Assembly: GCF_005877905.1 (NCBI RefSeq)
Contig: NZ_SWDV01000025.1
Span: forward strand, 62,001-126,000
Origin: Pseudomonas nicosulfuronedens
GTDB lineage: Bacteria; Pseudomonadota; Gammaproteobacteria; Pseudomonadales; Pseudomonadaceae
DNA length: 64,000 nt
Direction: 5' to 3'
Part shown: positions 1 through 64,000 of the stretch, piece by piece
Layout: every line of letters starts with the position of its first letter
How positions within the stretch are numbered: the stretch's first letter is position 1
The notes under the pieces: generated by a model
Told to the model about the DNA's origin: nothing
What the model saw: the letters and a program-made list of their open reading frames with translations, nothing else
The model's database searches: none
Position numbers and translations under genes: made by a program

Positions 1-1
1 C

Positions 2-550
2 CTTGAAACGGACCACAGCTTCCCGGAAGCGGCGGTCCTGCTCCCCATCACTCCCCAGGAAGAGCTCGTGCTCACCCTGCGCGCGACCGGGCTTTCGACC
101 CATAGCGGCGAAGTCGCCTTCCCCGGTGGGCGCCGCGACCCGGAGGATGTGGACCTGATCCATACCGCCCTGCGCGAGGCCCAGGAGGAGATCGCCCTGC
201 CACCGGGGCTGGTGGAGGTCGTCGGGCCGCTGAGCACCCTGGTCTCGCGGCACGGTATCCTGGTCAAGCCATTCGTCGGCTTTGTCCCCGATTTCGTGGA
301 ATACCGCCCCAACGACGGCGAGATCGACGCCGTGTTCAAGGTACCGCTGGAGTTCTTCCGCGGCGACCCGCGGGAAACCACCCACCGCATCGATTATTTC
401 GGCCGCAGCTGGTACGTCCCGAGCTACCTGTTCGAGGGCTACAAGATCTGGGGCCTGTCCGCGATCATGCTGGTCGAGTTGCTGAACCTGCTATACGACG
501 CCCGCATCGACCTGCACCAGCCGCCGTCGAAGTTCATCAAGCTGAGCTGA
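2..550 (+). CDS. CoA pyrophosphatase, NUDIX family (5' end outside the window)
   Basis: This is the C-terminal ~182 residues of a NUDIX hydrolase of the NudL/NUDT7 type, which cleaves CoA and acyl-CoA to 3',5'-ADP and phosphopantetheine. The frame is open from the first bases, and the GTG at 68 lies inside the conserved fold, so the real start is upstream of the window. Visible signatures are [20 protein letters not shown] (the UPF0035-type CoA motif) followed by [10 protein letters not shown], the metal-binding part of the NUDIX box, with the longer glycine-to-RE spacing seen in E. coli NudL. It is followed after 41 bp by the gamma-carbonic anhydrase gene on the same strand. Family assignment is firm; substrate preference is inferred. 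Confidence 0.88.
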
Positions 551-591
551 GACCCGATAATAAAGAGCGGCCCCCGCCTGAGGAGAAACCC

Positions 592-1119
592 ATGAAGTAC
601 CGCCTGGGCTCGTCCCGAGTCGAAACCCATCCGGAAAGCTGGATCGCCCCCAACGCCACGGTGGTCGGCAAGGTGCGCCTCGACGCCGGCGCCAGCGTGT
701 GGTTCAACGCCGTGCTGCGCGGCGACAACGAGCTGATCCACATCGGCGAGCACAGCAACGTGCAGGACGGCACCGTCATGCATACCGACATGGGCTTCCC
801 GCTGACCCTGGGCAAGGGCGTCACCATCGGCCATAACGCCATGCTGCATGGCTGCCAGGTGGGCGACTACAGCCTCGTCGGCATCAATGCGGTCATCCTC
901 AACGGCGCGAAGATCGGCAAGTACTGCATCATCGGCGCCAACGCGCTGATCCCCGAAGGTAAGGAAATCCCCGACGGTTCCCTGGTCATGGGCTCCCCCG
1001 GCAAGGTAGTGCGCGAGCTGACCGAGCCGCAGAAGAAGATGCTCGAAGCCAGCGCCGCCCACTATGTGCATAACGCCCAGCGTTATGCCCGCGACCTGGC
1101 CGAGCAGGAAGAAGAATGA
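592..1119 (+). CDS. Gamma-class carbonic anhydrase family protein
   Basis: The 175-residue protein is a left-handed beta-helix (hexapeptide-repeat) protein of the YrdA/CaiE/gamma-carbonic anhydrase family, cytoplasmic and normally trimeric. The three histidines expected to bind metal are present (about H64, H81 and H86, in VMHTD and GHNAMLHG). The C-terminal helix (residues about 140-175) is charged and ends in EQEEE. ATG 592 is preceded by GAGGAG at suitable spacing. The stop overlaps the start of the DUF1289 gene by 4 nt, which suggests translational coupling. Catalytic activity is uncertain, since many YrdA-like members show little or no carbonic anhydrase activity. Confidence 0.92.
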
Positions 1120-1304
1120 GTCAGGAACGCCCCGTGGCCTCGCCCTGCGTGTACGTCTGCACGCTGGACGATGCCGACATCTGCCTGGGTTGCCAGCGCA
1201 GCGCTGCCGAAATCACCCGTTGGGGCCTCATGGACAACGCCGAGCGCCGTGACGTGCTCGCCCGTTGCGAAGAGCGTGCCCGCGAACAGGGTGTGCTGAT
1301 CTAG
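1116..1304 (+). CDS. DUF1289 small cysteine-rich protein
   Basis: This is a 62-residue protein of the DUF1289 family. It has the family's SPCVxVC...CxGCxRxxxEI pattern, with four cysteines at about positions 11, 15, 23 and 26, suggestive of a metal or Fe-S site. The function is not established; DUF1289 genes often sit next to gamma-carbonic anhydrase genes in Pseudomonas. The start codon overlaps the previous stop (ATGA), so the two genes are probably co-translated. It is complete, with no membrane segment or signal peptide. Confidence 0.9.
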
Positions 1305-1341
1305 CGCGCCATCGATTTTTCTTTTCCCGAGGTTTCCCGCA

Positions 1342-2523
1342 ATGCCCCGTATTGGAACTCCCCTGTCGCCGAGCGCGACCCGTGTACTGCTCTGTGGCTC
1401 CGGCGAGCTGGGCAAGGAAGTGGCGATCGAACTGCAGCGCCTGGGTTGTGAAGTCATCGCCGTCGACCGCTATGCGAACGCACCGGCCATGCAGGTCGCG
1501 CACCGCAGCCACGTGATCAGCATGCTCGACGGTGTCGCCCTGCGCGCGGTGATCGAGCAGGAGAAGCCGCACTACATCGTGCCGGAGATCGAGGCCATCG
1601 CCACCGCGACCCTGGTCGAACTGGAGAACGAAGGCTACACCGTCATCCCCACAGCCCGTGCCGCTCAGCTGACCATGAACCGCGAGGGCATCCGCCGCCT
1701 GGCCGCCGAAGAGCTGGGCCTGCCGACCTCGCCCTATCACTTCGCCGACACCTACGAGGACTATGCCGCTGGCGTCGCCGCCGTGGGCTATCCGTGCGTG
1801 GTGAAGCCGATCATGAGTTCCTCGGGCAAGGGCCAGAGCGTGCTCAAGTCCGACGCCGATCTGAAGACCGCCTGGGACTATGCCCAGGAAGGTGGTCGTG
1901 CCGGCAAGGGCCGGGTCATCGTCGAAGGCTTCATCGATTTCGACTACGAGATCACTCTGCTGACCGTGCGCCACATTGGCGGCACCACCTTCTGTGCACC
2001 CATCGGCCACCGCCAGGTGAAAGGCGACTATCACGAGTCCTGGCAGCCCCAGGCGATGAGCCCGAAGGCGCTGGCGGAATCCGAACGCGTGGCCAAGGCG
2101 GTCACCGAAGCGCTGGGCGGCCGCGGCCTGTTCGGCGTGGAGCTGTTCGTGAAGGGCGACGAAGTGTGGTTCAGCGAAGTGTCGCCGCGCCCGCACGACA
2201 CCGGCCTGGTCACCCTGATTTCCCAGGACCTCTCCGAATTCGCCCTGCACGCCCGCGCCATCCTCGGCCTGCCGATCCCGGTGATTCGCCAGCTGGGCGA
2301 TTCCGCTTCGGCGGTGATCCTGGTGGAAGGCAAGTCGCAGCAGGTTTCCTTCGGCAACCTCGGTGCCGCCCTGAGCGAGCCGGACACCGCGCTGCGCCTG
2401 TTCGGCAAGCCGGAAGTGGACGGCCAGCGCCGCATGGGCGTCGCCCTCGCGCGCGACGAGTCGATCGACGCCGCCCGTGCCAAGGCCACCCGTTCGGCCC
2501 AGGCGGTCAAAGTCGAGCTGTGA
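1342..2523 (+). CDS. purT: Formate-dependent phosphoribosylglycinamide formyltransferase PurT
   Basis: PurT is an ATP-grasp enzyme that formylates glycinamide ribonucleotide using formate and ATP, the folate-independent version of step three of purine synthesis. The 393-residue length matches the family (about 392). The N-terminal Rossmann-like region reads [15 protein letters not shown]. The ATP-grasp core includes [25 protein letters not shown] and, for metal and nucleotide binding, [25 protein letters not shown] (about residues 269-293). ATG 1342 has GAGG upstream. The stop overlaps the GTG start of the next gene by 4 nt. No operator was recognised in the 37-nt gap before it. Confidence 0.97.
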
Positions 2524-3281
2524 GCCGCTGGGCGGGGCTGATGTGGTGGGCGGCGGCGTTGCCGCTGCTGCCGCTGGCCCTGCCCATGGCCGTGCGCACC
2601 CGGCGCACGGCCTTGCGCCTGGCGCCCGCTGCGGGCGTGTGCGAAGGCATCGCAGGGGGCGAGCTTGCCGGCGAACCCTTTCGGTTGTTACTGCTGGGTG
2701 AATCCACCGTTGCCGGTGTTGGCGCGTCCTGCCTGGACTTCGCGTTGGCCGGTCGGCTGGCTTCGGCGCTCTCTGGTCGTCTCCAGCGCCCCGTCGCCTG
2801 GCGGGCGGTGGGGGAGAATGGCATTACCGCAGGCGAAGCCTGCGAACGCCTGCTGCCGCGGGTAGCCGGACAGGATTACCACCTCGTGGCGCTGGTCTTC
2901 GGCGTCAACGACACCACGCATTTCAGCTCCAGCCAGCGCTGGCTGGGGGCTCTCGCTCAACTGATCGGGCATTTCCGTCGCCGTGGTACGCGGGTGGTTT
3001 GCACGGCGGTACCGCCATTGCAACACTTCACGGCCTTGCCCTGGTTATTGCGCCAGTTGCTGGGCTGGCGCGCGACGCTGCTGGATCGCCAGCTCAGTGT
3101 TCTGGCGCTGGCGCAGGGAGCGGGTTATTGCGGGGTGAGCCTGGAGATGCAGCCGCAGTTCCTCGCCATCGACGGCTATCACCCATCGGCGCTGGGCTAT
3201 CAGGTGTGGGGCGAGCACCTGGCGCAGTGGCTTGAGCCCGATGGTAGGAGCGAGCTTGCTCGCGAACCTGCCGCACACTGA
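2520..3281 (+). CDS. SGNH/GDSL-type hydrolase, membrane-anchored, with a REP-derived C-terminus
   Basis: The 253-residue protein starts at GTG 2520, overlapping the purT stop (GTGA); ATG 2541 is an alternative. A hydrophobic N-terminus ([18 protein letters not shown]) suggests a signal anchor. The catalytic blocks of SGNH esterases are visible: [11 protein letters not shown] (nucleophile serine), [18 protein letters not shown] and [10 protein letters not shown] (Asp-x-x-His). The natural substrate is unknown. The last ~12 residues ([12 protein letters not shown]) are encoded by a REP sequence that begins at 3244, so the original C-terminus has probably been replaced or extended by REP insertion. 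It is convergent with the MFS gene downstream. Confidence 0.85.
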
Positions 3282-3315
3282 GACAGACGGTGCAGTGCGT
3301 TCGCGAGCAAGGGCT
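3244..3315. repeat. REP pair (degenerate REPIN) overlapping a gene 3' end
   Basis: A canonical Pseudomonas REP beginning GTAGGAGCGAGCTTGCTCGC lies at 3244-3266. An inverted partial copy (TTCGCGAGCAAG) starts at about 3300, and its outer half has decayed. The first REP is inside the reading frame of the SGNH hydrolase. The same REP sequence occurs at 15067, 19864 and 54938. Confidence 0.85.
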
Positions 3316-3347
3316 AGGCGCCCCTCTCGGTCCTGCAGGGGGCGCAT

Positions 3348-4661
3348 TTATCGGATGGCGTTCAGGTCATCATCACGCGTCTCACGCAGGCACAGCACGG
3401 CGAGCAGGCTCAGCGCCGCCGCAACCGACACGTAACCGCCCACCCAGCTCAACCCACCCATGCCCACCAGCTTCTGCGCGATGTACGGCGCCACCGAGGC
3501 GCCGAGGATGCCGCCCAGGTTGTAGGCCGCCGAAGCGCCGGTGTAGCGCACGTGGGTGGGGAAGAGTTCCGGCAGCAGTGCGCCCATGGGGGCGAAGGTC
3601 ACGCCCATGAGGAACAGTTCCAGCGACAGGAACACTGCCACTTCCACCGACGAACCCTGGCTGAGCAGCGGCTCCATGGCGAAGCCGGAGGCGATGGCAG
3701 CGAGGGTTCCGACGATCAGCACCGGCCTGCGCCCGAAGCGGTCGCTCAGCCAGGCAGAGACCGGCGTGGCGGCGGCCATGAAGAGCACGGCAATGCACAG
3801 CAGGCCGAGGAAGTCCTCGCGGCTGTAGCCCAGGGTGCTGACGCCGTAACTCAGCGAGAACACCGTGGAGATATAGAAGAGGGCGTAGCACACCACCATC
3901 GCCAGGGCGCCCAGCAGGGTTGGCCGCCAGTGCTTGGCGAACAGCTCGGCAATCGGCAGGCTGGCGCGCTCGTGGCGCTCCATGGCCTTGGCGAACACCG
4001 GGGTTTCCACCAGTTTCAGGCGCACGTACAGGCCGACGATGACCAGCACGGCACTGAGCACGAACGGGATACGCCAGCCCCAGGCGCGGAACTGCTCTTC
4101 GCTGAGGAACATGGCCAGGCAGAGGAACAGGCCGTTGGCAGCGAGGAAGCCGATCGATGGGCCCATCTGCGGGAACATGCCGAACCAGGCGCGGCGGCCC
4201 TTAGGCGCGTTCTCCGTGGCCAGCAGCGCGGCGCCGCCCCATTCGCCACCCAGTCCAAGGCCCTGGCCGAAGCGCAGCACGCAGAGCAGGATCGGTGCCC
4301 AGGCGCCAATGCTGTCATAGCCCGGCAGCAGGCCGATCAGGGTAGTGGAGATACCCATCAGCAGCAGCGAGGCCACCAGGGTCGATTTGCGCCCGATGCG
4401 GTCGCCGAAGTGGCCGAACAGCGCCGAGCCCAGCGGGCGGGCAAGGAAGGCGATGCCGAAGGTGATGAAGGCGCTGAGCGCCTGGGCGGTGCCGGAGGTC
4501 TGCGGGAAGAACACCGGACCGATCACCAGCGCGGCGGCAGTAGCGTAGACGTAGAAGTCGTAGAACTCGATGGCGGTGCCGATGAAGCTGGCCACCGCGA
4601 CGCGGGTGGTGGAGTTGGTCTGTTCGGCCGGTTGTGTGGCTTCGAGGGTAGCGCTGGTCAT
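3348..4661 (-). CDS. MFS transporter, metabolite:H+ symporter (MHS) family
   Basis: The 437-residue inner-membrane protein has 12 predicted membrane segments and the MHS signatures: GTAIEFYDFYVYA in the first helix, GHFGDRIGRK in loop 2-3, LRFGQGLGLGGEWGGA in helix 4-5, SDRFGRRP in loop 8-9 and ELFPTHVRYTG near helix 11. Relatives include ShiA, ProP, CitA and MhpT-type carriers of organic acids or osmolytes. The substrate cannot be read from sequence. It is transcribed toward the REP region at 3244-3315 and has about 285 bp of gene-free DNA upstream in which no regulatory site was recognised. Confidence 0.9.
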   Translation of the reverse strand: MTSATLEATQPAEQTNSTTRVAVASFIGTAIEFYDFYVYATAAALVIGPVFFPQTSGTAQALSAFITFGIAFLARPLGSALFGHFGDRIGRKSTLVASLLLMGISTTLIGLLPGYDSIGAWAPILLCVLRFGQGLGLGGEWGGAALLATENAPKGRRAWFGMFPQMGPSIGFLAANGLFLCLAMFLSEEQFRAWGWRIPFVLSAVLVIVGLYVRLKLVETPVFAKAMERHERASLPIAELFAKHWRPTLLGALAMVVCYALFYISTVFSLSYGVSTLGYSREDFLGLLCIAVLFMAAATPVSAWLSDRFGRRPVLIVGTLAAIASGFAMEPLLSQGSSVEVAVFLSLELFLMGVTFAPMGALLPELFPTHVRYTGASAAYNLGGILGASVAPYIAQKLVGMGGLSWVGGYVSVAAALSLLAVLCLRETRDDDLNAIR

Positions 4662-4946
4662 ACGGGGGATATCCCTGGCAGTCAGGCGCGGCGACGACTC
4701 TGGCGGTCGTGTCCGGCGTTGCTTGAGGCATCGCCATGGCGCGAGTGCGAGCGCGGCCCGGGATCGGGGCAGGGGGGCGCGACTCGCGGTGGGTCAGGGC
4801 GAGGCCGGCTGCTTCGCAAGGCAACGACGCAGGGTCGAGGCTCGGCGGGGCGTGCGATTGACTGGCCGGCGCGGCGTCGAGGGTAACGACGGGCACAGGC
4901 GGGAGGCTGGGTAAGCCGTCCGGATTATAGGGGCGGGTGGGGCAGC

Positions 4947-6242
4947 TCAGGCAAGTTCGTCGGTGTAGGGTGCTTCCCTGGGCGGCGCGCCGGGCAGCCA
5001 GGCGCGCACGCTTTTCACCCGGTTTTCGCCGGACTGGAGGATTTCCAGGCGGTAGCGGCCGATCTTCAGGCACACCGCGCAATCGGGTATCTGCTCCAGC
5101 GCTTCGGTGACCAGGCCGTTGAGGGTCTTGGGACCATCGCTGGGCAGTTGCCAGCCCAGGGCGCGGTTGACGTCGCGCAGGTTGGCCGAGCCCTCGATGA
5201 CGTAAGTGCCGTCGGCCTGGGGGTGGATGTCCGGGTTGCGCAGGGTGTTCTGGTTGCTGAACTCGCCGACGATCTCTTCGAGGATGTCTTCCAGGGTGAT
5301 GATGCCGATCACTTCGCCGTATTCGTCGACGACGATGCCGATGCGGCGCTTCTGCTTCTGGAAGTTGATCAGCTGGGTCGACAGCGGCGTGCTCTCAGGC
5401 ACGAAGTAGGGCTCCAGGCACGCGGCCTTGAGGCTTTCCTTGGTCAGCTGGTTGTGGGTCAGCAGACGGGCGATCTGGCGCATGTGCACCACGCCCTCGA
5501 CCTGGTTGATGTCGTTGCGGAACACCGGCAGGCGGGTATGGGTGGTATTGCGCAGCTGGCCGATGATGGTTTCCAGTTCGTCGTCCAGGTCGATGCCCTG
5601 GACTTCGTTGCGCGGCACCATCAGGTCGTTCACCGTGATCTTTTCCAGGTCGAGGATGCTCAGCAGCATGTCCTGGCGGTTGTGGGTGAGCTTCTCGCTG
5701 GAGTCGGTGACCACGCTGCGCAGCTCGTCGTTACTCAACGGCTTGTTGCCGCGCTGGGTTGGGTCGAGGCCGCCCATGCGCAGCAGGAGGTTGCTGATGC
5801 CGGTCATCAGCCAGAGCAGCGGGCTGAACAGCTTCTGCATCCAGATCAGCGGCAGGCTGGCGGGGAAGGCCACGCGCTCGGGGCGCAGGGCAGCGTAGGT
5901 CTTGGGGGTGATTTCGCCGAAGATCAGCAGGATCAGCGTCAGCGCGATGGTCGCGATGGCCACGCCGGCTTCGCCCCACAGGCGCAGGGCCAGCAGGGTC
6001 GCCAGGGACGAGGCGATGACGTTGACGAAGTTGTTGCCGATCAGGATGGTGCCGAGCAAGCGGTCGGTGCGCAGCAGCAGCCAACTGGTACGCCGTGCGC
6101 CGCGGTTGCCCTTCTTGGACAGGTGGCGCAGGCGGTAGCGGTCGAGGCTGAGCATGCCGGTCTCGACGCTGGAGAAGAACGCCGAGCAGAGAATCAGGAA
6201 GACGAGCAGGCCGATCAGATAGCCGGGGTGGATCTCTTCCAT
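4947..6242 (-). CDS. CNNM/CorC-family membrane protein (DUF21-CBS-CorC_HlyC)
   Basis: This 431-residue protein has the HlyC/CorC architecture. An N-terminal DUF21/CNNM membrane domain (residues about 5-190, beginning with a helix at LIGLLVFLILCSAFFSSVETG) is followed by a pair of CBS domains (about 205-335, including DLMVPRNEVQGI and IGIVVDEYGEVIGIITLEDI). A C-terminal CorC_HlyC domain (about 345-420) follows. Bacterial members are linked to Mg2+/Co2+ or Na+ export. The next gene, 42 bp upstream on the same strand, is a CcsA-like protein, and the pair may be an operon. Confidence 0.93.
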   Translation of the reverse strand: MEEIHPGYLIGLLVFLILCSAFFSSVETGMLSLDRYRLRHLSKKGNRGARRTSWLLLRTDRLLGTILIGNNFVNVIASSLATLLALRLWGEAGVAIATIALTLILLIFGEITPKTYAALRPERVAFPASLPLIWMQKLFSPLLWLMTGISNLLLRMGGLDPTQRGNKPLSNDELRSVVTDSSEKLTHNRQDMLLSILDLEKITVNDLMVPRNEVQGIDLDDELETIIGQLRNTTHTRLPVFRNDINQVEGVVHMRQIARLLTHNQLTKESLKAACLEPYFVPESTPLSTQLINFQKQKRRIGIVVDEYGEVIGIITLEDILEEIVGEFSNQNTLRNPDIHPQADGTYVIEGSANLRDVNRALGWQLPSDGPKTLNGLVTEALEQIPDCAVCLKIGRYRLEILQSGENRVKSVRAWLPGAPPREAPYTDELA

Positions 6243-6284
6243 GCGCGCATATCCTTCAGCGGCGCTCGGGCGCCGCCGTTAGCG

Positions 6285-7085
6285 TCAGATGTGCAGGATG
6301 AATTCCTTGACCAGCTTGCTGCCGAAGTAGGCCAGCATCAGCAGGCAGAAACCCGCAAGGGTCCAGCGGATCGCCTTGTGGCCACGCCAGCCGAGCTGGT
6401 GGCGGCCCCACAGCAGCACGCCGAACACCACCCAGGCGAAGCAGGAGAGGATGGTCTTGTGCGCCAGGTGCTGGGCGAACAGGTTGTCGACGAACAGCCA
6501 GCCGGAGATCAGCGACAGCGAAAGCAGCGACCAGCCGCCCCAGAGGAAACCGAACAGCAGGCTTTCCATGGTCTGCAGCGGCGGGAAGTTGCGGATCAGG
6601 CCCGACGGGTGCTTGTGCTTGAGCTGGTGATCCTGCACCAGCAGGAGCAGCGCCTGGACCACGGCGATGGTCAGCAGGCCGTAGGCCAGGATCGACAGCA
6701 GGATGTGCGCGAGGATACCCGGCTGCTCATTGATCGGCTCGATGGTGCCGTGGGGCATCAGCAGCGCCAGCAGGGTGGTCAGTGCGCCGAGCGGATAAAG
6801 GAAGAGCAGCAGGTTCTGCACCGGTATGCGCAGGCAGGCCAGCAGGGTCAGGCCGGTGACCGCGGCGGAGATCAGGCTGGCGGCGTTGAAGAAGTCCAGC
6901 GCCAGGCCCGCAGGCGTCAGCAGCTCCTGGCTCAGGCTGTAGGCCTGGCAGAGCAGGGCGACCAGGCCCGCCAGGAGGAGCAGCGGTTTGTGCGGCGGGG
7001 TGCGGCGGGCCAGGCTTGTGCCCTGGTAGGCAGTGGTGCCGATATAAAGGACGGCGGCGATCAGGCTGGGCAGCAGAGGTTGCAT
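6285..7085 (-). CDS. CcsA/CcmF-type cytochrome c assembly family membrane protein (YpjD-like)
   Basis: The 266-residue polytopic protein has about eight membrane segments and belongs to the CcsA/ResC/CcmC (CytC_asm) superfamily, YpjD branch, which commonly sits beside ffh in gammaproteobacteria. The WGGWSLLSL segment corresponds to the tryptophan-rich WWD-like region of haem-handling relatives, but it is shortened, so haem handling is uncertain. I chose ATG at 7085 (MQPLLPSL) because AAGGACT lies just upstream; the frame is open for 18 more codons. It is divergent from ffh, with about 220 bp between them. Confidence 0.85.
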   Translation of the reverse strand: MQPLLPSLIAAVLYIGTTAYQGTSLARRTPPHKPLLLLAGLVALLCQAYSLSQELLTPAGLALDFFNAASLISAAVTGLTLLACLRIPVQNLLLFLYPLGALTTLLALLMPHGTIEPINEQPGILAHILLSILAYGLLTIAVVQALLLLVQDHQLKHKHPSGLIRNFPPLQTMESLLFGFLWGGWSLLSLSLISGWLFVDNLFAQHLAHKTILSCFAWVVFGVLLWGRHQLGWRGHKAIRWTLAGFCLLMLAYFGSKLVKEFILHI

Positions 7086-7221
7086 AAGTCCTTGGAACAG
7101 TCCTTCGACGGGGGACCCGAAAGGTGGTGAGTTTGGCACAGATCGCCCGCGCCTAGAAAGCGGCTGAGAACAGTTCGCTTCTGGCCTGCGAAGCGGTCCG
7201 TCACATCAGGATCATCGGCGG

Positions 7222-7250
7222 TGTTGGCGTTGGCCGCACTTCGTTATAAT
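7222..7250 (+). promoter_or_regulatory. Candidate sigma-70 promoter for ffh
   Basis: A perfect -10 hexamer TATAAT lies at 7245-7250, about 55 nt before the ffh start. The -35 region is poor (TGTTGG at 7222-7227 with 17-nt spacing, or TTGGCG two bases later). The call rests on the -10 match and its position. Confidence 0.5.
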
Positions 7251-7305
7251 CGGCGGCTTGCTGACAAGCCAAACCCAGGCCCGACCGGGCTGATTAGGAA
7301 CGCGC

Positions 7306-8679
7306 ATGTTCGAAAACCTTACAGATCGCCTCTCGCAAACGCTGCGCCACGTCACCGGCAAGGCCAAGCTGACCGAGGACAACATCAAGGACACGCTCCG
7401 CGAAGTGCGGATGGCCCTGCTGGAAGCCGACGTGGCCCTGCCGGTGGTCAAGGACTTCGTCGCCAAGATCAAGGATCGCGCGGTCGGCACCGAGGTTTCC
7501 AAGAGCCTGACCCCGGGTCAGGCCTTCGTGAAGATCGTCCAGGCCGAACTGGTCGAGCTGATGGGCGCGGCCAACGAGGATCTCGATCTGAACGCCGCTC
7601 CGCCGGCGGTCATCCTGATGGCCGGCCTGCAGGGCGCGGGCAAGACCACCACCGCCGGCAAGCTGGCGCGCTTCCTTAAAGAGCGCAAGAAGAAGTCCGT
7701 GCTGCTGGTGTCCGCCGACGTCTATCGCCCGGCGGCGATCAAGCAGCTGGAAACCCTGGCCAACGACCTGGACGTGACCTTCTTCCCGTCCGATACCAGC
7801 CAGAAGCCGGTGGCCATCGCTGAAGCGGCGATTCGCGAAGCCAAGCTGAAGTTCATTGACGTGGTGATCGTCGACACCGCCGGCCGTCTGCACATCGACG
7901 CCGACATGATGGACGAGATCAAGCAGGTCCACGCGGCGATCAAGCCGGTGGAAACCCTGTTCGTGGTCGATGCCATGACCGGCCAGGATGCCGCCAATAC
8001 GGCCAAGGCCTTCAATGATGCGCTGCCGCTGACCGGCGTGGTGCTGACCAAGGTCGACGGCGACGCTCGTGGCGGTGCCGCGCTGTCCGTGCGTGCCATC
8101 ACCGGCAAGCCGATCAAGTTCCTCGGCATGGGCGAGAAGAGCGAAGCGCTCGATCCGTTCCACCCCGACCGTGTGGCTTCGCGCATCCTCGGCATGGGTG
8201 ACGTGCTCAGCCTGATCGAGCAGGCCGAGCAGAACATGGACCGCGAGAAGGCCGAGAAGCTCGCGAAGAAGATCAAGAAGGGCAAGGGCTTCGACCTGGA
8301 AGACTTCCGCGATCAGCTGCAACAGATGAAGAACATGGGCGGCCTGGGCAGCCTCATGGACAAGCTGCCGATGCTTGGTGGCGTCAACCTGTCGCAGATG
8401 GGCAACGCGCAGAACGCGGCGGAGAAGCAGTTCAAGCAGATGGAGGCGATCATCAACTCCATGACCCCCGCCGAGCGCCGTGACCCGGAAGTGATCAGCG
8501 GCTCGCGCAAGCGCCGCATCGCCATGGGCTCGGGTACCCAGGTGCAGGACGTTGGTCGCCTCATCAAGCAGCACAAGCAGATGCAGAAGATGATGAAGAA
8601 GGTCACCGCCAAGGGCGGCATGGCCAAGATGATGCGCGGCATGGGGAGCATGTTCCCCGGCGGCATGCCCAAGATGTGA
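7306..8679 (+). CDS. ffh: Signal recognition particle protein Ffh
   Basis: Ffh is the SRP54 GTPase that binds 4.5S RNA and signal sequences and delivers nascent membrane proteins to FtsY. The 457-residue protein has the N domain (1-~90), the G domain with GLQGAGKTTTAGKLA (P-loop), DTAGRLHID and TKVDGDARGGAAL, and a methionine-rich M domain from about residue 300 ending in MMRGMGSMFPGGMPKM. It is full length and undisrupted. Its adjacency to the rpsP operon is the usual gammaproteobacterial arrangement. The 4.5S RNA gene is not in this window. Confidence 0.98.
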   Translation: MFENLTDRLSQTLRHVTGKAKLTEDNIKDTLREVRMALLEADVALPVVKDFVAKIKDRAVGTEVSKSLTPGQAFVKIVQAELVELMGAANEDLDLNAAPPAVILMAGLQGAGKTTTAGKLARFLKERKKKSVLLVSADVYRPAAIKQLETLANDLDVTFFPSDTSQKPVAIAEAAIREAKLKFIDVVIVDTAGRLHIDADMMDEIKQVHAAIKPVETLFVVDAMTGQDAANTAKAFNDALPLTGVVLTKVDGDARGGAALSVRAITGKPIKFLGMGEKSEALDPFHPDRVASRILGMGDVLSLIEQAEQNMDREKAEKLAKKIKKGKGFDLEDFRDQLQQMKNMGGLGSLMDKLPMLGGVNLSQMGNAQNAAEKQFKQMEAIINSMTPAERRDPEVISGSRKRRIAMGSGTQVQDVGRLIKQHKQMQKMMKKVTAKGGMAKMMRGMGSMFPGGMPKM

Positions 8680-8721
8680 GGCCAGACGGCTCGCCGCCTG
8701 GCGGGCCGGACGCGCTGCGGC

Positions 8722-8750
8722 TTGCGGCGCGGGGCTTTAGCTCATAGAAT
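8722..8750 (+). promoter_or_regulatory. Sigma-70 promoter for rpsP-rimM-trmD-rplS
   Basis: TTGCGG (8722-8727) and TAGAAT (8745-8750) are separated by exactly 17 nt. Transcription would start near 8757, giving a ~65-nt leader before rpsP. The leader contains a GC-rich inverted repeat (GGGCTATGTGCCC, 8762-8774), but no known ribosomal-protein autoregulatory site was recognised. Confidence 0.6.
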
Positions 8751-8823
8751 ATGCGGCCTTTCGGGCTATGTGCCCGAGGGCTGCATTTCTTTTTTGCAAG
8801 CAAACCATAGGAACAACGTACGC

Positions 8824-9072
8824 ATGGTAACCATTCGTCTGGCTCGTGGCGGCTCCAAGAAGCGCCCGTTCTATCACCTGACCGTGACCAACAGCCGCAA
8901 CGCTCGTGACGGCCGTTTCGTCGAGCGCGTCGGCTTCTTCAACCCCGTCGCCACTGGCGCTGAGCTCAAGTTCTCGGTCAACCAGGAGCGTCTGAACTAC
9001 TGGCTGAGCCAAGGCGCTCAACCGTCTGAGCGTGTTGCTCAGCTGATCAAGGAAGCCGCCAAGGCTGCCTGA
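8824..9072 (+). CDS. rpsP: 30S ribosomal protein S16
   Basis: This is ribosomal protein S16, 82 residues, with the characteristic N-terminus [21 protein letters not shown] and the [11 protein letters not shown] segment. It binds 16S rRNA early in 30S assembly. The frame is open further upstream, but ATG 8824 gives the universal S16 N-terminus and has AGGAAC upstream. It is the first gene of the rpsP-rimM-trmD-rplS operon and is followed after 5 bp by rimM. Confidence 0.98.
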
Positions 9073-9077
9073 GATCG

Positions 9078-9614
9078 ATGAACACGAATCCTGCTCCCGC
9101 CGAGGAGATGGTTGTTCTCGGCAAGATCGTATCGGTGCACGGTATTCGTGGTGAGGTGAAGGTGTATTCCTTTACCGATCCGTTGGACAACCTGCTGGAC
9201 TATCGCCGCTGGACGCTCAAGCGTGGCAACGAGGTTCGACAGGCTGAACTGGTACAAGGTCGTGTGCAGGGCAATGTCCTGGTCGCGAAGCTGAAGGGAC
9301 TGGATGATCGCGAGATCGCCCGCACCTTCGCTGAATTCGAAATCCTGGTCCCGCGCAGCGAGCTGCCGGTGCTTGACGATGGCGAGTTCTACTGGAGCCA
9401 GTTGGAAGGTCTCAAGGTGATCGACCAGAACGGGCAACTGTTCGGGATTCTCGACCACATGCTGGAGACCGGCGCCAACGATGTGATGGTAGTCAAGCCC
9501 TGCGCAGGCAGCCTGGACGACCGTGAACGCCTGCTCCCGTATACGGATCAGTGTGTGCAATCGGTAGACCTGGAAGCCGGCGAGATGCGGGTGGACTGGG
9601 ACGCGGACTTCTAA
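9078..9614 (+). CDS. rimM: 16S rRNA processing / 30S maturation protein RimM
   Basis: RimM binds ribosomal protein S19 and assists maturation of the 30S head. The 178-residue protein has an N-terminal RimM barrel (LGKIVSVHGIRGEVKVYSFTD, residues about 12-32) and a C-terminal PRC-barrel (FYWSQLEGLKVID...LLPYTDQCV). Length is typical. It lies between rpsP and trmD with 3-5 bp gaps, consistent with one transcript. Confidence 0.97.
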   Translation: MNTNPAPAEEMVVLGKIVSVHGIRGEVKVYSFTDPLDNLLDYRRWTLKRGNEVRQAELVQGRVQGNVLVAKLKGLDDREIARTFAEFEILVPRSELPVLDDGEFYWSQLEGLKVIDQNGQLFGILDHMLETGANDVMVVKPCAGSLDDRERLLPYTDQCVQSVDLEAGEMRVDWDADF

Positions 9615-9617
9615 CCC

Positions 9618-10361
9618 ATGTGGATTGGAGTCATTAGCATCTTTCCGGAGATGTTTCGCGCCATCAGTGACTATGGCATCACGAGTCGCGCGGTCAAGCA
9701 GGAGCTGATCCAGCTTCAGTGCTTCAACCCGCGAAGCAACACCGAGGACCGTCACCAGACGGTGGACGACCGGCCTTTCGGCGGTGGTCCCGGCATGGTG
9801 ATGAAAATCAAGCCGCTCGAAGGCGCACTGGGCGATGCCCGGCAAGCTGCAGGCGGACCGGTGAAGGTGATCTACCTCTCACCGCAAGGTCGCAAGCTGA
9901 CGCAGGCGGCCGTGAAAGAACTGGCGAATGAGGAACGTTTGATCCTGATCGCCGGGCGTTACGAAGGCATCGACGAGCGCTTCATTGAAGAGCATGTCGA
10001 TGAGGAATGGTCAGTTGGCGATTATGTCCTGTCCGGGGGTGAGCTTCCGGCCATGGTGCTGATTGACGCGGTCACGCGGTTGTTGCCCGGTGCACTGGGC
10101 CACGTGGACTCCGCCGAGGAGGACTCCTTCACGGATGGCCTGCTCGACTGTCCGCACTACACCCGACCTGAGGTGTACGCAGACAAACGTGTTCCTGAGG
10201 TGCTGCTCAGCGGCAACCACGAACACATCCGGCGCTGGCGTTTGCAGCAGTCCTTAGGCAGGACCTGGGAACGACGTGCCGATCTTCTGGATTGCCGCTC
10301 GCTTTCTGGAGAAGAGAAAAAGCTGCTGGAGGAATACATCCGCCAGCGGAACGATAGTTAA
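9618..10361 (+). CDS. trmD: tRNA (guanine-N1)-methyltransferase TrmD
   Basis: TrmD methylates G37 of tRNAs that read CNN and UGG-type codons, using S-adenosylmethionine, and prevents frameshifting. The 247-residue protein shows the knotted SPOUT fold signatures: [56 protein letters not shown] and the conserved DCPHYTRP. The start ATG 9618 is 3 bp after rimM. It is intact and slightly shorter than E. coli TrmD (255). Confidence 0.98.
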
Positions 10362-10404
10362 CGTATCGATGGCGAGCGCCGAGCGCTTGTCTTAGGAGCA
10401 CGAA

Positions 10405-10755
10405 ATGACCAACAAGATCATTCAGCAGATCGAAGCTGAACAGATGAGCAAAGAGATTCCGGCGTTCGCCCCCGGCGACACCGTAATCGTCCAGGTTAAA
10501 GTGAAGGAAGGCGACCGTCAGCGTCTGCAGGCCTTCGAAGGCGTTGTCATCGGCAAGCGTAACCGCGGCCTGAACAGTGCTTTCACCGTTCGCAAGATCT
10601 CCAACGGCGTAGGCGTAGAGCGTACCTTCCAGACCTACAGCCCGCTGGTTGACAGCATCAGCGTCAAGCGTCGCGGCGACGTGCGCAAGGCCAAGCTGTA
10701 CTACCTCCGCGAACTGTCCGGCAAGGCAGCTCGTATCAAGGAAAAACTGGCCTAA
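10405..10755 (+). CDS. rplS: 50S ribosomal protein L19
   Basis: Ribosomal protein L19, 116 residues, sits at the 30S-50S interface (bridge B8). Typical sequence includes [32 protein letters not shown] and [21 protein letters not shown] 10405 is preceded by TAGGAGCACGAA. It is the last gene of the operon and is followed by a strong intrinsic terminator. Confidence 0.98.
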
Positions 10756-10772
10756 TCCGCCGGTTGTTCCCG

Positions 10773-10800
10773 AAAAAAGCAGCCCATGGGCTGCTTTTTT
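10773..10800 (+). terminator. Intrinsic terminator of the rpsP-rplS operon
   Basis: A perfect stem (AGCAGCCC/GGGCTGCT extended by A/T pairs) with a two-base centre is followed directly by a T-run. It lies 18 nt after the rplS stop. Confidence 0.92.
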
Positions 10801-10915
10801 CTTGCCTGGCGTTTTTTGACCGTTGGTCCGGCGCCTTTATCTGCCCCGGCAGCGCATTAGAAGTACAACACCCGCAGCACCGGCAGCCACCCTCATTGCA
10901 TCAGGTAGCAGTGGC

Positions 10916-11329
10916 ATGAGCCCCAGAGAGCAGGAAATCCTCCGCCGCACGGAGCTTTCCGAAACCCGCGTGACCAAGGCGATCTTTCCGCCGACCACCA
11001 ATCATCACAACACCCTGTTCGGCGGTACCGCGCTGGCCTGGATGGACGAAGTTTCGTTCATCGCCGCGACGCGATTCTGCCGTCTGCCGCTGGTGACCGT
11101 GTCCACCGACCGCATCGACTTCAAGCACCCGATTCCCGCGGGTTCCATCGTCGAGCTGATCGGCCGGGTGGTGAAGGTCGGCAACACCAGCCTCAAGGTC
11201 GAGGTGGAAGTGTTCGTCGAGAGCATGTCTGCCGACGGCCGAGAGAAGGCCATCCACGGGCTGTTCAGCTTCGTCGCCATCGATGACGAGAAGCGCCCTG
11301 TGCCGGTCCTGCCCGGCTTCGAGGCCTGA
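10916..11329 (+). CDS. Acyl-CoA thioesterase, hotdog fold (YciA/Acot-like)
   Basis: The 137-residue protein is a single hotdog domain of the 4HBT / acyl-CoA hydrolase type. Typical features are NHHNTLFGGTALAWMDEVSFIAA, with the catalytic aspartate on the central helix, and RIDFKHPIPAGSIVELIGRV. It probably hydrolyses cytosolic acyl-CoA esters; chain-length preference cannot be told. I chose ATG 10916 (MSPREQEIL) because homologues begin near there, although the Shine-Dalgarno sequence is weak and the frame is open from 10823. It is followed by a hairpin terminator. Confidence 0.88.
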   Translation: MSPREQEILRRTELSETRVTKAIFPPTTNHHNTLFGGTALAWMDEVSFIAATRFCRLPLVTVSTDRIDFKHPIPAGSIVELIGRVVKVGNTSLKVEVEVFVESMSADGREKAIHGLFSFVAIDDEKRPVPVLPGFEA

Positions 11330-11332
11330 AAC

Positions 11333-11362
11333 GCAAGAAGGCGCCCGTGGGCGCCTTCTTGC
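11333..11362. terminator. Bidirectional intrinsic terminator
   Basis: A perfect 14-bp inverted repeat (GCAAGAAGGCGCCC, GT, then its complement) lies between the convergent thioesterase gene and the MshEN-domain gene. The A/T-rich outer part can serve as a weak T-tract in both directions. Confidence 0.8.
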
Positions 11363-11395
11363 TTCATGCCTGTCTGCTTTCTGTAGGAGAACGCC

Positions 11396-12073
11396 TCAAT
11401 GGCGCAGGCTGATCTTCAGCGACGCCTGGGACAGGTCGATGTTCTGCAGGCTGAGGCTGCCCATGCTCTGTGTCTTGGGCGCTCCGGCGACGCGAATGTT
11501 GTCGAAGCGTACCTCGCCGATGGAGCTGGGCAGGCGCACGTTGATCGAGCCATCCGGGTTCAGGGACGAGGAGGCGTGCGCGGTGTCGTACTGCACGTCA
11601 TGCAGCGAGGTCTCGGCATCGAGGCTGTCGACCACCGGCATCACCAGTCGCGACAGTTGCTTGATGGCGCCAACGCCATCGCCGCTCTCGGCGCTGACCA
11701 GCAGGCTCTGCAGGGTGTCATCGAAACCCTGGGCGCTGACGTCGCTCATCTCGCGGTCGCTCAGCGGCTTCAAACCCTTTGGCGCTTCGTGGCGGGTGAT
11801 GCTCGTCGGCGCCTGGCGCTGCACGTCGGCGCTGGCCAGTTGGAACGGGCTGAGCAGGGCGGCGACCAGTGTTGCCGCGAGGCGCAGGTTGTTCTGCTTC
11901 TTCAGCGCGCGGCCGAGTTGGCGCTCGCTGATCCAGCCCTGCTGGATCAGGGTTTCGCCCAGACGCAGTCCGTTGGTGAGCTGGAGCTGGATGGCCTTGT
12001 CCAGCTGGTGGGAAGTGATCAGGCCCTTGCTGACAAGGATCTGGCCGAGGCGGGAGTTCTGTTGACTAGGCAT
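11396..12073 (-). CDS. Tandem MshEN c-di-GMP-binding motif protein with one membrane segment and a putative periplasmic C-domain
   Basis: The protein is 225 residues from ATG 12073 (MPSQQNSRLG); the frame is open 13 codons further upstream. Residues 8-31 and 37-60 are two 24-residue motifs of the form RLGxx[LI]xxxGxIxxxxLxxAxxxQ separated by five residues. This is the exact arrangement reported for the c-di-GMP-binding MshEN (GspE N-terminal) domain. A hydrophobic segment follows (about 65-82, ending ASA). The remaining ~140 residues carry LSDREMSDVSAQGF (about 104-117), similar to the short motif of DUF6160/FilA-like envelope proteins, and a beta-rich tail. No ATPase domain is present. The function is unknown; a transmembrane c-di-GMP sensor is an inference. 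Confidence 0.72.
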   Translation of the reverse strand: MPSQQNSRLGQILVSKGLITSHQLDKAIQLQLTNGLRLGETLIQQGWISERQLGRALKKQNNLRLAATLVAALLSPFQLASADVQRQAPTSITRHEAPKGLKPLSDREMSDVSAQGFDDTLQSLLVSAESGDGVGAIKQLSRLVMPVVDSLDAETSLHDVQYDTAHASSSLNPDGSINVRLPSSIGEVRFDNIRVAGAPKTQSMGSLSLQNIDLSQASLKISLRH

Positions 12074-12171
12074 GGCGTGGGCTTCGTGGGGCGCAATGAT
12101 GGCGTGATGCAATCATTGTCTTTCAGACACATTCTGTCACCAGTCTTAAGATAGGCAGACATGGCCGGTCG

Positions 12172-14016
12172 TCAGGTTGTTGCGGCCCGCGCCGTTTCGT
12201 TCGTACTCGCCGCGTTTGCCGGGGCTTCCTCGATGAGCGAAATCACCGTCCAGCCCGTGTCAGGCGCCAGTGGGCGTTCGGGGGTCGCGACACGCAGGCG
12301 GCCGTTCGGGTCCTTGGCGAACAGCAGTAGCGCTCGGCCTTCGTGCAGGGCCTGGTAGTCCTCCCAACCGAAGTTCTCGCTGAGCAGTGTCGAGCGGATC
12401 TCAGCGCCGCGTGCGATCAGCCCGGCCATCTGCGGATAGGTGATCGGCGACTGGCCCAGCGGGCGGCCGCGATGACGGTCGCTGACCCGATGCTTCTCGC
12501 TGCGGCGGCTGTCCTGGCTGCTGGGCAGGATGAAGCGCTGGCGGGGATTGAACTCGTGGCGGAAGCTCATGCACATCAGTGCGTTCAGTTCGGCGTTGGG
12601 CGACAGGGCCAGCAGGCGTCCCAGGCCGATCAGATCCAGGTGCGCCTCGGCGTGCTGTGAGGCCGGGTTGCCGAAGTAGGTGGGCAGATTGTCCATGCGC
12701 GCGGCGCGGGTGTTCTCCCAGCTCGAATCGGTGAGCAATACCTCCACTCCGGCGTTCTGCAGGCCGGTGCCGATGGCGCGGGCTACCGGGTTGGCGCCGA
12801 TGATCAGGAAGCCGGTAGGTACCGGCTCGGCCACCTTCAGCAGGCGCGCCAGCGGCCGCGCCGTGGCGCTCTGCAGGATCACGGTGCCGATGATTACCAG
12901 GAAGGTCAGTGGCACGAGTACGCCGGCCTGGGCATGGCCGGCTTCCTGCAGGCGGATGGCGAAGATCGCCGAGACCGCCGCGGCAACGATGCCCCGTGGC
13001 GCGATCCAGCTCAGCAGCGCCCGTTCGCGCCAGTTGAGCGAGGAGCCGGCGGTGGCAATCGCGACGTTCAGTGGCCGCGCGACGAACTGGATCAGTGCCA
13101 ATACCAGCAGGGCGATCGGCCCCAGGCCGAGCAGGGCCGGTAAGTCCAGGCGCGCGGCAAGCAGCACGAACAGGCCGGAAATCAGCAGGACGCTGAGGTT
13201 CTCCTTGAAGTGCAGGATGTGCCGCACATCGACGCCCTGCATATTGGCCATGCGCAGGCCCATCACCGTGACGGCGAGCAGGCCTGACTCGGACATCACG
13301 GTGTTGGATAGCACGAATACGCCGAGGACAACCGACAGGGAGGCCAGGTTGTGCAGGTAGTCCGGCAGCCAGTGGCGGCGCAGCGCGACCCCCAGCGCCT
13401 GGCCGCCGACCAGGCCGAAGAGGGTGCCGCAGCCGATTACGCTGATGAAGGTCAGCAGGCTGTCCGTCCAGCCCGAGCCTGCGTCGCTGGCGGCGATGAA
13501 GGTGTAGACCACCACGGCGAGGATGGCGCCGATGGGGTCGATGACGATGCCTTCCCAGCGCAGGATGTTGGCGATGGTGGCGTTGGGGCGTACCACGCGC
13601 AGCATCGGCACGATCACCGTGGGGCCGGTGACCAGGGTCAGGGTGCCGAACAGCAGCGCCATTTCCCAGGTGAAGTCCAGCAGGTAGTGGGTCGCCAGGG
13701 CGATCACACCCCAGGTGACCAGGGCGCCAATGGTCACCATGCGGCGTACCACGGTGCCGATTTCCTTCCACTCGTCCAGGTGCAGCGTCAGGCTGCCCTC
13801 GAACAGCACCAGTGCCACCGCCAGGGAGACCACGGGGAACAGCAGTGGGCCGAACAGGGCTTCGGGTGACAGTACGTGCAGGACCGGGCCGACCAGGATG
13901 CCGCTCAACAGCAGGAAGAGAATCGCCGGCAGACGCAGGCGCCAGGCCAGCCATTGGCTGAGGAGCGCGGCGAGGCCGATACCGGCGAAGGCGTAGTAGG
14001 TACTGTGTTCGTCCAT
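12172..14016 (-). CDS. CPA1-type Na+(K+)/H+ antiporter with C-terminal nucleotide-binding-like domain
   Basis: This is a 614-residue inner-membrane cation:proton antiporter. Residues 1-~400 form the Na_H_exchanger domain with about 12-13 membrane segments, including the GPTVIVPMLR and GIVIDPIGAILAVVVY regions typical of CPA1/NhaP-like proteins. Residues about 405-520 resemble a TrkA-N/RCK-type Rossmann domain (FLIIGANPVARAIGTGLQNAG), and a ~90-residue cytoplasmic tail follows. It probably contributes to pH and Na+ homeostasis. It is divergent from xerD across 88 bp. Confidence 0.9.
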   Translation of the reverse strand: MDEHSTYYAFAGIGLAALLSQWLAWRLRLPAILFLLLSGILVGPVLHVLSPEALFGPLLFPVVSLAVALVLFEGSLTLHLDEWKEIGTVVRRMVTIGALVTWGVIALATHYLLDFTWEMALLFGTLTLVTGPTVIVPMLRVVRPNATIANILRWEGIVIDPIGAILAVVVYTFIAASDAGSGWTDSLLTFISVIGCGTLFGLVGGQALGVALRRHWLPDYLHNLASLSVVLGVFVLSNTVMSESGLLAVTVMGLRMANMQGVDVRHILHFKENLSVLLISGLFVLLAARLDLPALLGLGPIALLVLALIQFVARPLNVAIATAGSSLNWRERALLSWIAPRGIVAAAVSAIFAIRLQEAGHAQAGVLVPLTFLVIIGTVILQSATARPLARLLKVAEPVPTGFLIIGANPVARAIGTGLQNAGVEVLLTDSSWENTRAARMDNLPTYFGNPASQHAEAHLDLIGLGRLLALSPNAELNALMCMSFRHEFNPRQRFILPSSQDSRRSEKHRVSDRHRGRPLGQSPITYPQMAGLIARGAEIRSTLLSENFGWEDYQALHEGRALLLFAKDPNGRLRVATPERPLAPDTGWTVISLIEEAPANAASTNETARAATT

Positions 14017-14104
14017 GGACCGTCCGGAGGTTGTGCAGGAGTGGTGAGGGGATGGTGTCTATGAAAGACTACCGGCGACACATTGTCCTTTGCCATGGCT
14101 ACAG

Positions 14105-15001
14105 ATGACTCCGGTTCCGCATTTCCTGATCGATCGCTTTCTCGATGCCCTCTGGTTGGAAAAGGGGCTTTCCGACAATACGCGCAGTGCCTATGGCAGC
14201 GATCTCGCCCTGTTCAACGGCTGGCTGGACCCACGCGGCGTGGCGCTGGAGGCGGCAGGTCGCGATGTGATTCTCGACCACCTCGCCTGGCGCCTGGGCG
14301 AAGGCTACAAGGCCCGCTCCACGGCGCGATTCCTTTCCGGACTGCGGGGCTTCTACCGCTACTGTCTGCGCGAAGGCCTGATTGCCGAAGACCCGACCTT
14401 GCTGGTGGAGTTGCCGCAATTGGGCAAGCCGCTGCCCAAGTCGCTTTCCGAGTCGGATGTGGAAGCGCTGTTGGCGGCGCCAGAAACGGATGATCCGCTT
14501 GGCCTGCGTGACCGCACCATGCTGGAGGTGCTCTATGCCTGCGGGTTGCGCGTGAGCGAGCTGGTCGGCCTGACCCTGGAGCAGGTGAACCTGCGTCAGG
14601 GCGTGGTGCGCGTGCTCGGCAAGGGCAGCAAGGAGCGCCTGGTGCCGCTGGGCGAGGAGGCGATCCGCTGGATCGAGCGCTACGTGCACGAGGCGCGGGG
14701 CGACTTGCTGGCTGGCCGCCCCAGTGACGTACTGTTCCCCAGTCTGCGTGGCGAGCAGATGACCCGCCAGACCTTCTGGCACCGCATCAAGCTTCATGCG
14801 AAGGTCGCCGGCATCGGCAAGAGCCTGTCGCCGCACACTTTGCGCCACGCCTTCGCCACCCATCTGCTCAACCACGGCGCTGACCTGCGCGTGGTGCAGA
14901 TGCTGCTTGGGCACAGCGATCTCTCTACCACGCAGATCTACACGCATATCGCCCGTGCCCGCCTGCAGGACCTGCATGCCCAGCACCACCCGCGTGGGTG
15001 A
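14105..15001 (+). CDS. xerD: Site-specific tyrosine recombinase XerD
   Basis: XerD acts with XerC at dif to resolve chromosome dimers under FtsK control. The 298-residue protein has an N-terminal SAM-like core-binding domain (LIDRFLDALWLEKGLSDNTRSAYGSDLALF) and a C-terminal catalytic domain. The catalytic residues are visible: R in ACGLRVSELVGL, K in GKGSKERLVPL, H-x-x-R in SPHTLRHAFATHLL, H in LLGHSDLSTTQ and the nucleophile Y in IYTH. I chose ATG 14105 to match the family length; an in-frame TTG at 14090 is possible. No clear Shine-Dalgarno sequence precedes either. Confidence 0.96.
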   Translation: MTPVPHFLIDRFLDALWLEKGLSDNTRSAYGSDLALFNGWLDPRGVALEAAGRDVILDHLAWRLGEGYKARSTARFLSGLRGFYRYCLREGLIAEDPTLLVELPQLGKPLPKSLSESDVEALLAAPETDDPLGLRDRTMLEVLYACGLRVSELVGLTLEQVNLRQGVVRVLGKGSKERLVPLGEEAIRWIERYVHEARGDLLAGRPSDVLFPSLRGEQMTRQTFWHRIKLHAKVAGIGKSLSPHTLRHAFATHLLNHGADLRVVQMLLGHSDLSTTQIYTHIARARLQDLHAQHHPRG

Positions 15002-15066
15002 GCTTCGCTGCGCCGCTAGACATCCTTCGAATTGTGCGGCTTCACGCCAGTGTTCAGCGTGATCTT

Positions 15067-15140
15067 GTAGGAGCGAGCTTGCTCGCGAACCGGCTTGGGC
15101 GATGAGGCATCAAGCGCTTCGCGAGCAAGCTCGCTCCTAC
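15067..15140. repeat. REPIN (two inverted REP sequences)
   Basis: REP copies at 15067-15089 (GTAGGAGCGAGCTTGCTCGC...) and inverted at 15118-15140 are separated by 28 bp, forming the standard REPIN doublet. It occupies the 249-bp gap between xerD and dsbC; no gene was seen there. Confidence 0.93.
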
Positions 15141-15250
15141 AGCAAAGCCACAGACGCAGGAAAATACCTGGAAGCTTCCGGCTACAGCCTTTGGCTCCGT
15201 CTTGCCGGCCCGGTGTGGTAGTCTTCGCCGACTGACATCAGGAGTTTTCC

Positions 15251-15979
15251 ATGCGTTTGTCTCGACTTCTGGCTGGTATGGCCCTTGGCCTCGCCAGCAC
15301 CTTCGCCCTGGCTGCCGAGCCGGACCAGGCGATCCGCACCACCCTGCAGTCCCTGCAGCCTGACCTGCCCATCGAGAACATCTCAAAGGGTCCCTTGGAA
15401 GGCATCTACCAGGTGCAGCTCAAGGGCGGTCGCATCCTCTACGCCAGCGCTGACGGCCAGTTCGTCGTGCAGGGCAACATCTATCAGGTAAAAGACGGCA
15501 AGCCGACCAACCTGACCGAGAAGGCCGAGAGCGCCGGCGTGGCCAAGACCATCAATGCCATTCCCGCCAAGGATATGGTGGTGTTCCCGGCCAAGGGCGA
15601 GACCAAGGCGCACATCACCGTCTTCACCGACACCACTTGCCCCTATTGCCAGAAAATGCACGCTGAAGTGCCGGAGCTGCAGAAGCGCGGCATCGAAGTG
15701 CGCTACCTGGCCTTCCCGCGCCAGGGCCCGAACTCGCCGGGCGACCAGCAGCTGCAGGCCGTGTGGTGCTCCAAGGACCGCCAGGCGGCGATGACCGACA
15801 TGTTCCATGAGAAGGAAGTGAAGGCCGCCAAGTGCGAGAACCCGGTGGATGCGCAGTTCGCCCTGGGCCAGATGGTCGGTGTGCAAGGCACCCCGGCAGT
15901 GATCCTCGCCGACGGCACCATGCTGCCGGGCTACCAGCCAGCCGGCCAGATCGCCAAGCTGGCGCTGGAAGCCAAGTAA
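15251..15979 (+). CDS. dsbC: Thiol:disulfide isomerase DsbC
   Basis: DsbC is the periplasmic disulfide isomerase and chaperone that is kept reduced by DsbD. The 242-residue precursor has a signal peptide (MRLSRLLAGMALGLASTFALA, cleavage before AEPDQ), an N-terminal dimerisation domain (~22-80) and a thioredoxin-like domain with the active site DTTCPYCQKMH (CPYC, where E. coli has CGYC) and the cis-proline loop VQGTPAVIL. CAGGAG precedes ATG 15251. It is followed by a hairpin that overlaps the start of the hom leader. Confidence 0.95.
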   Translation: MRLSRLLAGMALGLASTFALAAEPDQAIRTTLQSLQPDLPIENISKGPLEGIYQVQLKGGRILYASADGQFVVQGNIYQVKDGKPTNLTEKAESAGVAKTINAIPAKDMVVFPAKGETKAHITVFTDTTCPYCQKMHAEVPELQKRGIEVRYLAFPRQGPNSPGDQQLQAVWCSKDRQAAMTDMFHEKEVKAAKCENPVDAQFALGQMVGVQGTPAVILADGTMLPGYQPAGQIAKLALEAK

Positions 15980-15998
15980 GCCGCGGCTTGCGCTCTGA

Positions 15999-16108
15999 TT
16001 GACTAATGCGGAACCGCTTCGTAATGTTCGGTTCCTTTTGACTAGGGAACAGGCAGTCCGCCTGTTCTGACATGGTGCCTGCCCCCATGCCCGCTTCGTT
16101 GCGGGCAT
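15999..16108 (+). promoter_or_regulatory. Candidate promoter and structured leader upstream of hom
   Basis: TTGACT (15999-16004) and TAATGT (16022-16027) are spaced by 17 nt. Downstream lie two clean hairpins: GAACAGGC/GCCTGTTC (16047-16067) and ATGCCCGC/GCGGGCAT (16087-16108). A third inverted repeat, GGAACCG/CGGTTCC (16010-16035), overlaps the promoter and is followed by TTTT, so it may be the dsbC terminator. The predicted transcript has a ~120-nt leader before hom. Confidence 0.45.
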
Positions 16109-16153
16109 CGGCGTCTCAGGCGCCCCGATGCTGTAATCATGGGGAGTTTCAGC

Positions 16154-17458
16154 GTGAATCCGGTGAAAGTGGGAATCTGTGGGTTGGGGACCGTCGGTGG
16201 CGGTACCTTCAATGTACTCAAACGCAACGCCGAGGAGATTGCCCGCCGTGCCGGGCGTGGTATCGAGGTTGCGCAGATTGCCGCCCGTCGCCCCAATCCG
16301 AAGTGTGAAACCGGCAGTACCCCCATTACTGCCGACATCTTCGACGTGGCGAACAACCCGGAAATCGACGTGGTCATCGAACTGATCGGCGGCTACACCC
16401 TGGCCCACGAACTGGTGCTCAAGGCCATCGAAAACGGCAAGCACGTGGTCACCGCCAACAAGGCGCTGATCGCCGTGCACGGCAACGAGATCTTCGCCAA
16501 GGCCCGCGAGAAGGGCGTCATCGTCGCCTTCGAAGCCGCCGTGGCCGGTGGCATCCCGGTGATCAAGGCGATCCGCGAGGGCCTGGCTGCCAACCGCATC
16601 AACTGGCTGGCCGGCATCATCAACGGCACCGGCAACTTCATCCTCACTGAAATGCGTGAGAAGGGCCGTGCCTTCGCCGACGTGCTCAAGGAAGCCCAGG
16701 CGCTGGGTTATGCCGAGGCCGATCCGACCTTCGACGTTGAAGGCATCGACGCCGCGCACAAACTGACTATCCTGGCGTCCATTGCCTTTGGCATCCCGCT
16801 GCAGTTCGACAAGGCCTACACCGAAGGCATCACCCAGCTGACCACTGCGGACGTGAACTACGCCGAGGCGCTGGGCTACCGCATCAAGCACCTGGGCGTC
16901 GCCCGCCGTACCGACAAGGGTATCGAGCTGCGCGTCCACCCAACCCTGATCCCGGCCGACCGCCTGATCGCCAATGTGAACGGCGTGATGAACGCGGTCA
17001 TGGTCAACGGCGATGCCGCCGGTTCCACGCTGTTCTACGGCGCTGGCGCTGGCATGGAGCCCACCGCTTCCTCGGTGGTCGCCGACCTGGTGGACGTGGT
17101 TCGCGCCACGACTGCCGATCCGGAGAACCGCGTGCCGCACCTGGCCTTCCAGCCGGACTCGCTCTCCGACCACCCGATCCTGCCGATCGACGCCTGCGAA
17201 AGCGCCTACTACCTGCGCATCCAGGCCAAGGACCACCCGGGCGTACTGGCCCAGGTGGCGACCATCCTCTCCGAGCGCGGCATCAACATCGAATCGATCA
17301 TGCAGATGGAAGTCGAAGAGCATGACGGTCTGGTGCCGATGATTCTGGTTACCCACCGCGTGCTCGAGTCCCGCATCATCGAAGCCATCGCCGCGCTGGA
17401 AGCGCTGGATGACGTCGTCGGCAATGTCGTACGCATCCGCGTCGAACAACTGAACTGA
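16154..17458 (+). CDS. hom: Homoserine dehydrogenase
   Basis: This enzyme reduces aspartate semialdehyde to homoserine with NAD(P)H, committing carbon to threonine and methionine. The 434-residue protein has the Rossmann motif GICGLGTVGGGTF, the catalytic region GIINGTGNFILTEM and EADPTFDVEGIDAAHKL, and a C-terminal ACT domain (YYLRIQAKDHPGVLAQVATIL, from about residue 353) for feedback control by threonine. I chose GTG 16154 because GGGGAG is 7 nt upstream and the length equals that of P. aeruginosa Hom; ATG 16139 lies next to that Shine-Dalgarno sequence and is less likely. thrC follows after 51 bp. Confidence 0.96.
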   Translation: MNPVKVGICGLGTVGGGTFNVLKRNAEEIARRAGRGIEVAQIAARRPNPKCETGSTPITADIFDVANNPEIDVVIELIGGYTLAHELVLKAIENGKHVVTANKALIAVHGNEIFAKAREKGVIVAFEAAVAGGIPVIKAIREGLAANRINWLAGIINGTGNFILTEMREKGRAFADVLKEAQALGYAEADPTFDVEGIDAAHKLTILASIAFGIPLQFDKAYTEGITQLTTADVNYAEALGYRIKHLGVARRTDKGIELRVHPTLIPADRLIANVNGVMNAVMVNGDAAGSTLFYGAGAGMEPTASSVVADLVDVVRATTADPENRVPHLAFQPDSLSDHPILPIDACESAYYLRIQAKDHPGVLAQVATILSERGINIESIMQMEVEEHDGLVPMILVTHRVLESRIIEAIAALEALDDVVGNVVRIRVEQLN

Positions 17459-17509
17459 ATCGAACGCGGCGGCGCCTGCGCGCCGCCGCCAACCCGAAGG
17501 TTTCACACC

Positions 17510-18919
17510 ATGCGTTACATCAGTACCCGCGGCCAGGCGCCCGCGCTGAACTTCGAAGACGTGTTGCTGGCTGGCCTGGCCAGTGACGGCGGCCTCTACG
17601 TGCCGGAAAACCTGCCGCGCTTCACCGTCGAGGAGATCGCCTCCTGGGCCGGCCTGCCTTACCACGAGCTGGCCTTCCGCGTGATGCGCCCGTTCGTCGC
17701 CGGCAGCATCTCCGACGCCGACTTCAAGAAGATCCTCGAGGAGACCTACGGTGTCTTCGCCCACAACGCCGTGGCGCCGCTGCGTCAGCTCAACGGCAAT
17801 GAGTGGGTGCTGGAGCTGTTCCACGGCCCGACCCTGGCCTTCAAGGACTTCGCCCTGCAACTGCTCGGCCGCCTGCTCGACCACGTGCTGACCAAGCGCG
17901 GCGAGCGCGTGGTGATCATGGGCGCCACCTCCGGCGACACCGGTTCGGCCGCCATCGAAGGCTGCAAGGCCTGCGAGAACGTCGACATCTTCATCATGCA
18001 CCCGCACAACCGTGTGTCCGAGGTGCAGCGCCGTCAGATGACCACCATCCTCGGCGAGAACATCCACAACATCGCCATCGAAGGCAACTTCGACGACTGC
18101 CAGGAGATGGTCAAGGCCAGCTTCGCTGACCAGGGCTTCCTGAAGGGTACTCGCCTGGTGGCGGTGAACTCGATCAACTGGGCGCGGATCATGGCCCAGA
18201 TCGTCTACTACTTCCACGCCGCCCTGCAGCTCGGCGCACCGGCCCGTTCCGTGGCCTTCTCGGTGCCCACCGGCAACTTCGGCGACATCTTCGCCGGCTA
18301 CCTGGCGCGCAACATGGGTCTGCCGGTCAGCCAACTGATCGTCGCAACCAACCGCAACGACATCCTGCACCGCTTCATGTCCGGCAATCGCTACGACAAG
18401 GACACCCTGCACGCATCGCTGTCGCCGTCCATGGACATCATGGTTTCGTCCAACTTCGAGCGCCTGCTGTTCGACCTGCATGGCCGCAACGGCAAGGCCG
18501 TCGCCGAGCTGATGGACAACTTCAAGGCCACCGGCAAGCTGGCTGTCGAGGATGACCGCTGGACCGAAGCCCGCCGCCTGTTCGATTCCCTGGCGGTGAG
18601 CGACGAGGAAACCTGCGAGACCATCGCTCAGGTCTTCGCCGAGTCGGGCGAGCTGCTGGACCCGCACACCGCCATCGGCGTGCGCGCCGCTCGCGAGTGC
18701 CGCCGCAGCCTGTCCGTGCCCATGGTCACCCTGGGTACTGCGCATCCGGTCAAGTTCCCGGAAGCCGTGGAGAAGGCGGGTATCGAGGCCGTTCCGGCAC
18801 TGCCGGCGCACCTGACCGACCTGTTCCAGCGTGAAGAGCGTTGCACGGTGCTGCCCAACGAACTGGCCAAGGTCCAGGCCTTCGTCAGCGCCCACGGCAA
18901 CCGCGGCAAACCGCTCTAA
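17510..18919 (+). CDS. thrC: Threonine synthase
   Basis: Threonine synthase is the PLP enzyme that converts O-phosphohomoserine to threonine. The 469-residue protein is of the long (type II, gammaproteobacterial) class. It begins MRYISTRGQAPALNFEDVLLAGLASDGGLYVPE. The PLP lysine lies in LAFKDFALQLLG, the phosphate-binding region in GATSGDTGSAAIEG, and VPTGNFGDIFAGY is conserved. It probably shares a transcript with hom. No thrB-type homoserine kinase is adjacent. Confidence 0.97.
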   Translation: MRYISTRGQAPALNFEDVLLAGLASDGGLYVPENLPRFTVEEIASWAGLPYHELAFRVMRPFVAGSISDADFKKILEETYGVFAHNAVAPLRQLNGNEWVLELFHGPTLAFKDFALQLLGRLLDHVLTKRGERVVIMGATSGDTGSAAIEGCKACENVDIFIMHPHNRVSEVQRRQMTTILGENIHNIAIEGNFDDCQEMVKASFADQGFLKGTRLVAVNSINWARIMAQIVYYFHAALQLGAPARSVAFSVPTGNFGDIFAGYLARNMGLPVSQLIVATNRNDILHRFMSGNRYDKDTLHASLSPSMDIMVSSNFERLLFDLHGRNGKAVAELMDNFKATGKLAVEDDRWTEARRLFDSLAVSDEETCETIAQVFAESGELLDPHTAIGVRAARECRRSLSVPMVTLGTAHPVKFPEAVEKAGIEAVPALPAHLTDLFQREERCTVLPNELAKVQAFVSAHGNRGKPL

Positions 18920-18940
18920 GGCGCGCTCAGCTGTCCGAAC

Positions 18941-18965
18941 AAGCCCGCCTCTTGGCGGGCTTTTT
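18941..18965 (+). terminator. Intrinsic terminator after thrC
   Basis: AAGCCCGCC pairs with GGCGGGCTT around a short loop and is followed by five T residues, 22 nt after the thrC stop. Confidence 0.9.
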
Positions 18966-19088
18966 CATGCCCGAGATTCAGGGGTGTGAAACATCGCGTC
19001 ATGACCAACGGTACTGAAACCGGCGAACTTTATCGCCGATCGTGCGGTCTTTTCCCTGTGTTTTTCATTTCGCAACAAGGAGATACGC

Positions 19089-19370
19089 ATGGACCGGCTG
19101 AGCGCCCTGCTGACCGAGACCTTCGCTCCCTACGCTCCCTCCCTGGGCCCGGCACGCCCCGACGGTGGCCGTATTCTGACCCTCACCAACGACGATGGAG
19201 ATGTGGTGCTGCGGCGCGTCATCGAAGGCCAGCACCTGGCTGACCATGGGCAGAGCGAGGAGGCGGTGCAGACCATCCGCCGCGACCTGCTGATCTCCGA
19301 AGGCCGCATGGAGGACGATGTCGTTTCCCAGTTGCGCCAGCGTGCTCAGGTGCTGAGCTACGGCACCTGA
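19089..19370 (+). CDS. Pseudomonas small protein of the DUF3509 type
   Basis: The 93-residue protein resembles DUF3509, a family largely restricted to Pseudomonas with no known function. The pattern FAPYAPSLGPARPDGGRILTLTNDDGDVVLRRVI followed by IRRDL fits the family. There is no signal peptide or membrane segment. ATG 19089 has GGAG 7 nt upstream. It is followed at once by a hairpin terminator (stem CGCCGCCC/GGGCGGCG, then TTTT, 19389-19411), so it is probably a single-gene transcript. Confidence 0.7.
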   Translation: MDRLSALLTETFAPYAPSLGPARPDGGRILTLTNDDGDVVLRRVIEGQHLADHGQSEEAVQTIRRDLLISEGRMEDDVVSQLRQRAQVLSYGT

Positions 19371-19387
19371 TCGACCTTGCAAGGAAA

Positions 19388-19412
19388 GCGCCGCCCAATG
19401 GGCGGCGTTTTC
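19388..19412 (+). terminator. Intrinsic terminator after the DUF3509 gene
   Basis: The 8-bp GC stem CGCCGCCC/GGGCGGCG with an AAT loop is followed by TTTT. It lies between two convergent genes. Confidence 0.85.
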
Positions 19413-19423
19413 GTTTCCGGGCT

Positions 19424-19756
19424 CTACAACTTGCCCAGGTACTTCAGGCGCGAGCGGATGCCGCCGGTGGAGCGGCCGTGTTCGCGGGCAATGGCGGTGA
19501 TGGACTCGCCGGCCACGAAGCGTTGCAACAGTGCCTGTTCCTCTTCCGGCTGCCAGGGTTTGCCCGCCTGTTGAGGCGGCGTACGAGGCTTGGGAGCGGG
19601 CGTTTCGAGGGCGCGGATGGCATGGAAGAGGGCGCGGATGACTTCCGGTGTCTGGCAGGGATCATCGACGGCCAGTGGCGCGTCGTGGCGTGGATCGATG
19701 CCTTGGGCGAGCTTGCGCAGCACGGTGAGGGAATCGGCGAAGTGATCGGCGTTCAT
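19424..19756 (-). CDS. Hypothetical protein with C-terminal helix-turn-helix-like segment
   Basis: This 110-residue protein is not assigned to a named family. The N-terminal ~60 residues are helical and acidic/neutral, followed by a proline-rich linker (PAPKPRTPPQQ). The C-terminal ~40 residues (KPWQPEEEQALLQRFVAGES, then ITAIAREHGRSTGGIRSRL) look like a Myb/SANT or resolvase-type helix-turn-helix that also occurs fused to helicases and other DNA-processing proteins. A small DNA-binding protein is plausible. It is convergent with the DUF3509 gene, and no operon partner is visible. Confidence 0.65.
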   Translation of the reverse strand: MNADHFADSLTVLRKLAQGIDPRHDAPLAVDDPCQTPEVIRALFHAIRALETPAPKPRTPPQQAGKPWQPEEEQALLQRFVAGESITAIAREHGRSTGGIRSRLKYLGKL

Positions 19757-19863
19757 GTTGGCTCTCCCTTTGGATGTCCGCCGATGCTTGGTGAGCGTTG
19801 TTGCGCTGTCTATCGGCTGAATCGGGAGAGGCGGAAGAAACGGCGGAGGAGGGCTGGCTGATT

Positions 19864-19942
19864 GTAGGAGCGAGCTTGCTCGCGAATGGATTTCCCTTCA
19901 GCGCCGCCGTTGGAGGTGGTTCGTGAGCAAGCTCGCTCCTAC
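19864..19942. repeat. REPIN (two inverted REP sequences)
   Basis: REP copies at 19864-19886 and, inverted, at 19920-19942 are separated by 33 bp. The inverted copy has one change (TTCGTGAG instead of TTCGCGAG). It lies in the 254-bp gap between the HTH-like gene and braG; the rest of that gap holds only the braG terminator. Confidence 0.92.
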
Positions 19943-19967
19943 AAACGGCATGCTTGTCCGTGCCCAA

Positions 19968-19992
19968 GAAAAACGGCCCCGAAGGGCCGTTT
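19968..19992 (-). terminator. Intrinsic terminator of the bra operon
   Basis: AAACGGCCC pairs with GGGCCGTTT around CGAA, 19 nt beyond the braG stop. Read on the minus strand it ends in a T-rich run. Confidence 0.85.
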
Positions 19993-20010
19993 CTCATCGC
20001 AGCGAAAGGA

Positions 20011-20712
<702 letters not shown>

Positions 20713-20715
20713 GAC

Positions 20716-21479
20716 TCAGGACTCCCCCAGATAGGCTTTGATCACATCCGGGTTGCCGCGGATTTCCTCCGGGGTGCCATCCGCGAGGGGGGTACCCTGG
20801 TTGATCACGTAGATGTGGTCGGAAATGCTCATCACCAGCTTCATGTCGTGCTCGATGAGCAGGACGGTGACGCCGTGCTCGGAGCGCAGCATGGCGATCA
20901 GCGCCTTGAGGTCCTCGGTTTCCCGTGGGTTCAGGCCGGCCGCCGGCTCGTCCAGCATCAGCAGCTGCGGACGGGTCATCATGCAGCGGGCGATCTCCAG
21001 GCGGCGCTGCTGGCCGTAGGCGAGGGTGCCTGCCGGGCGGTTGGCGATGTCCTTGAGGTTGACGATTTCCAGCCAGTGCGAGGCGTAGTCCAGGGCCTCG
21101 GCTTCCGCGCGACGGAAGGACGGGGTCTTGAGCAGACCGGCGAGGAAGTTGGTGTTGATGTGCCGGTGTTGGGCCACCAGCAGGTTCTCCACCGCGGTCA
21201 TCTCCTTGAACAGGCGCACGTTCTGGAAGGTCCGCACTACGCCCTTGTGGGCGATCTTGTGGCCCGGGAGGCCCTGGATGGGCTCGCCGCGCAGGAGGAT
21301 CTCGCCGCCGGTGGGCGCGTAGAAGCCGGTCAGGCAGTTGAACACGGTGGTCTTGCCGGCGCCGTTCGGGCCGATCATCGAGATCACCTGTTTTTCCTGG
21401 ACCTTCAGCGCCACGTTGTTGACGGCCAGCAACCCGCCGAAGCGCATGGTGAGGCCGGCTACTTCAAGAATCGGTCGGC

Positions 21480-21483
<4 letters not shown>
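20716..21483 (-). CDS. braF: Branched-chain amino acid ABC transporter ATP-binding protein BraF (LivG)
   Basis: This is the second ATPase of the transporter, 255 residues. Motifs visible are [12 protein letters not shown] (Walker A), [16 protein letters not shown] (signature), [13 protein letters not shown] (Walker B) and LLIEHDM (H-loop). The start overlaps the braE stop by 4 nt. Typical LivG features include the C-terminal [24 protein letters not shown]. Confidence 0.97.
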
Positions 21484-23656
<2,173 letters not shown>

Positions 23657-23725
23657 TACCTAACTCCTCGGGCGTCGCGTGAAGCGGCGCTTGTGGCGCG
23701 ACGGACCCCCGGAATACTCGGATAA

Positions 23726-23758
23726 ACAAAGCCCACTGCTGTGGGCAGTGGGCTTTGT
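23726..23758 (-). terminator. Intra-operon hairpin between braC and braD (attenuating or stabilising)
   Basis: A 14-bp perfect stem (ACAAAGCCCACTGC and its complement) with a five-base loop lies between braC and braD. On the minus strand the following bases are only moderately T-rich (TTTATCC), so partial termination or protection of the braC mRNA 3' end is more likely than full termination. Confidence 0.75.
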
Positions 23759-23773
23759 GTGGCGGCGGGTGGC

Positions 23774-24895
23774 TTACTTGGCTTCGGTCTTGGTGCCGTC
23801 CTTGTGCCACTGGTAGACCACGAAGTTGAAGTTCTTCAGGTCGCCCTTCTCGTCGAAGGCCAGGTCACCGGTCGGGGTCGCGAAGGTGTTGGAGCGCAGC
23901 GCGGCGGCTACCTTGTCGGTGTCCTCGCTGCCGGCTTTCTTGATGCCTTCGGCGATAACCTGGACGGCGGCGTAGGCCGGGAACACGAACGGACCGCTCG
24001 GGTCTTCGTTCTTGGCCTTGAAGGCGTCAACCAGAGCCTGGTTCTTCGGATCCTGGTCGAAGGACTTCGGCAGGGTCACGTACAGGCCTTCGGAAGCCGG
24101 GCCGGCGATGGCGGAGATCTCTTTGTTACCCACGCCTTCCGGGCCCATGAAGCCGACTTTCAGGCCTTTCTCGGAAGCCTGGCGCAGGATCAGGCCCAGC
24201 TCCGGGTGGTAGCCGCCGTAGTAGACGAAGTCGACCTTGGCCTGCTTGAGCTTGGCGATCATCGCGGAGAAGTCCTTGTCGCCGGCGTTGATGCCTTCGA
24301 ACAGGGCGACCTTGATGCCAGCGTCTTCCAGGGTTTTCTTCACGGCAGTGGCGATGCCTTCGCCGTACTGCTGCTTGTCGTGGATCACGGCCACGGTCTT
24401 GGGCTTGATGTGCTCGGCGATGAACTTGCCGGCGGTCGGGCCCTGCAGGCTGTCCAGACCGATGGTGCGGAAGATCAGCTTGTAGCCACGGGAGGTGATG
24501 TCCGGGCTGGTGGAAGCGGCGGTGATCATCATCACGCCTTCGTCTTCGTAGATGTCCGAAGCCGGTTGAGTGGAGCTGGAGCACAGGTGGCCAACGACGA
24601 ACTTGACGCCATCGTTGACGATCTTGTTGGCAACGGCCACGGCTTGTTTCGGATCGCAAGCGTCGTCGTAGACCACGCCTTCGAGTTGCTTGCCGTCGAC
24701 GCCGCCGGCCTTGTTGATCTGCTCAATGGCCATCTTCGCGCCAATGAACTGCATCTCCCCATACTGGGCGACTGCGCCGGTCACCGGGCCGGCCAGAGCA
24801 ATCTTGATGGTGTCGGCGGCCATGGAGAAGCTGGCAACGCCGGCCAGGGCCATGGCGGTGAACAGCTGGGAAAGACGCTGAGTACCCTTTTTCAT
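23774..24895 (-). CDS. braC: Branched-chain amino acid-binding periplasmic protein BraC
   Basis: BraC captures Leu, Ile, Val, Ala and Thr in the periplasm. The 373-residue precursor has a signal peptide MKKGTQRLSQLFTAMALAGVASFSMA, cleaved before ADTIKIAL. The type I periplasmic binding fold follows, with VVYDDACDPKQAVAVANKIV, CSSSTQPAS and GYHPELGLILRQA. I chose ATG 24895 because it gives the signal peptide and has GGAG upstream; the frame stays open for 60 codons before it. A perfect palindrome lies about 90 bp upstream. Confidence 0.97.
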   Translation of the reverse strand: MKKGTQRLSQLFTAMALAGVASFSMAADTIKIALAGPVTGAVAQYGEMQFIGAKMAIEQINKAGGVDGKQLEGVVYDDACDPKQAVAVANKIVNDGVKFVVGHLCSSSTQPASDIYEDEGVMMITAASTSPDITSRGYKLIFRTIGLDSLQGPTAGKFIAEHIKPKTVAVIHDKQQYGEGIATAVKKTLEDAGIKVALFEGINAGDKDFSAMIAKLKQAKVDFVYYGGYHPELGLILRQASEKGLKVGFMGPEGVGNKEISAIAGPASEGLYVTLPKSFDQDPKNQALVDAFKAKNEDPSGPFVFPAYAAVQVIAEGIKKAGSEDTDKVAAALRSNTFATPTGDLAFDEKGDLKNFNFVVYQWHKDGTKTEAK

Positions 24896-25203
24896 AATGC
24901 TCCACTCTTCTTGTGTTTTCGTTTTTGTAGTCCTGGTTGCCAGCGGCTCACCGGACCGGGATTGCCCCGGACAGACCCACCGGCAACTGTACCGGTACAG
25001 TGTAGAGTGCCGCCGGACCGCTTGAAAAGCGGGTGGCGGGCAGCCGATCGTGGGCATGTCGCAAGATTGAAACAAACGTACAGAAAAACGGCGCTGTATG
25101 ACTTCTCCTTGTGGGTTTCCGTCACCAGCGAAAACGCCGTCCGAACCTTGCCTGGCGCGGTCCCGGCGCTATCATGGCGCCGTTCGTTTACCAGGTGAGA
25201 TTC
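24896..25203. other. Divergent intergenic region between braC and the DUF2288 gene
   Basis: This 308-bp gap carries the promoters of braC (minus) and the DUF2288 gene (plus). It holds the 16-bp palindrome at 24986-25001. On the minus strand TTTCAA and TACACT with 17-nt spacing place a possible braC start at the palindrome. No gene was recognised in it. Confidence 0.6.
24986..25001. promoter_or_regulatory. Perfect 16-bp palindrome, candidate operator for braCDEFG
   Basis: ACTGTACCGGTACAGT is fully self-complementary and lies 91 bp upstream of braC, next to a possible -10 (TACACT on the minus strand). Such perfect symmetry is typical of a dimeric repressor site. The cognate regulator is not identified. 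Confidence 0.55.
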
Positions 25204-25521
25204 ATGACTGAACAAGCTAGCACCCTCTATGCCAAGTTGCTTGGCGAAACCGCGAAGATTTCCTGGCAGGAGCTTGCGCCCTTCTTCGCCCGCGGCAACC
25301 TGCTTAAGGTCGCGGCTTGCGCCGATCTGGTGGAGGTCGCGATGGGCGTGGCCGAGGACGATCGGACGAAGGTCGCCGCCTGGCTGGCCAGTGGTGATCT
25401 GAGCAAGGTCGACGAGAAGTTGGCGCAGGATTTTCACGACCGTGACCCGGAGCTCTGGGCGGTGGTGATCGCACCCTGGGTGCTGGTTCAAGAAAGAGTT
25501 CGAAAAGAGTCCGTGCACTGA
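25204..25521 (+). CDS. DUF2288 family protein
   Basis: This 105-residue cytosolic protein matches the DUF2288 pattern: KLLGETAKISWQELAPFFARGNLLKVA near the N-terminus and ELWAVVIAPWVLVQE at the C-terminus. The function is unknown. ATG 25204 gives the family N-terminus; the frame is open ~30 codons upstream without a good ribosome-binding site. It is divergent from braC, as I recall for P. aeruginosa, and is followed by the DUF5064-like gene. Confidence 0.82.
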   Translation: MTEQASTLYAKLLGETAKISWQELAPFFARGNLLKVAACADLVEVAMGVAEDDRTKVAAWLASGDLSKVDEKLAQDFHDRDPELWAVVIAPWVLVQERVRKESVH

Positions 25522-25587
25522 CCCAGGGCGATTTCCAATTCGAAAAGGCCGGCTAGACTGTCTGGATTCCACTGAAGGAGATTCGCC

Positions 25588-25953
25588 ATGTTCGAACCGG
25601 GCCATCTGCATCTCCAGTCTCTACCGGGGCTGGGGCAGCAGGAGATCGACGCTCACATCAACTATGAAGTTCGCAAGGATGTGGAAAAGGGCACCATTGT
25701 CCACTTCGTCATGAAAGGCGAGATCGACGGCAATGCCTTCACTGAAGAGTGGGACATGCCCAAGGAGCAGGCCTTCAACTTTGCCAGCGATGCCACCCGC
25801 ATTGCGCAGAAGCATGGCCTGCACCCGCGGTTCGGCTCGATGGTGCGCAACCATAAAGAGTACGACGCGATGTTCGAGGACATCCGTCAGAAGCTCGGCA
25901 CCCAGCCTGGCGACCCCATCGACCTGGACAAGGTGATCCACGGCGATTCGTAA
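25588..25953 (+). CDS. DUF5064-like Pseudomonas protein
   Basis: The 121-residue protein begins MFEPGHLHLQSL and contains the FNFASDATRIAQKHGLHP segment typical of the Pseudomonas DUF5064 family. The predicted fold is alpha/beta with no membrane segment. No function is known. AAGGAG precedes ATG 25588. It is 66 bp after the DUF2288 gene and ends at an intrinsic terminator, so the two may be co-transcribed. Confidence 0.7.
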   Translation: MFEPGHLHLQSLPGLGQQEIDAHINYEVRKDVEKGTIVHFVMKGEIDGNAFTEEWDMPKEQAFNFASDATRIAQKHGLHPRFGSMVRNHKEYDAMFEDIRQKLGTQPGDPIDLDKVIHGDS

Positions 25954-25968
25954 GCGACGTATTCAATG

Positions 25969-25996
25969 AAAAGCCCGGCCATGTGCCGGGCTTTTT
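25969..25996 (+). terminator. Intrinsic terminator after the DUF5064-like gene
   Basis: AAAAGCCCGGC pairs with GCCGGGCTTTTT around CATGT, 16 nt after the stop, with a terminal T-run. Confidence 0.92.
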
Positions 25997-26035
25997 GTTG
26001 CGTTCTGTTTCCACTCGAACCCGTCGAGCTTTTTT

Positions 26036-26126
26036 GTAGGAGCGGACCTTGTCCGCGATGGATCCCGACTGTTGGACAGCGGTCATACCGGCTGCGCCGG
26101 AGATCGCGGAGAAGCTCCGCTCCTAC
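26036..26126. repeat. REPIN of a second REP family
   Basis: GTAGGAGCGGACCTTGTCCG at 26036 is faced by an inverted relative ending CTCCGCTCCTAC at 26126. Compared with the other REPs in the window, the stem is GCGGACCTTGTCCGC instead of GCGAGCTTGCTCGC, so this belongs to a different REP class. It fills the gap between the DUF5064-like gene and the ABC permease gene. Confidence 0.85.
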
Positions 26127-26130
26127 CGGT

Positions 26131-26901
26131 TCAATGGCTCACCCAGCGCTGCCGTGCCCAGGCGCTCAGGCTATCGACGCAAAGCACCAGGAGCAGCATG
26201 GCGATGATCACCGTGGCCGCCTGGGCCTGCTGGAACAGGCTGAGGCTGAAATACAGCATCTGCCCCAGGCCGCCCGCGCCAACGAAGCCGAGCACGCTGG
26301 CCATGCGGATGTTGTTCTCCCAGCGATAGAGCATGTACGCCACCAGCTGCGGCCAGACTGCCGGAAGGGTGCCGTAGGCGAAGGCGGCGACGCGCCCGCC
26401 ACCGGCCAGGCGTACGGCCTCTGCTGGGGCAGTAGGGGTGTTCTCCAGCGCTTCGGCGAACAGTCGGCCGAGCACGCCGCCGGTGTGCAACGCCAGTGCG
26501 AGCGTGCCGGCGTTCGGGCCGAGCCCGGCGGCCAGTACCATCAGCGCGCCCCATACCAGCTCCGGGACCGCGCGCAGGGCATTGAGCAGCAAGCGCGACA
26601 GGCTTTGTGCAATGCGTCCGAAGCGCCCGGCCGCCGGCAACGCCAGCAGCATCCCCAGCAGCGCCGCGAGCAGCGTGCCGATGGCGGACATGGCCAGGGT
26701 TTCGAGGGCGCCGCGCCCGACTGCCGTGAGGTGTGTTGCACTCAGGTCCGGCGAGAGAAAGTCGCGGCCGTAGTCGAGCATCTGGCCGAGGCCCCGGGCG
26801 TCGAACAGCCCGCCGGTGTCCATCTCCAGGTAGGCGAAGGATGCGCCGACGGCGAGCAGGATCAGCAGCAGCCAGCCCAGGCTGCGCAGCAGGCCGGTCA
26901 T
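26131..26901 (-). CDS. PhnE-type ABC transporter permease, second copy
   Basis: This 256-residue inner-membrane protein is a BPD_transp_1 permease of the PhnE family. The coupling loop reads [64 protein letters not shown], whose last part ([19 protein letters not shown]) is characteristic of PhnE. It overlaps the upstream permease gene by 4 nt and is the last gene of the phnD-phnC-phnE-phnE operon. Two distinct permeases probably form a heterodimer. See the binding protein for the substrate question. Confidence 0.9.
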   Translation of the reverse strand: MTGLLRSLGWLLLILLAVGASFAYLEMDTGGLFDARGLGQMLDYGRDFLSPDLSATHLTAVGRGALETLAMSAIGTLLAALLGMLLALPAAGRFGRIAQSLSRLLLNALRAVPELVWGALMVLAAGLGPNAGTLALALHTGGVLGRLFAEALENTPTAPAEAVRLAGGGRVAAFAYGTLPAVWPQLVAYMLYRWENNIRMASVLGFVGAGGLGQMLYFSLSLFQQAQAATVIIAMLLLVLCVDSLSAWARQRWVSH

Positions 26902-27740
26902 TCGAGTCTCCCGCGCAGGAAACGGCTGAGCAGGTCGGCGCCCAGCACCAGCGCCAGGAAGGTCAGCAGGATGCTCGCCACTTCACCGCCGGCGAACATG
27001 CGCAGTGACAGGTCGATCTGCTGGCCGAGGCCGCCGGCGCCGACGAAGCCCATCACCACCGAAGCGCGGATGGCACACTCCCAGCGGTAGACGGTGTAGG
27101 AGATCAGTTCCGCTGCCGCCGAGGGCAGCACGCCGTAGGCGAAGGCCTGCAGCCGCGAACCGCCGCCCAGCAGAAGGGCGCGGGTCGGGCGCGGGTCCAC
27201 CGATTCGAAGATTTCCGCGTAGACCTTGCCGAGCATGCCGCCGTAGGTGATGGCGATAGCCAGCACGCCGGCAGTAGGGCCCAGGCCCACCGCACGGACG
27301 AACAGCAACGCCCAGACGATTTCCGGCACGCTGCGCAGCACGATCAGCAGGCCGCGCACCGGCCAGCGTAGCGCGCGCGCCCACCACGCCGGCAGGCCGC
27401 CACGGGGCAGGGCGGAGATTGACAGCGCGCGGGTTGCCAGCAGGGCGGCGGGGAAGGCGATCAGCCAGGCCAGGGCCATGCCGGCAGTGGCGATGGCCAG
27501 GGTTTCCAGGGTGGCGCGGGCGAGAAGGGCGAGGAATTCCTCGTCATGGGCTGGCGGCCAGAAGCCGCCGAGAAAGTTGACCATGGTCCGTGCGTTGTCG
27601 CCGCTGAACAGGCCGGCGATATCCAGCTCGGACAGGCGCAGGCCGGGCCACAGCAATAGGAGGGCGAACAGGGTCAGCAGCAGACGCGGCAACGCCGCCG
27701 GGTCGCGGGGCGGGCGCTTGGAGAGTGCTGGGTTCAGCAT
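26898..27740 (-). CDS. PhnE-type ABC transporter permease, first copy
   Basis: This 280-residue permease is of the same family as the next gene (about the same topology, with six membrane segments). Its coupling loop contains [21 protein letters not shown] and [30 protein letters not shown]. It overlaps the ATPase gene by 7 nt at its start and the second permease by 4 nt at its end, a tightly coupled operon. Confidence 0.9.
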
Positions 27741-28540
27741 CGCGGAATCTGCACCACCACCGGTTTGCCCACCGGCGAGGACGCGTCCTGCTGGCCGAGC
27801 TGCTCGTTGGCGTAGAGGGCGCGCAAGTCCTCGGGAGTGACGTTCTCCGCCGCCTTGTCGAAGGCGATACGGCCGTCGCGCACGCCGACGATGCGCGGGA
27901 AATGCTCCAGCGCCAGGTCCACCGCGTGCAGGCTGGCTAGCAGCGTCACGCCACGGTTCTGCGCTTCACGGGTGAGCACGCCGAGGGTGTGGCCGGCGAG
28001 CACCGGGTCCATGGCCGAGACGGGTTCATCCGCCAGCAGCAGCTCGGCCTGCTGGTACAGCGCGCGGGCAATGCCGACGCGTTGCAGCTGGCCGCCGGAA
28101 AGCTGGTCGCAGCGCTCGAACAGCTTGTCGCCCAGGTCCAGACGCTGCAGTTCGCTGCGGGCGCCGGTGCTGTCGACGGGGTAGAGCAGGCTGGCCAGGC
28201 TTTTCCACAGCGGCCACTGGCCGAGACGGCCGGCGAGCACGGCGGTGACCACTCGCTGGCGCGGTGGCAGCGGTGGAGCCTGGTGCACCAGAGCAATGCG
28301 TGAACGCAGACGCTGTCGCGCGGAACTGCTTAGTGCCCAGGGCCGGGTGCCGAGCAGGTCGAAACTACCGGAAGCGGGTTTCAGTGCGGTGGCGAGGATG
28401 CGCAGCAGGGTGGTCTTGCCGGCACCCGACGGGCCGATGATCGCCACCCGTTCACCGGCATCGACGCTGAGGTCGATGCCGGCGAGCGAGCGCTGGCCGT
28501 TGGCGTGGATGTGCTCCATGCCGGTCAGTTTCAGGGTCAC
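27734..28540 (-). CDS. PhnC-type ABC transporter ATP-binding protein
   Basis: This 268-residue ATPase has [14 protein letters not shown] (Walker A), [16 protein letters not shown] (signature), [13 protein letters not shown] (Walker B) and [12 protein letters not shown] (H-loop), matching the PhnC subfamily. The C-terminal ~30 residues extend beyond the ABC core ([15 protein letters not shown]). It overlaps the binding-protein gene upstream and the permease gene downstream by a few bases. Confidence 0.91.
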
Positions 28541-29394
28541 TTCAGCAGGCCGGCGGCGCGTGCCGATTCCTCGATGCCCTTGTAGTTGTCAGGCTGGGTC
28601 TCGATGAAGCGGCTTGCCGCCTGGAGGTCGAGAATTTCCTTGTCGCGCGGCTTGCTCGGGTCGAGGGCGAGGAAGGCCTTCTTGATCTTCTCGGCCAGGG
28701 CCGGATCGAGGTTGCCGCGCACGGTCCAGTTGTAGTCGTAGTAGGTCGGCGTAGTCGCGAAGACCTTCACCTTGTTGGTGTCGACCTTGCCGCTGTCCAC
28801 CAGCTTCTGCCAGACAGAGGCATTCAGCACGCCAGCGTCGACCTTGCCGGCCTGAACCCAGGCGACGGTGGCGTCGTGGGCGCCGGAGTAGGCCACGCGG
28901 GAGAAGAACTGCTCGGGCACCACCCCGTCCTTCTGCATGAAGTAGCGCGGCATCAGGCTGCCGGAGGTGGACGATACCGAGCCAAAGGCGAAGGTCTTGC
29001 CCTTGAGGTCCTGGATCGATTTCACGTTCGGGTCGGCGGTGATGAATTTGCTGGTGAACTGCTGGTCCTGCTCGCGCTGCACCAGCGGGATGGCGTTGCC
29101 GGTCTTCAGGCGCGCCTGGACGAAGGTGAAGCCGCCCAGCCAGGCCATGTCGAGGCGATCCGAAGCCAGTGCCTCGACCACGCCGGCATAGTCGGATACC
29201 GGGATGAACTTCACCGGCATGCCCAGTTGCTCTTCCAGATAGGCGCCCAGTGGCTTGAACTTGCGCAGCAGTTCGGTGGGGGCTTCGTCGGGAATGGCAG
29301 AGACTTTCAGTTCTTTCGGGGTGTCTGCGTGGGCGAAAACAGCGGACAGGGACAGGGCAAAACCGGCGGCGAGCGCCAGGGTGCGTTTGAGCAT
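28537..29394 (-). CDS. PhnD-family periplasmic binding protein, possibly selenate-type
   Basis: The 285-residue precursor has a signal peptide ([23 protein letters not shown]). It belongs to the phosphate/phosphite/phosphonate-binding family (SBP of PhnCDE-like transporters). The segments [52 protein letters not shown] and [12 protein letters not shown] match, from memory, the clade named putative selenate ABC binding protein (TIGR04553) better than classic PhnD. The ligand is therefore uncertain: an oxyanion such as phosphonate, phosphite or selenate. I chose ATG 29394 for the signal peptide; the open frame continues 62 codons upstream. It is the first gene of the operon. Confidence 0.82.
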
Positions 29395-29561
29395 GGGGAG
29401 AGTTCTCCGGGTCAATGGCGGAAAAAACTCCGGGAGTATAGTGGCGGCGCGCCTGTTTGGCTGCCGTCCCGCTATCGAAAGCAACGCCGGCCGGGCCAAC
29501 GTTGCGCCTGCTAGAATGCCGCTCCCCGTGCCCGTCCTGCTGTCGAACTGGAGATCACCCC

Positions 29562-30461
29562 ATGTCGTCCCCTTTGCCATCCCTCGCTTTTGCCGGTCTC
29601 GGATTGATGGGGGTACCCATGACGCGCCGCCTGCTCGCCGCCGGTTATCCGCTGGCCGTGTGGAACCGCTCCGCCGGCAAGCGTGACCTGCTGGCCGCCG
29701 AGGGCGCCACGGCTGTGGAAACGCCGGCGCAGCTTTGCGCCGACGCCGAGGTAGTTATGCTGTGCCTGGCCGATACCGCCGCCGTGCGCGAAGTGGTGTT
29801 CGGCGCTGGCGGCATCGTCGAAAGCGCCCGCGCCGGCCAGGTGCTGGTGGATTTCTCCAGTCTGGAGCCGGCCGCGACCCGCGAGATGGCCGCCGAACTG
29901 GAAGTGCGTACCGGCATGCGCTGGATCGATGCGCCGGTCTCCGGCGGCACGCCGGGCGCCGAAGCCGGCACCCTGGCGATCATGGCCGGCGGTCGCGTCG
30001 AGGACATCGAGCGTGTGCGGCCGATCCTCGCCCACCTCGGCCAGCGCCTGACGCGCATGGGCGATGTCGGTGCGGGGCAGGTGACCAAGGTGTGCAACCA
30101 GATGATCGTTGCCTGCAACGCGCTGGTGATCGCCGAGGTGGTGGCGCTGGCGGAGCAATCCGGCGTTGACGCCAGTCTGATAGCCCCGGCCCTGGCTGGT
30201 GGTTTCGCTGATTCCAAACCCCTGCAGATCCTGGCCCCGCAGATGGCCGAGAGCCGCTTCGAGCCGGTGAAGTGGCACGTACGCACGCTGCTCAAGGATC
30301 TGGACACCGCCGTGAAGCTTTCCCGCGAGGAGGGCTCGGCCACGCCCATGAGCGGCCTCGCCGCGCAACTGATGCGCCTGCATGGCAGCCAGGGCAATCT
30401 CGAACGCGACCCAGCTACGCTGGTCGAGCAATACCGTCTTTCGAAGGAACTCCCTGCATGA
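29562..30461 (+). CDS. NAD(P)-dependent beta-hydroxyacid dehydrogenase (GarR / tartronate semialdehyde reductase-like)
   Basis: This 299-residue enzyme belongs to the 3-hydroxyisobutyrate dehydrogenase family. The Rossmann motif AFAGLGLMGVPMTRRLLAAG starts at about residue 9, the substrate loop DAPVSGGTPGAEAGTLAIMAGG is at about 125-146, and the catalytic lysine lies in GQVTKVCNQMIVACNAL. ATG 29562 has GGAG upstream. It overlaps the hydroxypyruvate isomerase gene by 4 nt. The pair suggests tartronate semialdehyde / hydroxypyruvate or tetronate catabolism; reduction of tartronate semialdehyde or oxidation of a tetronate are both possible. Confidence 0.86.
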   Translation: MSSPLPSLAFAGLGLMGVPMTRRLLAAGYPLAVWNRSAGKRDLLAAEGATAVETPAQLCADAEVVMLCLADTAAVREVVFGAGGIVESARAGQVLVDFSSLEPAATREMAAELEVRTGMRWIDAPVSGGTPGAEAGTLAIMAGGRVEDIERVRPILAHLGQRLTRMGDVGAGQVTKVCNQMIVACNALVIAEVVALAEQSGVDASLIAPALAGGFADSKPLQILAPQMAESRFEPVKWHVRTLLKDLDTAVKLSREEGSATPMSGLAAQLMRLHGSQGNLERDPATLVEQYRLSKELPA

Positions 30462-31249
30462 AACTCTGCGCCAACCTGTCCCTGCTGTTCACCGAAGTCC
30501 CACTGCTGCAGCGCATCGACGCCGCCGCCAAGGCCGGCTTCGAGGGCGTGGAAATCCAGTTCCCCTACGACGTCCCCGCGCAGGACCTGAAGGCTGCGCT
30601 GGACGAAGCCGGCCTGCCGCTAGTGCTGATCAACCTGCCGGCCGGTGACCTGATGCAGGGCGGTCCGGGCATAGCCGCTGTTCCGGAGCGTGCTGCCGAA
30701 TTCGAGGCGGCACTGGCCAAGGCGCTGGACTATGCACGCATCGTCCAGCCGCAGCACATCAACGTGCTGGCTGGCCGACTGGTCGAGGGACTGGAGCGCG
30801 AGGTGGCGCTGCAGACCCTTGCCGAGCGCCTGCGCGCCACCTGCGATGCCTTTGCCGGTAGCGGCACCGATGTGCTGATGGAAGCCATCAACTGCCACGA
30901 CATGAAGGACTTCCTGCTCAACACACCCGAGCACTTGCAGGACATGCTCGAGCGGGTGGCGCGGGAGAATCTGCGCGCGCAACTGGACCTCTACCACATG
31001 GCGCGCATGGGCCTGGAACTGGTCGATTGCATCTACGCGCTGATGGGCCAGATCGGCCACGTGCAGTTCGCCGACTATCCCGAACGCGGCGAGCCGGGTT
31101 CGGGCGAGATGGAGTTCGAGGTGCCGCTGCAGGTGCTCGACGACGTGGGCTACGAAGGCTGGCTGGGCGCCGAGTATCGCCCCACGGGTACCACCGCCGA
31201 CTCCCTGCGTTGGCTGCCGCGCTGGCGCGCCGGCAAGTTCGACTTCTGA
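30458..31249 (+). CDS. Hydroxypyruvate isomerase family protein (Hyi/OtnI)
   Basis: The 263-residue TIM-barrel protein of the xylose isomerase-like superfamily begins MKLCANLSLLFTEVPLLQRIDAAAKAGFEGVEIQFPY, typical of Hyi. The metal/catalytic glutamates fall in LMEAINCHDM and LGAEYRPTG, with QLDLYHMARM and HVQFADYPERGEPGSGEM also conserved. It interconverts hydroxypyruvate and tartronate semialdehyde, or 2-oxo-tetronates in OtnI. It is co-translated with the dehydrogenase (ATGA overlap). No glyoxylate carboligase (gcl) or OtnK/OtnC gene is in the window. Confidence 0.87.
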   Translation: MKLCANLSLLFTEVPLLQRIDAAAKAGFEGVEIQFPYDVPAQDLKAALDEAGLPLVLINLPAGDLMQGGPGIAAVPERAAEFEAALAKALDYARIVQPQHINVLAGRLVEGLEREVALQTLAERLRATCDAFAGSGTDVLMEAINCHDMKDFLLNTPEHLQDMLERVARENLRAQLDLYHMARMGLELVDCIYALMGQIGHVQFADYPERGEPGSGEMEFEVPLQVLDDVGYEGWLGAEYRPTGTTADSLRWLPRWRAGKFDF

Positions 31250-31253
31250 TCCA

Positions 31254-33416
31254 TCAGGCCTGGCTGCGAAGCAGCGCCGAGTCGCTGTCTTCGCGGTAAG
31301 CCTCGAGGAACTCCACCAGCGCGCTCAGGGGCAGGGGTCGGCTGAACAGGTAGCCCTGGGCCAGCTCGCAGTGGTTGTCGCGCAGGAACGCCAGTTGCTG
31401 CGCGTGCTCCACACCCTCGGCGATCACCTTCAGGTGCAGCTTCTGCGCCATCGCGATGATGGCCTGGGCGATCTCGCTGTCACGCCGTGATTGCGGCACG
31501 TCACGGATGAAGGAACGGTCCACCTTCAGCGCATCCAGTGGTAGCTGGCGCAGGTAGGACAGCGACGAATAGCCGGTGCCGAAGTCGTCGATGGACAGGC
31601 TTACGCCCAGGTCGCGCAGGCGATTGAGCAGCGGGATGGCCTGGCTGATGTTGGACATCACGGCGTTCTCGGTGACCTCCATCTCCAGGTAGCGTGCGGC
31701 GAGACCGGTGTCTGCGAGGGTCTGCTGCACTTCATCGACCAGCCCCTCGCGGCCCAGGTTGCTGGCGCAGCAGTTCACCGCCACCCGCAAGTCCTTGTAG
31801 CCCAGGTCGTGCAGGCGGCGCAGGTCCTCGCAGGCACGGCGCATCACCCAGGCGTCCAGTGCGCCGATCAGGCCGTTGGCCGTGGCCAGCCCGATGAATC
31901 GATCCGGTGCCAGCAGGCCGTGGGTCGGGTGCTTCCAGCGTACCAGGGCTTCGAGCTGCTCCACTTCGCCGTGATCGATGCGCAGGATTGGCTGGTAGTA
32001 GAGCACCAGCTCATCGTCCCACAGCGCCTTGCGCAGTTCCTCTTCCAGCTGCAGTTCCTGGGTTGCCTTGGTCTTCAGGTGCGGACTGAAGAAGTGCGTG
32101 GCGTTGCGGCCGTTACCCTTGGACTGGTAAAGGGCGAGGTCGGCGTGCTTGAGCAACTCCTCGGGCTGTTCGCTGTCGTTGGGATACAGGCTGATGCCGA
32201 CGCTCATGGTCATCACCAGGCTGCGCCCGGCGATGCTGATCGGTTCTTTCATGCGCTGCATCAGGCGCTGGGCGAGGATGCGCGCCTCGTGGTCCTCGCC
32301 CAGGTCGGCGAGGATGCAGAACTCGTCGCCGCCAAAGCGCGCCAGCAGGTCGGTGTTGCGCAGCGCACTGCGGATTCGCTCGGAGACGATGCACAGCAAT
32401 TCGTCGCCGGCGGCATGGCCGAGGGAATCGTTGACCCGCTTGAAGTGGTCCAGGTCCAGCAGGATCACCGCCATGCCCTGGCCCTTCTGCCGGTTGCGTT
32501 GCAGGCGGGCCGCGAACTCGTCGTTGAGGGCGTTGCGGTTGTGCAGGCCGGTGAGGCCGTCGAAGCGCGCCAGTTTCTGCAGTGAGGCGTTGGCACTGTC
32601 CAGCTGGTTGAGCAGGGCGTTGACCCGGCTCAGCTCGCTTACCTTGCTTTCCAGGCTGTCCTCGATCCAGGCCGCCCAGAGCCCGGCCAGTACCACGGCG
32701 AGGGCCAGCAGGCCGACCATCAGTCCGAGCTGAATGGCGTTGTTGCGCCCCAGGTCCGCCACCGGCGCTACCCAGCTGGGCAGCGTCAGGGTCAGTGCGG
32801 CCATGCCGGTGAAGTGCATGCTGGAGATGGCGCCGCCCAGCAGCAGGCTGGCGAGAATCTGGTAGATCCATTGGCGGCCCGCCGGCTGGCGATTGAGTAC
32901 GGGCGCCAGGACCAGTGCGACGAAGGCCACCAGTACGGCCATCAGCACCGAGAGAGTGACCAGCAGCGGGTCGTAGTGCTGCATCGGCGGTGATTCGATA
33001 GCGGCCATGCCCGTGTAGTGCATGCCGGCGATGCTGGCGCCGATGCAGCAGGCGGCCAGCAGGTATTGCAGCGGGCTCAGCCCGGCGTGGGCGAGCAGGC
33101 GCATGGCGACCACGCAGATCGCGATGGCGATGAGCAGCGAAAGCAACGTCAGGCCGCCGGCGAAATGCAGCGGCACGGAGGCGTGGAAGGCCAGCATCGA
33201 AACGAAGTGCATCGACCAGATGCCGCTGCCCAGGCAGATGCCACCGACCCACTGCCAGCGGTGCGCATGTTGCGGCGCGCGGACCATCCGCGCAGCAATG
33301 CTCAGCGCGACGAAGCTGGCGACGCAGGCGATGAGGATGGCCAGCAGGACCAATCCGGGGGTGTGGGAACACTCCAGCAGCACAGCATCGGGTAAGGCGT
33401 CCTGGTGCCAGTCCAT
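31254..33416 (-). CDS. nbdA: MHYT-GGDEF-EAL membrane protein (NbdA-like c-di-GMP enzyme)
   Basis: This 720-residue inner-membrane c-di-GMP signalling protein has seven N-terminal membrane helices carrying three MHYT repeats (SMHFVSM, GMHYTGMA, SMHFTGMA), a proposed sensor of NO, O2 or CO through copper. A short coiled linker precedes the GGDEF domain (about 285-445), with RNTD five residues before GGDEF (I-site), and the EAL domain (about 460-705, EALVRW, DDFGTGYSSL, VIAEGVE). The GGDEF motif is intact, unlike the AGDEF I recall for P. aeruginosa NbdA. Its position beside eptA, usp and rapA supports the nbdA assignment. It is divergent from eptA. Confidence 0.82.
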   Translation of the reverse strand: MDWHQDALPDAVLLECSHTPGLVLLAILIACVASFVALSIAARMVRAPQHAHRWQWVGGICLGSGIWSMHFVSMLAFHASVPLHFAGGLTLLSLLIAIAICVVAMRLLAHAGLSPLQYLLAACCIGASIAGMHYTGMAAIESPPMQHYDPLLVTLSVLMAVLVAFVALVLAPVLNRQPAGRQWIYQILASLLLGGAISSMHFTGMAALTLTLPSWVAPVADLGRNNAIQLGLMVGLLALAVVLAGLWAAWIEDSLESKVSELSRVNALLNQLDSANASLQKLARFDGLTGLHNRNALNDEFAARLQRNRQKGQGMAVILLDLDHFKRVNDSLGHAAGDELLCIVSERIRSALRNTDLLARFGGDEFCILADLGEDHEARILAQRLMQRMKEPISIAGRSLVMTMSVGISLYPNDSEQPEELLKHADLALYQSKGNGRNATHFFSPHLKTKATQELQLEEELRKALWDDELVLYYQPILRIDHGEVEQLEALVRWKHPTHGLLAPDRFIGLATANGLIGALDAWVMRRACEDLRRLHDLGYKDLRVAVNCCASNLGREGLVDEVQQTLADTGLAARYLEMEVTENAVMSNISQAIPLLNRLRDLGVSLSIDDFGTGYSSLSYLRQLPLDALKVDRSFIRDVPQSRRDSEIAQAIIAMAQKLHLKVIAEGVEHAQQLAFLRDNHCELAQGYLFSRPLPLSALVEFLEAYREDSDSALLRSQA

Positions 33417-33711
33417 GGGCGGGATGCTCCGGATGTCGGGGGAGGAGAAGGCAGATTGATATCACTTTGCTTCAAGTCTAGGAAGCCAGGATGACGCTGC
33501 AAGGAGCGCGTTGAATTTTCGGCGCAATGCCGGAAGGTGCGCGACGTACGGTAGTGCCAGGTACCCAGTCGATCCCGGATCCGACCACTGGCCGAAAGCT
33601 TGTAGCCAACTTGACACTTTTTTGACTAACTGCCCGCTAGAGTTGCGCCGCCGGCCGGCAGGGTCGGCCATCCCATTTCCTATCCGACTATCGATGTAAG
33701 GAGTGCGCTCG

Positions 33712-35370
33712 ATGTCCGAGGGCAAGCGCCGCCTCTTCCCCCAGGTCAGTTCCGCGCGGCTGGTCCTGCTGTTCTCGCTGGCACTGGTGCTGTTCTACAA
33801 CTTCGCCACCTGGAGGGCGCTGAACAGCCTGGTACCCATGGAAGGCCTCTGGGGCGTGGCGTTCTTCGCTTCCTTCGGCCTCTTCCTCTGGGCTGCCTTC
33901 ACCCTGTTGCTGACCCTGGTGTCCTTCCGCCCGCTGCTCAAGCCGGCGCTGACCCTGGTGGCGCTGGTATCCGCGGCAGCGGCGTACTTCATGAACTCCT
34001 ACGGTGTCGTGATCGATACCGTGATGGTGCAGAACGTCGTCGAGACCAACCCCGGTGAAGCCACCGCGCTGTTCAGCGCACGTATGTTGGGCTACCTGCT
34101 GGTGCTCGGCGTGCTGCCGGCCGCGATCATCTGGCTGACGCCGGTACGCTATAGCCCGTTCTTCCGTGGCCTGCTGAGCAAGGTCCTGGTGATCTTTGGT
34201 TGCCTGGTGGTGGTTGCCGTCTGCGTGGGGGCGTTCTATTCCACCTACGCCCCGGTGTTCCGCCAGGAAGAGAAACTGACCCACTTCATCAACCCGACCA
34301 ACTACATCTACGCGGTGAGCAAGTTCACCAAGCAGCGCCTGGGCATCAAGGAAAACCTGGTGGTGCAGCCCATCGGCGAGGACGCGGTGATGCCGCGCAA
34401 GGTGAGCGCCGATGGCCGCAAGTCGCTGATGATCTTCGTGGTCGGTGAAACCGCCCGCGCGGACCACTTCTCCCTCAACGGCTACGCCCGCGATACCAAC
34501 CCGGAACTGAAGAAGCTCGACATCCTCAACTTCACCAACGTCAGCTCCTGCGGTACTTCGACGGCGGTGTCGGTGCCCTGCATGTTCTCCAGGTTTCCTC
34601 GCGAGGACTACAGCGACAAGAAGGGCAAGACCAACCAGGGTCTGCTGGACATCCTCCAGCGCGTCGGCGTTTCGGTGCTCTGGCTGGACAACAACAGCGA
34701 CTGCAAGGGCACCTGCCTGCGCGTGCCCAACCGCGATATTCCGAAGGATCAGCCCGGCCCGTTCTGCGACGGCAAGAACTGCCTGGACGAAGCCCTGCTG
34801 CAGAATTTGCAGGCCTATATCGATGGCCTGAAAGACAACGCCATCATCGTCCTGCACGCCGATGGCAGCCACGGTCCGGAGTACTACGAGCGCTATCCCA
34901 AGTCGCTGGAGCGCTTCACCCCGGTGTGCCACACCAACCAGTTGGGCAGTTGCAGCAGCGAGGAGTTGGTGAACGTCTATGACAACACCATCCTCTACAC
35001 CGACTTCTTCCTGTCCAAGGTGGTTGAGCTGCTCAAGCAGAACCAGGAGCGCTTCGACACCTCGATGGTCTATGTCTCGGACCACGGCGAGTCGCTGGGC
35101 GAGAATGGCGTCTACCTGCACGCCGCGCCCTATGCCATCGCCCCGAAGGCGCAGACCCACGTGCCCATGGTGATGTGGTTCGGCAGTGGCGCGCTGGGTG
35201 GCATGGGCGTGGACCGCGGTTGCCTGGAGAGGAAAGCCGATGGTGCCGAGCTGAGCCATGACAACCTGTTCCACTCGGTGCTCGGCCTGTATGGCGTGCA
35301 CACCAGCCTGTACCAGTCGGACCTGGACATCTTCCACTCCTGCAAGCGCGACATGACCGCTGCGCAATGA
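33712..35370 (+). CDS. Phosphoethanolamine transferase, EptA/CptA family
   Basis: The 552-residue inner-membrane enzyme transfers phosphoethanolamine from phosphatidylethanolamine to lipid A or core sugars. Five N-terminal helices (about 15-170) are followed by a periplasmic sulfatase-fold domain. FVVGETARADHFSLNGY carries a metal-binding Glu, SSCGTSTAVSVPCMFSRF carries the nucleophilic threonine, and YVSDHGESLGENGVYLHAAPY the metal-binding Asp-His. Multiple periplasmic cysteines (CKGTC, CDGKNC) probably form disulfides. I chose ATG 33712 because AAGGAG lies 8 nt upstream, although the frame opens at GTG 33703. Members can confer polymyxin tolerance; the acceptor is not determined here. Confidence 0.9.
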   Translation: MSEGKRRLFPQVSSARLVLLFSLALVLFYNFATWRALNSLVPMEGLWGVAFFASFGLFLWAAFTLLLTLVSFRPLLKPALTLVALVSAAAAYFMNSYGVVIDTVMVQNVVETNPGEATALFSARMLGYLLVLGVLPAAIIWLTPVRYSPFFRGLLSKVLVIFGCLVVVAVCVGAFYSTYAPVFRQEEKLTHFINPTNYIYAVSKFTKQRLGIKENLVVQPIGEDAVMPRKVSADGRKSLMIFVVGETARADHFSLNGYARDTNPELKKLDILNFTNVSSCGTSTAVSVPCMFSRFPREDYSDKKGKTNQGLLDILQRVGVSVLWLDNNSDCKGTCLRVPNRDIPKDQPGPFCDGKNCLDEALLQNLQAYIDGLKDNAIIVLHADGSHGPEYYERYPKSLERFTPVCHTNQLGSCSSEELVNVYDNTILYTDFFLSKVVELLKQNQERFDTSMVYVSDHGESLGENGVYLHAAPYAIAPKAQTHVPMVMWFGSGALGGMGVDRGCLERKADGAELSHDNLFHSVLGLYGVHTSLYQSDLDIFHSCKRDMTAAQ

Positions 35371-35399
35371 GTGGAGAGCCGACCTGAACGGCGGCCATG

Positions 35400-35434
35400 A
35401 AAAAGGCCCTGCGGTTTGCACCGCAGGGCCTTTT
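35400..35434. terminator. Bidirectional terminator between eptA-like and usp genes
   Basis: A long stem (AAAAGGCCCTGCGG and its complement) with a six-base loop has A-runs on one side and T-runs on the other, serving both convergent genes. Confidence 0.92.
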
Positions 35435-35450
35435 GTCTATCCGGGGGCTG

Positions 35451-35903
35451 TTACTTCTCGCGAACCAGCAGCACCGGACGGTTGCTGACGCGCAGCAGGC
35501 CTTCGGCCACGCTGCCCAGCATCAGGCGGCGCACGCCACGGCGGCCGTGGGTGCCCATGACGATGATGTCGGCCTTGGAGGCCTCGGCCTCGATCTCGAT
35601 GCGCTCGGCGATCTCTTCGCTGGCGCGTTCCTGGCAGACCCGCTCGAAGCTGGTTTTCACCGGGAACTCGGCGATCTTCTCCTTCGCCTTGCCGAGGATG
35701 TCATCGGCGGCCTTCAGCGCGGCTTCGCGCAGCGGCTCCGGGTTGTAGTACACCGCGTAGTCGGGCAGATGGCGCAGCGGGCTGTCGACGATGGTGATGA
35801 CACGCAGCTCGCCGCCGCTCAGCTGGGCCAGCTTTGCCGCTTCGACCAGGGCACGGTCGGAAACCGGGCTGCCGTCCACCGCTACCAGAATGCGCTCGTA
35901 CAT
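35451..35903 (-). CDS. Universal stress protein, UspA family (UspK/PA3309-like)
   Basis: This 150-residue single-domain USP from ATG 35903 (MYERILVAVDGSPVSD) has the ATP-binding signature GTHGRRGVRRLMLGSVAEGLL at the C-terminus (G-2x-G-9x-G(S/T) type). GAGGGA lies 7 nt upstream of the chosen start; an ATG five codons earlier is less well placed. The genomic position between the phosphoethanolamine transferase gene and rapA corresponds, from memory, to P. aeruginosa PA3309, an Anr-controlled protein needed in anaerobic pyruvate survival. An ANR-like box precedes it here as well. Confidence 0.9.
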   Translation of the reverse strand: MYERILVAVDGSPVSDRALVEAAKLAQLSGGELRVITIVDSPLRHLPDYAVYYNPEPLREAALKAADDILGKAKEKIAEFPVKTSFERVCQERASEEIAERIEIEAEASKADIIVMGTHGRRGVRRLMLGSVAEGLLRVSNRPVLLVREK

Positions 35904-35937
35904 GATGTGTTCCCTCAATGAGTGGCTTGGTAAGGAA

Positions 35938-35979
35938 ACTCTATCCCCCCATGGGCGAGATTCCCTTGCGCAGCGTCAA
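35938..35979 (-). promoter_or_regulatory. ANR/FNR-like box and -10 element upstream of usp
   Basis: Read on the minus strand, TTGACGCTGCGCAA (35979-35966) matches the TTGAT-N4-ATCAA consensus at 7 of 10 positions. TAGAGT at 35943-35938 can serve as the -10. The box centre would be about 41.5 bp before the start site, the class II activator position. Confidence 0.5.
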
Positions 35980-36063
35980 TGGTAGTCGGTGTGGCCGATC
36001 GTGCCGGGACTAGAGCGGCGTAACGGGGTGTTTCGAGGGTGGCGGGCGCACCGACCAGGCATG

Positions 36064-36097
36064 AAAAAAGCCGCCACCGGTTGCCCGGTGGCGGCTT
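36064..36097 (-). terminator. Intrinsic terminator after rapA
   Basis: An 11-bp stem (GCCGCCACCGG/CCGGTGGCGGC) with a TTGC loop is followed, on the minus strand, by six T residues. It lies 22 nt beyond the rapA stop. Confidence 0.92.
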
Positions 36098-36118
36098 CTG
36101 CATGATGCGCTGGCGGGC

Positions 36119-38965
36119 TCAGCCGGCGACCAGCACGCGGATCGCTTCCAGGCGCAGGGAGGCCTTGTCCAGCAGCGCCAGGCTGTCGTCACGCTGCTTG
36201 CGCAGGGCGTCCAGCTCGCTGTCGCGGACGCTGGGGTTGACGGCCTTGAGCGCGGTCAGGCGCGCCAGTTCCTCGTCGAGGGTTGCGGTCAGCTGCTGGC
36301 GGGCGGCTTCGACGCGTTCGGCATGGCGCGGGGTGATCTTGGTCTCGGCCTGGGCGAACTGCTTGGCCAGCACGTCACGTTGTGCCTGCACGAACTTGTT
36401 GGCGCTGGCGCGCGGTACGCTTTCCAACTGGTCGTTCAGGGTGTCGAAGGACACGCGCGAAGACAGGTCGTTGCCGTTGGCGTCCATCAGGCAGCGCAGC
36501 GCCACCGGCGGCAGGAAGCGGCCGAGCTGCAGCTTGCGCGGCGCCACGGCCTCGCTGACGAACAGCAGTTCCAGCAGCACCGTGCCGGGCTTGAGCGCCT
36601 TGTTCTTGATCAGCGCCACCGAGGTGTTGCCCAGCGAGCCGGACAGCACCAGGTCCATGCCGCCCTGCACCATGGGGTGTTCCCAGGTGAGGAACTGCAT
36701 GTCTTCGCGGGCCAGGGCCTGGGCGCGGTCGTAGGTGACGGTCACGCCTTCGTCGTCGCCCAGCGGGAAGCTGGCGTCGAGCATCTTTTCGCTCGGGCGC
36801 AGGATCAGGGCGTTCTCGGAGTGGTCCTCGCTGTCGATGCCGTAGGTATCGAACAGACGCTCCATGTAGATCGGCAGGGCGAACTGGTCGTCCTGTTCCT
36901 CGATCTCGGCCACCAGCGCCTCGCCTTCGCCAGCGCCGCCGGAGTTCAGCTCCAGCAGTCGATCGCGGCCGTTGTGCATCTCGGCTTCCAGCGCTTCACG
37001 GGCGGCGGTGCCTTCGGCCAGCAGGGCCTCGAAGGCGTCGTCGTCGCCGCCGTCCAGCAGCTCCACCAGACGCGGGCCGAAGCGGTGCTGCAGGGCGTTG
37101 CCGGTAGGGCAGGTGTTGAGGAAGGCGTTCAGGGCCTGGTGATACCACTGGAACAGGCGCTCCTGCGGGCTGTTTTCCAGGTGCGGCACGTGGATCTGGA
37201 TAGTGTGCTTCTGGCCGATCCGGTCGAGACGGCCGATGCGCTGTTCCAGCTGGTCCGGGTGGGCCGGCAGGTCGAACAGCACCAGGTGGTGGGCGAACTG
37301 GAAGTTGCGGCCTTCGCTGCCGATTTCCGAGCAGATCAGCACCTGGGCGCCGAACTCTTCATCGGCGAAGTAGGCGGCGGCGCGGTCGCGCTCAAGAATG
37401 CTCATGCCTTCGTGGAACACGGTGGCCGGGATACCGGACTTCAGGCGCAGGGCATCGCCCAGGTCCATCGCGGTCTCGGCGTGGGCGCAGATGACCAGCA
37501 CCTTGTACTGCTTGAGCATCTTCAGAGTGTCGATCAGCCACTCGACGCGTGGGTCGAAGCGCCACCAGCGGTTGTTCTCGTCGCCGTCGTCGGACTGCGC
37601 CTGGAAGCTGACTTCCGGGTAGAGGTCCGGGTGCTCGCCCAGCGGCAGCTCCATGTACTCGATCGGATTGGTCAGCACGTAGGGGTGCAGCTGGCGTTCC
37701 GGGAAGCCCTGCACGGCGGCACGGGTGTTGCGGAACAGCACGCGGCCGGTGCCGTGGCGGTCGAGCAGCTCCCGTACCAGGCGGGCGCGGGCTTCTTCAT
37801 TGCCGGCTTCGACGCTGGCCAGCAGTTCGTCGCCCTCGCTGCCGAGGAAGCCATGGATGGCCTGGCGCGCGGCGGGGGAGAGGCTGCCCTGGTCGACCAG
37901 TTCCTGCACCGCCTCGGCAACCGGGCGGTACTGGGTACTTTCGGTGCGGAAGGCTTCCAGGTCGTGGAAACGGTCCGGGTCGAGCAGACGCAGACGGGCG
38001 AAGTGGCTGTCCAGGCCGAGCTGTTCCGGGGTTGCAGTGAGCAGCAGGACGCCGGGGATGACCTGGGACAGTTGCTCCACCAACTGGTATTCGGGGCTGG
38101 CCTGTTCCGGGTGCCACACGAGGTGGTGGGCTTCGTCGACCACCAGCATGTCCCACTCGGCGGCGAACAGCGCGTCCTGGGCTTTTTCGTCCTCGCGCAG
38201 CCACTCCAGCGCCACCAGGGCCAGCTGGGTGTCTTCGAAGGGGTTGCTGGCATCGCTCTCGACGAAGCGCTCGCGGTCGAACAGGGCGACTTCCAGGTTG
38301 AAGCGTCGGCGCATTTCCACCAGCCACTGGTGCTGCAGGTTCTCCGGTACCAGGATCAGCACCCGGCTGGCGCGGCCGGAGAGCAGCTGGCGGTGGATCA
38401 CCAGGCCCGCTTCGATGGTCTTGCCCAGGCCCACTTCGTCGGCCAGCAGGACGCGCGGCGCCATGCGGTCGGCGACTTCGCGGGCGATGTGCAGCTGGTG
38501 CGCGATGGGTTGCGCGCGGGCGCCGCCCAGGCCCCAGAGCGAGGACTGCAGCAGGCGGGTGCGGTGTTCCAGGGTGTGGTAGCGCAGGCCGAACCAGGAC
38601 ATCGGGTCGATCTGCCCGGCAAACAGGCGGTCGCTGGCCAGGCGGAACTGGATGAAGTTCGACAGCTGGGTTTCCGGAACGGTGTGCTGTTCGTTCTGCG
38701 CGGTGAGGCCGTGGTAGATCAGCAGGCCGTCGATCTCGTCCACTTCGCGGACGGTCATCTTCCAGCCTTCGAAGTGGGTGATCTGATCGCCCGGGGCGAA
38801 GCGCACACGGGTCAGCGGCGCATTGCGCTCGGCGTACTGGCGGGTATCACCGGTAGCCGGATAGAGCACCGTGAGCATGCGGCCGTCCAGAGCGAGGATG
38901 GTCCCCAGCCCAAGTTCCGCTTCACTGTCACTGATCCAGCGTTGACCGGGTTGATACTGCGCCAT
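36119..38965 (-). CDS. rapA: RNA polymerase-associated ATPase RapA (HepA)
   Basis: RapA is a SWI2/SNF2 ATPase that binds RNA polymerase and promotes its recycling. The 948-residue protein has N-terminal Tudor-like domains ([18 protein letters not shown]), the ATPase lobes with [20 protein letters not shown] (Walker A), [11 protein letters not shown] (DEAH), a helicase C lobe ([33 protein letters not shown]), and a RapA C-terminal region from about residue 600. ATG 38965 has GGAGGT upstream and gives the known N-terminus [10 protein letters not shown]; the frame runs 49 codons further upstream. Confidence 0.97.
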
Positions 38966-39197
38966 GGACACCTCCCAAAAAAAGCCGGCTATGGTACCGG
39001 AACGCGCAGCTTTCAGCGATGGCCGTCGGCGCCTCCGGTCGCCCGAATCATCGGCAAGACCTGTTTGAGGCGTGCACTCATCGCGAATCGTGGAAAGTGT
39101 AGCGAGGCGCACTCAAGTCTGTGGTGCTCCGGCCGATAGCCTGACCAGAGGACTTGTCAGCGCACTTCTCCACAGGGCCTGCGCCCAGGAATAATCG

Positions 39198-39503
39198 ATG
39201 CTGCCGCCCATTCCCCATAGTCTGGCACCCGTCACTGCACAGCAGGACGTGCCCAAGCCGCGACCGGATGTCACCCCGGTGACTCCGCCTGCACCCAGCG
39301 CAGGCAATGCCGGCGTGGAGCTGGAGCGCCGTCCGGACGAAGAGGCATTGCGCGAGGAGTACCAGCGCCGGCGCAAGCGTCGCCAACTGGCCGACGGCAC
39401 GCCCGAGGGCGAGGCGCTGGAGGAACTGGAGGAAGTCGAGGAACTGGGCGAGGACGTGCAGGCTGCCCCGCGCAAGGGGCTGTGGATCGATGTCGAGGTC
39501 TGA
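39198..39503 (+). CDS. Hypothetical proline-rich/acidic small protein
   Basis: This 101-residue protein has no recognised domain. The first ~38 residues are proline-rich and probably disordered. A charged helix (DEEALREEYQRRRKRRQLADGT) and an acidic stretch (EALEELEEVEELGEDVQ) follow, ending KGLWIDVEV. It has no signal peptide. Similar short proteins occur upstream of alkB-like genes in Pseudomonas, and I recall some being mislabelled as aspartate-semialdehyde dehydrogenase. The start is ATG 39198, with AGGAAT upstream. The next gene starts 48 bp later. Confidence 0.7.
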   Translation: MLPPIPHSLAPVTAQQDVPKPRPDVTPVTPPAPSAGNAGVELERRPDEEALREEYQRRRKRRQLADGTPEGEALEELEEVEELGEDVQAAPRKGLWIDVEV

Positions 39504-39551
39504 CCTGGCAGGGGAGTAGACTGGCCCCATCGCTGAGTACCCGAGCTTTCC

Positions 39552-40151
39552 ATGCTGTTCGACGACGCCCCGATCCTTCTCCCCGATGCCGAGCTGCGCC
39601 TGATCCCCGACTGGTGCCCGCCGCAGCGCGCGGCCCACTGGCTGGAACAACTGCTCGCCGAGACGCCTTGGGAACGACCGCAGGTGCATCTGCATGGCCG
39701 CGACTACCCCGTGCCGCGCCTGGTCAACTGGTATGGCGATCCCGAAGCTTTCTATACCTACTCCGGCCTGACCCATGCGCCGCTGCCCTGGACGCCGCTG
39801 CTGGCCGAAATCCGCTCGGCGGTGGAGCAAGCAGCCGGCCAGCGCTTCAACGGCGTGCTGCTCAACTACTACCGCGACGGCCAGGACTCCATGGGCTGGC
39901 ACAGCGACGACGAGCCCGAGCTCGGGCGCAACCCGTTGGTGGCCTCGCTGAACCTGGGCGGTACGCGGCGCTTCGATCTGCGGCGCAAGGGGCGAAACAC
40001 AATCGAACACTCCATCGATCTGTCCGGCGGATCGCTGCTGGTCATGTCCGGCGCGACACAGCATTATTGGCAGCATCAGGTTGCCAAGACGCGCCGTCCG
40101 GTTGCTCCGCGCCTGAATCTGACTTTCCGCCTGGTGCATGCCCTGCCATGA
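39552..40151 (+). CDS. AlkB-like 2-oxoglutarate/Fe(II) dioxygenase
   Basis: The 199-residue protein is an AlkB-family dioxygenase that repairs N-alkylated bases (1-meA, 3-meC) by oxidative demethylation; it is closest to the ALKBH2/3-like group. Iron ligands are H117, D119 (MGWHSDDEPELG) and H175 (QHYWQHQV); R187 and R193 (APRLNLTFR) bind 2-oxoglutarate and substrate. LNYYRDGQDSMGWHSDDE is the hallmark. The stop overlaps the next small gene by 4 nt. No Ada box was seen upstream. Confidence 0.93.
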   Translation: MLFDDAPILLPDAELRLIPDWCPPQRAAHWLEQLLAETPWERPQVHLHGRDYPVPRLVNWYGDPEAFYTYSGLTHAPLPWTPLLAEIRSAVEQAAGQRFNGVLLNYYRDGQDSMGWHSDDEPELGRNPLVASLNLGGTRRFDLRRKGRNTIEHSIDLSGGSLLVMSGATQHYWQHQVAKTRRPVAPRLNLTFRLVHALP

Positions 40152-40309
40152 GCAACGAAGACAAGCTGATCGACTTCACCGCCGAGCGCGACAAGCGCAT
40201 CCACGACGTGCACGAAAAGCGCCTGCAGGACGTGCGCAAGGCCTTCGAGCAGGCGCTGCCGCTGGGCAAGCCGCGCAAGAAGGGCAAGAGCAAGCCCAAG
40301 AAACGCTGA
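40148..40309 (+). CDS. Small basic protein co-translated with the alkB-like gene
   Basis: This 53-residue ORF starts inside the alkB-like stop (ATGA). An amphipathic, charged helix (MSNEDKLIDFTAERDKRIHDVHEKRL...) is followed by a lysine/arginine-rich tail KPRKKGKSKPKKR. The overlap and the codon-like composition argue that it is real. The basic tail suggests nucleic-acid or ribosome contact, but no family was recognised. Confidence 0.65.
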   Translation: MSNEDKLIDFTAERDKRIHDVHEKRLQDVRKAFEQALPLGKPRKKGKSKPKKR

Positions 40310-40379
40310 TTTTCCCTCTCCAAGGGCCGCCAGGCCCCGCTCTGCGCGGCTTCCCGCCGCACCCGATCCCCTCCGGAAC

Positions 40380-40393
40380 TTGACCTGCGTCAG
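40380..40393 (+). promoter_or_regulatory. Second, weaker ANR/FNR-like box
   Basis: TTGACCTGCGTCAG resembles TTGAT-N4-ATCAA at 7 of 10 positions. It is 50 bp upstream of the stronger box before the ccoM-like gene. Confidence 0.35.
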
Positions 40394-40429
40394 TGCTCCG
40401 GCCCTCCCCGGAAAGCGCCTTGTCGACCA

Positions 40430-40470
40430 TTGATCCAGGTCAATTGGTCCTGCCTGGCCGCCGGTAATCT
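40430..40470 (+). promoter_or_regulatory. ANR (FNR-type) box with correctly placed -10, upstream of ccoM-like gene
   Basis: TTGATCCAGGTCAA (40430-40443) matches the ANR consensus at 9 of 10 positions. TAATCT (40465-40470) is a good -10. The box centre would be about 41 bp upstream of the start site (~40477), as in class II ANR promoters. Confidence 0.72.
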
Positions 40471-40512
40471 GCACACATCCCCAGACGATGTAGGCAACAG
40501 GAGGCCAGCATC

Positions 40513-40623
40513 ATGTTCATCGACGAAGTGGTTCTCGCAGGCATCCTTACCGTCGGATTGATGGTTGTTTTCTTCGGTGGGGTCGGAATTTTCATCTGGA
40601 AGGACAGCCACAAGAAGAGCTGA
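40513..40623 (+). CDS. ccoM: CcoM-like small membrane subunit of cbb3 cytochrome oxidase
   Basis: This 36-residue single-span protein has the sequence MFIDEVVLAGILTVG, then LMVVFFGGVGIFIWK, then DSHKKS. AGGAGG lies 7 nt upstream of ATG 40513. A short acidic start, one transmembrane helix and a lysine-rich C-terminus match, from memory, the CcoM subunit found in the P. stutzeri cbb3 oxidase structure (36-37 residues). The upstream ANR box fits a gene for microaerobic respiration. It is not linked here to ccoNOQP, which is expected for CcoM. A transcription terminator follows within 35 nt, so it is a monocistronic unit. Confidence 0.75.
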   Translation: MFIDEVVLAGILTVGLMVVFFGGVGIFIWKDSHKKS

Positions 40624-40656
40624 TCCTTACAGATATACAGAGCACGCAAGGCACTT

Positions 40657-40684
40657 CGGGCGACTTAGGTCGCCCGTTTTTTTT
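40657..40684 (+). terminator. Intrinsic terminator of the ccoM-like gene
   Basis: The 8-bp stem CGGGCGAC/GTCGCCCG with loop TTAG is followed by eight T residues, 34 nt after the stop. Confidence 0.93.
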
Positions 40685-40805
40685 GCCTCTACGAAAGTCG
40701 GGATGACACATTGTTAGCTTGCTAATAATATGATGGGTAACGATTCCGTCATCCGCTTTGCCGACTATCTTTAAGCGATAGACCCGGACCCTTTCGAGAG
40801 ACCGC

Positions 40806-42794
40806 GTGCGACCTACGCTACAGGCATTCCTTGCGCCGGATACGCTGGCGCTGAAATTCGCGATCAAGACCCTCCTGGCCGGCGGCCTGGCGCTCTGGTG
40901 CGCCTTCCGTTTCGACCTGGAGCAGCCGCAGTGGGCGCTGATGACGGTGTTCATCGTGTCCCAGCCGCTGTCGGGCATGGTGGTGGCCAAGGGCCTTTTC
41001 CGCCTGATCGGTACCTTGTTCGGTACGGCCATGTCGGTGGTGTTCATAGCGCTGTTCGCTCAGACGCCCTGGCTGTTCCTGCTGGCCATCTCGCTCTGGC
41101 TGGGCCTTTGCACCGCGGCATCGACCAGCCTGCGCAACCACGTGTCCTATGCGTTCGTGCTGTCGGGATACACCGTGGCGATCATCGGGCTGCCGGCGAT
41201 CACGCACCCACTGGACGTCTTCGACCAGGCTGTCGCGCGCAGTACGGAAATCTGCCTGGGCATCCTCTGTGCTTCCGCCGTCAGCGCGATTCTCTGGCCG
41301 CGCCGGGTCGAGGCCAACCTGGGCAAGCAGGCGCACGCCACCTGGCTCACCGGCATGCAGGCTGCGCGCAGTGAGATCGATGCCGATGCGCGGCAGATCA
41401 AGGGCCTGCTGCAGGCGCTGGGCAAGATCGTCGAAGTCGATGTGCAACGTGATCACGCCTGGTTCGAGGGCTATCGGGGGCGGATGCGCTCGCGCGCGCT
41501 GCGGATTCTCTCCCGCGACCTGCTCAGCCTGCTGCGCACTGCGCGCGGTGTGGCCCGCCAGCGCAGCGTGCTGGATGCCGAGGACCGCGCGCGCCTGCAA
41601 CCCTGGTTCGAGGAGCTGCGCGCCACCCTGGAGGACCCGCAGGTGGACGCCATGCGCTCGCTGCAGGAGCGTTTGCAGGCGGCGGGCCTGGATGAAAGCT
41701 ACTCCAACGACCTGCGCTATTGCCTGACCCGCTGCGCCCTGCTGCTGCTCAAGGCGCTGAATTCGGAAAAGACCATGCGTGCCGTGGCGGACGGGCGCGT
41801 GGATGATGTCGCCACCGGCACCCTGTCCTGGCACCGCGATTGGCTCATGGCGCTGTTCTACGGCCTGCGCAGCGCGTTGGCGCTGCTGGGCATGTCGGCG
41901 TTCTGGATGGCCACCGCCTGGCCGGCGGCTACCGGCGGCATGCTGCTGGCAGCGGTGATCTGCAGTCTGTTCGCCAACCGCGATAACGCCGTCACCATTG
42001 GCCTGGGTTTCCTGCGTGGCATCCTCTACGCGATCCCGGCGGCGGCTGTCGTGAGCCAATGGCTGCTGCCGCAGTGGAACGGCTTCCCGCTGCTCTGCCT
42101 GGCGCTGGGCGTGCCGCTGTTCTTCGCCCTGTTGGGCATGGCCACGCCTGCGCTGGCGGGGACGGCGACATCCTTCTCGATCCACTTCATTACCCTGGTG
42201 GCGCCGAGCAACGTGATGAAGTACGACCTCGCCAACCTGCTCAATTCGGCCCAGGGCATCGTCATCGGCGTGGGCTTCGCCGTGCTGGTGTTCCGCCTGC
42301 TCACCTTGCCGGCGGACTGGCTCAACCTCCGCCTGATCCAGGCCACCTGCGAGGACCTCGGGCGCCTGACCCGGCGGCCCCTGGCGGAAGCCGAGAGCTG
42401 GTTCGGCGGACGTATGGCCGACCGCCTGATTCGCCTGGCACGGCATTACACCCTGCTGCCCAGGGAAGAGCAGAAGCGCTGGCAGGACGGCCTGCTGGCG
42501 CTGGACCTGGGCAATGAACTGATCCATCTGCGCTCCTGCCTCAGCGGAGCGCAGGGACAACTGCGCAAGCGTCGCGACCAGTTCCTCGGCTCTCTGGCCG
42601 GAGTACTGGAGAAGGGGCCGGCGCAGGGCCGCGAGCAACGCCTGGAAAGCCTCTGCCCGCCGCTGGAGGAGGCTCTCGCCCACGACTTGCAGGGCGATAA
42701 CGAACCCAACCGTCTGGCCCGTGCCGCGTTGGCGCAGTTGCGCCACACCTGGCGGCAGTGGTGCCGTCTGGAGGACTCCCATGGGGCTGCATGA
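40806..42794 (+). CDS. FUSC-family efflux component (AaeB-like)
   Basis: The 662-residue inner-membrane protein has two FUSC-type repeats: residues about 15-165 and about 350-500, each with a cluster of membrane helices, with a cytoplasmic helical region between and after. It resembles AaeB, the p-hydroxybenzoate efflux subunit, and other aromatic-acid exporters. PQWALMTVFIVSQPLSGMVVAKGLFRLIGTLFG is the typical start. The start codon is GTG 40806 with GAGAG upstream. It overlaps the DUF1656 gene by 14 nt and is followed by an HlyD-type adaptor; the three make an AaeXAB-like pump. Confidence 0.9.
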   Translation: MRPTLQAFLAPDTLALKFAIKTLLAGGLALWCAFRFDLEQPQWALMTVFIVSQPLSGMVVAKGLFRLIGTLFGTAMSVVFIALFAQTPWLFLLAISLWLGLCTAASTSLRNHVSYAFVLSGYTVAIIGLPAITHPLDVFDQAVARSTEICLGILCASAVSAILWPRRVEANLGKQAHATWLTGMQAARSEIDADARQIKGLLQALGKIVEVDVQRDHAWFEGYRGRMRSRALRILSRDLLSLLRTARGVARQRSVLDAEDRARLQPWFEELRATLEDPQVDAMRSLQERLQAAGLDESYSNDLRYCLTRCALLLLKALNSEKTMRAVADGRVDDVATGTLSWHRDWLMALFYGLRSALALLGMSAFWMATAWPAATGGMLLAAVICSLFANRDNAVTIGLGFLRGILYAIPAAAVVSQWLLPQWNGFPLLCLALGVPLFFALLGMATPALAGTATSFSIHFITLVAPSNVMKYDLANLLNSAQGIVIGVGFAVLVFRLLTLPADWLNLRLIQATCEDLGRLTRRPLAEAESWFGGRMADRLIRLARHYTLLPREEQKRWQDGLLALDLGNELIHLRSCLSGAQGQLRKRRDQFLGSLAGVLEKGPAQGREQRLESLCPPLEEALAHDLQGDNEPNRLARAALAQLRHTWRQWCRLEDSHGAA

Positions 42795-42990
42795 GTTCGG
42801 CTGGGGCGGCGTCTACATCAGCCCGCTGTTCATCTATGCGCTGCTGGCCCTGGGGCTGACCGCGCTGTTGCGCCTGCTGTTGCAGGCCACGCCGCTCGGC
42901 CGCCAGATCTGGCACGAAGCCCTGTTCGACTGTGCTCTGTTCGTGCTGATCCTGTGCGGGATCACCTGGGCGCTGAGCGGAACACCTTGA
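42781..42990 (+). CDS. DUF1656 (AaeX-like) small membrane protein
   Basis: The 69-residue protein begins MGLHEFGWGGVYISPLFIYALLALGLTALLRLLL and has two membrane helices, matching DUF1656/AaeX. It overlaps the FUSC gene by 14 nt, with the Shine-Dalgarno sequence GAGGA inside that gene. Its role in AaeAB-type efflux is unknown, but it regularly accompanies FUSC/HlyD pairs. Confidence 0.9.
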   Translation: MGLHEFGWGGVYISPLFIYALLALGLTALLRLLLQATPLGRQIWHEALFDCALFVLILCGITWALSGTP

Positions 42991-43003
42991 GAGGAGAAGC
43001 TGT

Positions 43004-43861
43004 ATGCGCGGAACCCTTCGCGTAGTCATCACCATCGCCCTGGTCATCGCCGCCATCCTGGCCGGCACCTGGCTGTGGCGCTACTACATGCTGTCGCCCT
43101 GGACCCGCGATGCACGTGTGCGTGCCGATGTGGTGGTGATTGCCCCGGACGTGTCCGGCTGGGTCACCGACCTCGCCGTACAGGACAACCAGCAGGTCAA
43201 GGCCGGCGACCTGATCATGCGCATCGATCACGAGCGCTACGCGGCGAATCTGGAGCAGGCCAAGGCGTTGGCCGAGACCCGGCACCAGCAGTACCTGTTG
43301 CGCGTGAGCGAGGCTTCGCGGCGTAGCAAGCTGGGCATCGCGGCGATCAGCGCTGAGGACAAGGAGACCGCGCAGATCAACGCATCCATCGCCAAGAGCG
43401 AGTACGACGAAGCCCAGGCCCAGGTGCGCCTGGCGCAACTGAACCTGACCCGCAGCGAGATGCGCGCGCCGCGCGACGGGCAGATCACCAATCTGCGGCT
43501 GGCCCAGGGCAACTACGTGCAGGCGGGCCAGGCGATGATGGCGCTGGTGGACCAGAAGTCCTTCTACGTCACCGCCTATTTCGAGGAAACCAAGCTGCCC
43601 GGCATCCGTGTCGGTCAGCCGGCCCAGGTGGTGCTGATGAGTGGTGACATTGCCATCGACGGCACCGTGGAGAGCATCAGCAGTGGCATCACCGACCGCA
43701 ACGCGATCCCTGACAGTCAGTTGCTGGCCAACGTCGAACCGACCTTCAACTGGGTGCGCCTGGCCCAGCGCATCCCGGTACGCATCCATCTCGACAAGGT
43801 GCCCGAGGGCGTGCACCTGAGCGCCGGCATGACCGCCAGCGTTACCGTGAAGGAGCGCTGA
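43004..43861 (+). CDS. HlyD-family membrane fusion protein (AaeA-like)
   Basis: This 285-residue periplasmic adaptor has a single N-terminal membrane anchor (VVITIALVIAAILAGTWLW), a barrel/lipoyl region (DVVVIAPDVSGWVTDLAVQDNQQVKAGDLIMRID), a helical hairpin (about 75-135), the second lipoyl half (RAPRDGQITNLRLAQGNYV) and a beta-barrel with VKER at the end. It pairs with the FUSC protein for efflux. The last 20 nt overlap the convergent MFS gene, so both genes share coding DNA at their 3' ends. Confidence 0.92.
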   Translation: MRGTLRVVITIALVIAAILAGTWLWRYYMLSPWTRDARVRADVVVIAPDVSGWVTDLAVQDNQQVKAGDLIMRIDHERYAANLEQAKALAETRHQQYLLRVSEASRRSKLGIAAISAEDKETAQINASIAKSEYDEAQAQVRLAQLNLTRSEMRAPRDGQITNLRLAQGNYVQAGQAMMALVDQKSFYVTAYFEETKLPGIRVGQPAQVVLMSGDIAIDGTVESISSGITDRNAIPDSQLLANVEPTFNWVRLAQRIPVRIHLDKVPEGVHLSAGMTASVTVKER

Positions 43862-45020
43862 TTCCCGCCGCCTGCGGTTCGCGTCCGAACCAGCAGGACA
43901 GTGCCGCGCACAGCACCGACGCCGCTACCAGGCTGATACCGACCCAGGGCGTCCAGGCGATGCCCGCCAGGCTGATCACCGCGCCGCCCAGCGCCGCGCC
44001 GAGGGCCACGCCCAGGTGCATCGCCGAAGTGTTCAGCGCCACCCCGGCGCTACCGCTGGCCGGGTCGCTGGCCAGCAGATAGCTCTGCACCGCTGGCGAG
44101 ATCATCCAGCTGATGGTGCTCCAGATCATCAGGGCGCCGAGCAGCAGCCAGGGGTGGCCGAGGCTCAGCGGGATTGCCAGCATCGCCACTGCGAACAGCA
44201 CCGGCACCACCAGCAGCGCGCGGCGGTGACCGAGGTGATCGCTCAGCCAGCCGCCCAGGTATCCGCCACCGATGGCCGCCAAGCCGATCAGCAGCAGCGT
44301 CAGGGCGATGCCCCGGCTATCGGTGATCCCGGCGACCTGCTGGAACCACGGCGTGATGTAGGCGAACAGCGTGAAGTGCCCGCCCAGCAGGAGGATCGAT
44401 ACCAGTTGCGCGAGGTTCAGTACCGGGCTGCGCAGCTGGCGCCTGTACGCCTCGCTGCTGGCGGGACTGTCCAGCGTGCGGCGAGGCAGGGCGATCCGCA
44501 GCAGGGCGGCCAGCGGCAGCGAGTAGAGGGCAATGGCGGCGAAGATCCAGCGCCAGCCGAACCAGTCGTTGACCAGCACGCCGGCGGGTACGCCGAACAC
44601 CAGCGAGCCGCTGATGCCCATGAAGATCAGACCGATGGCGCGCCCGCGCTGGGCCGCCGGCGCCAGCTCCACTGCCAGCAGGCTGGCCTGCATGATCAGC
44701 AGCCCGCAGCAGGCGGCCATGCCAATGCGCATCAGCAGCAGGGAAACGTAGCCGGGGCTCAGCGCGGCACCCGCGTTGAACGCGGCGAATACCAGCAGCG
44801 TGATGACCAGCAGCCGGCGACAGTCGGCGCCACGGGTAAGCCAGCCGAGCAGAGGCGCGGCGATGGCGAAACTCAGGGAGAACAGGCTGGTGAGTTGCCC
44901 GGCGAGGCTCAGGGAAACGTGCAGGTCGTTGGCAAGGGACGGCAGGATGCCGGTGAGGATGGCCTCGGCGAGGCCCGCGGCGAAGGTGCAGAGGGATAGC
45001 AACAGCAGTCGAAGGTCCAT
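43842..45020 (-). CDS. MFS transporter, DHA1 family (AraJ/YdhP-like)
   Basis: The 392-residue protein has 12 membrane segments and begins MDLRLLLLSLCTFAAGLAEAILTGILPSLANDLHVS. Drug:H+ antiporter-1 features include LAGQLTSLFSLSFAIAAPLLGWLTRG (motif A region) and the MGISGSLVFGVPAGVLVND segment near helix 5 (motif C region). It is probably an exporter of sugars, arabinose-like compounds or drugs; the substrate is unknown. It is convergent with the HlyD gene and overlaps it by 20 nt. It lacks an obvious operon partner. Confidence 0.88.
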   Translation of the reverse strand: MDLRLLLLSLCTFAAGLAEAILTGILPSLANDLHVSLSLAGQLTSLFSLSFAIAAPLLGWLTRGADCRRLLVITLLVFAAFNAGAALSPGYVSLLLMRIGMAACCGLLIMQASLLAVELAPAAQRGRAIGLIFMGISGSLVFGVPAGVLVNDWFGWRWIFAAIALYSLPLAALLRIALPRRTLDSPASSEAYRRQLRSPVLNLAQLVSILLLGGHFTLFAYITPWFQQVAGITDSRGIALTLLLIGLAAIGGGYLGGWLSDHLGHRRALLVVPVLFAVAMLAIPLSLGHPWLLLGALMIWSTISWMISPAVQSYLLASDPASGSAGVALNTSAMHLGVALGAALGGAVISLAGIAWTPWVGISLVAASVLCAALSCWFGREPQAAGISAPSR

Positions 45021-45128
45021 GGCGGCTCCGATTCCCGGTGAGGGGTTTCGGGCACGAAGCCTTCGGTTATCCCGGATGGATATGAAGTAACGGGGGCAGG
45101 GTAGTCGAGCGGGAAACTGTATACAAGT

Positions 45129-45156
45129 TTCCGGGGCCGCTGGTACGGCCCCGGAA
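45129..45156 (-). terminator. Hairpin downstream of phaJ
   Basis: An 11-bp stem TTCCGGGGCCG/CGGCCCCGGAA with a six-base loop lies just beyond the phaJ stop. The minus-strand 3' flank is not clearly T-rich, so termination efficiency is uncertain. Confidence 0.6.
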
Positions 45157-45162
45157 CGTGTG

Positions 45163-45633
45163 TCAGCCGATGGTGATCGGCGGCAGGGCGGGCAGTTCGA
45201 TGTCGAGTTTCTCAGTCGGTGCCATGACTTCGGCCTCGCCTTTGACCACGGCCTTGCCGTCCTGATTGAGCACCACGGTGCCGATACGTACGCGGTTCTT
45301 CGGCAGCTTCTCCAGCACTTCCAGTTCCACGGTCAGTTGGTCACCGAGCTTCACCGGGCGAGTGAAGCTCAGGTTCTGGCCGAGGTAGATGGTGCCAGGG
45401 CCGGGCAGGGTGGTGGCGATCGCCGCGCTGATCAGCGCGCCGGTGAGCATGCCGTGGGCGATGCGCTCCTTGAACTGGGTGGTGGCGGCGTAATCGGCGT
45501 CCAGGTGCACCGGGTTGCGGTCGCCGGAGACTTCGGCGAACAGCTGGATGTCGCGCTCGGTGACGCTGCGCTGGAAGTTGGCCTTCTGGCCGACTTCGAG
45601 TTCTTCGTAGGGGACGTTTTGCACGGAAGTCAT
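45163..45633 (-). CDS. phaJ: (R)-specific enoyl-CoA hydratase PhaJ (MaoC-like hotdog)
   Basis: PhaJ hydrates trans-2-enoyl-CoA to (R)-3-hydroxyacyl-CoA, linking beta-oxidation to polyhydroxyalkanoate synthesis. The 156-residue protein has the hydratase-2 motif (AEVSGDRNPVHLDADYA, with the catalytic Asp-His pair) and FKERIAHGMLTGALISA. Length and sequence closely match, from memory, PhaJ1 of P. aeruginosa. It overlaps the lipase-like gene by 4 nt and stands opposite two acyl-CoA synthetase genes, consistent with a fatty-acid metabolism locus. Confidence 0.92.
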   Translation of the reverse strand: MTSVQNVPYEELEVGQKANFQRSVTERDIQLFAEVSGDRNPVHLDADYAATTQFKERIAHGMLTGALISAAIATTLPGPGTIYLGQNLSFTRPVKLGDQLTVELEVLEKLPKNRVRIGTVVLNQDGKAVVKGEAEVMAPTEKLDIELPALPPITIG

Positions 45634-46583
45634 AGGGGCTCCTCGGTTTTCTCGACTTGCGGGACGGGGCAGTGTGCCGCCAGCCAGTCGATCAGGTTGC
45701 GGGTGACCTCGTCGCGGTTGCTCTCGTTGAACAACTCATGGCGAGCGTCGGGATAAATCTTCAGTTGGACGTCACGAACCCCGGCCCGGGTCATCGCCTG
45801 GGCGAGATCGCGTAGACGCTTGCCCTGGCTGACCGGGTCGCGCTCACCGCCGATGACCATCACCGGCAGGTCGGCGCGGATGCTCGACAGGTGTCCAGCC
45901 GGGGTGATGTCGGCCAGGCCGCCGAGCAGGTCGATCCACAGCTGGTTGCTGCAGCGGAAGCCGCAAAGCGGATCGGCGACGTACTTGTCGACCTCGACCG
46001 GGTCGCGGCTGAGCCAGTCGAAGGCAGTGCGGTTGGGTTTGAAGGCCTTGTTGAACGAGCCGAAGGACAGGAAGTCGATCAGCGCGCTGCGCCCCAGCGG
46101 GCCCTGGCGCCAACGCTCGAAGCGGGCGATGAGGCGGGCGCTCTTGTACAACGCCACGGGCTGGTAGTTGGAGCCTGACAGCACCGCCGCCTTTACGCTG
46201 GCGCTGTGCTGCATCAGGTAGGCGCTGCCGATGTAGCTGCCCATGCTGTGGCCGAGCAGGATGATCGGCAGGTCGGGGTGCTCCTCGCGCACATGCTGGT
46301 TCAGCGTATGCAGGTCGCCGATCACCTTGCCCCAGCCGCCGCGGTCGGCGTAGTGGCCCAGTTCGCCGTTCTCGGCGGTGCGCCCGTGGCCGCGCTGGTC
46401 GATGGCGTAGAGGTGGTAGCCCGCGGCGTTCAGCGCCAGGCCCAGGCGCTCATAGCGGCCAGCGTGTTCGGCCATGCCGTGGGACAGCATCAGGGCACCG
46501 CGGGACGGGCCTTCCGGCGCCCAGTGGCGGGTGTAGAGCGGTGTCTCGTCGCTGGCGGGGAGCCAGTAGGCGGCGTAGGGCAT
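45630..46583 (-). CDS. Alpha/beta hydrolase, monoacylglycerol lipase / lysophospholipase-like
   Basis: This 317-residue alpha/beta hydrolase (Hydrolase_4) has GHSMGSYIGSAY as nucleophile elbow, ALMLSHGMAEHAGRYERL as the oxyanion region with the HGMAEH signature of monoglyceride lipases, and a catalytic Asp and His near GERDPVSQG and YPDARHELFNESNRDE. I chose ATG 46583 because AGGA lies 8 nt upstream; ATG 46592 is three codons earlier. It is the first gene of a two-gene operon with phaJ. It probably supplies fatty acids to the neighbouring FadD proteins. Confidence 0.88.
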   Translation of the reverse strand: MPYAAYWLPASDETPLYTRHWAPEGPSRGALMLSHGMAEHAGRYERLGLALNAAGYHLYAIDQRGHGRTAENGELGHYADRGGWGKVIGDLHTLNQHVREEHPDLPIILLGHSMGSYIGSAYLMQHSASVKAAVLSGSNYQPVALYKSARLIARFERWRQGPLGRSALIDFLSFGSFNKAFKPNRTAFDWLSRDPVEVDKYVADPLCGFRCSNQLWIDLLGGLADITPAGHLSSIRADLPVMVIGGERDPVSQGKRLRDLAQAMTRAGVRDVQLKIYPDARHELFNESNRDEVTRNLIDWLAAHCPVPQVEKTEEPL

Positions 46584-46889
46584 GGGGTCCATCCTGCTTC
46601 TTGTTCGTCGATTCTTATTGGAATGGGGCCATGGAGCGGGCCAGACGGGGCGATTCTGCCACGCCGGGACATCTTCTGTATGGATTGCTCGCTGCGTACG
46701 TCTGGCGCGCTGTATGACCCGTCCTAGGCGGCCGCCGGCTCTATCCCGCGCGATGCCGGGATGGTGGCGCAAGATTCACGCAGTCTATGACGCTACCTGG
46801 AGTCTTTGCGATGACCAAAGGAACTGCTAGCTTCCGTCGAATGACCGCAATGACGGTTCGGTTTCGCTCAGGTATGAGGACAAGAATAA
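46584..46889. other. Divergent intergenic region between the lipase-like gene and fadD2
   Basis: This 306-bp gap must hold the promoters of the minus-strand lipase-phaJ operon and of fadD2. I saw no convincing PsrA-type (GAAAC-N4-GTTTC) inverted repeat and no open frame that looks like a gene. A weak TTGCGA/TAGCTT pair near 46806-46833 is a possible fadD2 promoter. Confidence 0.4.
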
Positions 46890-48578
46890 ATGCAACCTGA
46901 TTTCTGGAACGACAAACGCCCGGCCGGCGTGCCCAGCGACATTGACCTGACCGCCTACAAGTCGGTAGTGGAAGTCTTCGAGCGCTCCTGCAAGAAGTTC
47001 GCCGACCGTCCTGCCTTCAGCAACATGGGCGTGACCCTGACCTACGCCGAGCTGGACCGCTTGTCCGCCGCCTTCGGCGCCTACCTGCAGAAAAACACCG
47101 ACTTGAAGCCCGGCGACCGCATTGCCGTGCAGATGCCGAACATCCTGCAATACCCCATCGCCGTGTTCGGCGCCCTGCGCGCCGGCCTCATCGTGGTCAA
47201 CACCAACCCGCTCTACACCGCCCGCGAGATGCGCCACCAGTTCAAGGATTCCGGTGCACGCGCGCTGGTCTACGTGAACCTGTTCGGCAAGCTGGTGCAG
47301 GAAGTGCTGCCCGATACCGGCATCGAATACCTGATCGAGGCGCAGATGGGTGACCTGCAGCCCGCGCTCAAGGGTCTGCTGGTCAACACCGTGGTCAAGC
47401 ACGTGAAGAAGATGGTGCCGGAGTACAACCTGCCCCAGGCCGTCTCCTTCAAGGCCGCCCTGAGCCAGGGCCGTGGCCATGGTCTGCAGCCGGTCAAGGT
47501 CGGCCTGGAAGACATCGCGGTGCTGCAGTACACCGGCGGCACCACCGGCGTCGCCAAGGGCGCCATGCTGACCCATGGCAACCTGGTCGCCAACATGCAG
47601 CAGGTGCACGCCTGTCTGCAGCAGCATGGCCCGGACGGCAAGCCGCTGATGCAGGTGGGCAACGAGGTGATGATCGCGCCGCTGCCGCTGTACCACATCT
47701 ATGCCTTCACCGCGAACTGCATGTGCATGATGGTCAACGGCAACCACAACGTGCTGATCAGCAACCCGCGCGACATTCCCGGCTTCATCAAGGAACTGAA
47801 GAAGTGGCGCTTCTCCGCGCTGCTGGGCCTCAACACCCTGTTCGTCGCGCTGATGGACCGTCCGGAATTCAAGGAACTGGACTTCTCCAACCTGAAGGTC
47901 ACCAACTCCGGCGGCACCGCGCTGGTCACCGCCACCGCCGAGCGCTGGAAGGCCATGACCGGCTGCACCGTGGTGGAAGGCTATGGCCTGACCGAAACGT
48001 CCCCGGTGGTCAGCACCAACCCCTACGGTGATGCGGCGCGTCTGGGCACTGTCGGCCTGCCGGTGCCGGGCACCGCGCTGAAAGTCATCGACGACGACGG
48101 CAACGACGTTGGCCTGGGCGAGCGTGGCGAGCTGTGCGTGAAGGGCCCGCAGGTCATGAAAGGCTACTGGCAGCGTCCGGACGCCACCGCCGAGGTGCTG
48201 GACGCCGAAGGTTGGCTGCGCACCGGCGATATCGCGGTGATCGACCCGGACGGCTTCACCCGCATCGTCGACCGCAAGAAGGACCTGATCATCGTCTCCG
48301 GCTTCAACGTCTACCCCAACGAGATCGAGGACGTGGTCATGGCCCACCCGAAAGTCGCCAACTGCGCGGCCGTCGGTGTGCCGGACGAGAAGTCCGGCGA
48401 GGCGGTGAAGCTGTTCGTGGTGGCCCGCGAGGGCGGCGTGACCGTCGAGGAGCTCAAGGCCTACTGCAAGGAAAACTTCACCGGCTACAAGGTGCCCAAG
48501 CACATCGTGCTCAAGGACGCCCTGCCGATGACCCCGGTGGGCAAGATCCTGCGCCGGGAGCTGCGCGAAACCGCCTGA
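46890..48578 (+). CDS. fadD2: Long-chain acyl-CoA synthetase FadD2
   Basis: This 562-residue AMP-forming ligase activates fatty acids to acyl-CoA. Landmarks are the P-loop-like YTGGTTGVAKGAMLTHGNL (about residues 212-230), GYGLTETSP (about 365), GWLRTGDIAVID and the C-terminal lysine in PMTPVGKILRRELRE. The N-terminus MQPDFWNDKRPAGVPSDIDL matches the P. aeruginosa FadD2 type, which favours shorter chains than FadD1. ATG 46890 is preceded by GAGGACAAG. A strong terminator follows. Confidence 0.94.
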   Translation: MQPDFWNDKRPAGVPSDIDLTAYKSVVEVFERSCKKFADRPAFSNMGVTLTYAELDRLSAAFGAYLQKNTDLKPGDRIAVQMPNILQYPIAVFGALRAGLIVVNTNPLYTAREMRHQFKDSGARALVYVNLFGKLVQEVLPDTGIEYLIEAQMGDLQPALKGLLVNTVVKHVKKMVPEYNLPQAVSFKAALSQGRGHGLQPVKVGLEDIAVLQYTGGTTGVAKGAMLTHGNLVANMQQVHACLQQHGPDGKPLMQVGNEVMIAPLPLYHIYAFTANCMCMMVNGNHNVLISNPRDIPGFIKELKKWRFSALLGLNTLFVALMDRPEFKELDFSNLKVTNSGGTALVTATAERWKAMTGCTVVEGYGLTETSPVVSTNPYGDAARLGTVGLPVPGTALKVIDDDGNDVGLGERGELCVKGPQVMKGYWQRPDATAEVLDAEGWLRTGDIAVIDPDGFTRIVDRKKDLIIVSGFNVYPNEIEDVVMAHPKVANCAAVGVPDEKSGEAVKLFVVAREGGVTVEELKAYCKENFTGYKVPKHIVLKDALPMTPVGKILRRELRETA

Positions 48579-48592
48579 GGCCAGCGTGAATG

Positions 48593-48628
48593 AAAAAGGG
48601 GGCTGATCCTGGATCAGCCCCCTTTTTT
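48593..48628 (+). terminator. Intrinsic terminator after fadD2
   Basis: GGGGGCTGATCC pairs with GGATCAGCCCCC, with A residues before and six T residues after. It lies between convergent genes and can act both ways. Confidence 0.93.
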
Positions 48629-48657
48629 ATGGGTGGCGGGTTGTCGGGCAGGGCCGG

Positions 48658-48894
48658 TCAACCACCACAGCCGCCACAGCAGCCTTCCTTCTTGCGCAGG
48701 ATTTCGTAGAGATCGTCCTTGAGCTGCAGCTTCTGCTTCTTCAGCGCCTCGATGGTGTCGTGCGAGGCAGGGGTGATGCCGGCTTCCATGTTCTTGATCT
48801 CCTGGTCGAGATCGTTGTGGCTATGGAAGAGCTTGGCGAAATGCGGGTCTTCGGCCTTCAGACGGGTAATCTTTTCGCGGTATTCGGGAAACAT
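48658..48894 (-). CDS. YdcH/DUF465-family small protein with a Cys-Gly-rich tail
   Basis: The 78-residue protein from ATG 48894 starts MFPEYREKITRLKAEDPHFAKLFHSHNDLDQEIKN, the standard DUF465 (YdcH) helical hairpin. IEALKKQKLQLKDDLYEILRKKEG follows and the chain ends GCCGGCGG. The cysteine/glycine tail is an extension beyond the usual DUF465 sequence and could bind metal; E. coli YdcH lacks it, as I recall. GGAGAA precedes the start. The function is unknown. It is convergent with fadD2. Confidence 0.82.
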   Translation of the reverse strand: MFPEYREKITRLKAEDPHFAKLFHSHNDLDQEIKNMEAGITPASHDTIEALKKQKLQLKDDLYEILRKKEGCCGGCGG

Positions 48895-49341
48895 GAGGGT
48901 TCTCCAGGAGAGTGCAGGAGCACTTTGCGAGATCCCGCCCCGGAGAGTGTTGAGGTAGATCATTGAAGGCGCCGCGAGGAGAGGGACGGAAATCGCCGGA
49001 TCGAACTCTGACGATCTACCCCGTCACGGGGACTGGCCTGACGATCATTTCCCGTTCTTTTTGCCGGTTTCATTTCTCTGAAATCCACTTTGTCGGACAA
49101 TCCAACAAGGCTGCGAGCCTTCTGGGACGGGCTTTTCCGACGAGTGGAGGGTTGGTGACCGGAAAGCCTGTCTCTGGTCATTTTTCTTACTGACAAGGCT
49201 GTGTTTGGTGCTGGTCGCTGTTTCTCAAAGCTGATAATCTCGGCCCGCTTTTCGCTCCCCGAGCCTGGGGAAAGCGACATAAACACAACAAAGAACCGCG
49301 AACGCGGTAAAAGATGAGCTGTTGCTTAGGAGTGGGCTTCC
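48895..49341. other. 447-bp gene-free region upstream of fadD1
   Basis: No convincing gene was found. It contains a 9-bp direct repeat CTGACGATC at 49008-49016 and 49038-49046 flanking a small hairpin (CCCCG-TCA-CGGGG, 49019-49031), and an inverted repeat TTTCATTTCTCTGAAA at 49068-49083. The 3' part (TGATAATCT, about 49231-49239) may hold the fadD1 -10. The region is long for a promoter in this compact window. Confidence 0.45.
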
Positions 49342-51027
49342 ATGACCGACAATTTCTGGAAGGACAAATACCCAGTGGGGATCGCTGCCGAGATCAACGC
49401 TGACCAGTACCCGAACATCCTCGCGGTACTCAAAGAATCCTGCCAACGTTTTGCAGACAAGCCTGCCTTCAGCAACCTGGGCAAGACCCTGACCTACGGC
49501 GAGATGTACAAGCTCTCCGGGGACTTCGCCGCCTACCTGCAACAGAACACCGATCTCAAGCCCGGCGACCGCATCGCCGTGCAACTGCCCAACGTGCTCC
49601 AGTACCCGGTCGTGGTCTTCGGCGCCATGCGCGCTGGCCTGGTCGTGGTCAACACCAACCCGCTGTACACCGCGCGGGAAATGGAGCACCAGTTCAACGA
49701 CTCCGGCGCCAAGGCGCTGGTGTGCCTGGCGAACATGGCGCACCTGGCCGAGGAAGTGCTGCCCAAGACCGGCATCCGCAACGTCATCGTCACCGAAGTG
49801 GGTGACATGCTGCCGCCGCTCAAGCGCTTCATCGTCAACTTCGTGGTCCGCAACATCAAGAAGATGGTGCCGGCCTACAACATCCCCACTGCGCAGAAGC
49901 TCACCGATGTCCTGGCCAAAGGCCGTGGCAAGGCGGTGAAGGAAGTCTCGCCGCACAACGACGACGTCGCCGTGCTGCAGTACACCGGTGGCACCACCGG
50001 CGTGGCGAAGGGCGCGATGCTGACCCACCGCAACCTGGTCGCCAACATGCTGCAGTGCAAGGCACTGATGGGCGCCAACCTCAACGAAGGTTGCGAAATC
50101 CTCATCACTCCGCTGCCGCTGTACCACATCTACGCCTTCACCTTCCATTGCATGGCGATGATGCTCACCGGCAACCACAACATCCTGGTGACCAACCCGC
50201 GCGACCTGGCCAGCATGGTCAAGGAACTGTCGCAGTGGAAGTTCACTGGCTTCGTCGGCCTGAACACCCTGTTCGTCGGCCTTTGCAACAACGAAGGCTT
50301 CCGCAAGCTGGACTTCTCCGCGCTGAAGCTGACCCTCTCCGGCGGCATGGCCCTGCAACAGGCCGCTGCCGAGCGCTGGAAGGACGTCACCGGCTGCGCC
50401 ATCTGCGAAGGCTACGGCATGACCGAGACCAGCCCGGTGGTGTCGGTGAACCCGTTCCAGAACATCCAGATCGGCACCATCGGCATTCCGGTTCCGTCGA
50501 CCCAGTGCAAGGTCATCAGCGATGACGGCCAGGACCTGCCGCTGGGCGAGCGTGGCGAGCTGTGCGTCAAAGGCCCGCAGGTGATGAAGGGCTACTGGCA
50601 GCGTCAGGAAGCCACCGACGAGATCCTCGACAAGGATGGCTGGCTGCGTACCGGCGACATCGCGATCATCCAGGAAGACGGCTACATGCGTATCGTCGAC
50701 CGCAAGAAGGACATGATCCTGGTGTCGGGCTTCAACGTGTACCCCAACGAGCTGGAAGACGTGCTCGCCACCCTGCCGGGCGTGCTGCAGTGCGCTGCCA
50801 TCGGCATCCCGGACGAGAAGTCCGGCGAGGCGATCAAGGTCTTCGTGGTGTCCAAGCCGGGCGTAACGCTGACCAAGGAGCAAGTCATGCAGCACATGCA
50901 CGACAACCTCACTGGCTACAAGCGTCCCAAATCCGTGGAGTTCCGCGACAGCCTGCCGACCACCAACGTCGGCAAGATCCTGCGCCGCGAATTGCGCGAC
51001 GAAGAGCTCAAGAAAATCAGAGCCTGA
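49342..51027 (+). CDS. fadD1: Long-chain acyl-CoA synthetase FadD1
   Basis: This 561-residue acyl-CoA synthetase is a paralogue of the upstream FadD2. It shows YTGGTTGVAKGAMLTHRNL, EGYGMTETSPVVS, GWLRTGDIAII, FNVYPNELEDVLA and TTNVGKILRRELRDEE. FadD1 is the main long-chain enzyme in P. aeruginosa and contributes to growth on phosphatidylcholine-derived fatty acids. TAGGAG precedes ATG 49342. It is followed by a terminator and then a chemoreceptor gene. Confidence 0.95.
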   Translation: MTDNFWKDKYPVGIAAEINADQYPNILAVLKESCQRFADKPAFSNLGKTLTYGEMYKLSGDFAAYLQQNTDLKPGDRIAVQLPNVLQYPVVVFGAMRAGLVVVNTNPLYTAREMEHQFNDSGAKALVCLANMAHLAEEVLPKTGIRNVIVTEVGDMLPPLKRFIVNFVVRNIKKMVPAYNIPTAQKLTDVLAKGRGKAVKEVSPHNDDVAVLQYTGGTTGVAKGAMLTHRNLVANMLQCKALMGANLNEGCEILITPLPLYHIYAFTFHCMAMMLTGNHNILVTNPRDLASMVKELSQWKFTGFVGLNTLFVGLCNNEGFRKLDFSALKLTLSGGMALQQAAAERWKDVTGCAICEGYGMTETSPVVSVNPFQNIQIGTIGIPVPSTQCKVISDDGQDLPLGERGELCVKGPQVMKGYWQRQEATDEILDKDGWLRTGDIAIIQEDGYMRIVDRKKDMILVSGFNVYPNELEDVLATLPGVLQCAAIGIPDEKSGEAIKVFVVSKPGVTLTKEQVMQHMHDNLTGYKRPKSVEFRDSLPTTNVGKILRRELRDEELKKIRA

Positions 51028-51040
51028 GCCGATAGATAAG

Positions 51041-51065
51041 AAACCCGCCGCAAGGCGGGTTTTTT
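51041..51065 (+). terminator. Intrinsic terminator after fadD1
   Basis: AAACCCGCC pairs with GGCGGGTTT around GCAA and is followed by T residues, 13 nt after the fadD1 stop. Confidence 0.92.
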
Positions 51066-51112
51066 AATGCGCGCAAGGATGCGGCGCCCCCTCCCTGCCT
51101 GAGGTATCCGCC

Positions 51113-52798
51113 TTGAACACTGTCCTTCGTCTGCGCGCCAAGGTCCTGCTCCTGGCCATCGTCCCGATCCTGATCCTGACCGTCCTGTTGTGCGCTATCG
51201 CCACCGTCGCGCTGAGCCAGCTGTCCACGCAGCAGGAGGCGCAGATCCGCGAGAACCTCACCCAGGACCGCGAAGCCCAGCTGAAGAACTTCGTCGACGT
51301 GGCACTGGCTGCCGTCGGCCCGGTCTACCAGGCCGCCACCCAGGGCGATGCCCAGGCGCGCGAGCAGGGTATCGCGATCCTCAAACGCCTCGAGTACGGC
51401 AAGGGCGGCTACTTCTGGGGCTACGACACCCGTTCCGTGCGTGTCTTCCAGGGCACCAGCGACGAGCGCCTGGGCGAGGACTTCAGCACCTATCGCGATC
51501 CCAATGGCATCTATGCCATCCGCGAGCTGGTGGCGGCGGGCCAGAGCGGCCAGCACTACGTGCGCTACAGCTTCACCCTGCCCGGTGGCAACGCCATCGT
51601 GCCGAAGATCGGCTATGCCCACTTCCTGCCCAAGTGGAACCTGGTGTTCGGCACCTCGCTGAACCTCGACGACGTCGAGCGAGAAGTGAAGGAAGCCGGA
51701 GCGGCCTTCGACGCCAAGATCGACAATCTGCTGCTGCTCATGGGCGGCGCGGCGCTGGCGCTGCTGGTCGTGATCGGCCTGCTTGCCGGGCTGTTCAGCC
51801 GCACCATCGTCCAGCCCATCGTGCAGGTGCGCGACAACCTCGACGACATGGCCGCCGGCGACGGCAACCTGACCCACCGCCTGAACCTCGGCCGCCACGA
51901 CGAACTGGGCGAACTGGCCGGCTCCTTCAATCGCTTCGTCGAGAAGATCCACGTGCTGGTACAGCAGGTGGCCGGCACCACGAACCAGTTGTCCGGGCTG
52001 GTGGGCGACGTCGCCCAGCAGGCGCAGCGCTCCGAGCGTGCAATGGATGGGCAGCGCCACGAGACCGACCAGGTCGCCACCGCCATCAACGAGATGACCG
52101 CCGCTGCCCAGGAAGTCGCGCGCAGCGCGCAACAGGCCGCCGATGCCGCGCAACAGACCGACCGCGAAGGCCAGGCGGCCAAGCGCGAGGTGGACCTGTG
52201 CGTCTCGCAGATCAATGATCTGGTGGGTGAGGTACGCAGCAGCAGCGACTCCCTCGACACGTTGCGGCAGGACGTGCAAGGCATCGTCGGCGTGCTGGAA
52301 GTGATCCGTTCCATCGCCGAACAGACCAACCTGCTGGCGCTCAACGCCGCCATTGAAGCGGCCCGTGCCGGTGAGGCCGGACGTGGCTTTGCCGTGGTCG
52401 CCGACGAAGTCCGTGCCCTGGCCAGCCGCACGCAGCAGAGCACCGGGGAAATCCAGCAGATGATCGACCGCCTGCGCGGCACCACGGAAGGTTCGGTGAG
52501 CGCCATGCAGCGCGCCAGCGACATGGCCGAGCGTACCCGCGGCCAGGCCAACCAGGCCGGTCAGTCGCTGGACGCCATCGCCCAGCTGATCGGCACCATC
52601 AATTCGATGAACGCGCAGATCGCCAGCGCCGCCGAGGAGCAGACCGCCGTGGCCGAAGAGATCAACCGCAGCGTGCACCAGATCGCCGGTGGCGTGGACA
52701 GCGTGGCCGACGACGCGGCCAAGGGCGCGCGCACCGCGACCGAACTGAATGGCCTGGGAGAGCGCCTGCGCCAGCTGGTCGGCCAGTTCCGCATCTGA
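51113..52798 (+). CDS. Methyl-accepting chemotaxis protein with single Cache (sCache_2-type) sensor
   Basis: This 561-residue chemoreceptor starts with TTG 51113, with GAGGT 8 nt upstream. Layout: membrane helix 1 (about 8-32), periplasmic single Cache domain (about 33-195, including the sCache_2-like [36 protein letters not shown]), helix 2 (about 203-225), HAMP (about 225-280) and the signalling domain. The hairpin tip [35 protein letters not shown] is conserved, placing it in the 40-heptad class. The ligand is unknown; sCache_2 receptors usually sense small organic acids. There is no C-terminal CheR-binding pentapeptide. Confidence 0.93.
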
Positions 52799-52962
52799 TC
52801 CGGCGGGGCGCGATGCCTCGCCATTGCGGGCCGCGACGCATTCAACGTGGCGGCCCGTGCCGGTCCTCTGCGACAATCCACGGATTGTCGCCATGACACC
52901 CCATTTCCGGGACCGGCCTCGCCTGCGTTGCGCCGCTCCCCGCGTATACGCCAGCGAAGCCG

Positions 52963-55900
52963 ATGACCACAGACAGCACGCCCACTCCCGAACAGCTCCT
53001 GCAGCGCATGGATCACGCACTGATCCGCGACCGCCATCGCCTGCGCCGGCAGCTCCACGAGCTGCGCAAGCAGCCCGACGACGCCAAGCTCGCCCAGTGG
53101 GCAGAGCGCTTCCAGGCCTCCTGCGCCAAGGTCGAGGCGCGCCGCGCGAGCATCCCGAAGATCCGCTACGACGACAGCCTGCCGATCGCTGCCAAGCGCG
53201 ACGAGATCAAGGCCGCGCTGGAAAAGAGCCAGGTGGTGGTGATCGCCGGCGAGACCGGTTCGGGCAAGACCACCCAGCTGCCGAAGATCTGCCTGGAGCT
53301 GGGGCGCGGCACCCACGGCCTGATCGGCCATACCCAGCCGCGCCGGCTGGCTGCGCGCAGTGTGGCCACCCGAGTCGCCGAAGAGATCGGTACGCCGCTG
53401 GGTTCACTGGTCGGCTACCAGGTGCGGTTCGAGGACCAGAGCGACGAAAGCACGCTGATCAAGCTGATGACCGACGGCATCCTGCTGGCCGAAACCCAGC
53501 ACGACCGCTACCTGGAACGCTACGACACGATCATCGTCGACGAAGCCCACGAACGCAGCCTGAACATCGACTTCCTGCTCGGCTTCCTCAAGACGCTGCT
53601 GCCGCGCCGGCCCGACCTCAAACTGATCATCACCTCGGCGACCATCGACCTGGAGCGTTTCTCCAAGCACTTCGGCGATGCGCCCATCGTTGAAGTTTCC
53701 GGCCGCACCTACCCGGTGGACACCTGGTACCGCCCGCTGGCGGCGGAAGTGGACGAGGACGGCGAGGCGCTGTTCGACGACCTCTCCGTGGACCAGGGCA
53801 TCCTCCGTGCGCTGGACGAGATCGCCGCGCACGAACGCGAGATCGGCAAGCGCCCCGGCGACGTGCTGGTATTCCTCCCCGGCGAGCGCGAAATCCGTGA
53901 TGCCGCCGACATGCTGCGCAAGGCCAACCTGCGCCACACCGAAGTGTTGCCGCTGTATGCGCGCCTGACGCCGGCCGAGCAGCAGAAGATCTTCGCGCCC
54001 ATGCCGGGGCGCAAGATCGTGCTCGCTACCAACGTCGCCGAGACCTCGCTGACGGTGCCGGGCATCCGCTACGTGATCGACAGCGGTACAGCACGCATCA
54101 GCCGCTACAGCTACCGCGCCAAGGTCCAGCGGCTGCCCATCGAAGCCGTCTCGCAAGCCAGCGCCAACCAGCGCAAGGGCCGTTGCGGCCGGGTCGAGCC
54201 GGGCATCTGCGTGCGCCTGTACAGCGAGGAAGATTTCAACGGCCGCCCGGCCTTCACCGATCCAGAAATCCTGCGCACCAACCTTGCGGCGGTGATCCTG
54301 CAGATGCTCCATCTGCGCCTGGGTGACATCGAGGCCTTCCCCTTCATCGAGCCGCCGGATGGCAAGGCGATCAACGACGGCTTCACCCTGCTGCAGGAAC
54401 TCTCGGCAGTGAACCGCGAGGGCCAGCTGACACCGCTGGGTCGCCAGCTCGCGCGCCTGCCCATCGACCCGCGCCTGGGCCGCATGCTGCTGGAGGCGGC
54501 GCAACTGGGCAGCCTGCCGGAAGTGCTCACCGTGGCCAGCGCGCTGTCGGTGCAGGACCCGCGCGAGCGGCCGATGGATCGCCAGCAGGCTGCCGACCAG
54601 GCCCATGCGCAGTGGAAGGACCCGGACTCGGACTTCGCCGCGCTGATCAACCTCTGGCGCGGCTTCGAGGAACAGCGCCAGGCGCTGGGCTCCAACCCGC
54701 TGCGCAACTGGTGTCGGAAGAACTTCCTGAATTACCTGCGCCTGCGCGAGTGGCGTGATGCGCACCGCCAGCTGACGCTGATCTGCAAGGAATTGCAGTT
54801 GCCCTTCGGCAAGCCGGAGGGCGGCTCTCGTAGGAGCGAGGGGGACGCCACCGCTATTGCTCGCGAACAGCCCAACGCGGCGAAATCCCAGGACAACAAA
54901 GGTCGCGAAGCCGCCGTCGATAAAGGTGCGAAGCAGGTTCGCGAGCAAGCTCGCTCCTACAAAGGCGGCGAACCCGAGACCAAGGCCCGCGATATCGACT
55001 ACGCCGCCGTGCACAAGGCGATCCTCTCCGGCCTGCTCAGCCAGATCGGGCAGAAAGCGGAGGAGGGCGATTACCTCGGCGCGCGCCAGCGGCGTTTCTG
55101 GATTCACCCCTCCAGCGTGATCGGCCGCAAGAAGCCACAATGGATCATGGCCGCCGAACTGGTGGAGACCACCAAGCTGTTCGCCCGCATGGTCGCGAAG
55201 ATCGAGCCGGACTGGCTGGAACCGCTGGCCGGGCACCTGGTGAAGAAGAACTACCTGGAGCCGCACTGGGAAAAACGCCGCGGCCAGGTGGTGGCCTACG
55301 AGCAGGTCACGCTGTACGGCCTGATCATCATCGGCCGCCGCGCCGTGCATTACGGCCCGATCGATGCAGCGGTGTCCCGCGAGATGTTCATCCGCGAGGC
55401 GCTGGTGCGCGGCGAGATCAACAGCCGCGCCAAGTGCCTGTCGGCCAATCGCCAGTTGCTGGAAAAGCTCGATGAGCTGGAAGCCAAGGCACGCCGGCGC
55501 GACATCCTCGCCGACGAGGAAACCCTGTTCGCCTACTACGACGAACGCCTGCCGGCGGACATCTACCAGTCCGCCAGCTTCGAGAAGTGGTACGAGCGCG
55601 AGCACAAGCAGCAGCCGGACCTGCTGATCATGCGCGAGGAAGACGTCCTCGCCCGCGACGCCAGCGAAGTCACTGCCGGTCTCTATCCGGATCGCCTGCG
55701 CCTGGGTGAGCTGCAATTGCCGCTCACCTATCACTTCGAGCCGGGTCATGTGCGTGACGGCGTGACCGTGCGCGTACCGGCGCCGCTACTGCCGCAGTTG
55801 CCCGCCGAACGCCTGGAATGGCTGGTGCCGGGCCTGCTGGAGGCCAAGTGCATCGAGCTGGTGCGCAGCCTGCCCAAGGCGATCCGCAAGAACTTCGTGC

Positions 55901-57051
55901 CGGTGCCGGACTTCGTCCGCGCCGCGCTGGGCAAGATGGTCTTCGCCGAGGGTTCGCTGTCCGAGTCCCTCGGCCGCGAGTTGCAGCGTATGACCGGCAG
56001 CCGTGTGCCGGAGGAGGCCTGGACGGAAGCCGAGACCCAGGTGGAAAACCACCTGCGGATGAACATCGAGGTGGTCGACGCCCGGGGCAAGTTCCTCGGC
56101 GAAGGCCGTGACCTGGCCGAACTCACCGCGCGCTTCGCCGAGGCCAGCCAGGCCGCGCTGGCGATCCCGCAGGCGGACAAGCCGCAAAAACCGGTGGAGG
56201 CCAAGGGCTTTGGCGAGGTGGCGGAGAAGGTCCAGCAGAAGGTCGCCGGGCTGTCGATGACGGTCTACCCGGCGCTGGTGGAAGAGGCCGGCGTGGTCAA
56301 GGAAAACCGCTTCCCGACCCAGGCCGAGGCCGATTACCAGCACCGCCGCGCCCTGCAACGCCTGTTGCTGCAACAGCTGGCCGAGCCGGCCAAGTTCCTG
56401 CGCAGCAAGCTGCCGGGGCAGACCGACATGGGCCTGCTCTACCGTGAGCTGGGCCGTGTCGAATCGCTGGTGGAGGACATCCTGCTGGCCAGCCTGGACA
56501 GCGCCATTCTCGACGGTGAAAGCAGCCTGCCGCGCGATGGCGCCGGGCTTGCGTCGCTGGCCGAGAGGAAGCGCGGTGCCTGGACCGAGCACGCCGAACG
56601 CATCGCTCGCCTGACTCTGGAAATCCTCAAGCTCTGGCACGGCCTGCAGAAGCGCTTCAAGGGCAAGGTCGACCTGGCCATGACGGTGCCGCTCAACGAC
56701 GTGAAGGGGCAACTGGCCAAGCTGGTCTACCCCGGTTTCGTGCGCGACACACCGCTGGAATGGCTGAAGGAATACCCGCGCTACCTGAAGGCGGTCGAGC
56801 AGCGCCTGGACAAGGTCGCCGGGCAGGTCCAGCGCGATCGCGTGTGGAGCGGCGAGATGGCCGGCTACTGGGAACAGTACTCGGCGCGCCTGGCCAAGCA
56901 CGCCCAGGAAGGCAAGCGCGACCCGGAACTGGTGATGTACCGCTGGATGCTGGAGGAGTACCGCGTCTCGCTGTTCGCCCAGCAACTGGGGACGAAGCTG
57001 CCGGTGTCGGACAAGCGCCTGTCCAAGCAATGGAGCCAGGTCGAGGCCTGA
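52963..57051 (+). CDS. hrpA: ATP-dependent RNA helicase HrpA, with an in-frame REPIN insertion
   Basis: This 1362-residue DEAH-box helicase has GETGSGKTTQLPK (motif I), DEAHERSLNIDFLL (motif II), SATIDLERF (III) and QRKGRCGRVEPG (VI), followed by winged-helix/HA2/OB regions and the long HrpA C-terminus. In E. coli HrpA rescues stalled ribosomes. Between LICKELQLPFGK (about residue 616) and DIDYAAVHKAIL (about 680), a ~58-residue low-complexity stretch is encoded by two inverted REP sequences (54830-54960) without breaking the frame. This explains the length above the usual ~1300. The linker position suggests the insertion is tolerated. The start is ATG 52963. Confidence 0.95.
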   Translation: MTTDSTPTPEQLLQRMDHALIRDRHRLRRQLHELRKQPDDAKLAQWAERFQASCAKVEARRASIPKIRYDDSLPIAAKRDEIKAALEKSQVVVIAGETGSGKTTQLPKICLELGRGTHGLIGHTQPRRLAARSVATRVAEEIGTPLGSLVGYQVRFEDQSDESTLIKLMTDGILLAETQHDRYLERYDTIIVDEAHERSLNIDFLLGFLKTLLPRRPDLKLIITSATIDLERFSKHFGDAPIVEVSGRTYPVDTWYRPLAAEVDEDGEALFDDLSVDQGILRALDEIAAHEREIGKRPGDVLVFLPGEREIRDAADMLRKANLRHTEVLPLYARLTPAEQQKIFAPMPGRKIVLATNVAETSLTVPGIRYVIDSGTARISRYSYRAKVQRLPIEAVSQASANQRKGRCGRVEPGICVRLYSEEDFNGRPAFTDPEILRTNLAAVILQMLHLRLGDIEAFPFIEPPDGKAINDGFTLLQELSAVNREGQLTPLGRQLARLPIDPRLGRMLLEAAQLGSLPEVLTVASALSVQDPRERPMDRQQAADQAHAQWKDPDSDFAALINLWRGFEEQRQALGSNPLRNWCRKNFLNYLRLREWRDAHRQLTLICKELQLPFGKPEGGSRRSEGDATAIAREQPNAAKSQDNKGREAAVDKGAKQVREQARSYKGGEPETKARDIDYAAVHKAILSGLLSQIGQKAEEGDYLGARQRRFWIHPSSVIGRKKPQWIMAAELVETTKLFARMVAKIEPDWLEPLAGHLVKKNYLEPHWEKRRGQVVAYEQVTLYGLIIIGRRAVHYGPIDAAVSREMFIREALVRGEINSRAKCLSANRQLLEKLDELEAKARRRDILADEETLFAYYDERLPADIYQSASFEKWYEREHKQQPDLLIMREEDVLARDASEVTAGLYPDRLRLGELQLPLTYHFEPGHVRDGVTVRVPAPLLPQLPAERLEWLVPGLLEAKCIELVRSLPKAIRKNFVPVPDFVRAALGKMVFAEGSLSESLGRELQRMTGSRVPEEAWTEAETQVENHLRMNIEVVDARGKFLGEGRDLAELTARFAEASQAALAIPQADKPQKPVEAKGFGEVAEKVQQKVAGLSMTVYPALVEEAGVVKENRFPTQAEADYQHRRALQRLLLQQLAEPAKFLRSKLPGQTDMGLLYRELGRVESLVEDILLASLDSAILDGESSLPRDGAGLASLAERKRGAWTEHAERIARLTLEILKLWHGLQKRFKGKVDLAMTVPLNDVKGQLAKLVYPGFVRDTPLEWLKEYPRYLKAVEQRLDKVAGQVQRDRVWSGEMAGYWEQYSARLAKHAQEGKRDPELVMYRWMLEEYRVSLFAQQLGTKLPVSDKRLSKQWSQVEA
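54830..54960. repeat. REPIN translated inside hrpA
   Basis: The left REP begins GTAGGAGCGAG at 54830 and resumes CTCGCGAA at 54860-54867; its short loop has been replaced by 19 bp. The right REP (54938-54960, starting TTCGCGAGCAAGCTCGCTCC) is intact and inverted. The 131-bp element is read through in frame, encoding SRRSEGDATAIARE and [12 protein letters not shown]. Confidence 0.93.
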
Positions 57052-57081
57052 TGCCCGCCGCCCTGGCACAAGGATGAAGCC

Positions 57082-57675
57082 ATGCCGTCGAATCTCGAGA
57101 TAGCCGCCAACCTGATCAACCTGCTGGCGGTGCTGCTGGCGGCGCGCAACAGCGTCCACACCTGGACGCTGGGTGTGGTCGGTTGCCTGCTGTTCGGCTG
57201 GATGTTCTACACCGTGCAGTTGTACGCCGATGTAGTGCTGCAAGGCTTCTTCATCGTTACCAGCCTGATGGGCTGTTGGGCCTGGCTGCGTGGCGCTGCC
57301 GGCTCGGCACTGCCGATCAGCCGTACCGCCCCGCGCGACCTGCTGGCGATGGCGCTGCTGGCGTTCGTGGTGGCCTCCGCATACGCGTGGCTGCTGCACC
57401 ATTTCACCGATGCCTACGCGCCGTGGGTCGACTCGCTGGTGCTGGCCTTCAGCGTGCTGGCGCAGCTCCTGCTCATGCGCCGGCGCCTGGAGAACTGGTT
57501 CATCTGGCTGCTGGTGAACAGCCTCGCGGTGCCCCTGTACGCCTCCCGAGGCCTGTACCTGACCGCGGCGCTCTACCTGCTGTTCTGGTTCAACGCCTGG
57601 TATGGCCTGTACTGCTGGCGCATTGAACTGCGCGCGCAAGGCCGTAGCTTGGCTGTGGCGGGAGTGCCGGCCTGA
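57082..57675 (+). CDS. pnuC: PnuC-family nicotinamide riboside / NMN transporter
   Basis: The 197-residue inner-membrane protein has about seven helices and a PnuC fold. The characteristic region NSVHTWTLGVVGCLLFGWMFYTVQLYADVVLQGFFIVTSLMGCWAW includes the conserved tryptophans that form the substrate site. Uptake of nicotinamide riboside is by facilitated diffusion, driven by intracellular phosphorylation by NadR. It overlaps the nadR start by 1 nt (TGATG). The start ATG 57082 has AAGGA about 9 nt upstream. Confidence 0.92.
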   Translation: MPSNLEIAANLINLLAVLLAARNSVHTWTLGVVGCLLFGWMFYTVQLYADVVLQGFFIVTSLMGCWAWLRGAAGSALPISRTAPRDLLAMALLAFVVASAYAWLLHHFTDAYAPWVDSLVLAFSVLAQLLLMRRRLENWFIWLLVNSLAVPLYASRGLYLTAALYLLFWFNAWYGLYCWRIELRAQGRSLAVAGVPA

Positions 57676-58700
57676 TGGTCGAGGCCGGGTTGATCGTCGG
57701 CAAGTTCTCGCCCTTGCACCTGGGGCATGAGCACCTGATCCGCCGGGCGCAGCAGCACTGCCAGCGACTCTACCTGCTGTGCTATTCCCTGCCGGAAATG
57801 CCCGGCTGCCCGGCGGTGCTACGGCAAAAGTGGCTGCAGGATCGCTTCCCGCAGTTGCCCTACTGGGTTGTCACGCCCCGGCAGGTGGCGGCCTGGCGAT
57901 CGGCGGGCAAGGCGTTGCCCGACTTGCCGGCGAACGACGCGGCGGAAGTCCTGCACCGGCAGTTCGTCGCCGACTTCTGCCGCGAGGTGATCGGTGAGAC
58001 CGTGCAGGCGGTGTTCACCAGCGAGGACTACGGCGATGGCTTCGCGGCCCACCTGACCACCTGCTTTGGCCATCCGGTGCGGCATGTCAGCGTGGACCGC
58101 CTGCGCGTCACGGTGCCGGTCTCGGGCACGGCGCTACGAGGCGATGTGCATACGCTGCGCGGCTTCCTCGCGCCGACGGTCTACGCGGACTTCGTCGATC
58201 GCGTGGTTTTCCTCGGTGGCGAGTCCACCGGCAAGTCGAGTCTCTGCCAACGGTTGGCGCAGGTGACGGGGACTGGATTCGTGGCTGAGTACGGCCGTGA
58301 ACTGTGGGAAGAAAAGGGCGGGGCACTGGTCTACGACGACCTGCTGCACATCGCCCAAACGCAGGTGGCGCGGGAAGCGGAGGCGTGCGCGAAAGCAGCG
58401 CGCTACCTGTTCTGCGATACCTCGCCGCTGACCACGCTGCTCTACTGCCAGTCGATGTTCGGCCGCGCCGAAGAAGCCTTGCAGCGGCTGGCCGAGCGCC
58501 CCTACGCACGAGTTTTCCTTTGCGCCGACGACTTCCCCTTCGTACAGGATGGCACGCGCCGCGAAGAGGATTTTCGCCGCTGGCAGCAGGCCTGGTACGT
58601 CACCGAGCTGCAACGGCGCGGGATCGAATACCAGGTGCTGTATGGGACGCTGGAGCAGCGCACGGAGCAGGTTCTCCGCGCGCTGGACTGGCAGCCTTAG
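57675..58700 (+). CDS. nadR: NadR-like bifunctional NMN adenylyltransferase / ribosylnicotinamide kinase
   Basis: The 341-residue protein begins with a nucleotidyltransferase domain (GLIVGKFSPLHLGHEHLI, HxGH motif; VSGTALRGDVH in the ISSTxxR position) and continues into a P-loop kinase (VVFLGGESTGKSSLCQRLAQ from about residue 179). It makes NMN from nicotinamide riboside and then NAD+. It lacks the N-terminal helix-turn-helix repressor of enterobacterial NadR, so it is an enzyme only. It is coupled to pnuC and overlaps the convergent GST gene by 4 nt. Confidence 0.93.
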   Translation: MVEAGLIVGKFSPLHLGHEHLIRRAQQHCQRLYLLCYSLPEMPGCPAVLRQKWLQDRFPQLPYWVVTPRQVAAWRSAGKALPDLPANDAAEVLHRQFVADFCREVIGETVQAVFTSEDYGDGFAAHLTTCFGHPVRHVSVDRLRVTVPVSGTALRGDVHTLRGFLAPTVYADFVDRVVFLGGESTGKSSLCQRLAQVTGTGFVAEYGRELWEEKGGALVYDDLLHIAQTQVAREAEACAKAARYLFCDTSPLTTLLYCQSMFGRAEEALQRLAERPYARVFLCADDFPFVQDGTRREEDFRRWQQAWYVTELQRRGIEYQVLYGTLEQRTEQVLRALDWQP

Positions 58701-59401
58701 TCGCGCTTGGGGATGTTCAACCCGCGCTGTACCGCCGGCCGCGCGAGGAAACGCTCGAGCACGCGCTTCACGTTCTGGAAGTTCTCGAAGCCCACCAGAT
58801 CGCCCGCCTCATAGAAGCCGACCAGATTGCGAATCCACGGGAAGCTGGCGATGTCGGCGATGGTGTAGCGCTCGCCCATGATCCAGTCGCGGCCTTCCAG
58901 GTGGCGGTCGAGCACGGCCAGCAGGCGTCTGGACTCGTCCACGTAGCGCTGCAGCGGGCGCTTGTCCTCGTAGTCCTTGCCGGCGAATTTGTTGAAGAAG
59001 CCGATCTGCCCGAACATCGGGCCGATCCCGCCCATCTGGAACATCAGCCACTGCAGGGTTTCATAGCGGCCGCTGGCGCCGGGTGCGATCAGCGAATCAG
59101 TCTTGTCGGCGAGGTAGACCAGGATCGCGCCGGACTCGAACAGCGCCAGTGGCTTGCCGTCAGGGCCGTTGGGGTCGAGGATCGCCGGGATCTTGTTGTT
59201 CGGGTTCAGCGAGAGGAATTCCGGGGACAGCTGGTCGTTGCGCTCGAAGCTGACCAGGTGCGGCTCGTAGGGCAGGCCGAGCTCTTCCAGCATGATCGAC
59301 ACCTTCACGCCGTTGGGCGTGGGCAGCGAGTACAGCTGCAGGCGGTCAGGGTGTTCGGCGGGCCATTTGCGGGTGATGGGGAACGCGGAAAGGTCTGGCA
59401 T
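58697..59401 (-). CDS. Glutathione S-transferase-like protein (YfcG/YghU type)
   Basis: This 234-residue protein of the GST superfamily has an N-terminal thioredoxin-like domain (LQLYSLPTPNGVKVSIMLEELGLPYEPHLV), glutathione-site residues NPNNKIPAILDPNGPDGKPLALFESGAILVYLA and an all-helical C-terminal domain (YTIADIASFPWIRNL). The N-terminal threonine/asparagine region (PTPNG) is typical of the Nu-class disulfide-bond reductases YfcG/YghU. It probably reduces organic disulfides or peroxides. It overlaps nadR at the 3' end. Confidence 0.9.
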   Translation of the reverse strand: MPDLSAFPITRKWPAEHPDRLQLYSLPTPNGVKVSIMLEELGLPYEPHLVSFERNDQLSPEFLSLNPNNKIPAILDPNGPDGKPLALFESGAILVYLADKTDSLIAPGASGRYETLQWLMFQMGGIGPMFGQIGFFNKFAGKDYEDKRPLQRYVDESRRLLAVLDRHLEGRDWIMGERYTIADIASFPWIRNLVGFYEAGDLVGFENFQNVKRVLERFLARPAVQRGLNIPKRD

Positions 59402-59535
59402 GCATACTCCGGTCAGGTGAGCGGGACTTTGAGTCGGCCCTCAGGATAGTCCTCCGTGCGCCGATGGTCATGACCCGTGCGCGACAAACCGGTATGGTGC
59501 GGGCCCACACCCGGTCACTGGAAAAGGAACCCACC

Positions 59536-59973
59536 ATGAGCCTGCAAGGCACTTACGATCCGCAGAACATCTTCGCCCAGATCATTCGTGGCGAGGCTCC
59601 CTGCTACAAGCTGTACGAGGACGACGACGTGCTCGCCTTCCTCGATCTGTTCCCGCAGTCCTACGGCCATGCCCTGGTCATCCCGAAGAACTCCCCGGCG
59701 CGCAACATCCTCGAAGTCGACCCCGATGCGCTGGCCAAGGTGATGCGTGTGGTGCAGCGCCTGACCGGCGTGATTGTCGACGAGCTCAATCCCGATGGCG
59801 TGCAGGTCGCCCAGTTCAATGGCGCGCCGGCCGGGCAGACGGTGTTCCACATCCACGTGCATATCGTCCCGCGCTATGCCGGCGAAGGCCTGGGCATCCA
59901 CGCGGCGAACAAGGCTGATGCGGGGGAGCTGGAGAAGCTGCAGGCGCGCCTCGTTGCCCGCCTGAACGGCTGA
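59536..59973 (+). CDS. HIT-family nucleotide-binding hydrolase (HinT-like)
   Basis: The 145-residue HIT protein has IRGEAPCYKLYEDDDVLAFLDLFPQSYGHALVIPK at the start and the His triad HIHVHIVPRY at about 100-110. It probably hydrolyses purine nucleoside phosphoramidates or dinucleotides. I chose ATG 59536 because AAAAGGAAC precedes it and the frame before it (from 59464) is not conserved in character. It stands alone, divergent from the GST gene upstream and convergent with the lipoprotein gene. Confidence 0.92.
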   Translation: MSLQGTYDPQNIFAQIIRGEAPCYKLYEDDDVLAFLDLFPQSYGHALVIPKNSPARNILEVDPDALAKVMRVVQRLTGVIVDELNPDGVQVAQFNGAPAGQTVFHIHVHIVPRYAGEGLGIHAANKADAGELEKLQARLVARLNG

Positions 59974-59992
59974 GGCGCACCTAGGCCGGCGG

Positions 59993-60412
59993 TTACTCGA
60001 CCGCCGGCTTGATGTCGAAACCGGTGCGGTTGTCGCTGACGATGCGGAAGGCGTTGTTGCCGCCGGGCTCCAGTGGCACCAGCAGTTCACGGCGCAACAT
60101 GGCCTTGCTGCAAAGGCCGTCGCCGTCCTTGTCGCCGATGATGCCGACCACGTGCTTGCCCACCGGTACATGGAAGCTGGCCGACTCGCCCTTGCCGATG
60201 CGCGCGGCTATTTCATGGTCGATGGTGAGGGCGACGAAGCAGCCGCCGCCGATGTAGCCGACGTCACGGGTGACGTCGACCTTGACGCTGTCCTTGCCCG
60301 GTTGCTGGTAGGCCAGCAGGCGGTCGGCGGGCACAGGTTGGACTTCATCGCTCTGGTACGAAGCACAGCCGGAAAGCGTGAGCAGGGACAGGACGGCAAG
60401 GATCGAACGCAT
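59993..60412 (-). CDS. Putative lipoprotein
   Basis: The 139-residue protein has a lipoprotein signal (MRSILAVLSLLTLSGCAS, lipobox LSGC, lipidated C16). The mature part is beta-rich, with GGGCFVALTIDHEIAARIGKGESASFHVPVGKHVVGIIGDKDGDGL, which resembles PEGA-like or small periplasmic carrier folds found in other Pseudomonas lipoproteins. No enzyme family was recognised. An inverted repeat (59985-60008) that overlaps the stop may act as terminator. Confidence 0.78.
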   Translation of the reverse strand: MRSILAVLSLLTLSGCASYQSDEVQPVPADRLLAYQQPGKDSVKVDVTRDVGYIGGGCFVALTIDHEIAARIGKGESASFHVPVGKHVVGIIGDKDGDGLCSKAMLRRELLVPLEPGGNNAFRIVSDNRTGFDIKPAVE

Positions 60413-60587
60413 AGACTTCCTCCATGGACAATGCAGCCTAGGCTAGCCCATCCGGCCGGTTTCCGTCGGGTTGCCTCCGCGTTGTGGGAAATTGGAGTAG
60501 TCTTCAGCACATGTGAGTCGGGCTGGAGTGCCCGGCCGCCGCCATTGAGGCCGACCCGCCGGGCGGTCGAGCCAAGGAGCAGGGCCG

Positions 60588-61652
60588 ATGCACCGCAACA
60601 GCGACCCCGACCACCTGTTCGAGTCCAGCGCCGGACCGACCGGCCTGGAGGAAGCCGACCACCGCCTGCTGATGCGGCTGATCTTCGGTTGCACCGGGGC
60701 GACCCTGGGGGTGTTCTCGATCCTGCAGTACTTTGCCGGCAATCTCTGGCTGGCTGGCGCCGAACTGGCTACCTGCGGGCTGTTGCTGTGGGCGGCGCAC
60801 CGGCTCCAGCGCGTCCGCCGACTGGTGCCCTGGATCATCGCGTACCTGCTGCCGACCTTCTGTTTCATCCTCTACATCATCGTCATGCCCAACGCTTCGG
60901 CGTCGGCTTTCGTCTGGGTCTATCTGATGCCGGTGATGGCCTATCTGCTGCTGGGCAAGTGGCGCGGCTTCCTGCTCGCCGTGCCGTTCATGCTGATCGC
61001 CACGCTCATGTACCTGCACGCCAACCGGGTGCGACTGGATGCGCCGGGGTTGATCGACATCGGTAACGGCATTTTCTGCGGCGTGCTGGTGATCGCTTTC
61101 ATGCATGTCTATGAAGAACGCCGCGCCGCCGCCTACAAGCAGCTGCGGCACCTGGCGCTGACCGATGCGCTGACCGGTGTAGCCAGCCGCGAGAGCTTCC
61201 AGCGCACGTTACGTCGTTGCATCCAGGAGGCCGCACGCTACGAAACGCGGCTGGTGCTGGTGGTGCTGGACGTCGACCACTTCAAGAACATCAATGACCA
61301 GTGGGGGCACGATGCTGGTGACAAGGCGCTGCAGCATTTGTGCAATCGCCTGCGCCACCGCCTGCGTGCCACCGACCTGATCGGCCGGCTTGGTGGCGAG
61401 GAGTTCGGTCTGCTGCTGCCCTTCACCGACCGCTTCGACGCCAAGCCGCTGGTGGAATCCCTGCGCCGCGACATCGATGAGGCGCCGCTGATGTATCACG
61501 GGGAGCGCATCGAGATTTCCGCGACCTTCGGCCTCGCCGAGTGGCCGGGCGACGGCCTGGATGCCGACGAACTCTACCGCTGCACCGACCGCCGCCTGTA
61601 TCGCGGGAAGGCCGAGGGCCGAAACCGCCTGGTCTACAGCGACACCGCCTGA
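60588..61652 (+). CDS. Membrane diguanylate cyclase (GGDEF domain)
   Basis: This 354-residue protein has five or six N-terminal membrane helices (about 28-180) of a MASE-type, histidine-poor sensor and a single GGDEF domain (about 188-350). The active-site motif is GGEEF, with RATD five residues upstream (inhibitory I-site) and LTDALTGVASR at the domain start, so it should make c-di-GMP and be product-inhibited. I chose ATG 60588, with GGAGCAGG upstream. It is convergent with the acyltransferase and overlaps it by 19 nt. Confidence 0.9.
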   Translation: MHRNSDPDHLFESSAGPTGLEEADHRLLMRLIFGCTGATLGVFSILQYFAGNLWLAGAELATCGLLLWAAHRLQRVRRLVPWIIAYLLPTFCFILYIIVMPNASASAFVWVYLMPVMAYLLLGKWRGFLLAVPFMLIATLMYLHANRVRLDAPGLIDIGNGIFCGVLVIAFMHVYEERRAAAYKQLRHLALTDALTGVASRESFQRTLRRCIQEAARYETRLVLVVLDVDHFKNINDQWGHDAGDKALQHLCNRLRHRLRATDLIGRLGGEEFGLLLPFTDRFDAKPLVESLRRDIDEAPLMYHGERIEISATFGLAEWPGDGLDADELYRCTDRRLYRGKAEGRNRLVYSDTA

Positions 61653-62677
61653 GCACGTTTCGCCGCCGGCGGCCCGGCGATGCGCGCATAGGCCGCGCGG
61701 ACCTGGCGAGCCATCTTCCGCTCCACCCATTCGTAGCTCAGCCAGGACAGCAGCAGGATCGCCGGTACGCTGAGGCCCAGGGTCTGGTAGGGCGTCAGGC
61801 CCAGTCGTTCGTGCAGCCAGTAAGCGGCCAGCCAGAGCACGATGACATGCAGCAGGTACACCGAATAGGACCAATCGCCCAGCGCATGCAGCACCTTGTT
61901 GCGCTCGAACATCGGCTCCAGCGCTACGCACGCGGCGAGCAGCGCAGCGGCGGGCAGGCCCCAGGTCAGCAGGCGCCAGGGATGGTCGGCGGGGAACAGC
62001 GCGATGGTCGTTACTGCGACGGCGACCGTCAGCAGGGCCAGCGGCTTCGGCAGGTTCAGCCAGCCACGCCGGTACAGTGCGGCGAGCCCCAGTCCCAGCA
62101 GGAATTCGAAGATGATCGGGTTGCGGTAGAAATGGCTGATCCACGGCTCGCGCGCCAGCACCTGCGCCACCAGCAGCACCAGGGCAGTCACCAGCCAGGG
62201 GCGCCAGCGCTCGGCGACCAGGAAGGAGAGGGCGAACAGCCCGTAGAAGAGCATCTCGAAGTTCAGCGTCCAGCCCACCGGCAGTACCGGGTACAGACCG
62301 AAGCCGCCGGGGTTTTCGCTGGGGATGAACAGCAGGGACAGCAGCAGCGACTTGCCGCCGACGCCGTAGATCGGCATCACGTCGGCGAAGGCGTAGAGGA
62401 TCAGCGCGGTAATCGCGGTGTACAGCCAGTATGCGGGGGCTACGCGGGCCAGGCGCTGGACCAGGAAGGTCAGCGGCGACATCGGTCGGCCAGCGCTGGA
62501 GAGGTGGATCACGAAGCCGCTGAGGACGAAGAAGATATCCACCCCAACCTGGCCGCGGGTGGAGAGCAGTTTGCCGCCGAGGCTGTCGGCGCGGAAGTCG
62601 AAGAACACCTGCATGAAGTGATGGAACACCACCAGCCAGGCGGCCAGTGCCCGTAAAGCCTGAAGCGAAACCAGCAT
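61634..62677 (-). CDS. Acyltransferase 3 family membrane protein (OafA/NolL type)
   Basis: This 347-residue, ten-helix protein begins MLVSLQALRALAAWLVVFHHFMQVFFDF, the usual acyltransferase-3 opening with the conserved histidine. FFVLSGFVI, LPVGWTLNFEMLFYG and WSYSVYLLHVIVLW are also family hallmarks. It would O-acetylate a carbohydrate, such as O-antigen or exopolysaccharide; the acceptor is unknown. The start ATG 62677 gives this N-terminus; the frame continues 44 codons upstream. It overlaps the diguanylate cyclase gene by 19 nt at the 3' ends. Confidence 0.88.
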   Translation of the reverse strand: MLVSLQALRALAAWLVVFHHFMQVFFDFRADSLGGKLLSTRGQVGVDIFFVLSGFVIHLSSAGRPMSPLTFLVQRLARVAPAYWLYTAITALILYAFADVMPIYGVGGKSLLLSLLFIPSENPGGFGLYPVLPVGWTLNFEMLFYGLFALSFLVAERWRPWLVTALVLLVAQVLAREPWISHFYRNPIIFEFLLGLGLAALYRRGWLNLPKPLALLTVAVAVTTIALFPADHPWRLLTWGLPAAALLAACVALEPMFERNKVLHALGDWSYSVYLLHVIVLWLAAYWLHERLGLTPYQTLGLSVPAILLLSWLSYEWVERKMARQVRAAYARIAGPPAAKRAQAVSL

Positions 62678-62703
62678 GGGTGGGCGCGTCCTCCGTCTGT
62701 GGA

Positions 62704-62739
62704 TAAAAGAAAGGGGCGCGACCGTTGCGCGCCCCTTTC
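62704..62739 (-). terminator. Intrinsic terminator after the DHA1 transporter gene
   Basis: GAAAGGGGCGCG pairs with CGCGCCCCTTTC around a seven-base loop; the minus-strand flank is TTTTATCC. It separates the transporter from the acyltransferase downstream. Confidence 0.85.
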
Positions 62740-62765
62740 CTCGACAGTCAGGATTCGCCGATCGT

Positions 62766-63950
62766 TCAGCGGGCCTGCTGGACGGTTGCTGCCGGCAGTG
62801 CCGGTTCACGCTCCAGGCGCAGGCACAGCAGCGCCGTGGCGATGGCTGCGACCGGCAGCAGCGCGCCGACCCACGGCAGTGCAGCGAGGCCTGGGCCGTG
62901 GTCGATGGTCATGCCGCCGAGCCAAGCGCCCAGCGCATTGCCCAGGTTGAATGCGGCGATGTTGAAGCTGGCCGCGACGCTCTGGCCGGCACCGTGGGCC
63001 TTTTCCAGCACCCACATCTGCAGCGGTGGCACGGTGGCGAAACCGGCGGCGCCGAGCAGGGCGATGAAGATGACCACGGCCACCTGGTTCTGCAGCGAGA
63101 AAGTCATCAGGCCCATGACCACCGCCAGCGCCACCAGGCTACCGAGCAGGGCAGGCACCAGCTTGCGGTCGGCCAGCTTGCCGCCCAGCAGGTTGCCCAG
63201 CACCAGGCCGCCGCCGAACACCAGCAGCACCGGCGACACGGCGCTTTCGGAGAAGCCGGCGAGGCGGGTCAGCAGCGGCGAGACATAGCTGAACACGGTG
63301 AACACGCCGCCGAAGCCGAGCACGGTGGTCAGCAGGCCGAGCAGCACGGCCGGGCGCTTCAGCACGCGAAAGTCCTCGCGCAGGTTGCCGGCGGCCGGCG
63401 GTGCGCCGTTGCGCGGCAGGTAGATCGCCAGGATTGCCAGGGCGAGCACGCCGATGCCGGTGACTACCCAGAAGGCCGCACGCCAGCCATAGAGTTGGCC
63501 GAGCCAGGTGCCCAGCGGTACGCCAAGGATGGTGGCGACGGTGAGGCCGGTGAACATCAGGGCGATGGCCGAGGCGCGGCGCTCAGCCGGCACCAGGCTG
63601 GTGGCGACCACCGAGCCGACACCGAAGAAGGTGCCATGGGCGAAGGAGGTCAGCACCCGTGCCGCCATCAGCGTGGCGTAGTCCGGCGCCAGGGCGCAGG
63701 CCAGGTTGCCGAGGGTGAAGATCACCATCAGGCCGAGCAGGGTGCGGCGTTGCGGCCAGCGCGCGGTGAGGGCAGTGAGCAGTGGTGCGCCGAGTACCAC
63801 GCCCAGCGCGTAGCCGGAGATCAGCAGCCCGGCGGCAGAGATCGAGACGCCGAAGTCATGGCCGACTTCCAGCAACAATCCCATGATCACGAATTCGGTA
63901 ACGCCGATGCCAAAGGCACCGGCGGTCAAGGCATACAAGGCAATGGGCAC
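62766..63950 (-). CDS. MFS transporter, DHA1 family (AraJ/YdhP-like)
   Basis: The 394-residue inner-membrane protein has 12 helices and begins MPIALYALTAGAFGIGVTEFVIMGLLLEVGHDFGVSISAAGLLISGYALGVVLGAP, a hallmark of the arabinose/YdhP efflux group. The motif C-like segment MFTGLTVATILGVPLGTWLGQLYGWRAAFW confirms a DHA1 exporter. It is probably an efflux pump for sugars, purine analogues or drugs; the substrate is unknown. It is transcribed toward the acyltransferase gene but separated by a terminator. Its promoter lies at or beyond the right window end. Confidence 0.9.
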   Translation of the reverse strand: MPIALYALTAGAFGIGVTEFVIMGLLLEVGHDFGVSISAAGLLISGYALGVVLGAPLLTALTARWPQRRTLLGLMVIFTLGNLACALAPDYATLMAARVLTSFAHGTFFGVGSVVATSLVPAERRASAIALMFTGLTVATILGVPLGTWLGQLYGWRAAFWVVTGIGVLALAILAIYLPRNGAPPAAGNLREDFRVLKRPAVLLGLLTTVLGFGGVFTVFSYVSPLLTRLAGFSESAVSPVLLVFGGGLVLGNLLGGKLADRKLVPALLGSLVALAVVMGLMTFSLQNQVAVVIFIALLGAAGFATVPPLQMWVLEKAHGAGQSVAASFNIAAFNLGNALGAWLGGMTIDHGPGLAALPWVGALLPVAAIATALLCLRLEREPALPAATVQQAR

Positions 63951-64000
63951 GGTGGCTCTCCCAGGTGGTTCGAAGAATGATGGCCACCTTATCGCCGTGC

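Follow-up and report, generated by a model that had tools for sequence, protein, structure and literature searches.

A predicted exported FilA-type protein of Pseudomonas with an MshEN-type c-di-GMP receptor ahead of its putative signal sequence

Gene architecture and genomic context

In the window, the whole stretch of 64,000 nucleotides of Pseudomonas nicosulfuronedens DNA that was analyzed, the gene under study encodes a protein with three consecutive parts: a pair of MshEN motifs, a hydrophobic segment and a C-terminal part of 143 residues that is predicted to be exported (Table 1). It lies between an acyl-CoA thioesterase-like gene on one side and a Na+/H+ antiporter-like gene on the other, names that we take to be right from resemblance and gene order. 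A scan for sites at the gene found a single promoter-like match, upstream of it, and did not find a terminator, and a search of PHROGs with the whole protein gave a single match, with an E-value of 0.35.

Table 1. Features of the gene and of the protein that it encodes, with the evidence for each
Feature	Coordinates	Strand	Basis
Whole gene (225 aa and stop)	11396..12073	minus	ORF translation; PA3740 orthologue
24-residue MshEN motif 1, residues 8-31	11981..12052	minus	Translation, NF053729 match, conservation
24-residue MshEN motif 2, residues 37-60	11894..11965	minus	Translation, NF053729 match, conservation
MshEN-type c-di-GMP receptor (predicted), residues 8-60	11894..12052	minus	NF053729, E 3.5e-19; AlphaFold helices
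Sec-type signal sequence (predicted), residues 61-82	11828..11893	minus	Alignment, site counts, comparison with L122
Exported domain (predicted), residues 83-225, distant relative of short DUF6160 (FilA-type) proteins	11399..11827	minus	hhalign 95.2%, shuffle control
FilA-type motif LSDREMSDVSAQG, residues 104-116	11726..11764	minus	Translation, conservation
C-terminal conserved block LPSSIGEVRFDNIRVAG...GSLSLQNIDLSQASLKISL, residues 181-223	11405..11533	minus	Conservation, profile alignment

Relatives of the gene are encoded at 63 named loci, including one with the exported domain only (L122) and one with a broken remnant (L121); the copies in Pseudomonas sp. 21 (L060) and P. nitroreducens TX1 (L061) are, after rounding, 100% identical. 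The motif residues, whose conservation the preliminary description had left to be checked, are mostly invariant or at least 90% conserved across 39 aligned proteins. Relatives at so many loci, together with this conservation, place the architecture beyond chance.

The wider gene order is strongly retained: across 55 loci of at least 12 kb, trmD, rplS and dsbC are found at 54 each, rimM, xerD and hom at 53 each, and ffh at 51. The closest flanks are less constant at these same loci, with the thioesterase present in 37 and the antiporter in 26. By the order around rplS, xerD, dsbC and hom, combined with sequence similarity, the gene is the orthologue of PA3740 of P. aeruginosa; the copy in P. 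aeruginosa strain PA7 (L098) is 69% identical and is set among ffh, rimM, trmD, rplS, the thioesterase, the antiporter, xerD, dsbC and hom. That the PAO1 orthologue bears the name PA3740 is our assumption from its numbering and from the published PA3740 binding peptide LKKALKKQTNLR, which corresponds to LGRALKKQNNLR in the protein studied here. In 19 neighborhoods of other genomes (L131-L149) that were examined for a conserved operon, common neighbors recur only among a few related genomes; the commonest adjoining one, seen in six, is thioredoxin-reductase-like (Pyr_redox_2) in the three cases that were scanned.

An MshEN-type receptor at the N-terminus

The N-terminal part is matched along all 53 positions of the NCBIfam model NF053729 (c-di-GMP_motif, MshE-related) and scores 68.3 bits, where the cut-off is 38. 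This bears out the earlier claim of two 24-residue motifs separated by a spacer of five residues, the arrangement known from MshEN domains. By eye, the sole departure from the consensus given in the passages found of one study (PMC5013675) is Ile28 for Leu in motif 1 and Trp47 for L/V/I in motif 2. Among solved chains, phmmer matches PilF (6f8l) at 3e-13 and MshE (5htl) at 5e-8. The Pfam MshEN model PF05157, which is 90 positions long, recognizes three further proteins encoded in this genome and fails to match the present one even at an E-value of 10.

The AlphaFold model, of which only the MshEN part is usable (mean pLDDT of the whole protein 49.3), is helical over residues 11-60, with block pLDDT values of 68-84. 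Past residue 66 neither Pfam nor NCBIfam gives an ATPase match, so the protein is no assembly ATPase of the T2SS/T4P kind, and the absence of an ATPase noted in the preliminary description holds.

Distant relationship of the exported domain to DUF6160 proteins

The predicted exported domain has 17 invariant columns in 41 sequences; its structure model is poor. An hhalign comparison of a profile of 65 such domains with one of 20 short DUF6160 proteins aligned 117 columns at 95.2% with a score of 47.4, and a repeat gave 94.6% and 49.2. In 58 trials with a column-shuffled DUF6160 profile, the highest values were 8.8% and 23.1. When the N-terminal motif was removed, the match remained at 90.2%, so the relationship does not depend on that short motif alone. 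A part of about 140 residues with a DUF6160/FilA-like motif, as had been proposed for this gene, is therefore upheld by the profile-profile comparison.

Single-sequence searches stop short of the families themselves. The DUF6160 model PF19657 scores 14 bits against a cut-off of 27 (E-value 0.064), a search of the window's own genome with the DUF6160 model at an E-value of 1 or better did not recover the gene, and the protein is unlisted for the NCBIfam FilA model NF050077 up to an E-value of 10. The FilA model itself matches three DUF6160-type proteins encoded in this genome, weakly and below its cut-off. As the family cut-offs are not reached, the domain is, on this profile evidence, a distant end-to-end relative of the short DUF6160 (FilA-type) proteins and not a filed member. 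The profile check that the preliminary description had suggested was accordingly divided in its outcome, with NF053729 well above its cut-off, PF05157 silent and DUF6160 below threshold; assignment of the protein to families by Pfam alone was dropped, PF05157 and PF19657 both failing for it. In passages of two papers (PMC3498257; PMC11784438), FilA is a component of the Fil fimbria of Acinetobacter sp. Tol 5.

The hydrophobic segment: signal sequence or anchor

Immediately after the MshEN motifs, where the preliminary description had placed it, stands a hydrophobic core of about residues 65-79. It is preceded by the invariant Arg64, includes the invariant Pro76 and is followed by Ala80-Ser-Ala82 at the predicted cut, with Ala strictly at both 80 and 82 in 38 of 40 Pseudomonadaceae copies. 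We scored a small-x-Ala site, allowed at +20 to +25 after the last MshEN residue, and found it in all 40 Pseudomonadaceae MshEN copies, every one at +22. Among 42 copies from other families, 36 have it, at positions +20 to +24. The remaining six are all first copies in tandem MshEN arrangements and have no hydrophobic segment next to them; hence the site is present in all 76 counted copies that border one, 20-24 residues past the MshEN end. Shuffling the region 1000 times gave means of 12.3 and 15.3 and maxima of 23 and 24 for the two sets. Three further copies, followed by fewer than 30 residues, were left uncounted: two are cut by contig ends, and the third, in the shortened frame L254, has no such site. 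The segment has the positive charge, the hydrophobic core and the small residues at -3 and -1 of a Sec type I signal, as judged by simple rules rather than by a trained predictor.

Homologs with the exported domain and no MshEN part point the same way. One of these, from Noviherbaspirillum, outside the window's order (L122:5908-6372), has a signal-peptide-like start, MTACRRQYTYRLAALLAATMLAPLHASA, which matches RLAATLVAALLSPFQLASA of the protein studied here. Another locus (L131:7690-9873) has three consecutive genes with the exported domain, of which the first has MshEN before the signal and the second and third, its paralogs, have signal-peptide-like starts (by eye and simple rules). The hydrophobic segment thus has the look of a Sec signal sequence more than of a simple anchor, and it may be cut, since it combines type I features with a match to the segment that opens an MshEN-less homolog.

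The main rival to this reading, and the one favored in the preliminary description, is an uncut signal anchor, which differs mainly in the cut at Ala82. The protein would then be placed N-in/C-out, and its c-di-GMP state would be passed to a periplasmic FilA-type domain regulating a DUF6160 structure. The segment could indeed span the membrane, a low-confidence model has a single helix from residue 50 to 86, and the same homology and the co-occurrence described below apply to an anchored protein as well. However, a small-x-Ala site at a near-fixed distance in the 76 bordering copies, including those with tails that lack the FilA motif, is needless for a mere anchor, and the matching segment of the Noviherbaspirillum protein looks like an ordinary N-terminal signal peptide. 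We therefore regard the uncut anchor as a possibility to be entertained, at clearly less than even odds. Of the tether proposed earlier, the hydrophobic segment stands and its persistence as an anchor is doubtful; the term membrane-tethered is only partly supported because the cleavage is putative and the gating is something we infer, as we do the partner structure.

Phyletic association with DUF6160 genes

We compared the distribution of the gene (match with an E-value below 1e-60) with that of DUF6160 genes (E-value of 0.001 or better) in 298 Pseudomonadaceae genomes. The gene is present in 55 and DUF6160 genes in 58; both occur in 55, the gene alone in none, DUF6160 alone in three and neither in 240. 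In other words, DUF6160 genes accompany the gene in 55/55 genomes and are found in 3/243 without it, with a phi of 0.97 as against 0.30 for the adjacent antiporter, which served as a control. Across 390 genomes of the window's order, 56 have a match: 34 with the full FilA-type form (assigned by match coordinates), 17 with other MshEN-signal forms only and five with ATPase-length frames. DUF6160 was detected in all 34 of the first group and in none of the 17 of the second. These co-occurrences support the link to an envelope or fimbria-like component that had been suggested for the gene.

In P. boanensis (G086) a broken remnant of the gene (L053:4384-4617, the L121 mentioned above) is accompanied, in the genome as a whole, by a single weak DUF6160 match (E-value 1.5e-4), and so both seem to be decaying there. 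Two genomes (G032 and G175) have DUF6160 genes without the gene, the site in G175 holding the flanking genes only, and the full form is missing in 17 of the 51 DUF6160-positive genomes of the order; the gene is therefore not essential to the DUF6160 set.

Shared ancestry or ecology, with no joint work of the products, would also yield such a pattern, the genomes being related. We consider this improbable. Common descent would have to accommodate the gap in phi between the gene and its neighbor, and the joint decay in P. boanensis. On a 30-genome Ffh tree, parsimony requires eight changes for the gene and six for DUF6160, and simulated independent traits agreed at least as well as observed (28/30) in only 3/20000 runs, and in 0/5640 at comparable prevalence, a rough test, as the tree is built on a single gene, its backbone is weakly supported and the genomes were chosen by hand.

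The DUF6160 genes are not adjacent to the gene. In the window's genome three DUF6160-type genes stand in a row between three genes, presumably mksBEF-like, and another that is presumably rimI-like, and two more lie elsewhere. Seven other loci have clusters of three or four genes, coding for proteins of 310-416, 345-583 and 165-227 aa and, at five of the seven, of 774-888 aa, all with a signal-peptide-like start and then the motif at once. Inspection by eye of the first 75 residues of each neighboring product at these seven loci revealed no recognizable export machinery, secretion or usher genes. The PAO1 cluster is, we assume from its numbering, PA4679-PA4683, and a literature search returned no paper containing two of PA4679-PA4682. 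If that numbering is right, a motABmotCD mutant had lower expression of both PA3740 and PA4683, the latter adjoining the DUF6160 cluster (passages of PMC3174259).

Other proteins with an MshEN-signal unit

In other genomes, the MshEN-signal unit is also followed by tails that lack the FilA motif. Some of these are fn3-like, by weak matches (L143, L250), and others retain just the C-terminal half of the exported domain (L142, L244, L245, L147); all ten non-FilA MshEN-signal proteins that were scanned score above the c-di-GMP motif cut-off. A sample of 210 genomes across the class, that of the window among them, gave matches in 106, mostly to the MshEN part alone in ATPase-length frames; beyond the order, the sample added two more MshEN-signal proteins (L256 in G761 and L257 in G806). 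We tentatively suggest a recurrent kind of exported protein in which a c-di-GMP receptor forms the n-region of the signal sequence and the messenger gates Sec export or cleavage, FilA-type, fn3-like and short tails being alternative cargoes.

Some features of these proteins deserve separate mention. The fn3-like end of L143 comes after a proline-rich stretch and L250 likewise ends in such a domain, a possible surface adhesin layout. Fifteen proteins (L138, L139, L140, L243, L246, L247, L251-L253, L255, L256, L259-L262) have short exported tails of about 70-110 residues with a strand-like end that closes on an aromatic residue, Phe in 14 and Tyr in L247; L145 has a short tail without the aromatic end. 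Such aromatic-ended, strand-like tails resemble the C-terminal signals of outer-membrane proteins. MshEN is found in tandem before the signal in L140, L251-L253 and L255, as well as in the shortened L254, and only the second copy borders the hydrophobic segment.

Published observations on PA3740

The following statements come from those passages of the cited papers that were found. Wang et al. 2016 (PMC5013675) describe PA3740 as MshEN plus an uncharacterized domain, cite the binding motif in it and assign it to swarming motility. The source study, Duvel et al. 2016 (J Bacteriol 198:138), is known here through a citing paper and a review, and c-di-GMP-binding peptide(s) of PA3740, including the one given above, are listed in a review. 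The protein has also been placed in an alignment as one of the experimentally characterized MshEN domains (PMC9765702) and, in another account, rated only 'probably functional' in binding (PMC12943098). Thus, with a c-di-GMP-binding motif published for the orthologue, the sensor half of the protein is already known. PA3740 is up-regulated in a stringent-response mutant (PMC7122816), and its expression is lower in a motABmotCD mutant, whose swimming and phagocytosis phenotypes were not reproduced by PA14 transposon mutants of the tabulated genes, PA3740 included (PMC3174259). A link to biofilm, which we had considered, is unsupported by one published deletion test, in which PAO1 deleted for PA3740 formed no less biofilm, in one setting (PMC8335546).

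The swarming label (PMC5013675) would suit an alternative in which the exported part matters little and the MshEN part works alone in swarming, as a membrane-bound receptor of, or sink for, c-di-GMP. This is unlikely, as the exported part is so strongly conserved and the co-occurrence tracks the FilA-type form and not the other MshEN-signal forms.

Literature searches, mostly of papers outside subscription, on DUF6160, on PA3740, on MshEN (among the matches listed) and on MshEN with signal peptide and periplasm turned up no description of such an arrangement. We take the export signal, and the connection with the DUF6160 surface-protein set, to be new as far as the literature searched goes.

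Proposed function

The anatomy of the protein, its signal-sequence features, its distant homology and its co-occurrence with DUF6160 are established here. The reading that we prefer, to which we give a probability of roughly one half, is that of an exported FilA-type protein whose signal sequence bears a c-di-GMP receptor, giving the messenger a means of controlling its export or maturation. The MshEN receptor would be an enlarged n-region of a Sec signal sequence and would stay in the cytoplasm, with the hydrophobic segment starting Sec export of the C-terminal domain to the periplasm. There the exported domain would work for the set of related DUF6160 proteins that the genome encodes, and it would probably either be a subunit of a surface structure like the Fil fimbria or help to assemble one. 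Binding of c-di-GMP to the n-region would control either export or release at the Ala-x-Ala site, and the surface structure would thereby follow the cellular level of the messenger.

On this proposal the PA3740-type protein gains a likely output in its FilA-type exported domain, likely partners among the DUF6160 proteins and, in the export signal, a site at which to act. If c-di-GMP does gate the signal sequence, the messenger would act on the export of a single protein and not on transcription or a secretion ATPase.

Comparison with known systems

PA3740 is the closest of the known proteins, being the orthologue with the same MshEN domain and the corresponding binding peptide; in the passages found, accounts of it leave the rest as an uncharacterized domain and say nothing of a signal sequence or of any relation to FilA or DUF6160. 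The MshEN part of NfrB of E. coli is among the closest NCBIfam matches, but NfrB is an enzyme, a c-di-GMP-activated glycosyltransferase, unlike the present protein. The MshE/PilB-type ATPases (PDB 5htl) share the two 24-residue motifs and the five-residue spacer; in contrast to these, the present protein has no ATPase and matches only in the 53-residue motif pair, which is placed before a signal sequence. With the DUF6160 (PF19657) and FilA (NF050077) proteins it shares a signal peptide, a motif of the LSDxEM..V.AQG type, a C-terminal GSL...DLs..SLKI block and a profile-profile match of 95%. It differs from them in falling outside both family models and in having a predicted cytoplasmic c-di-GMP receptor before the signal.
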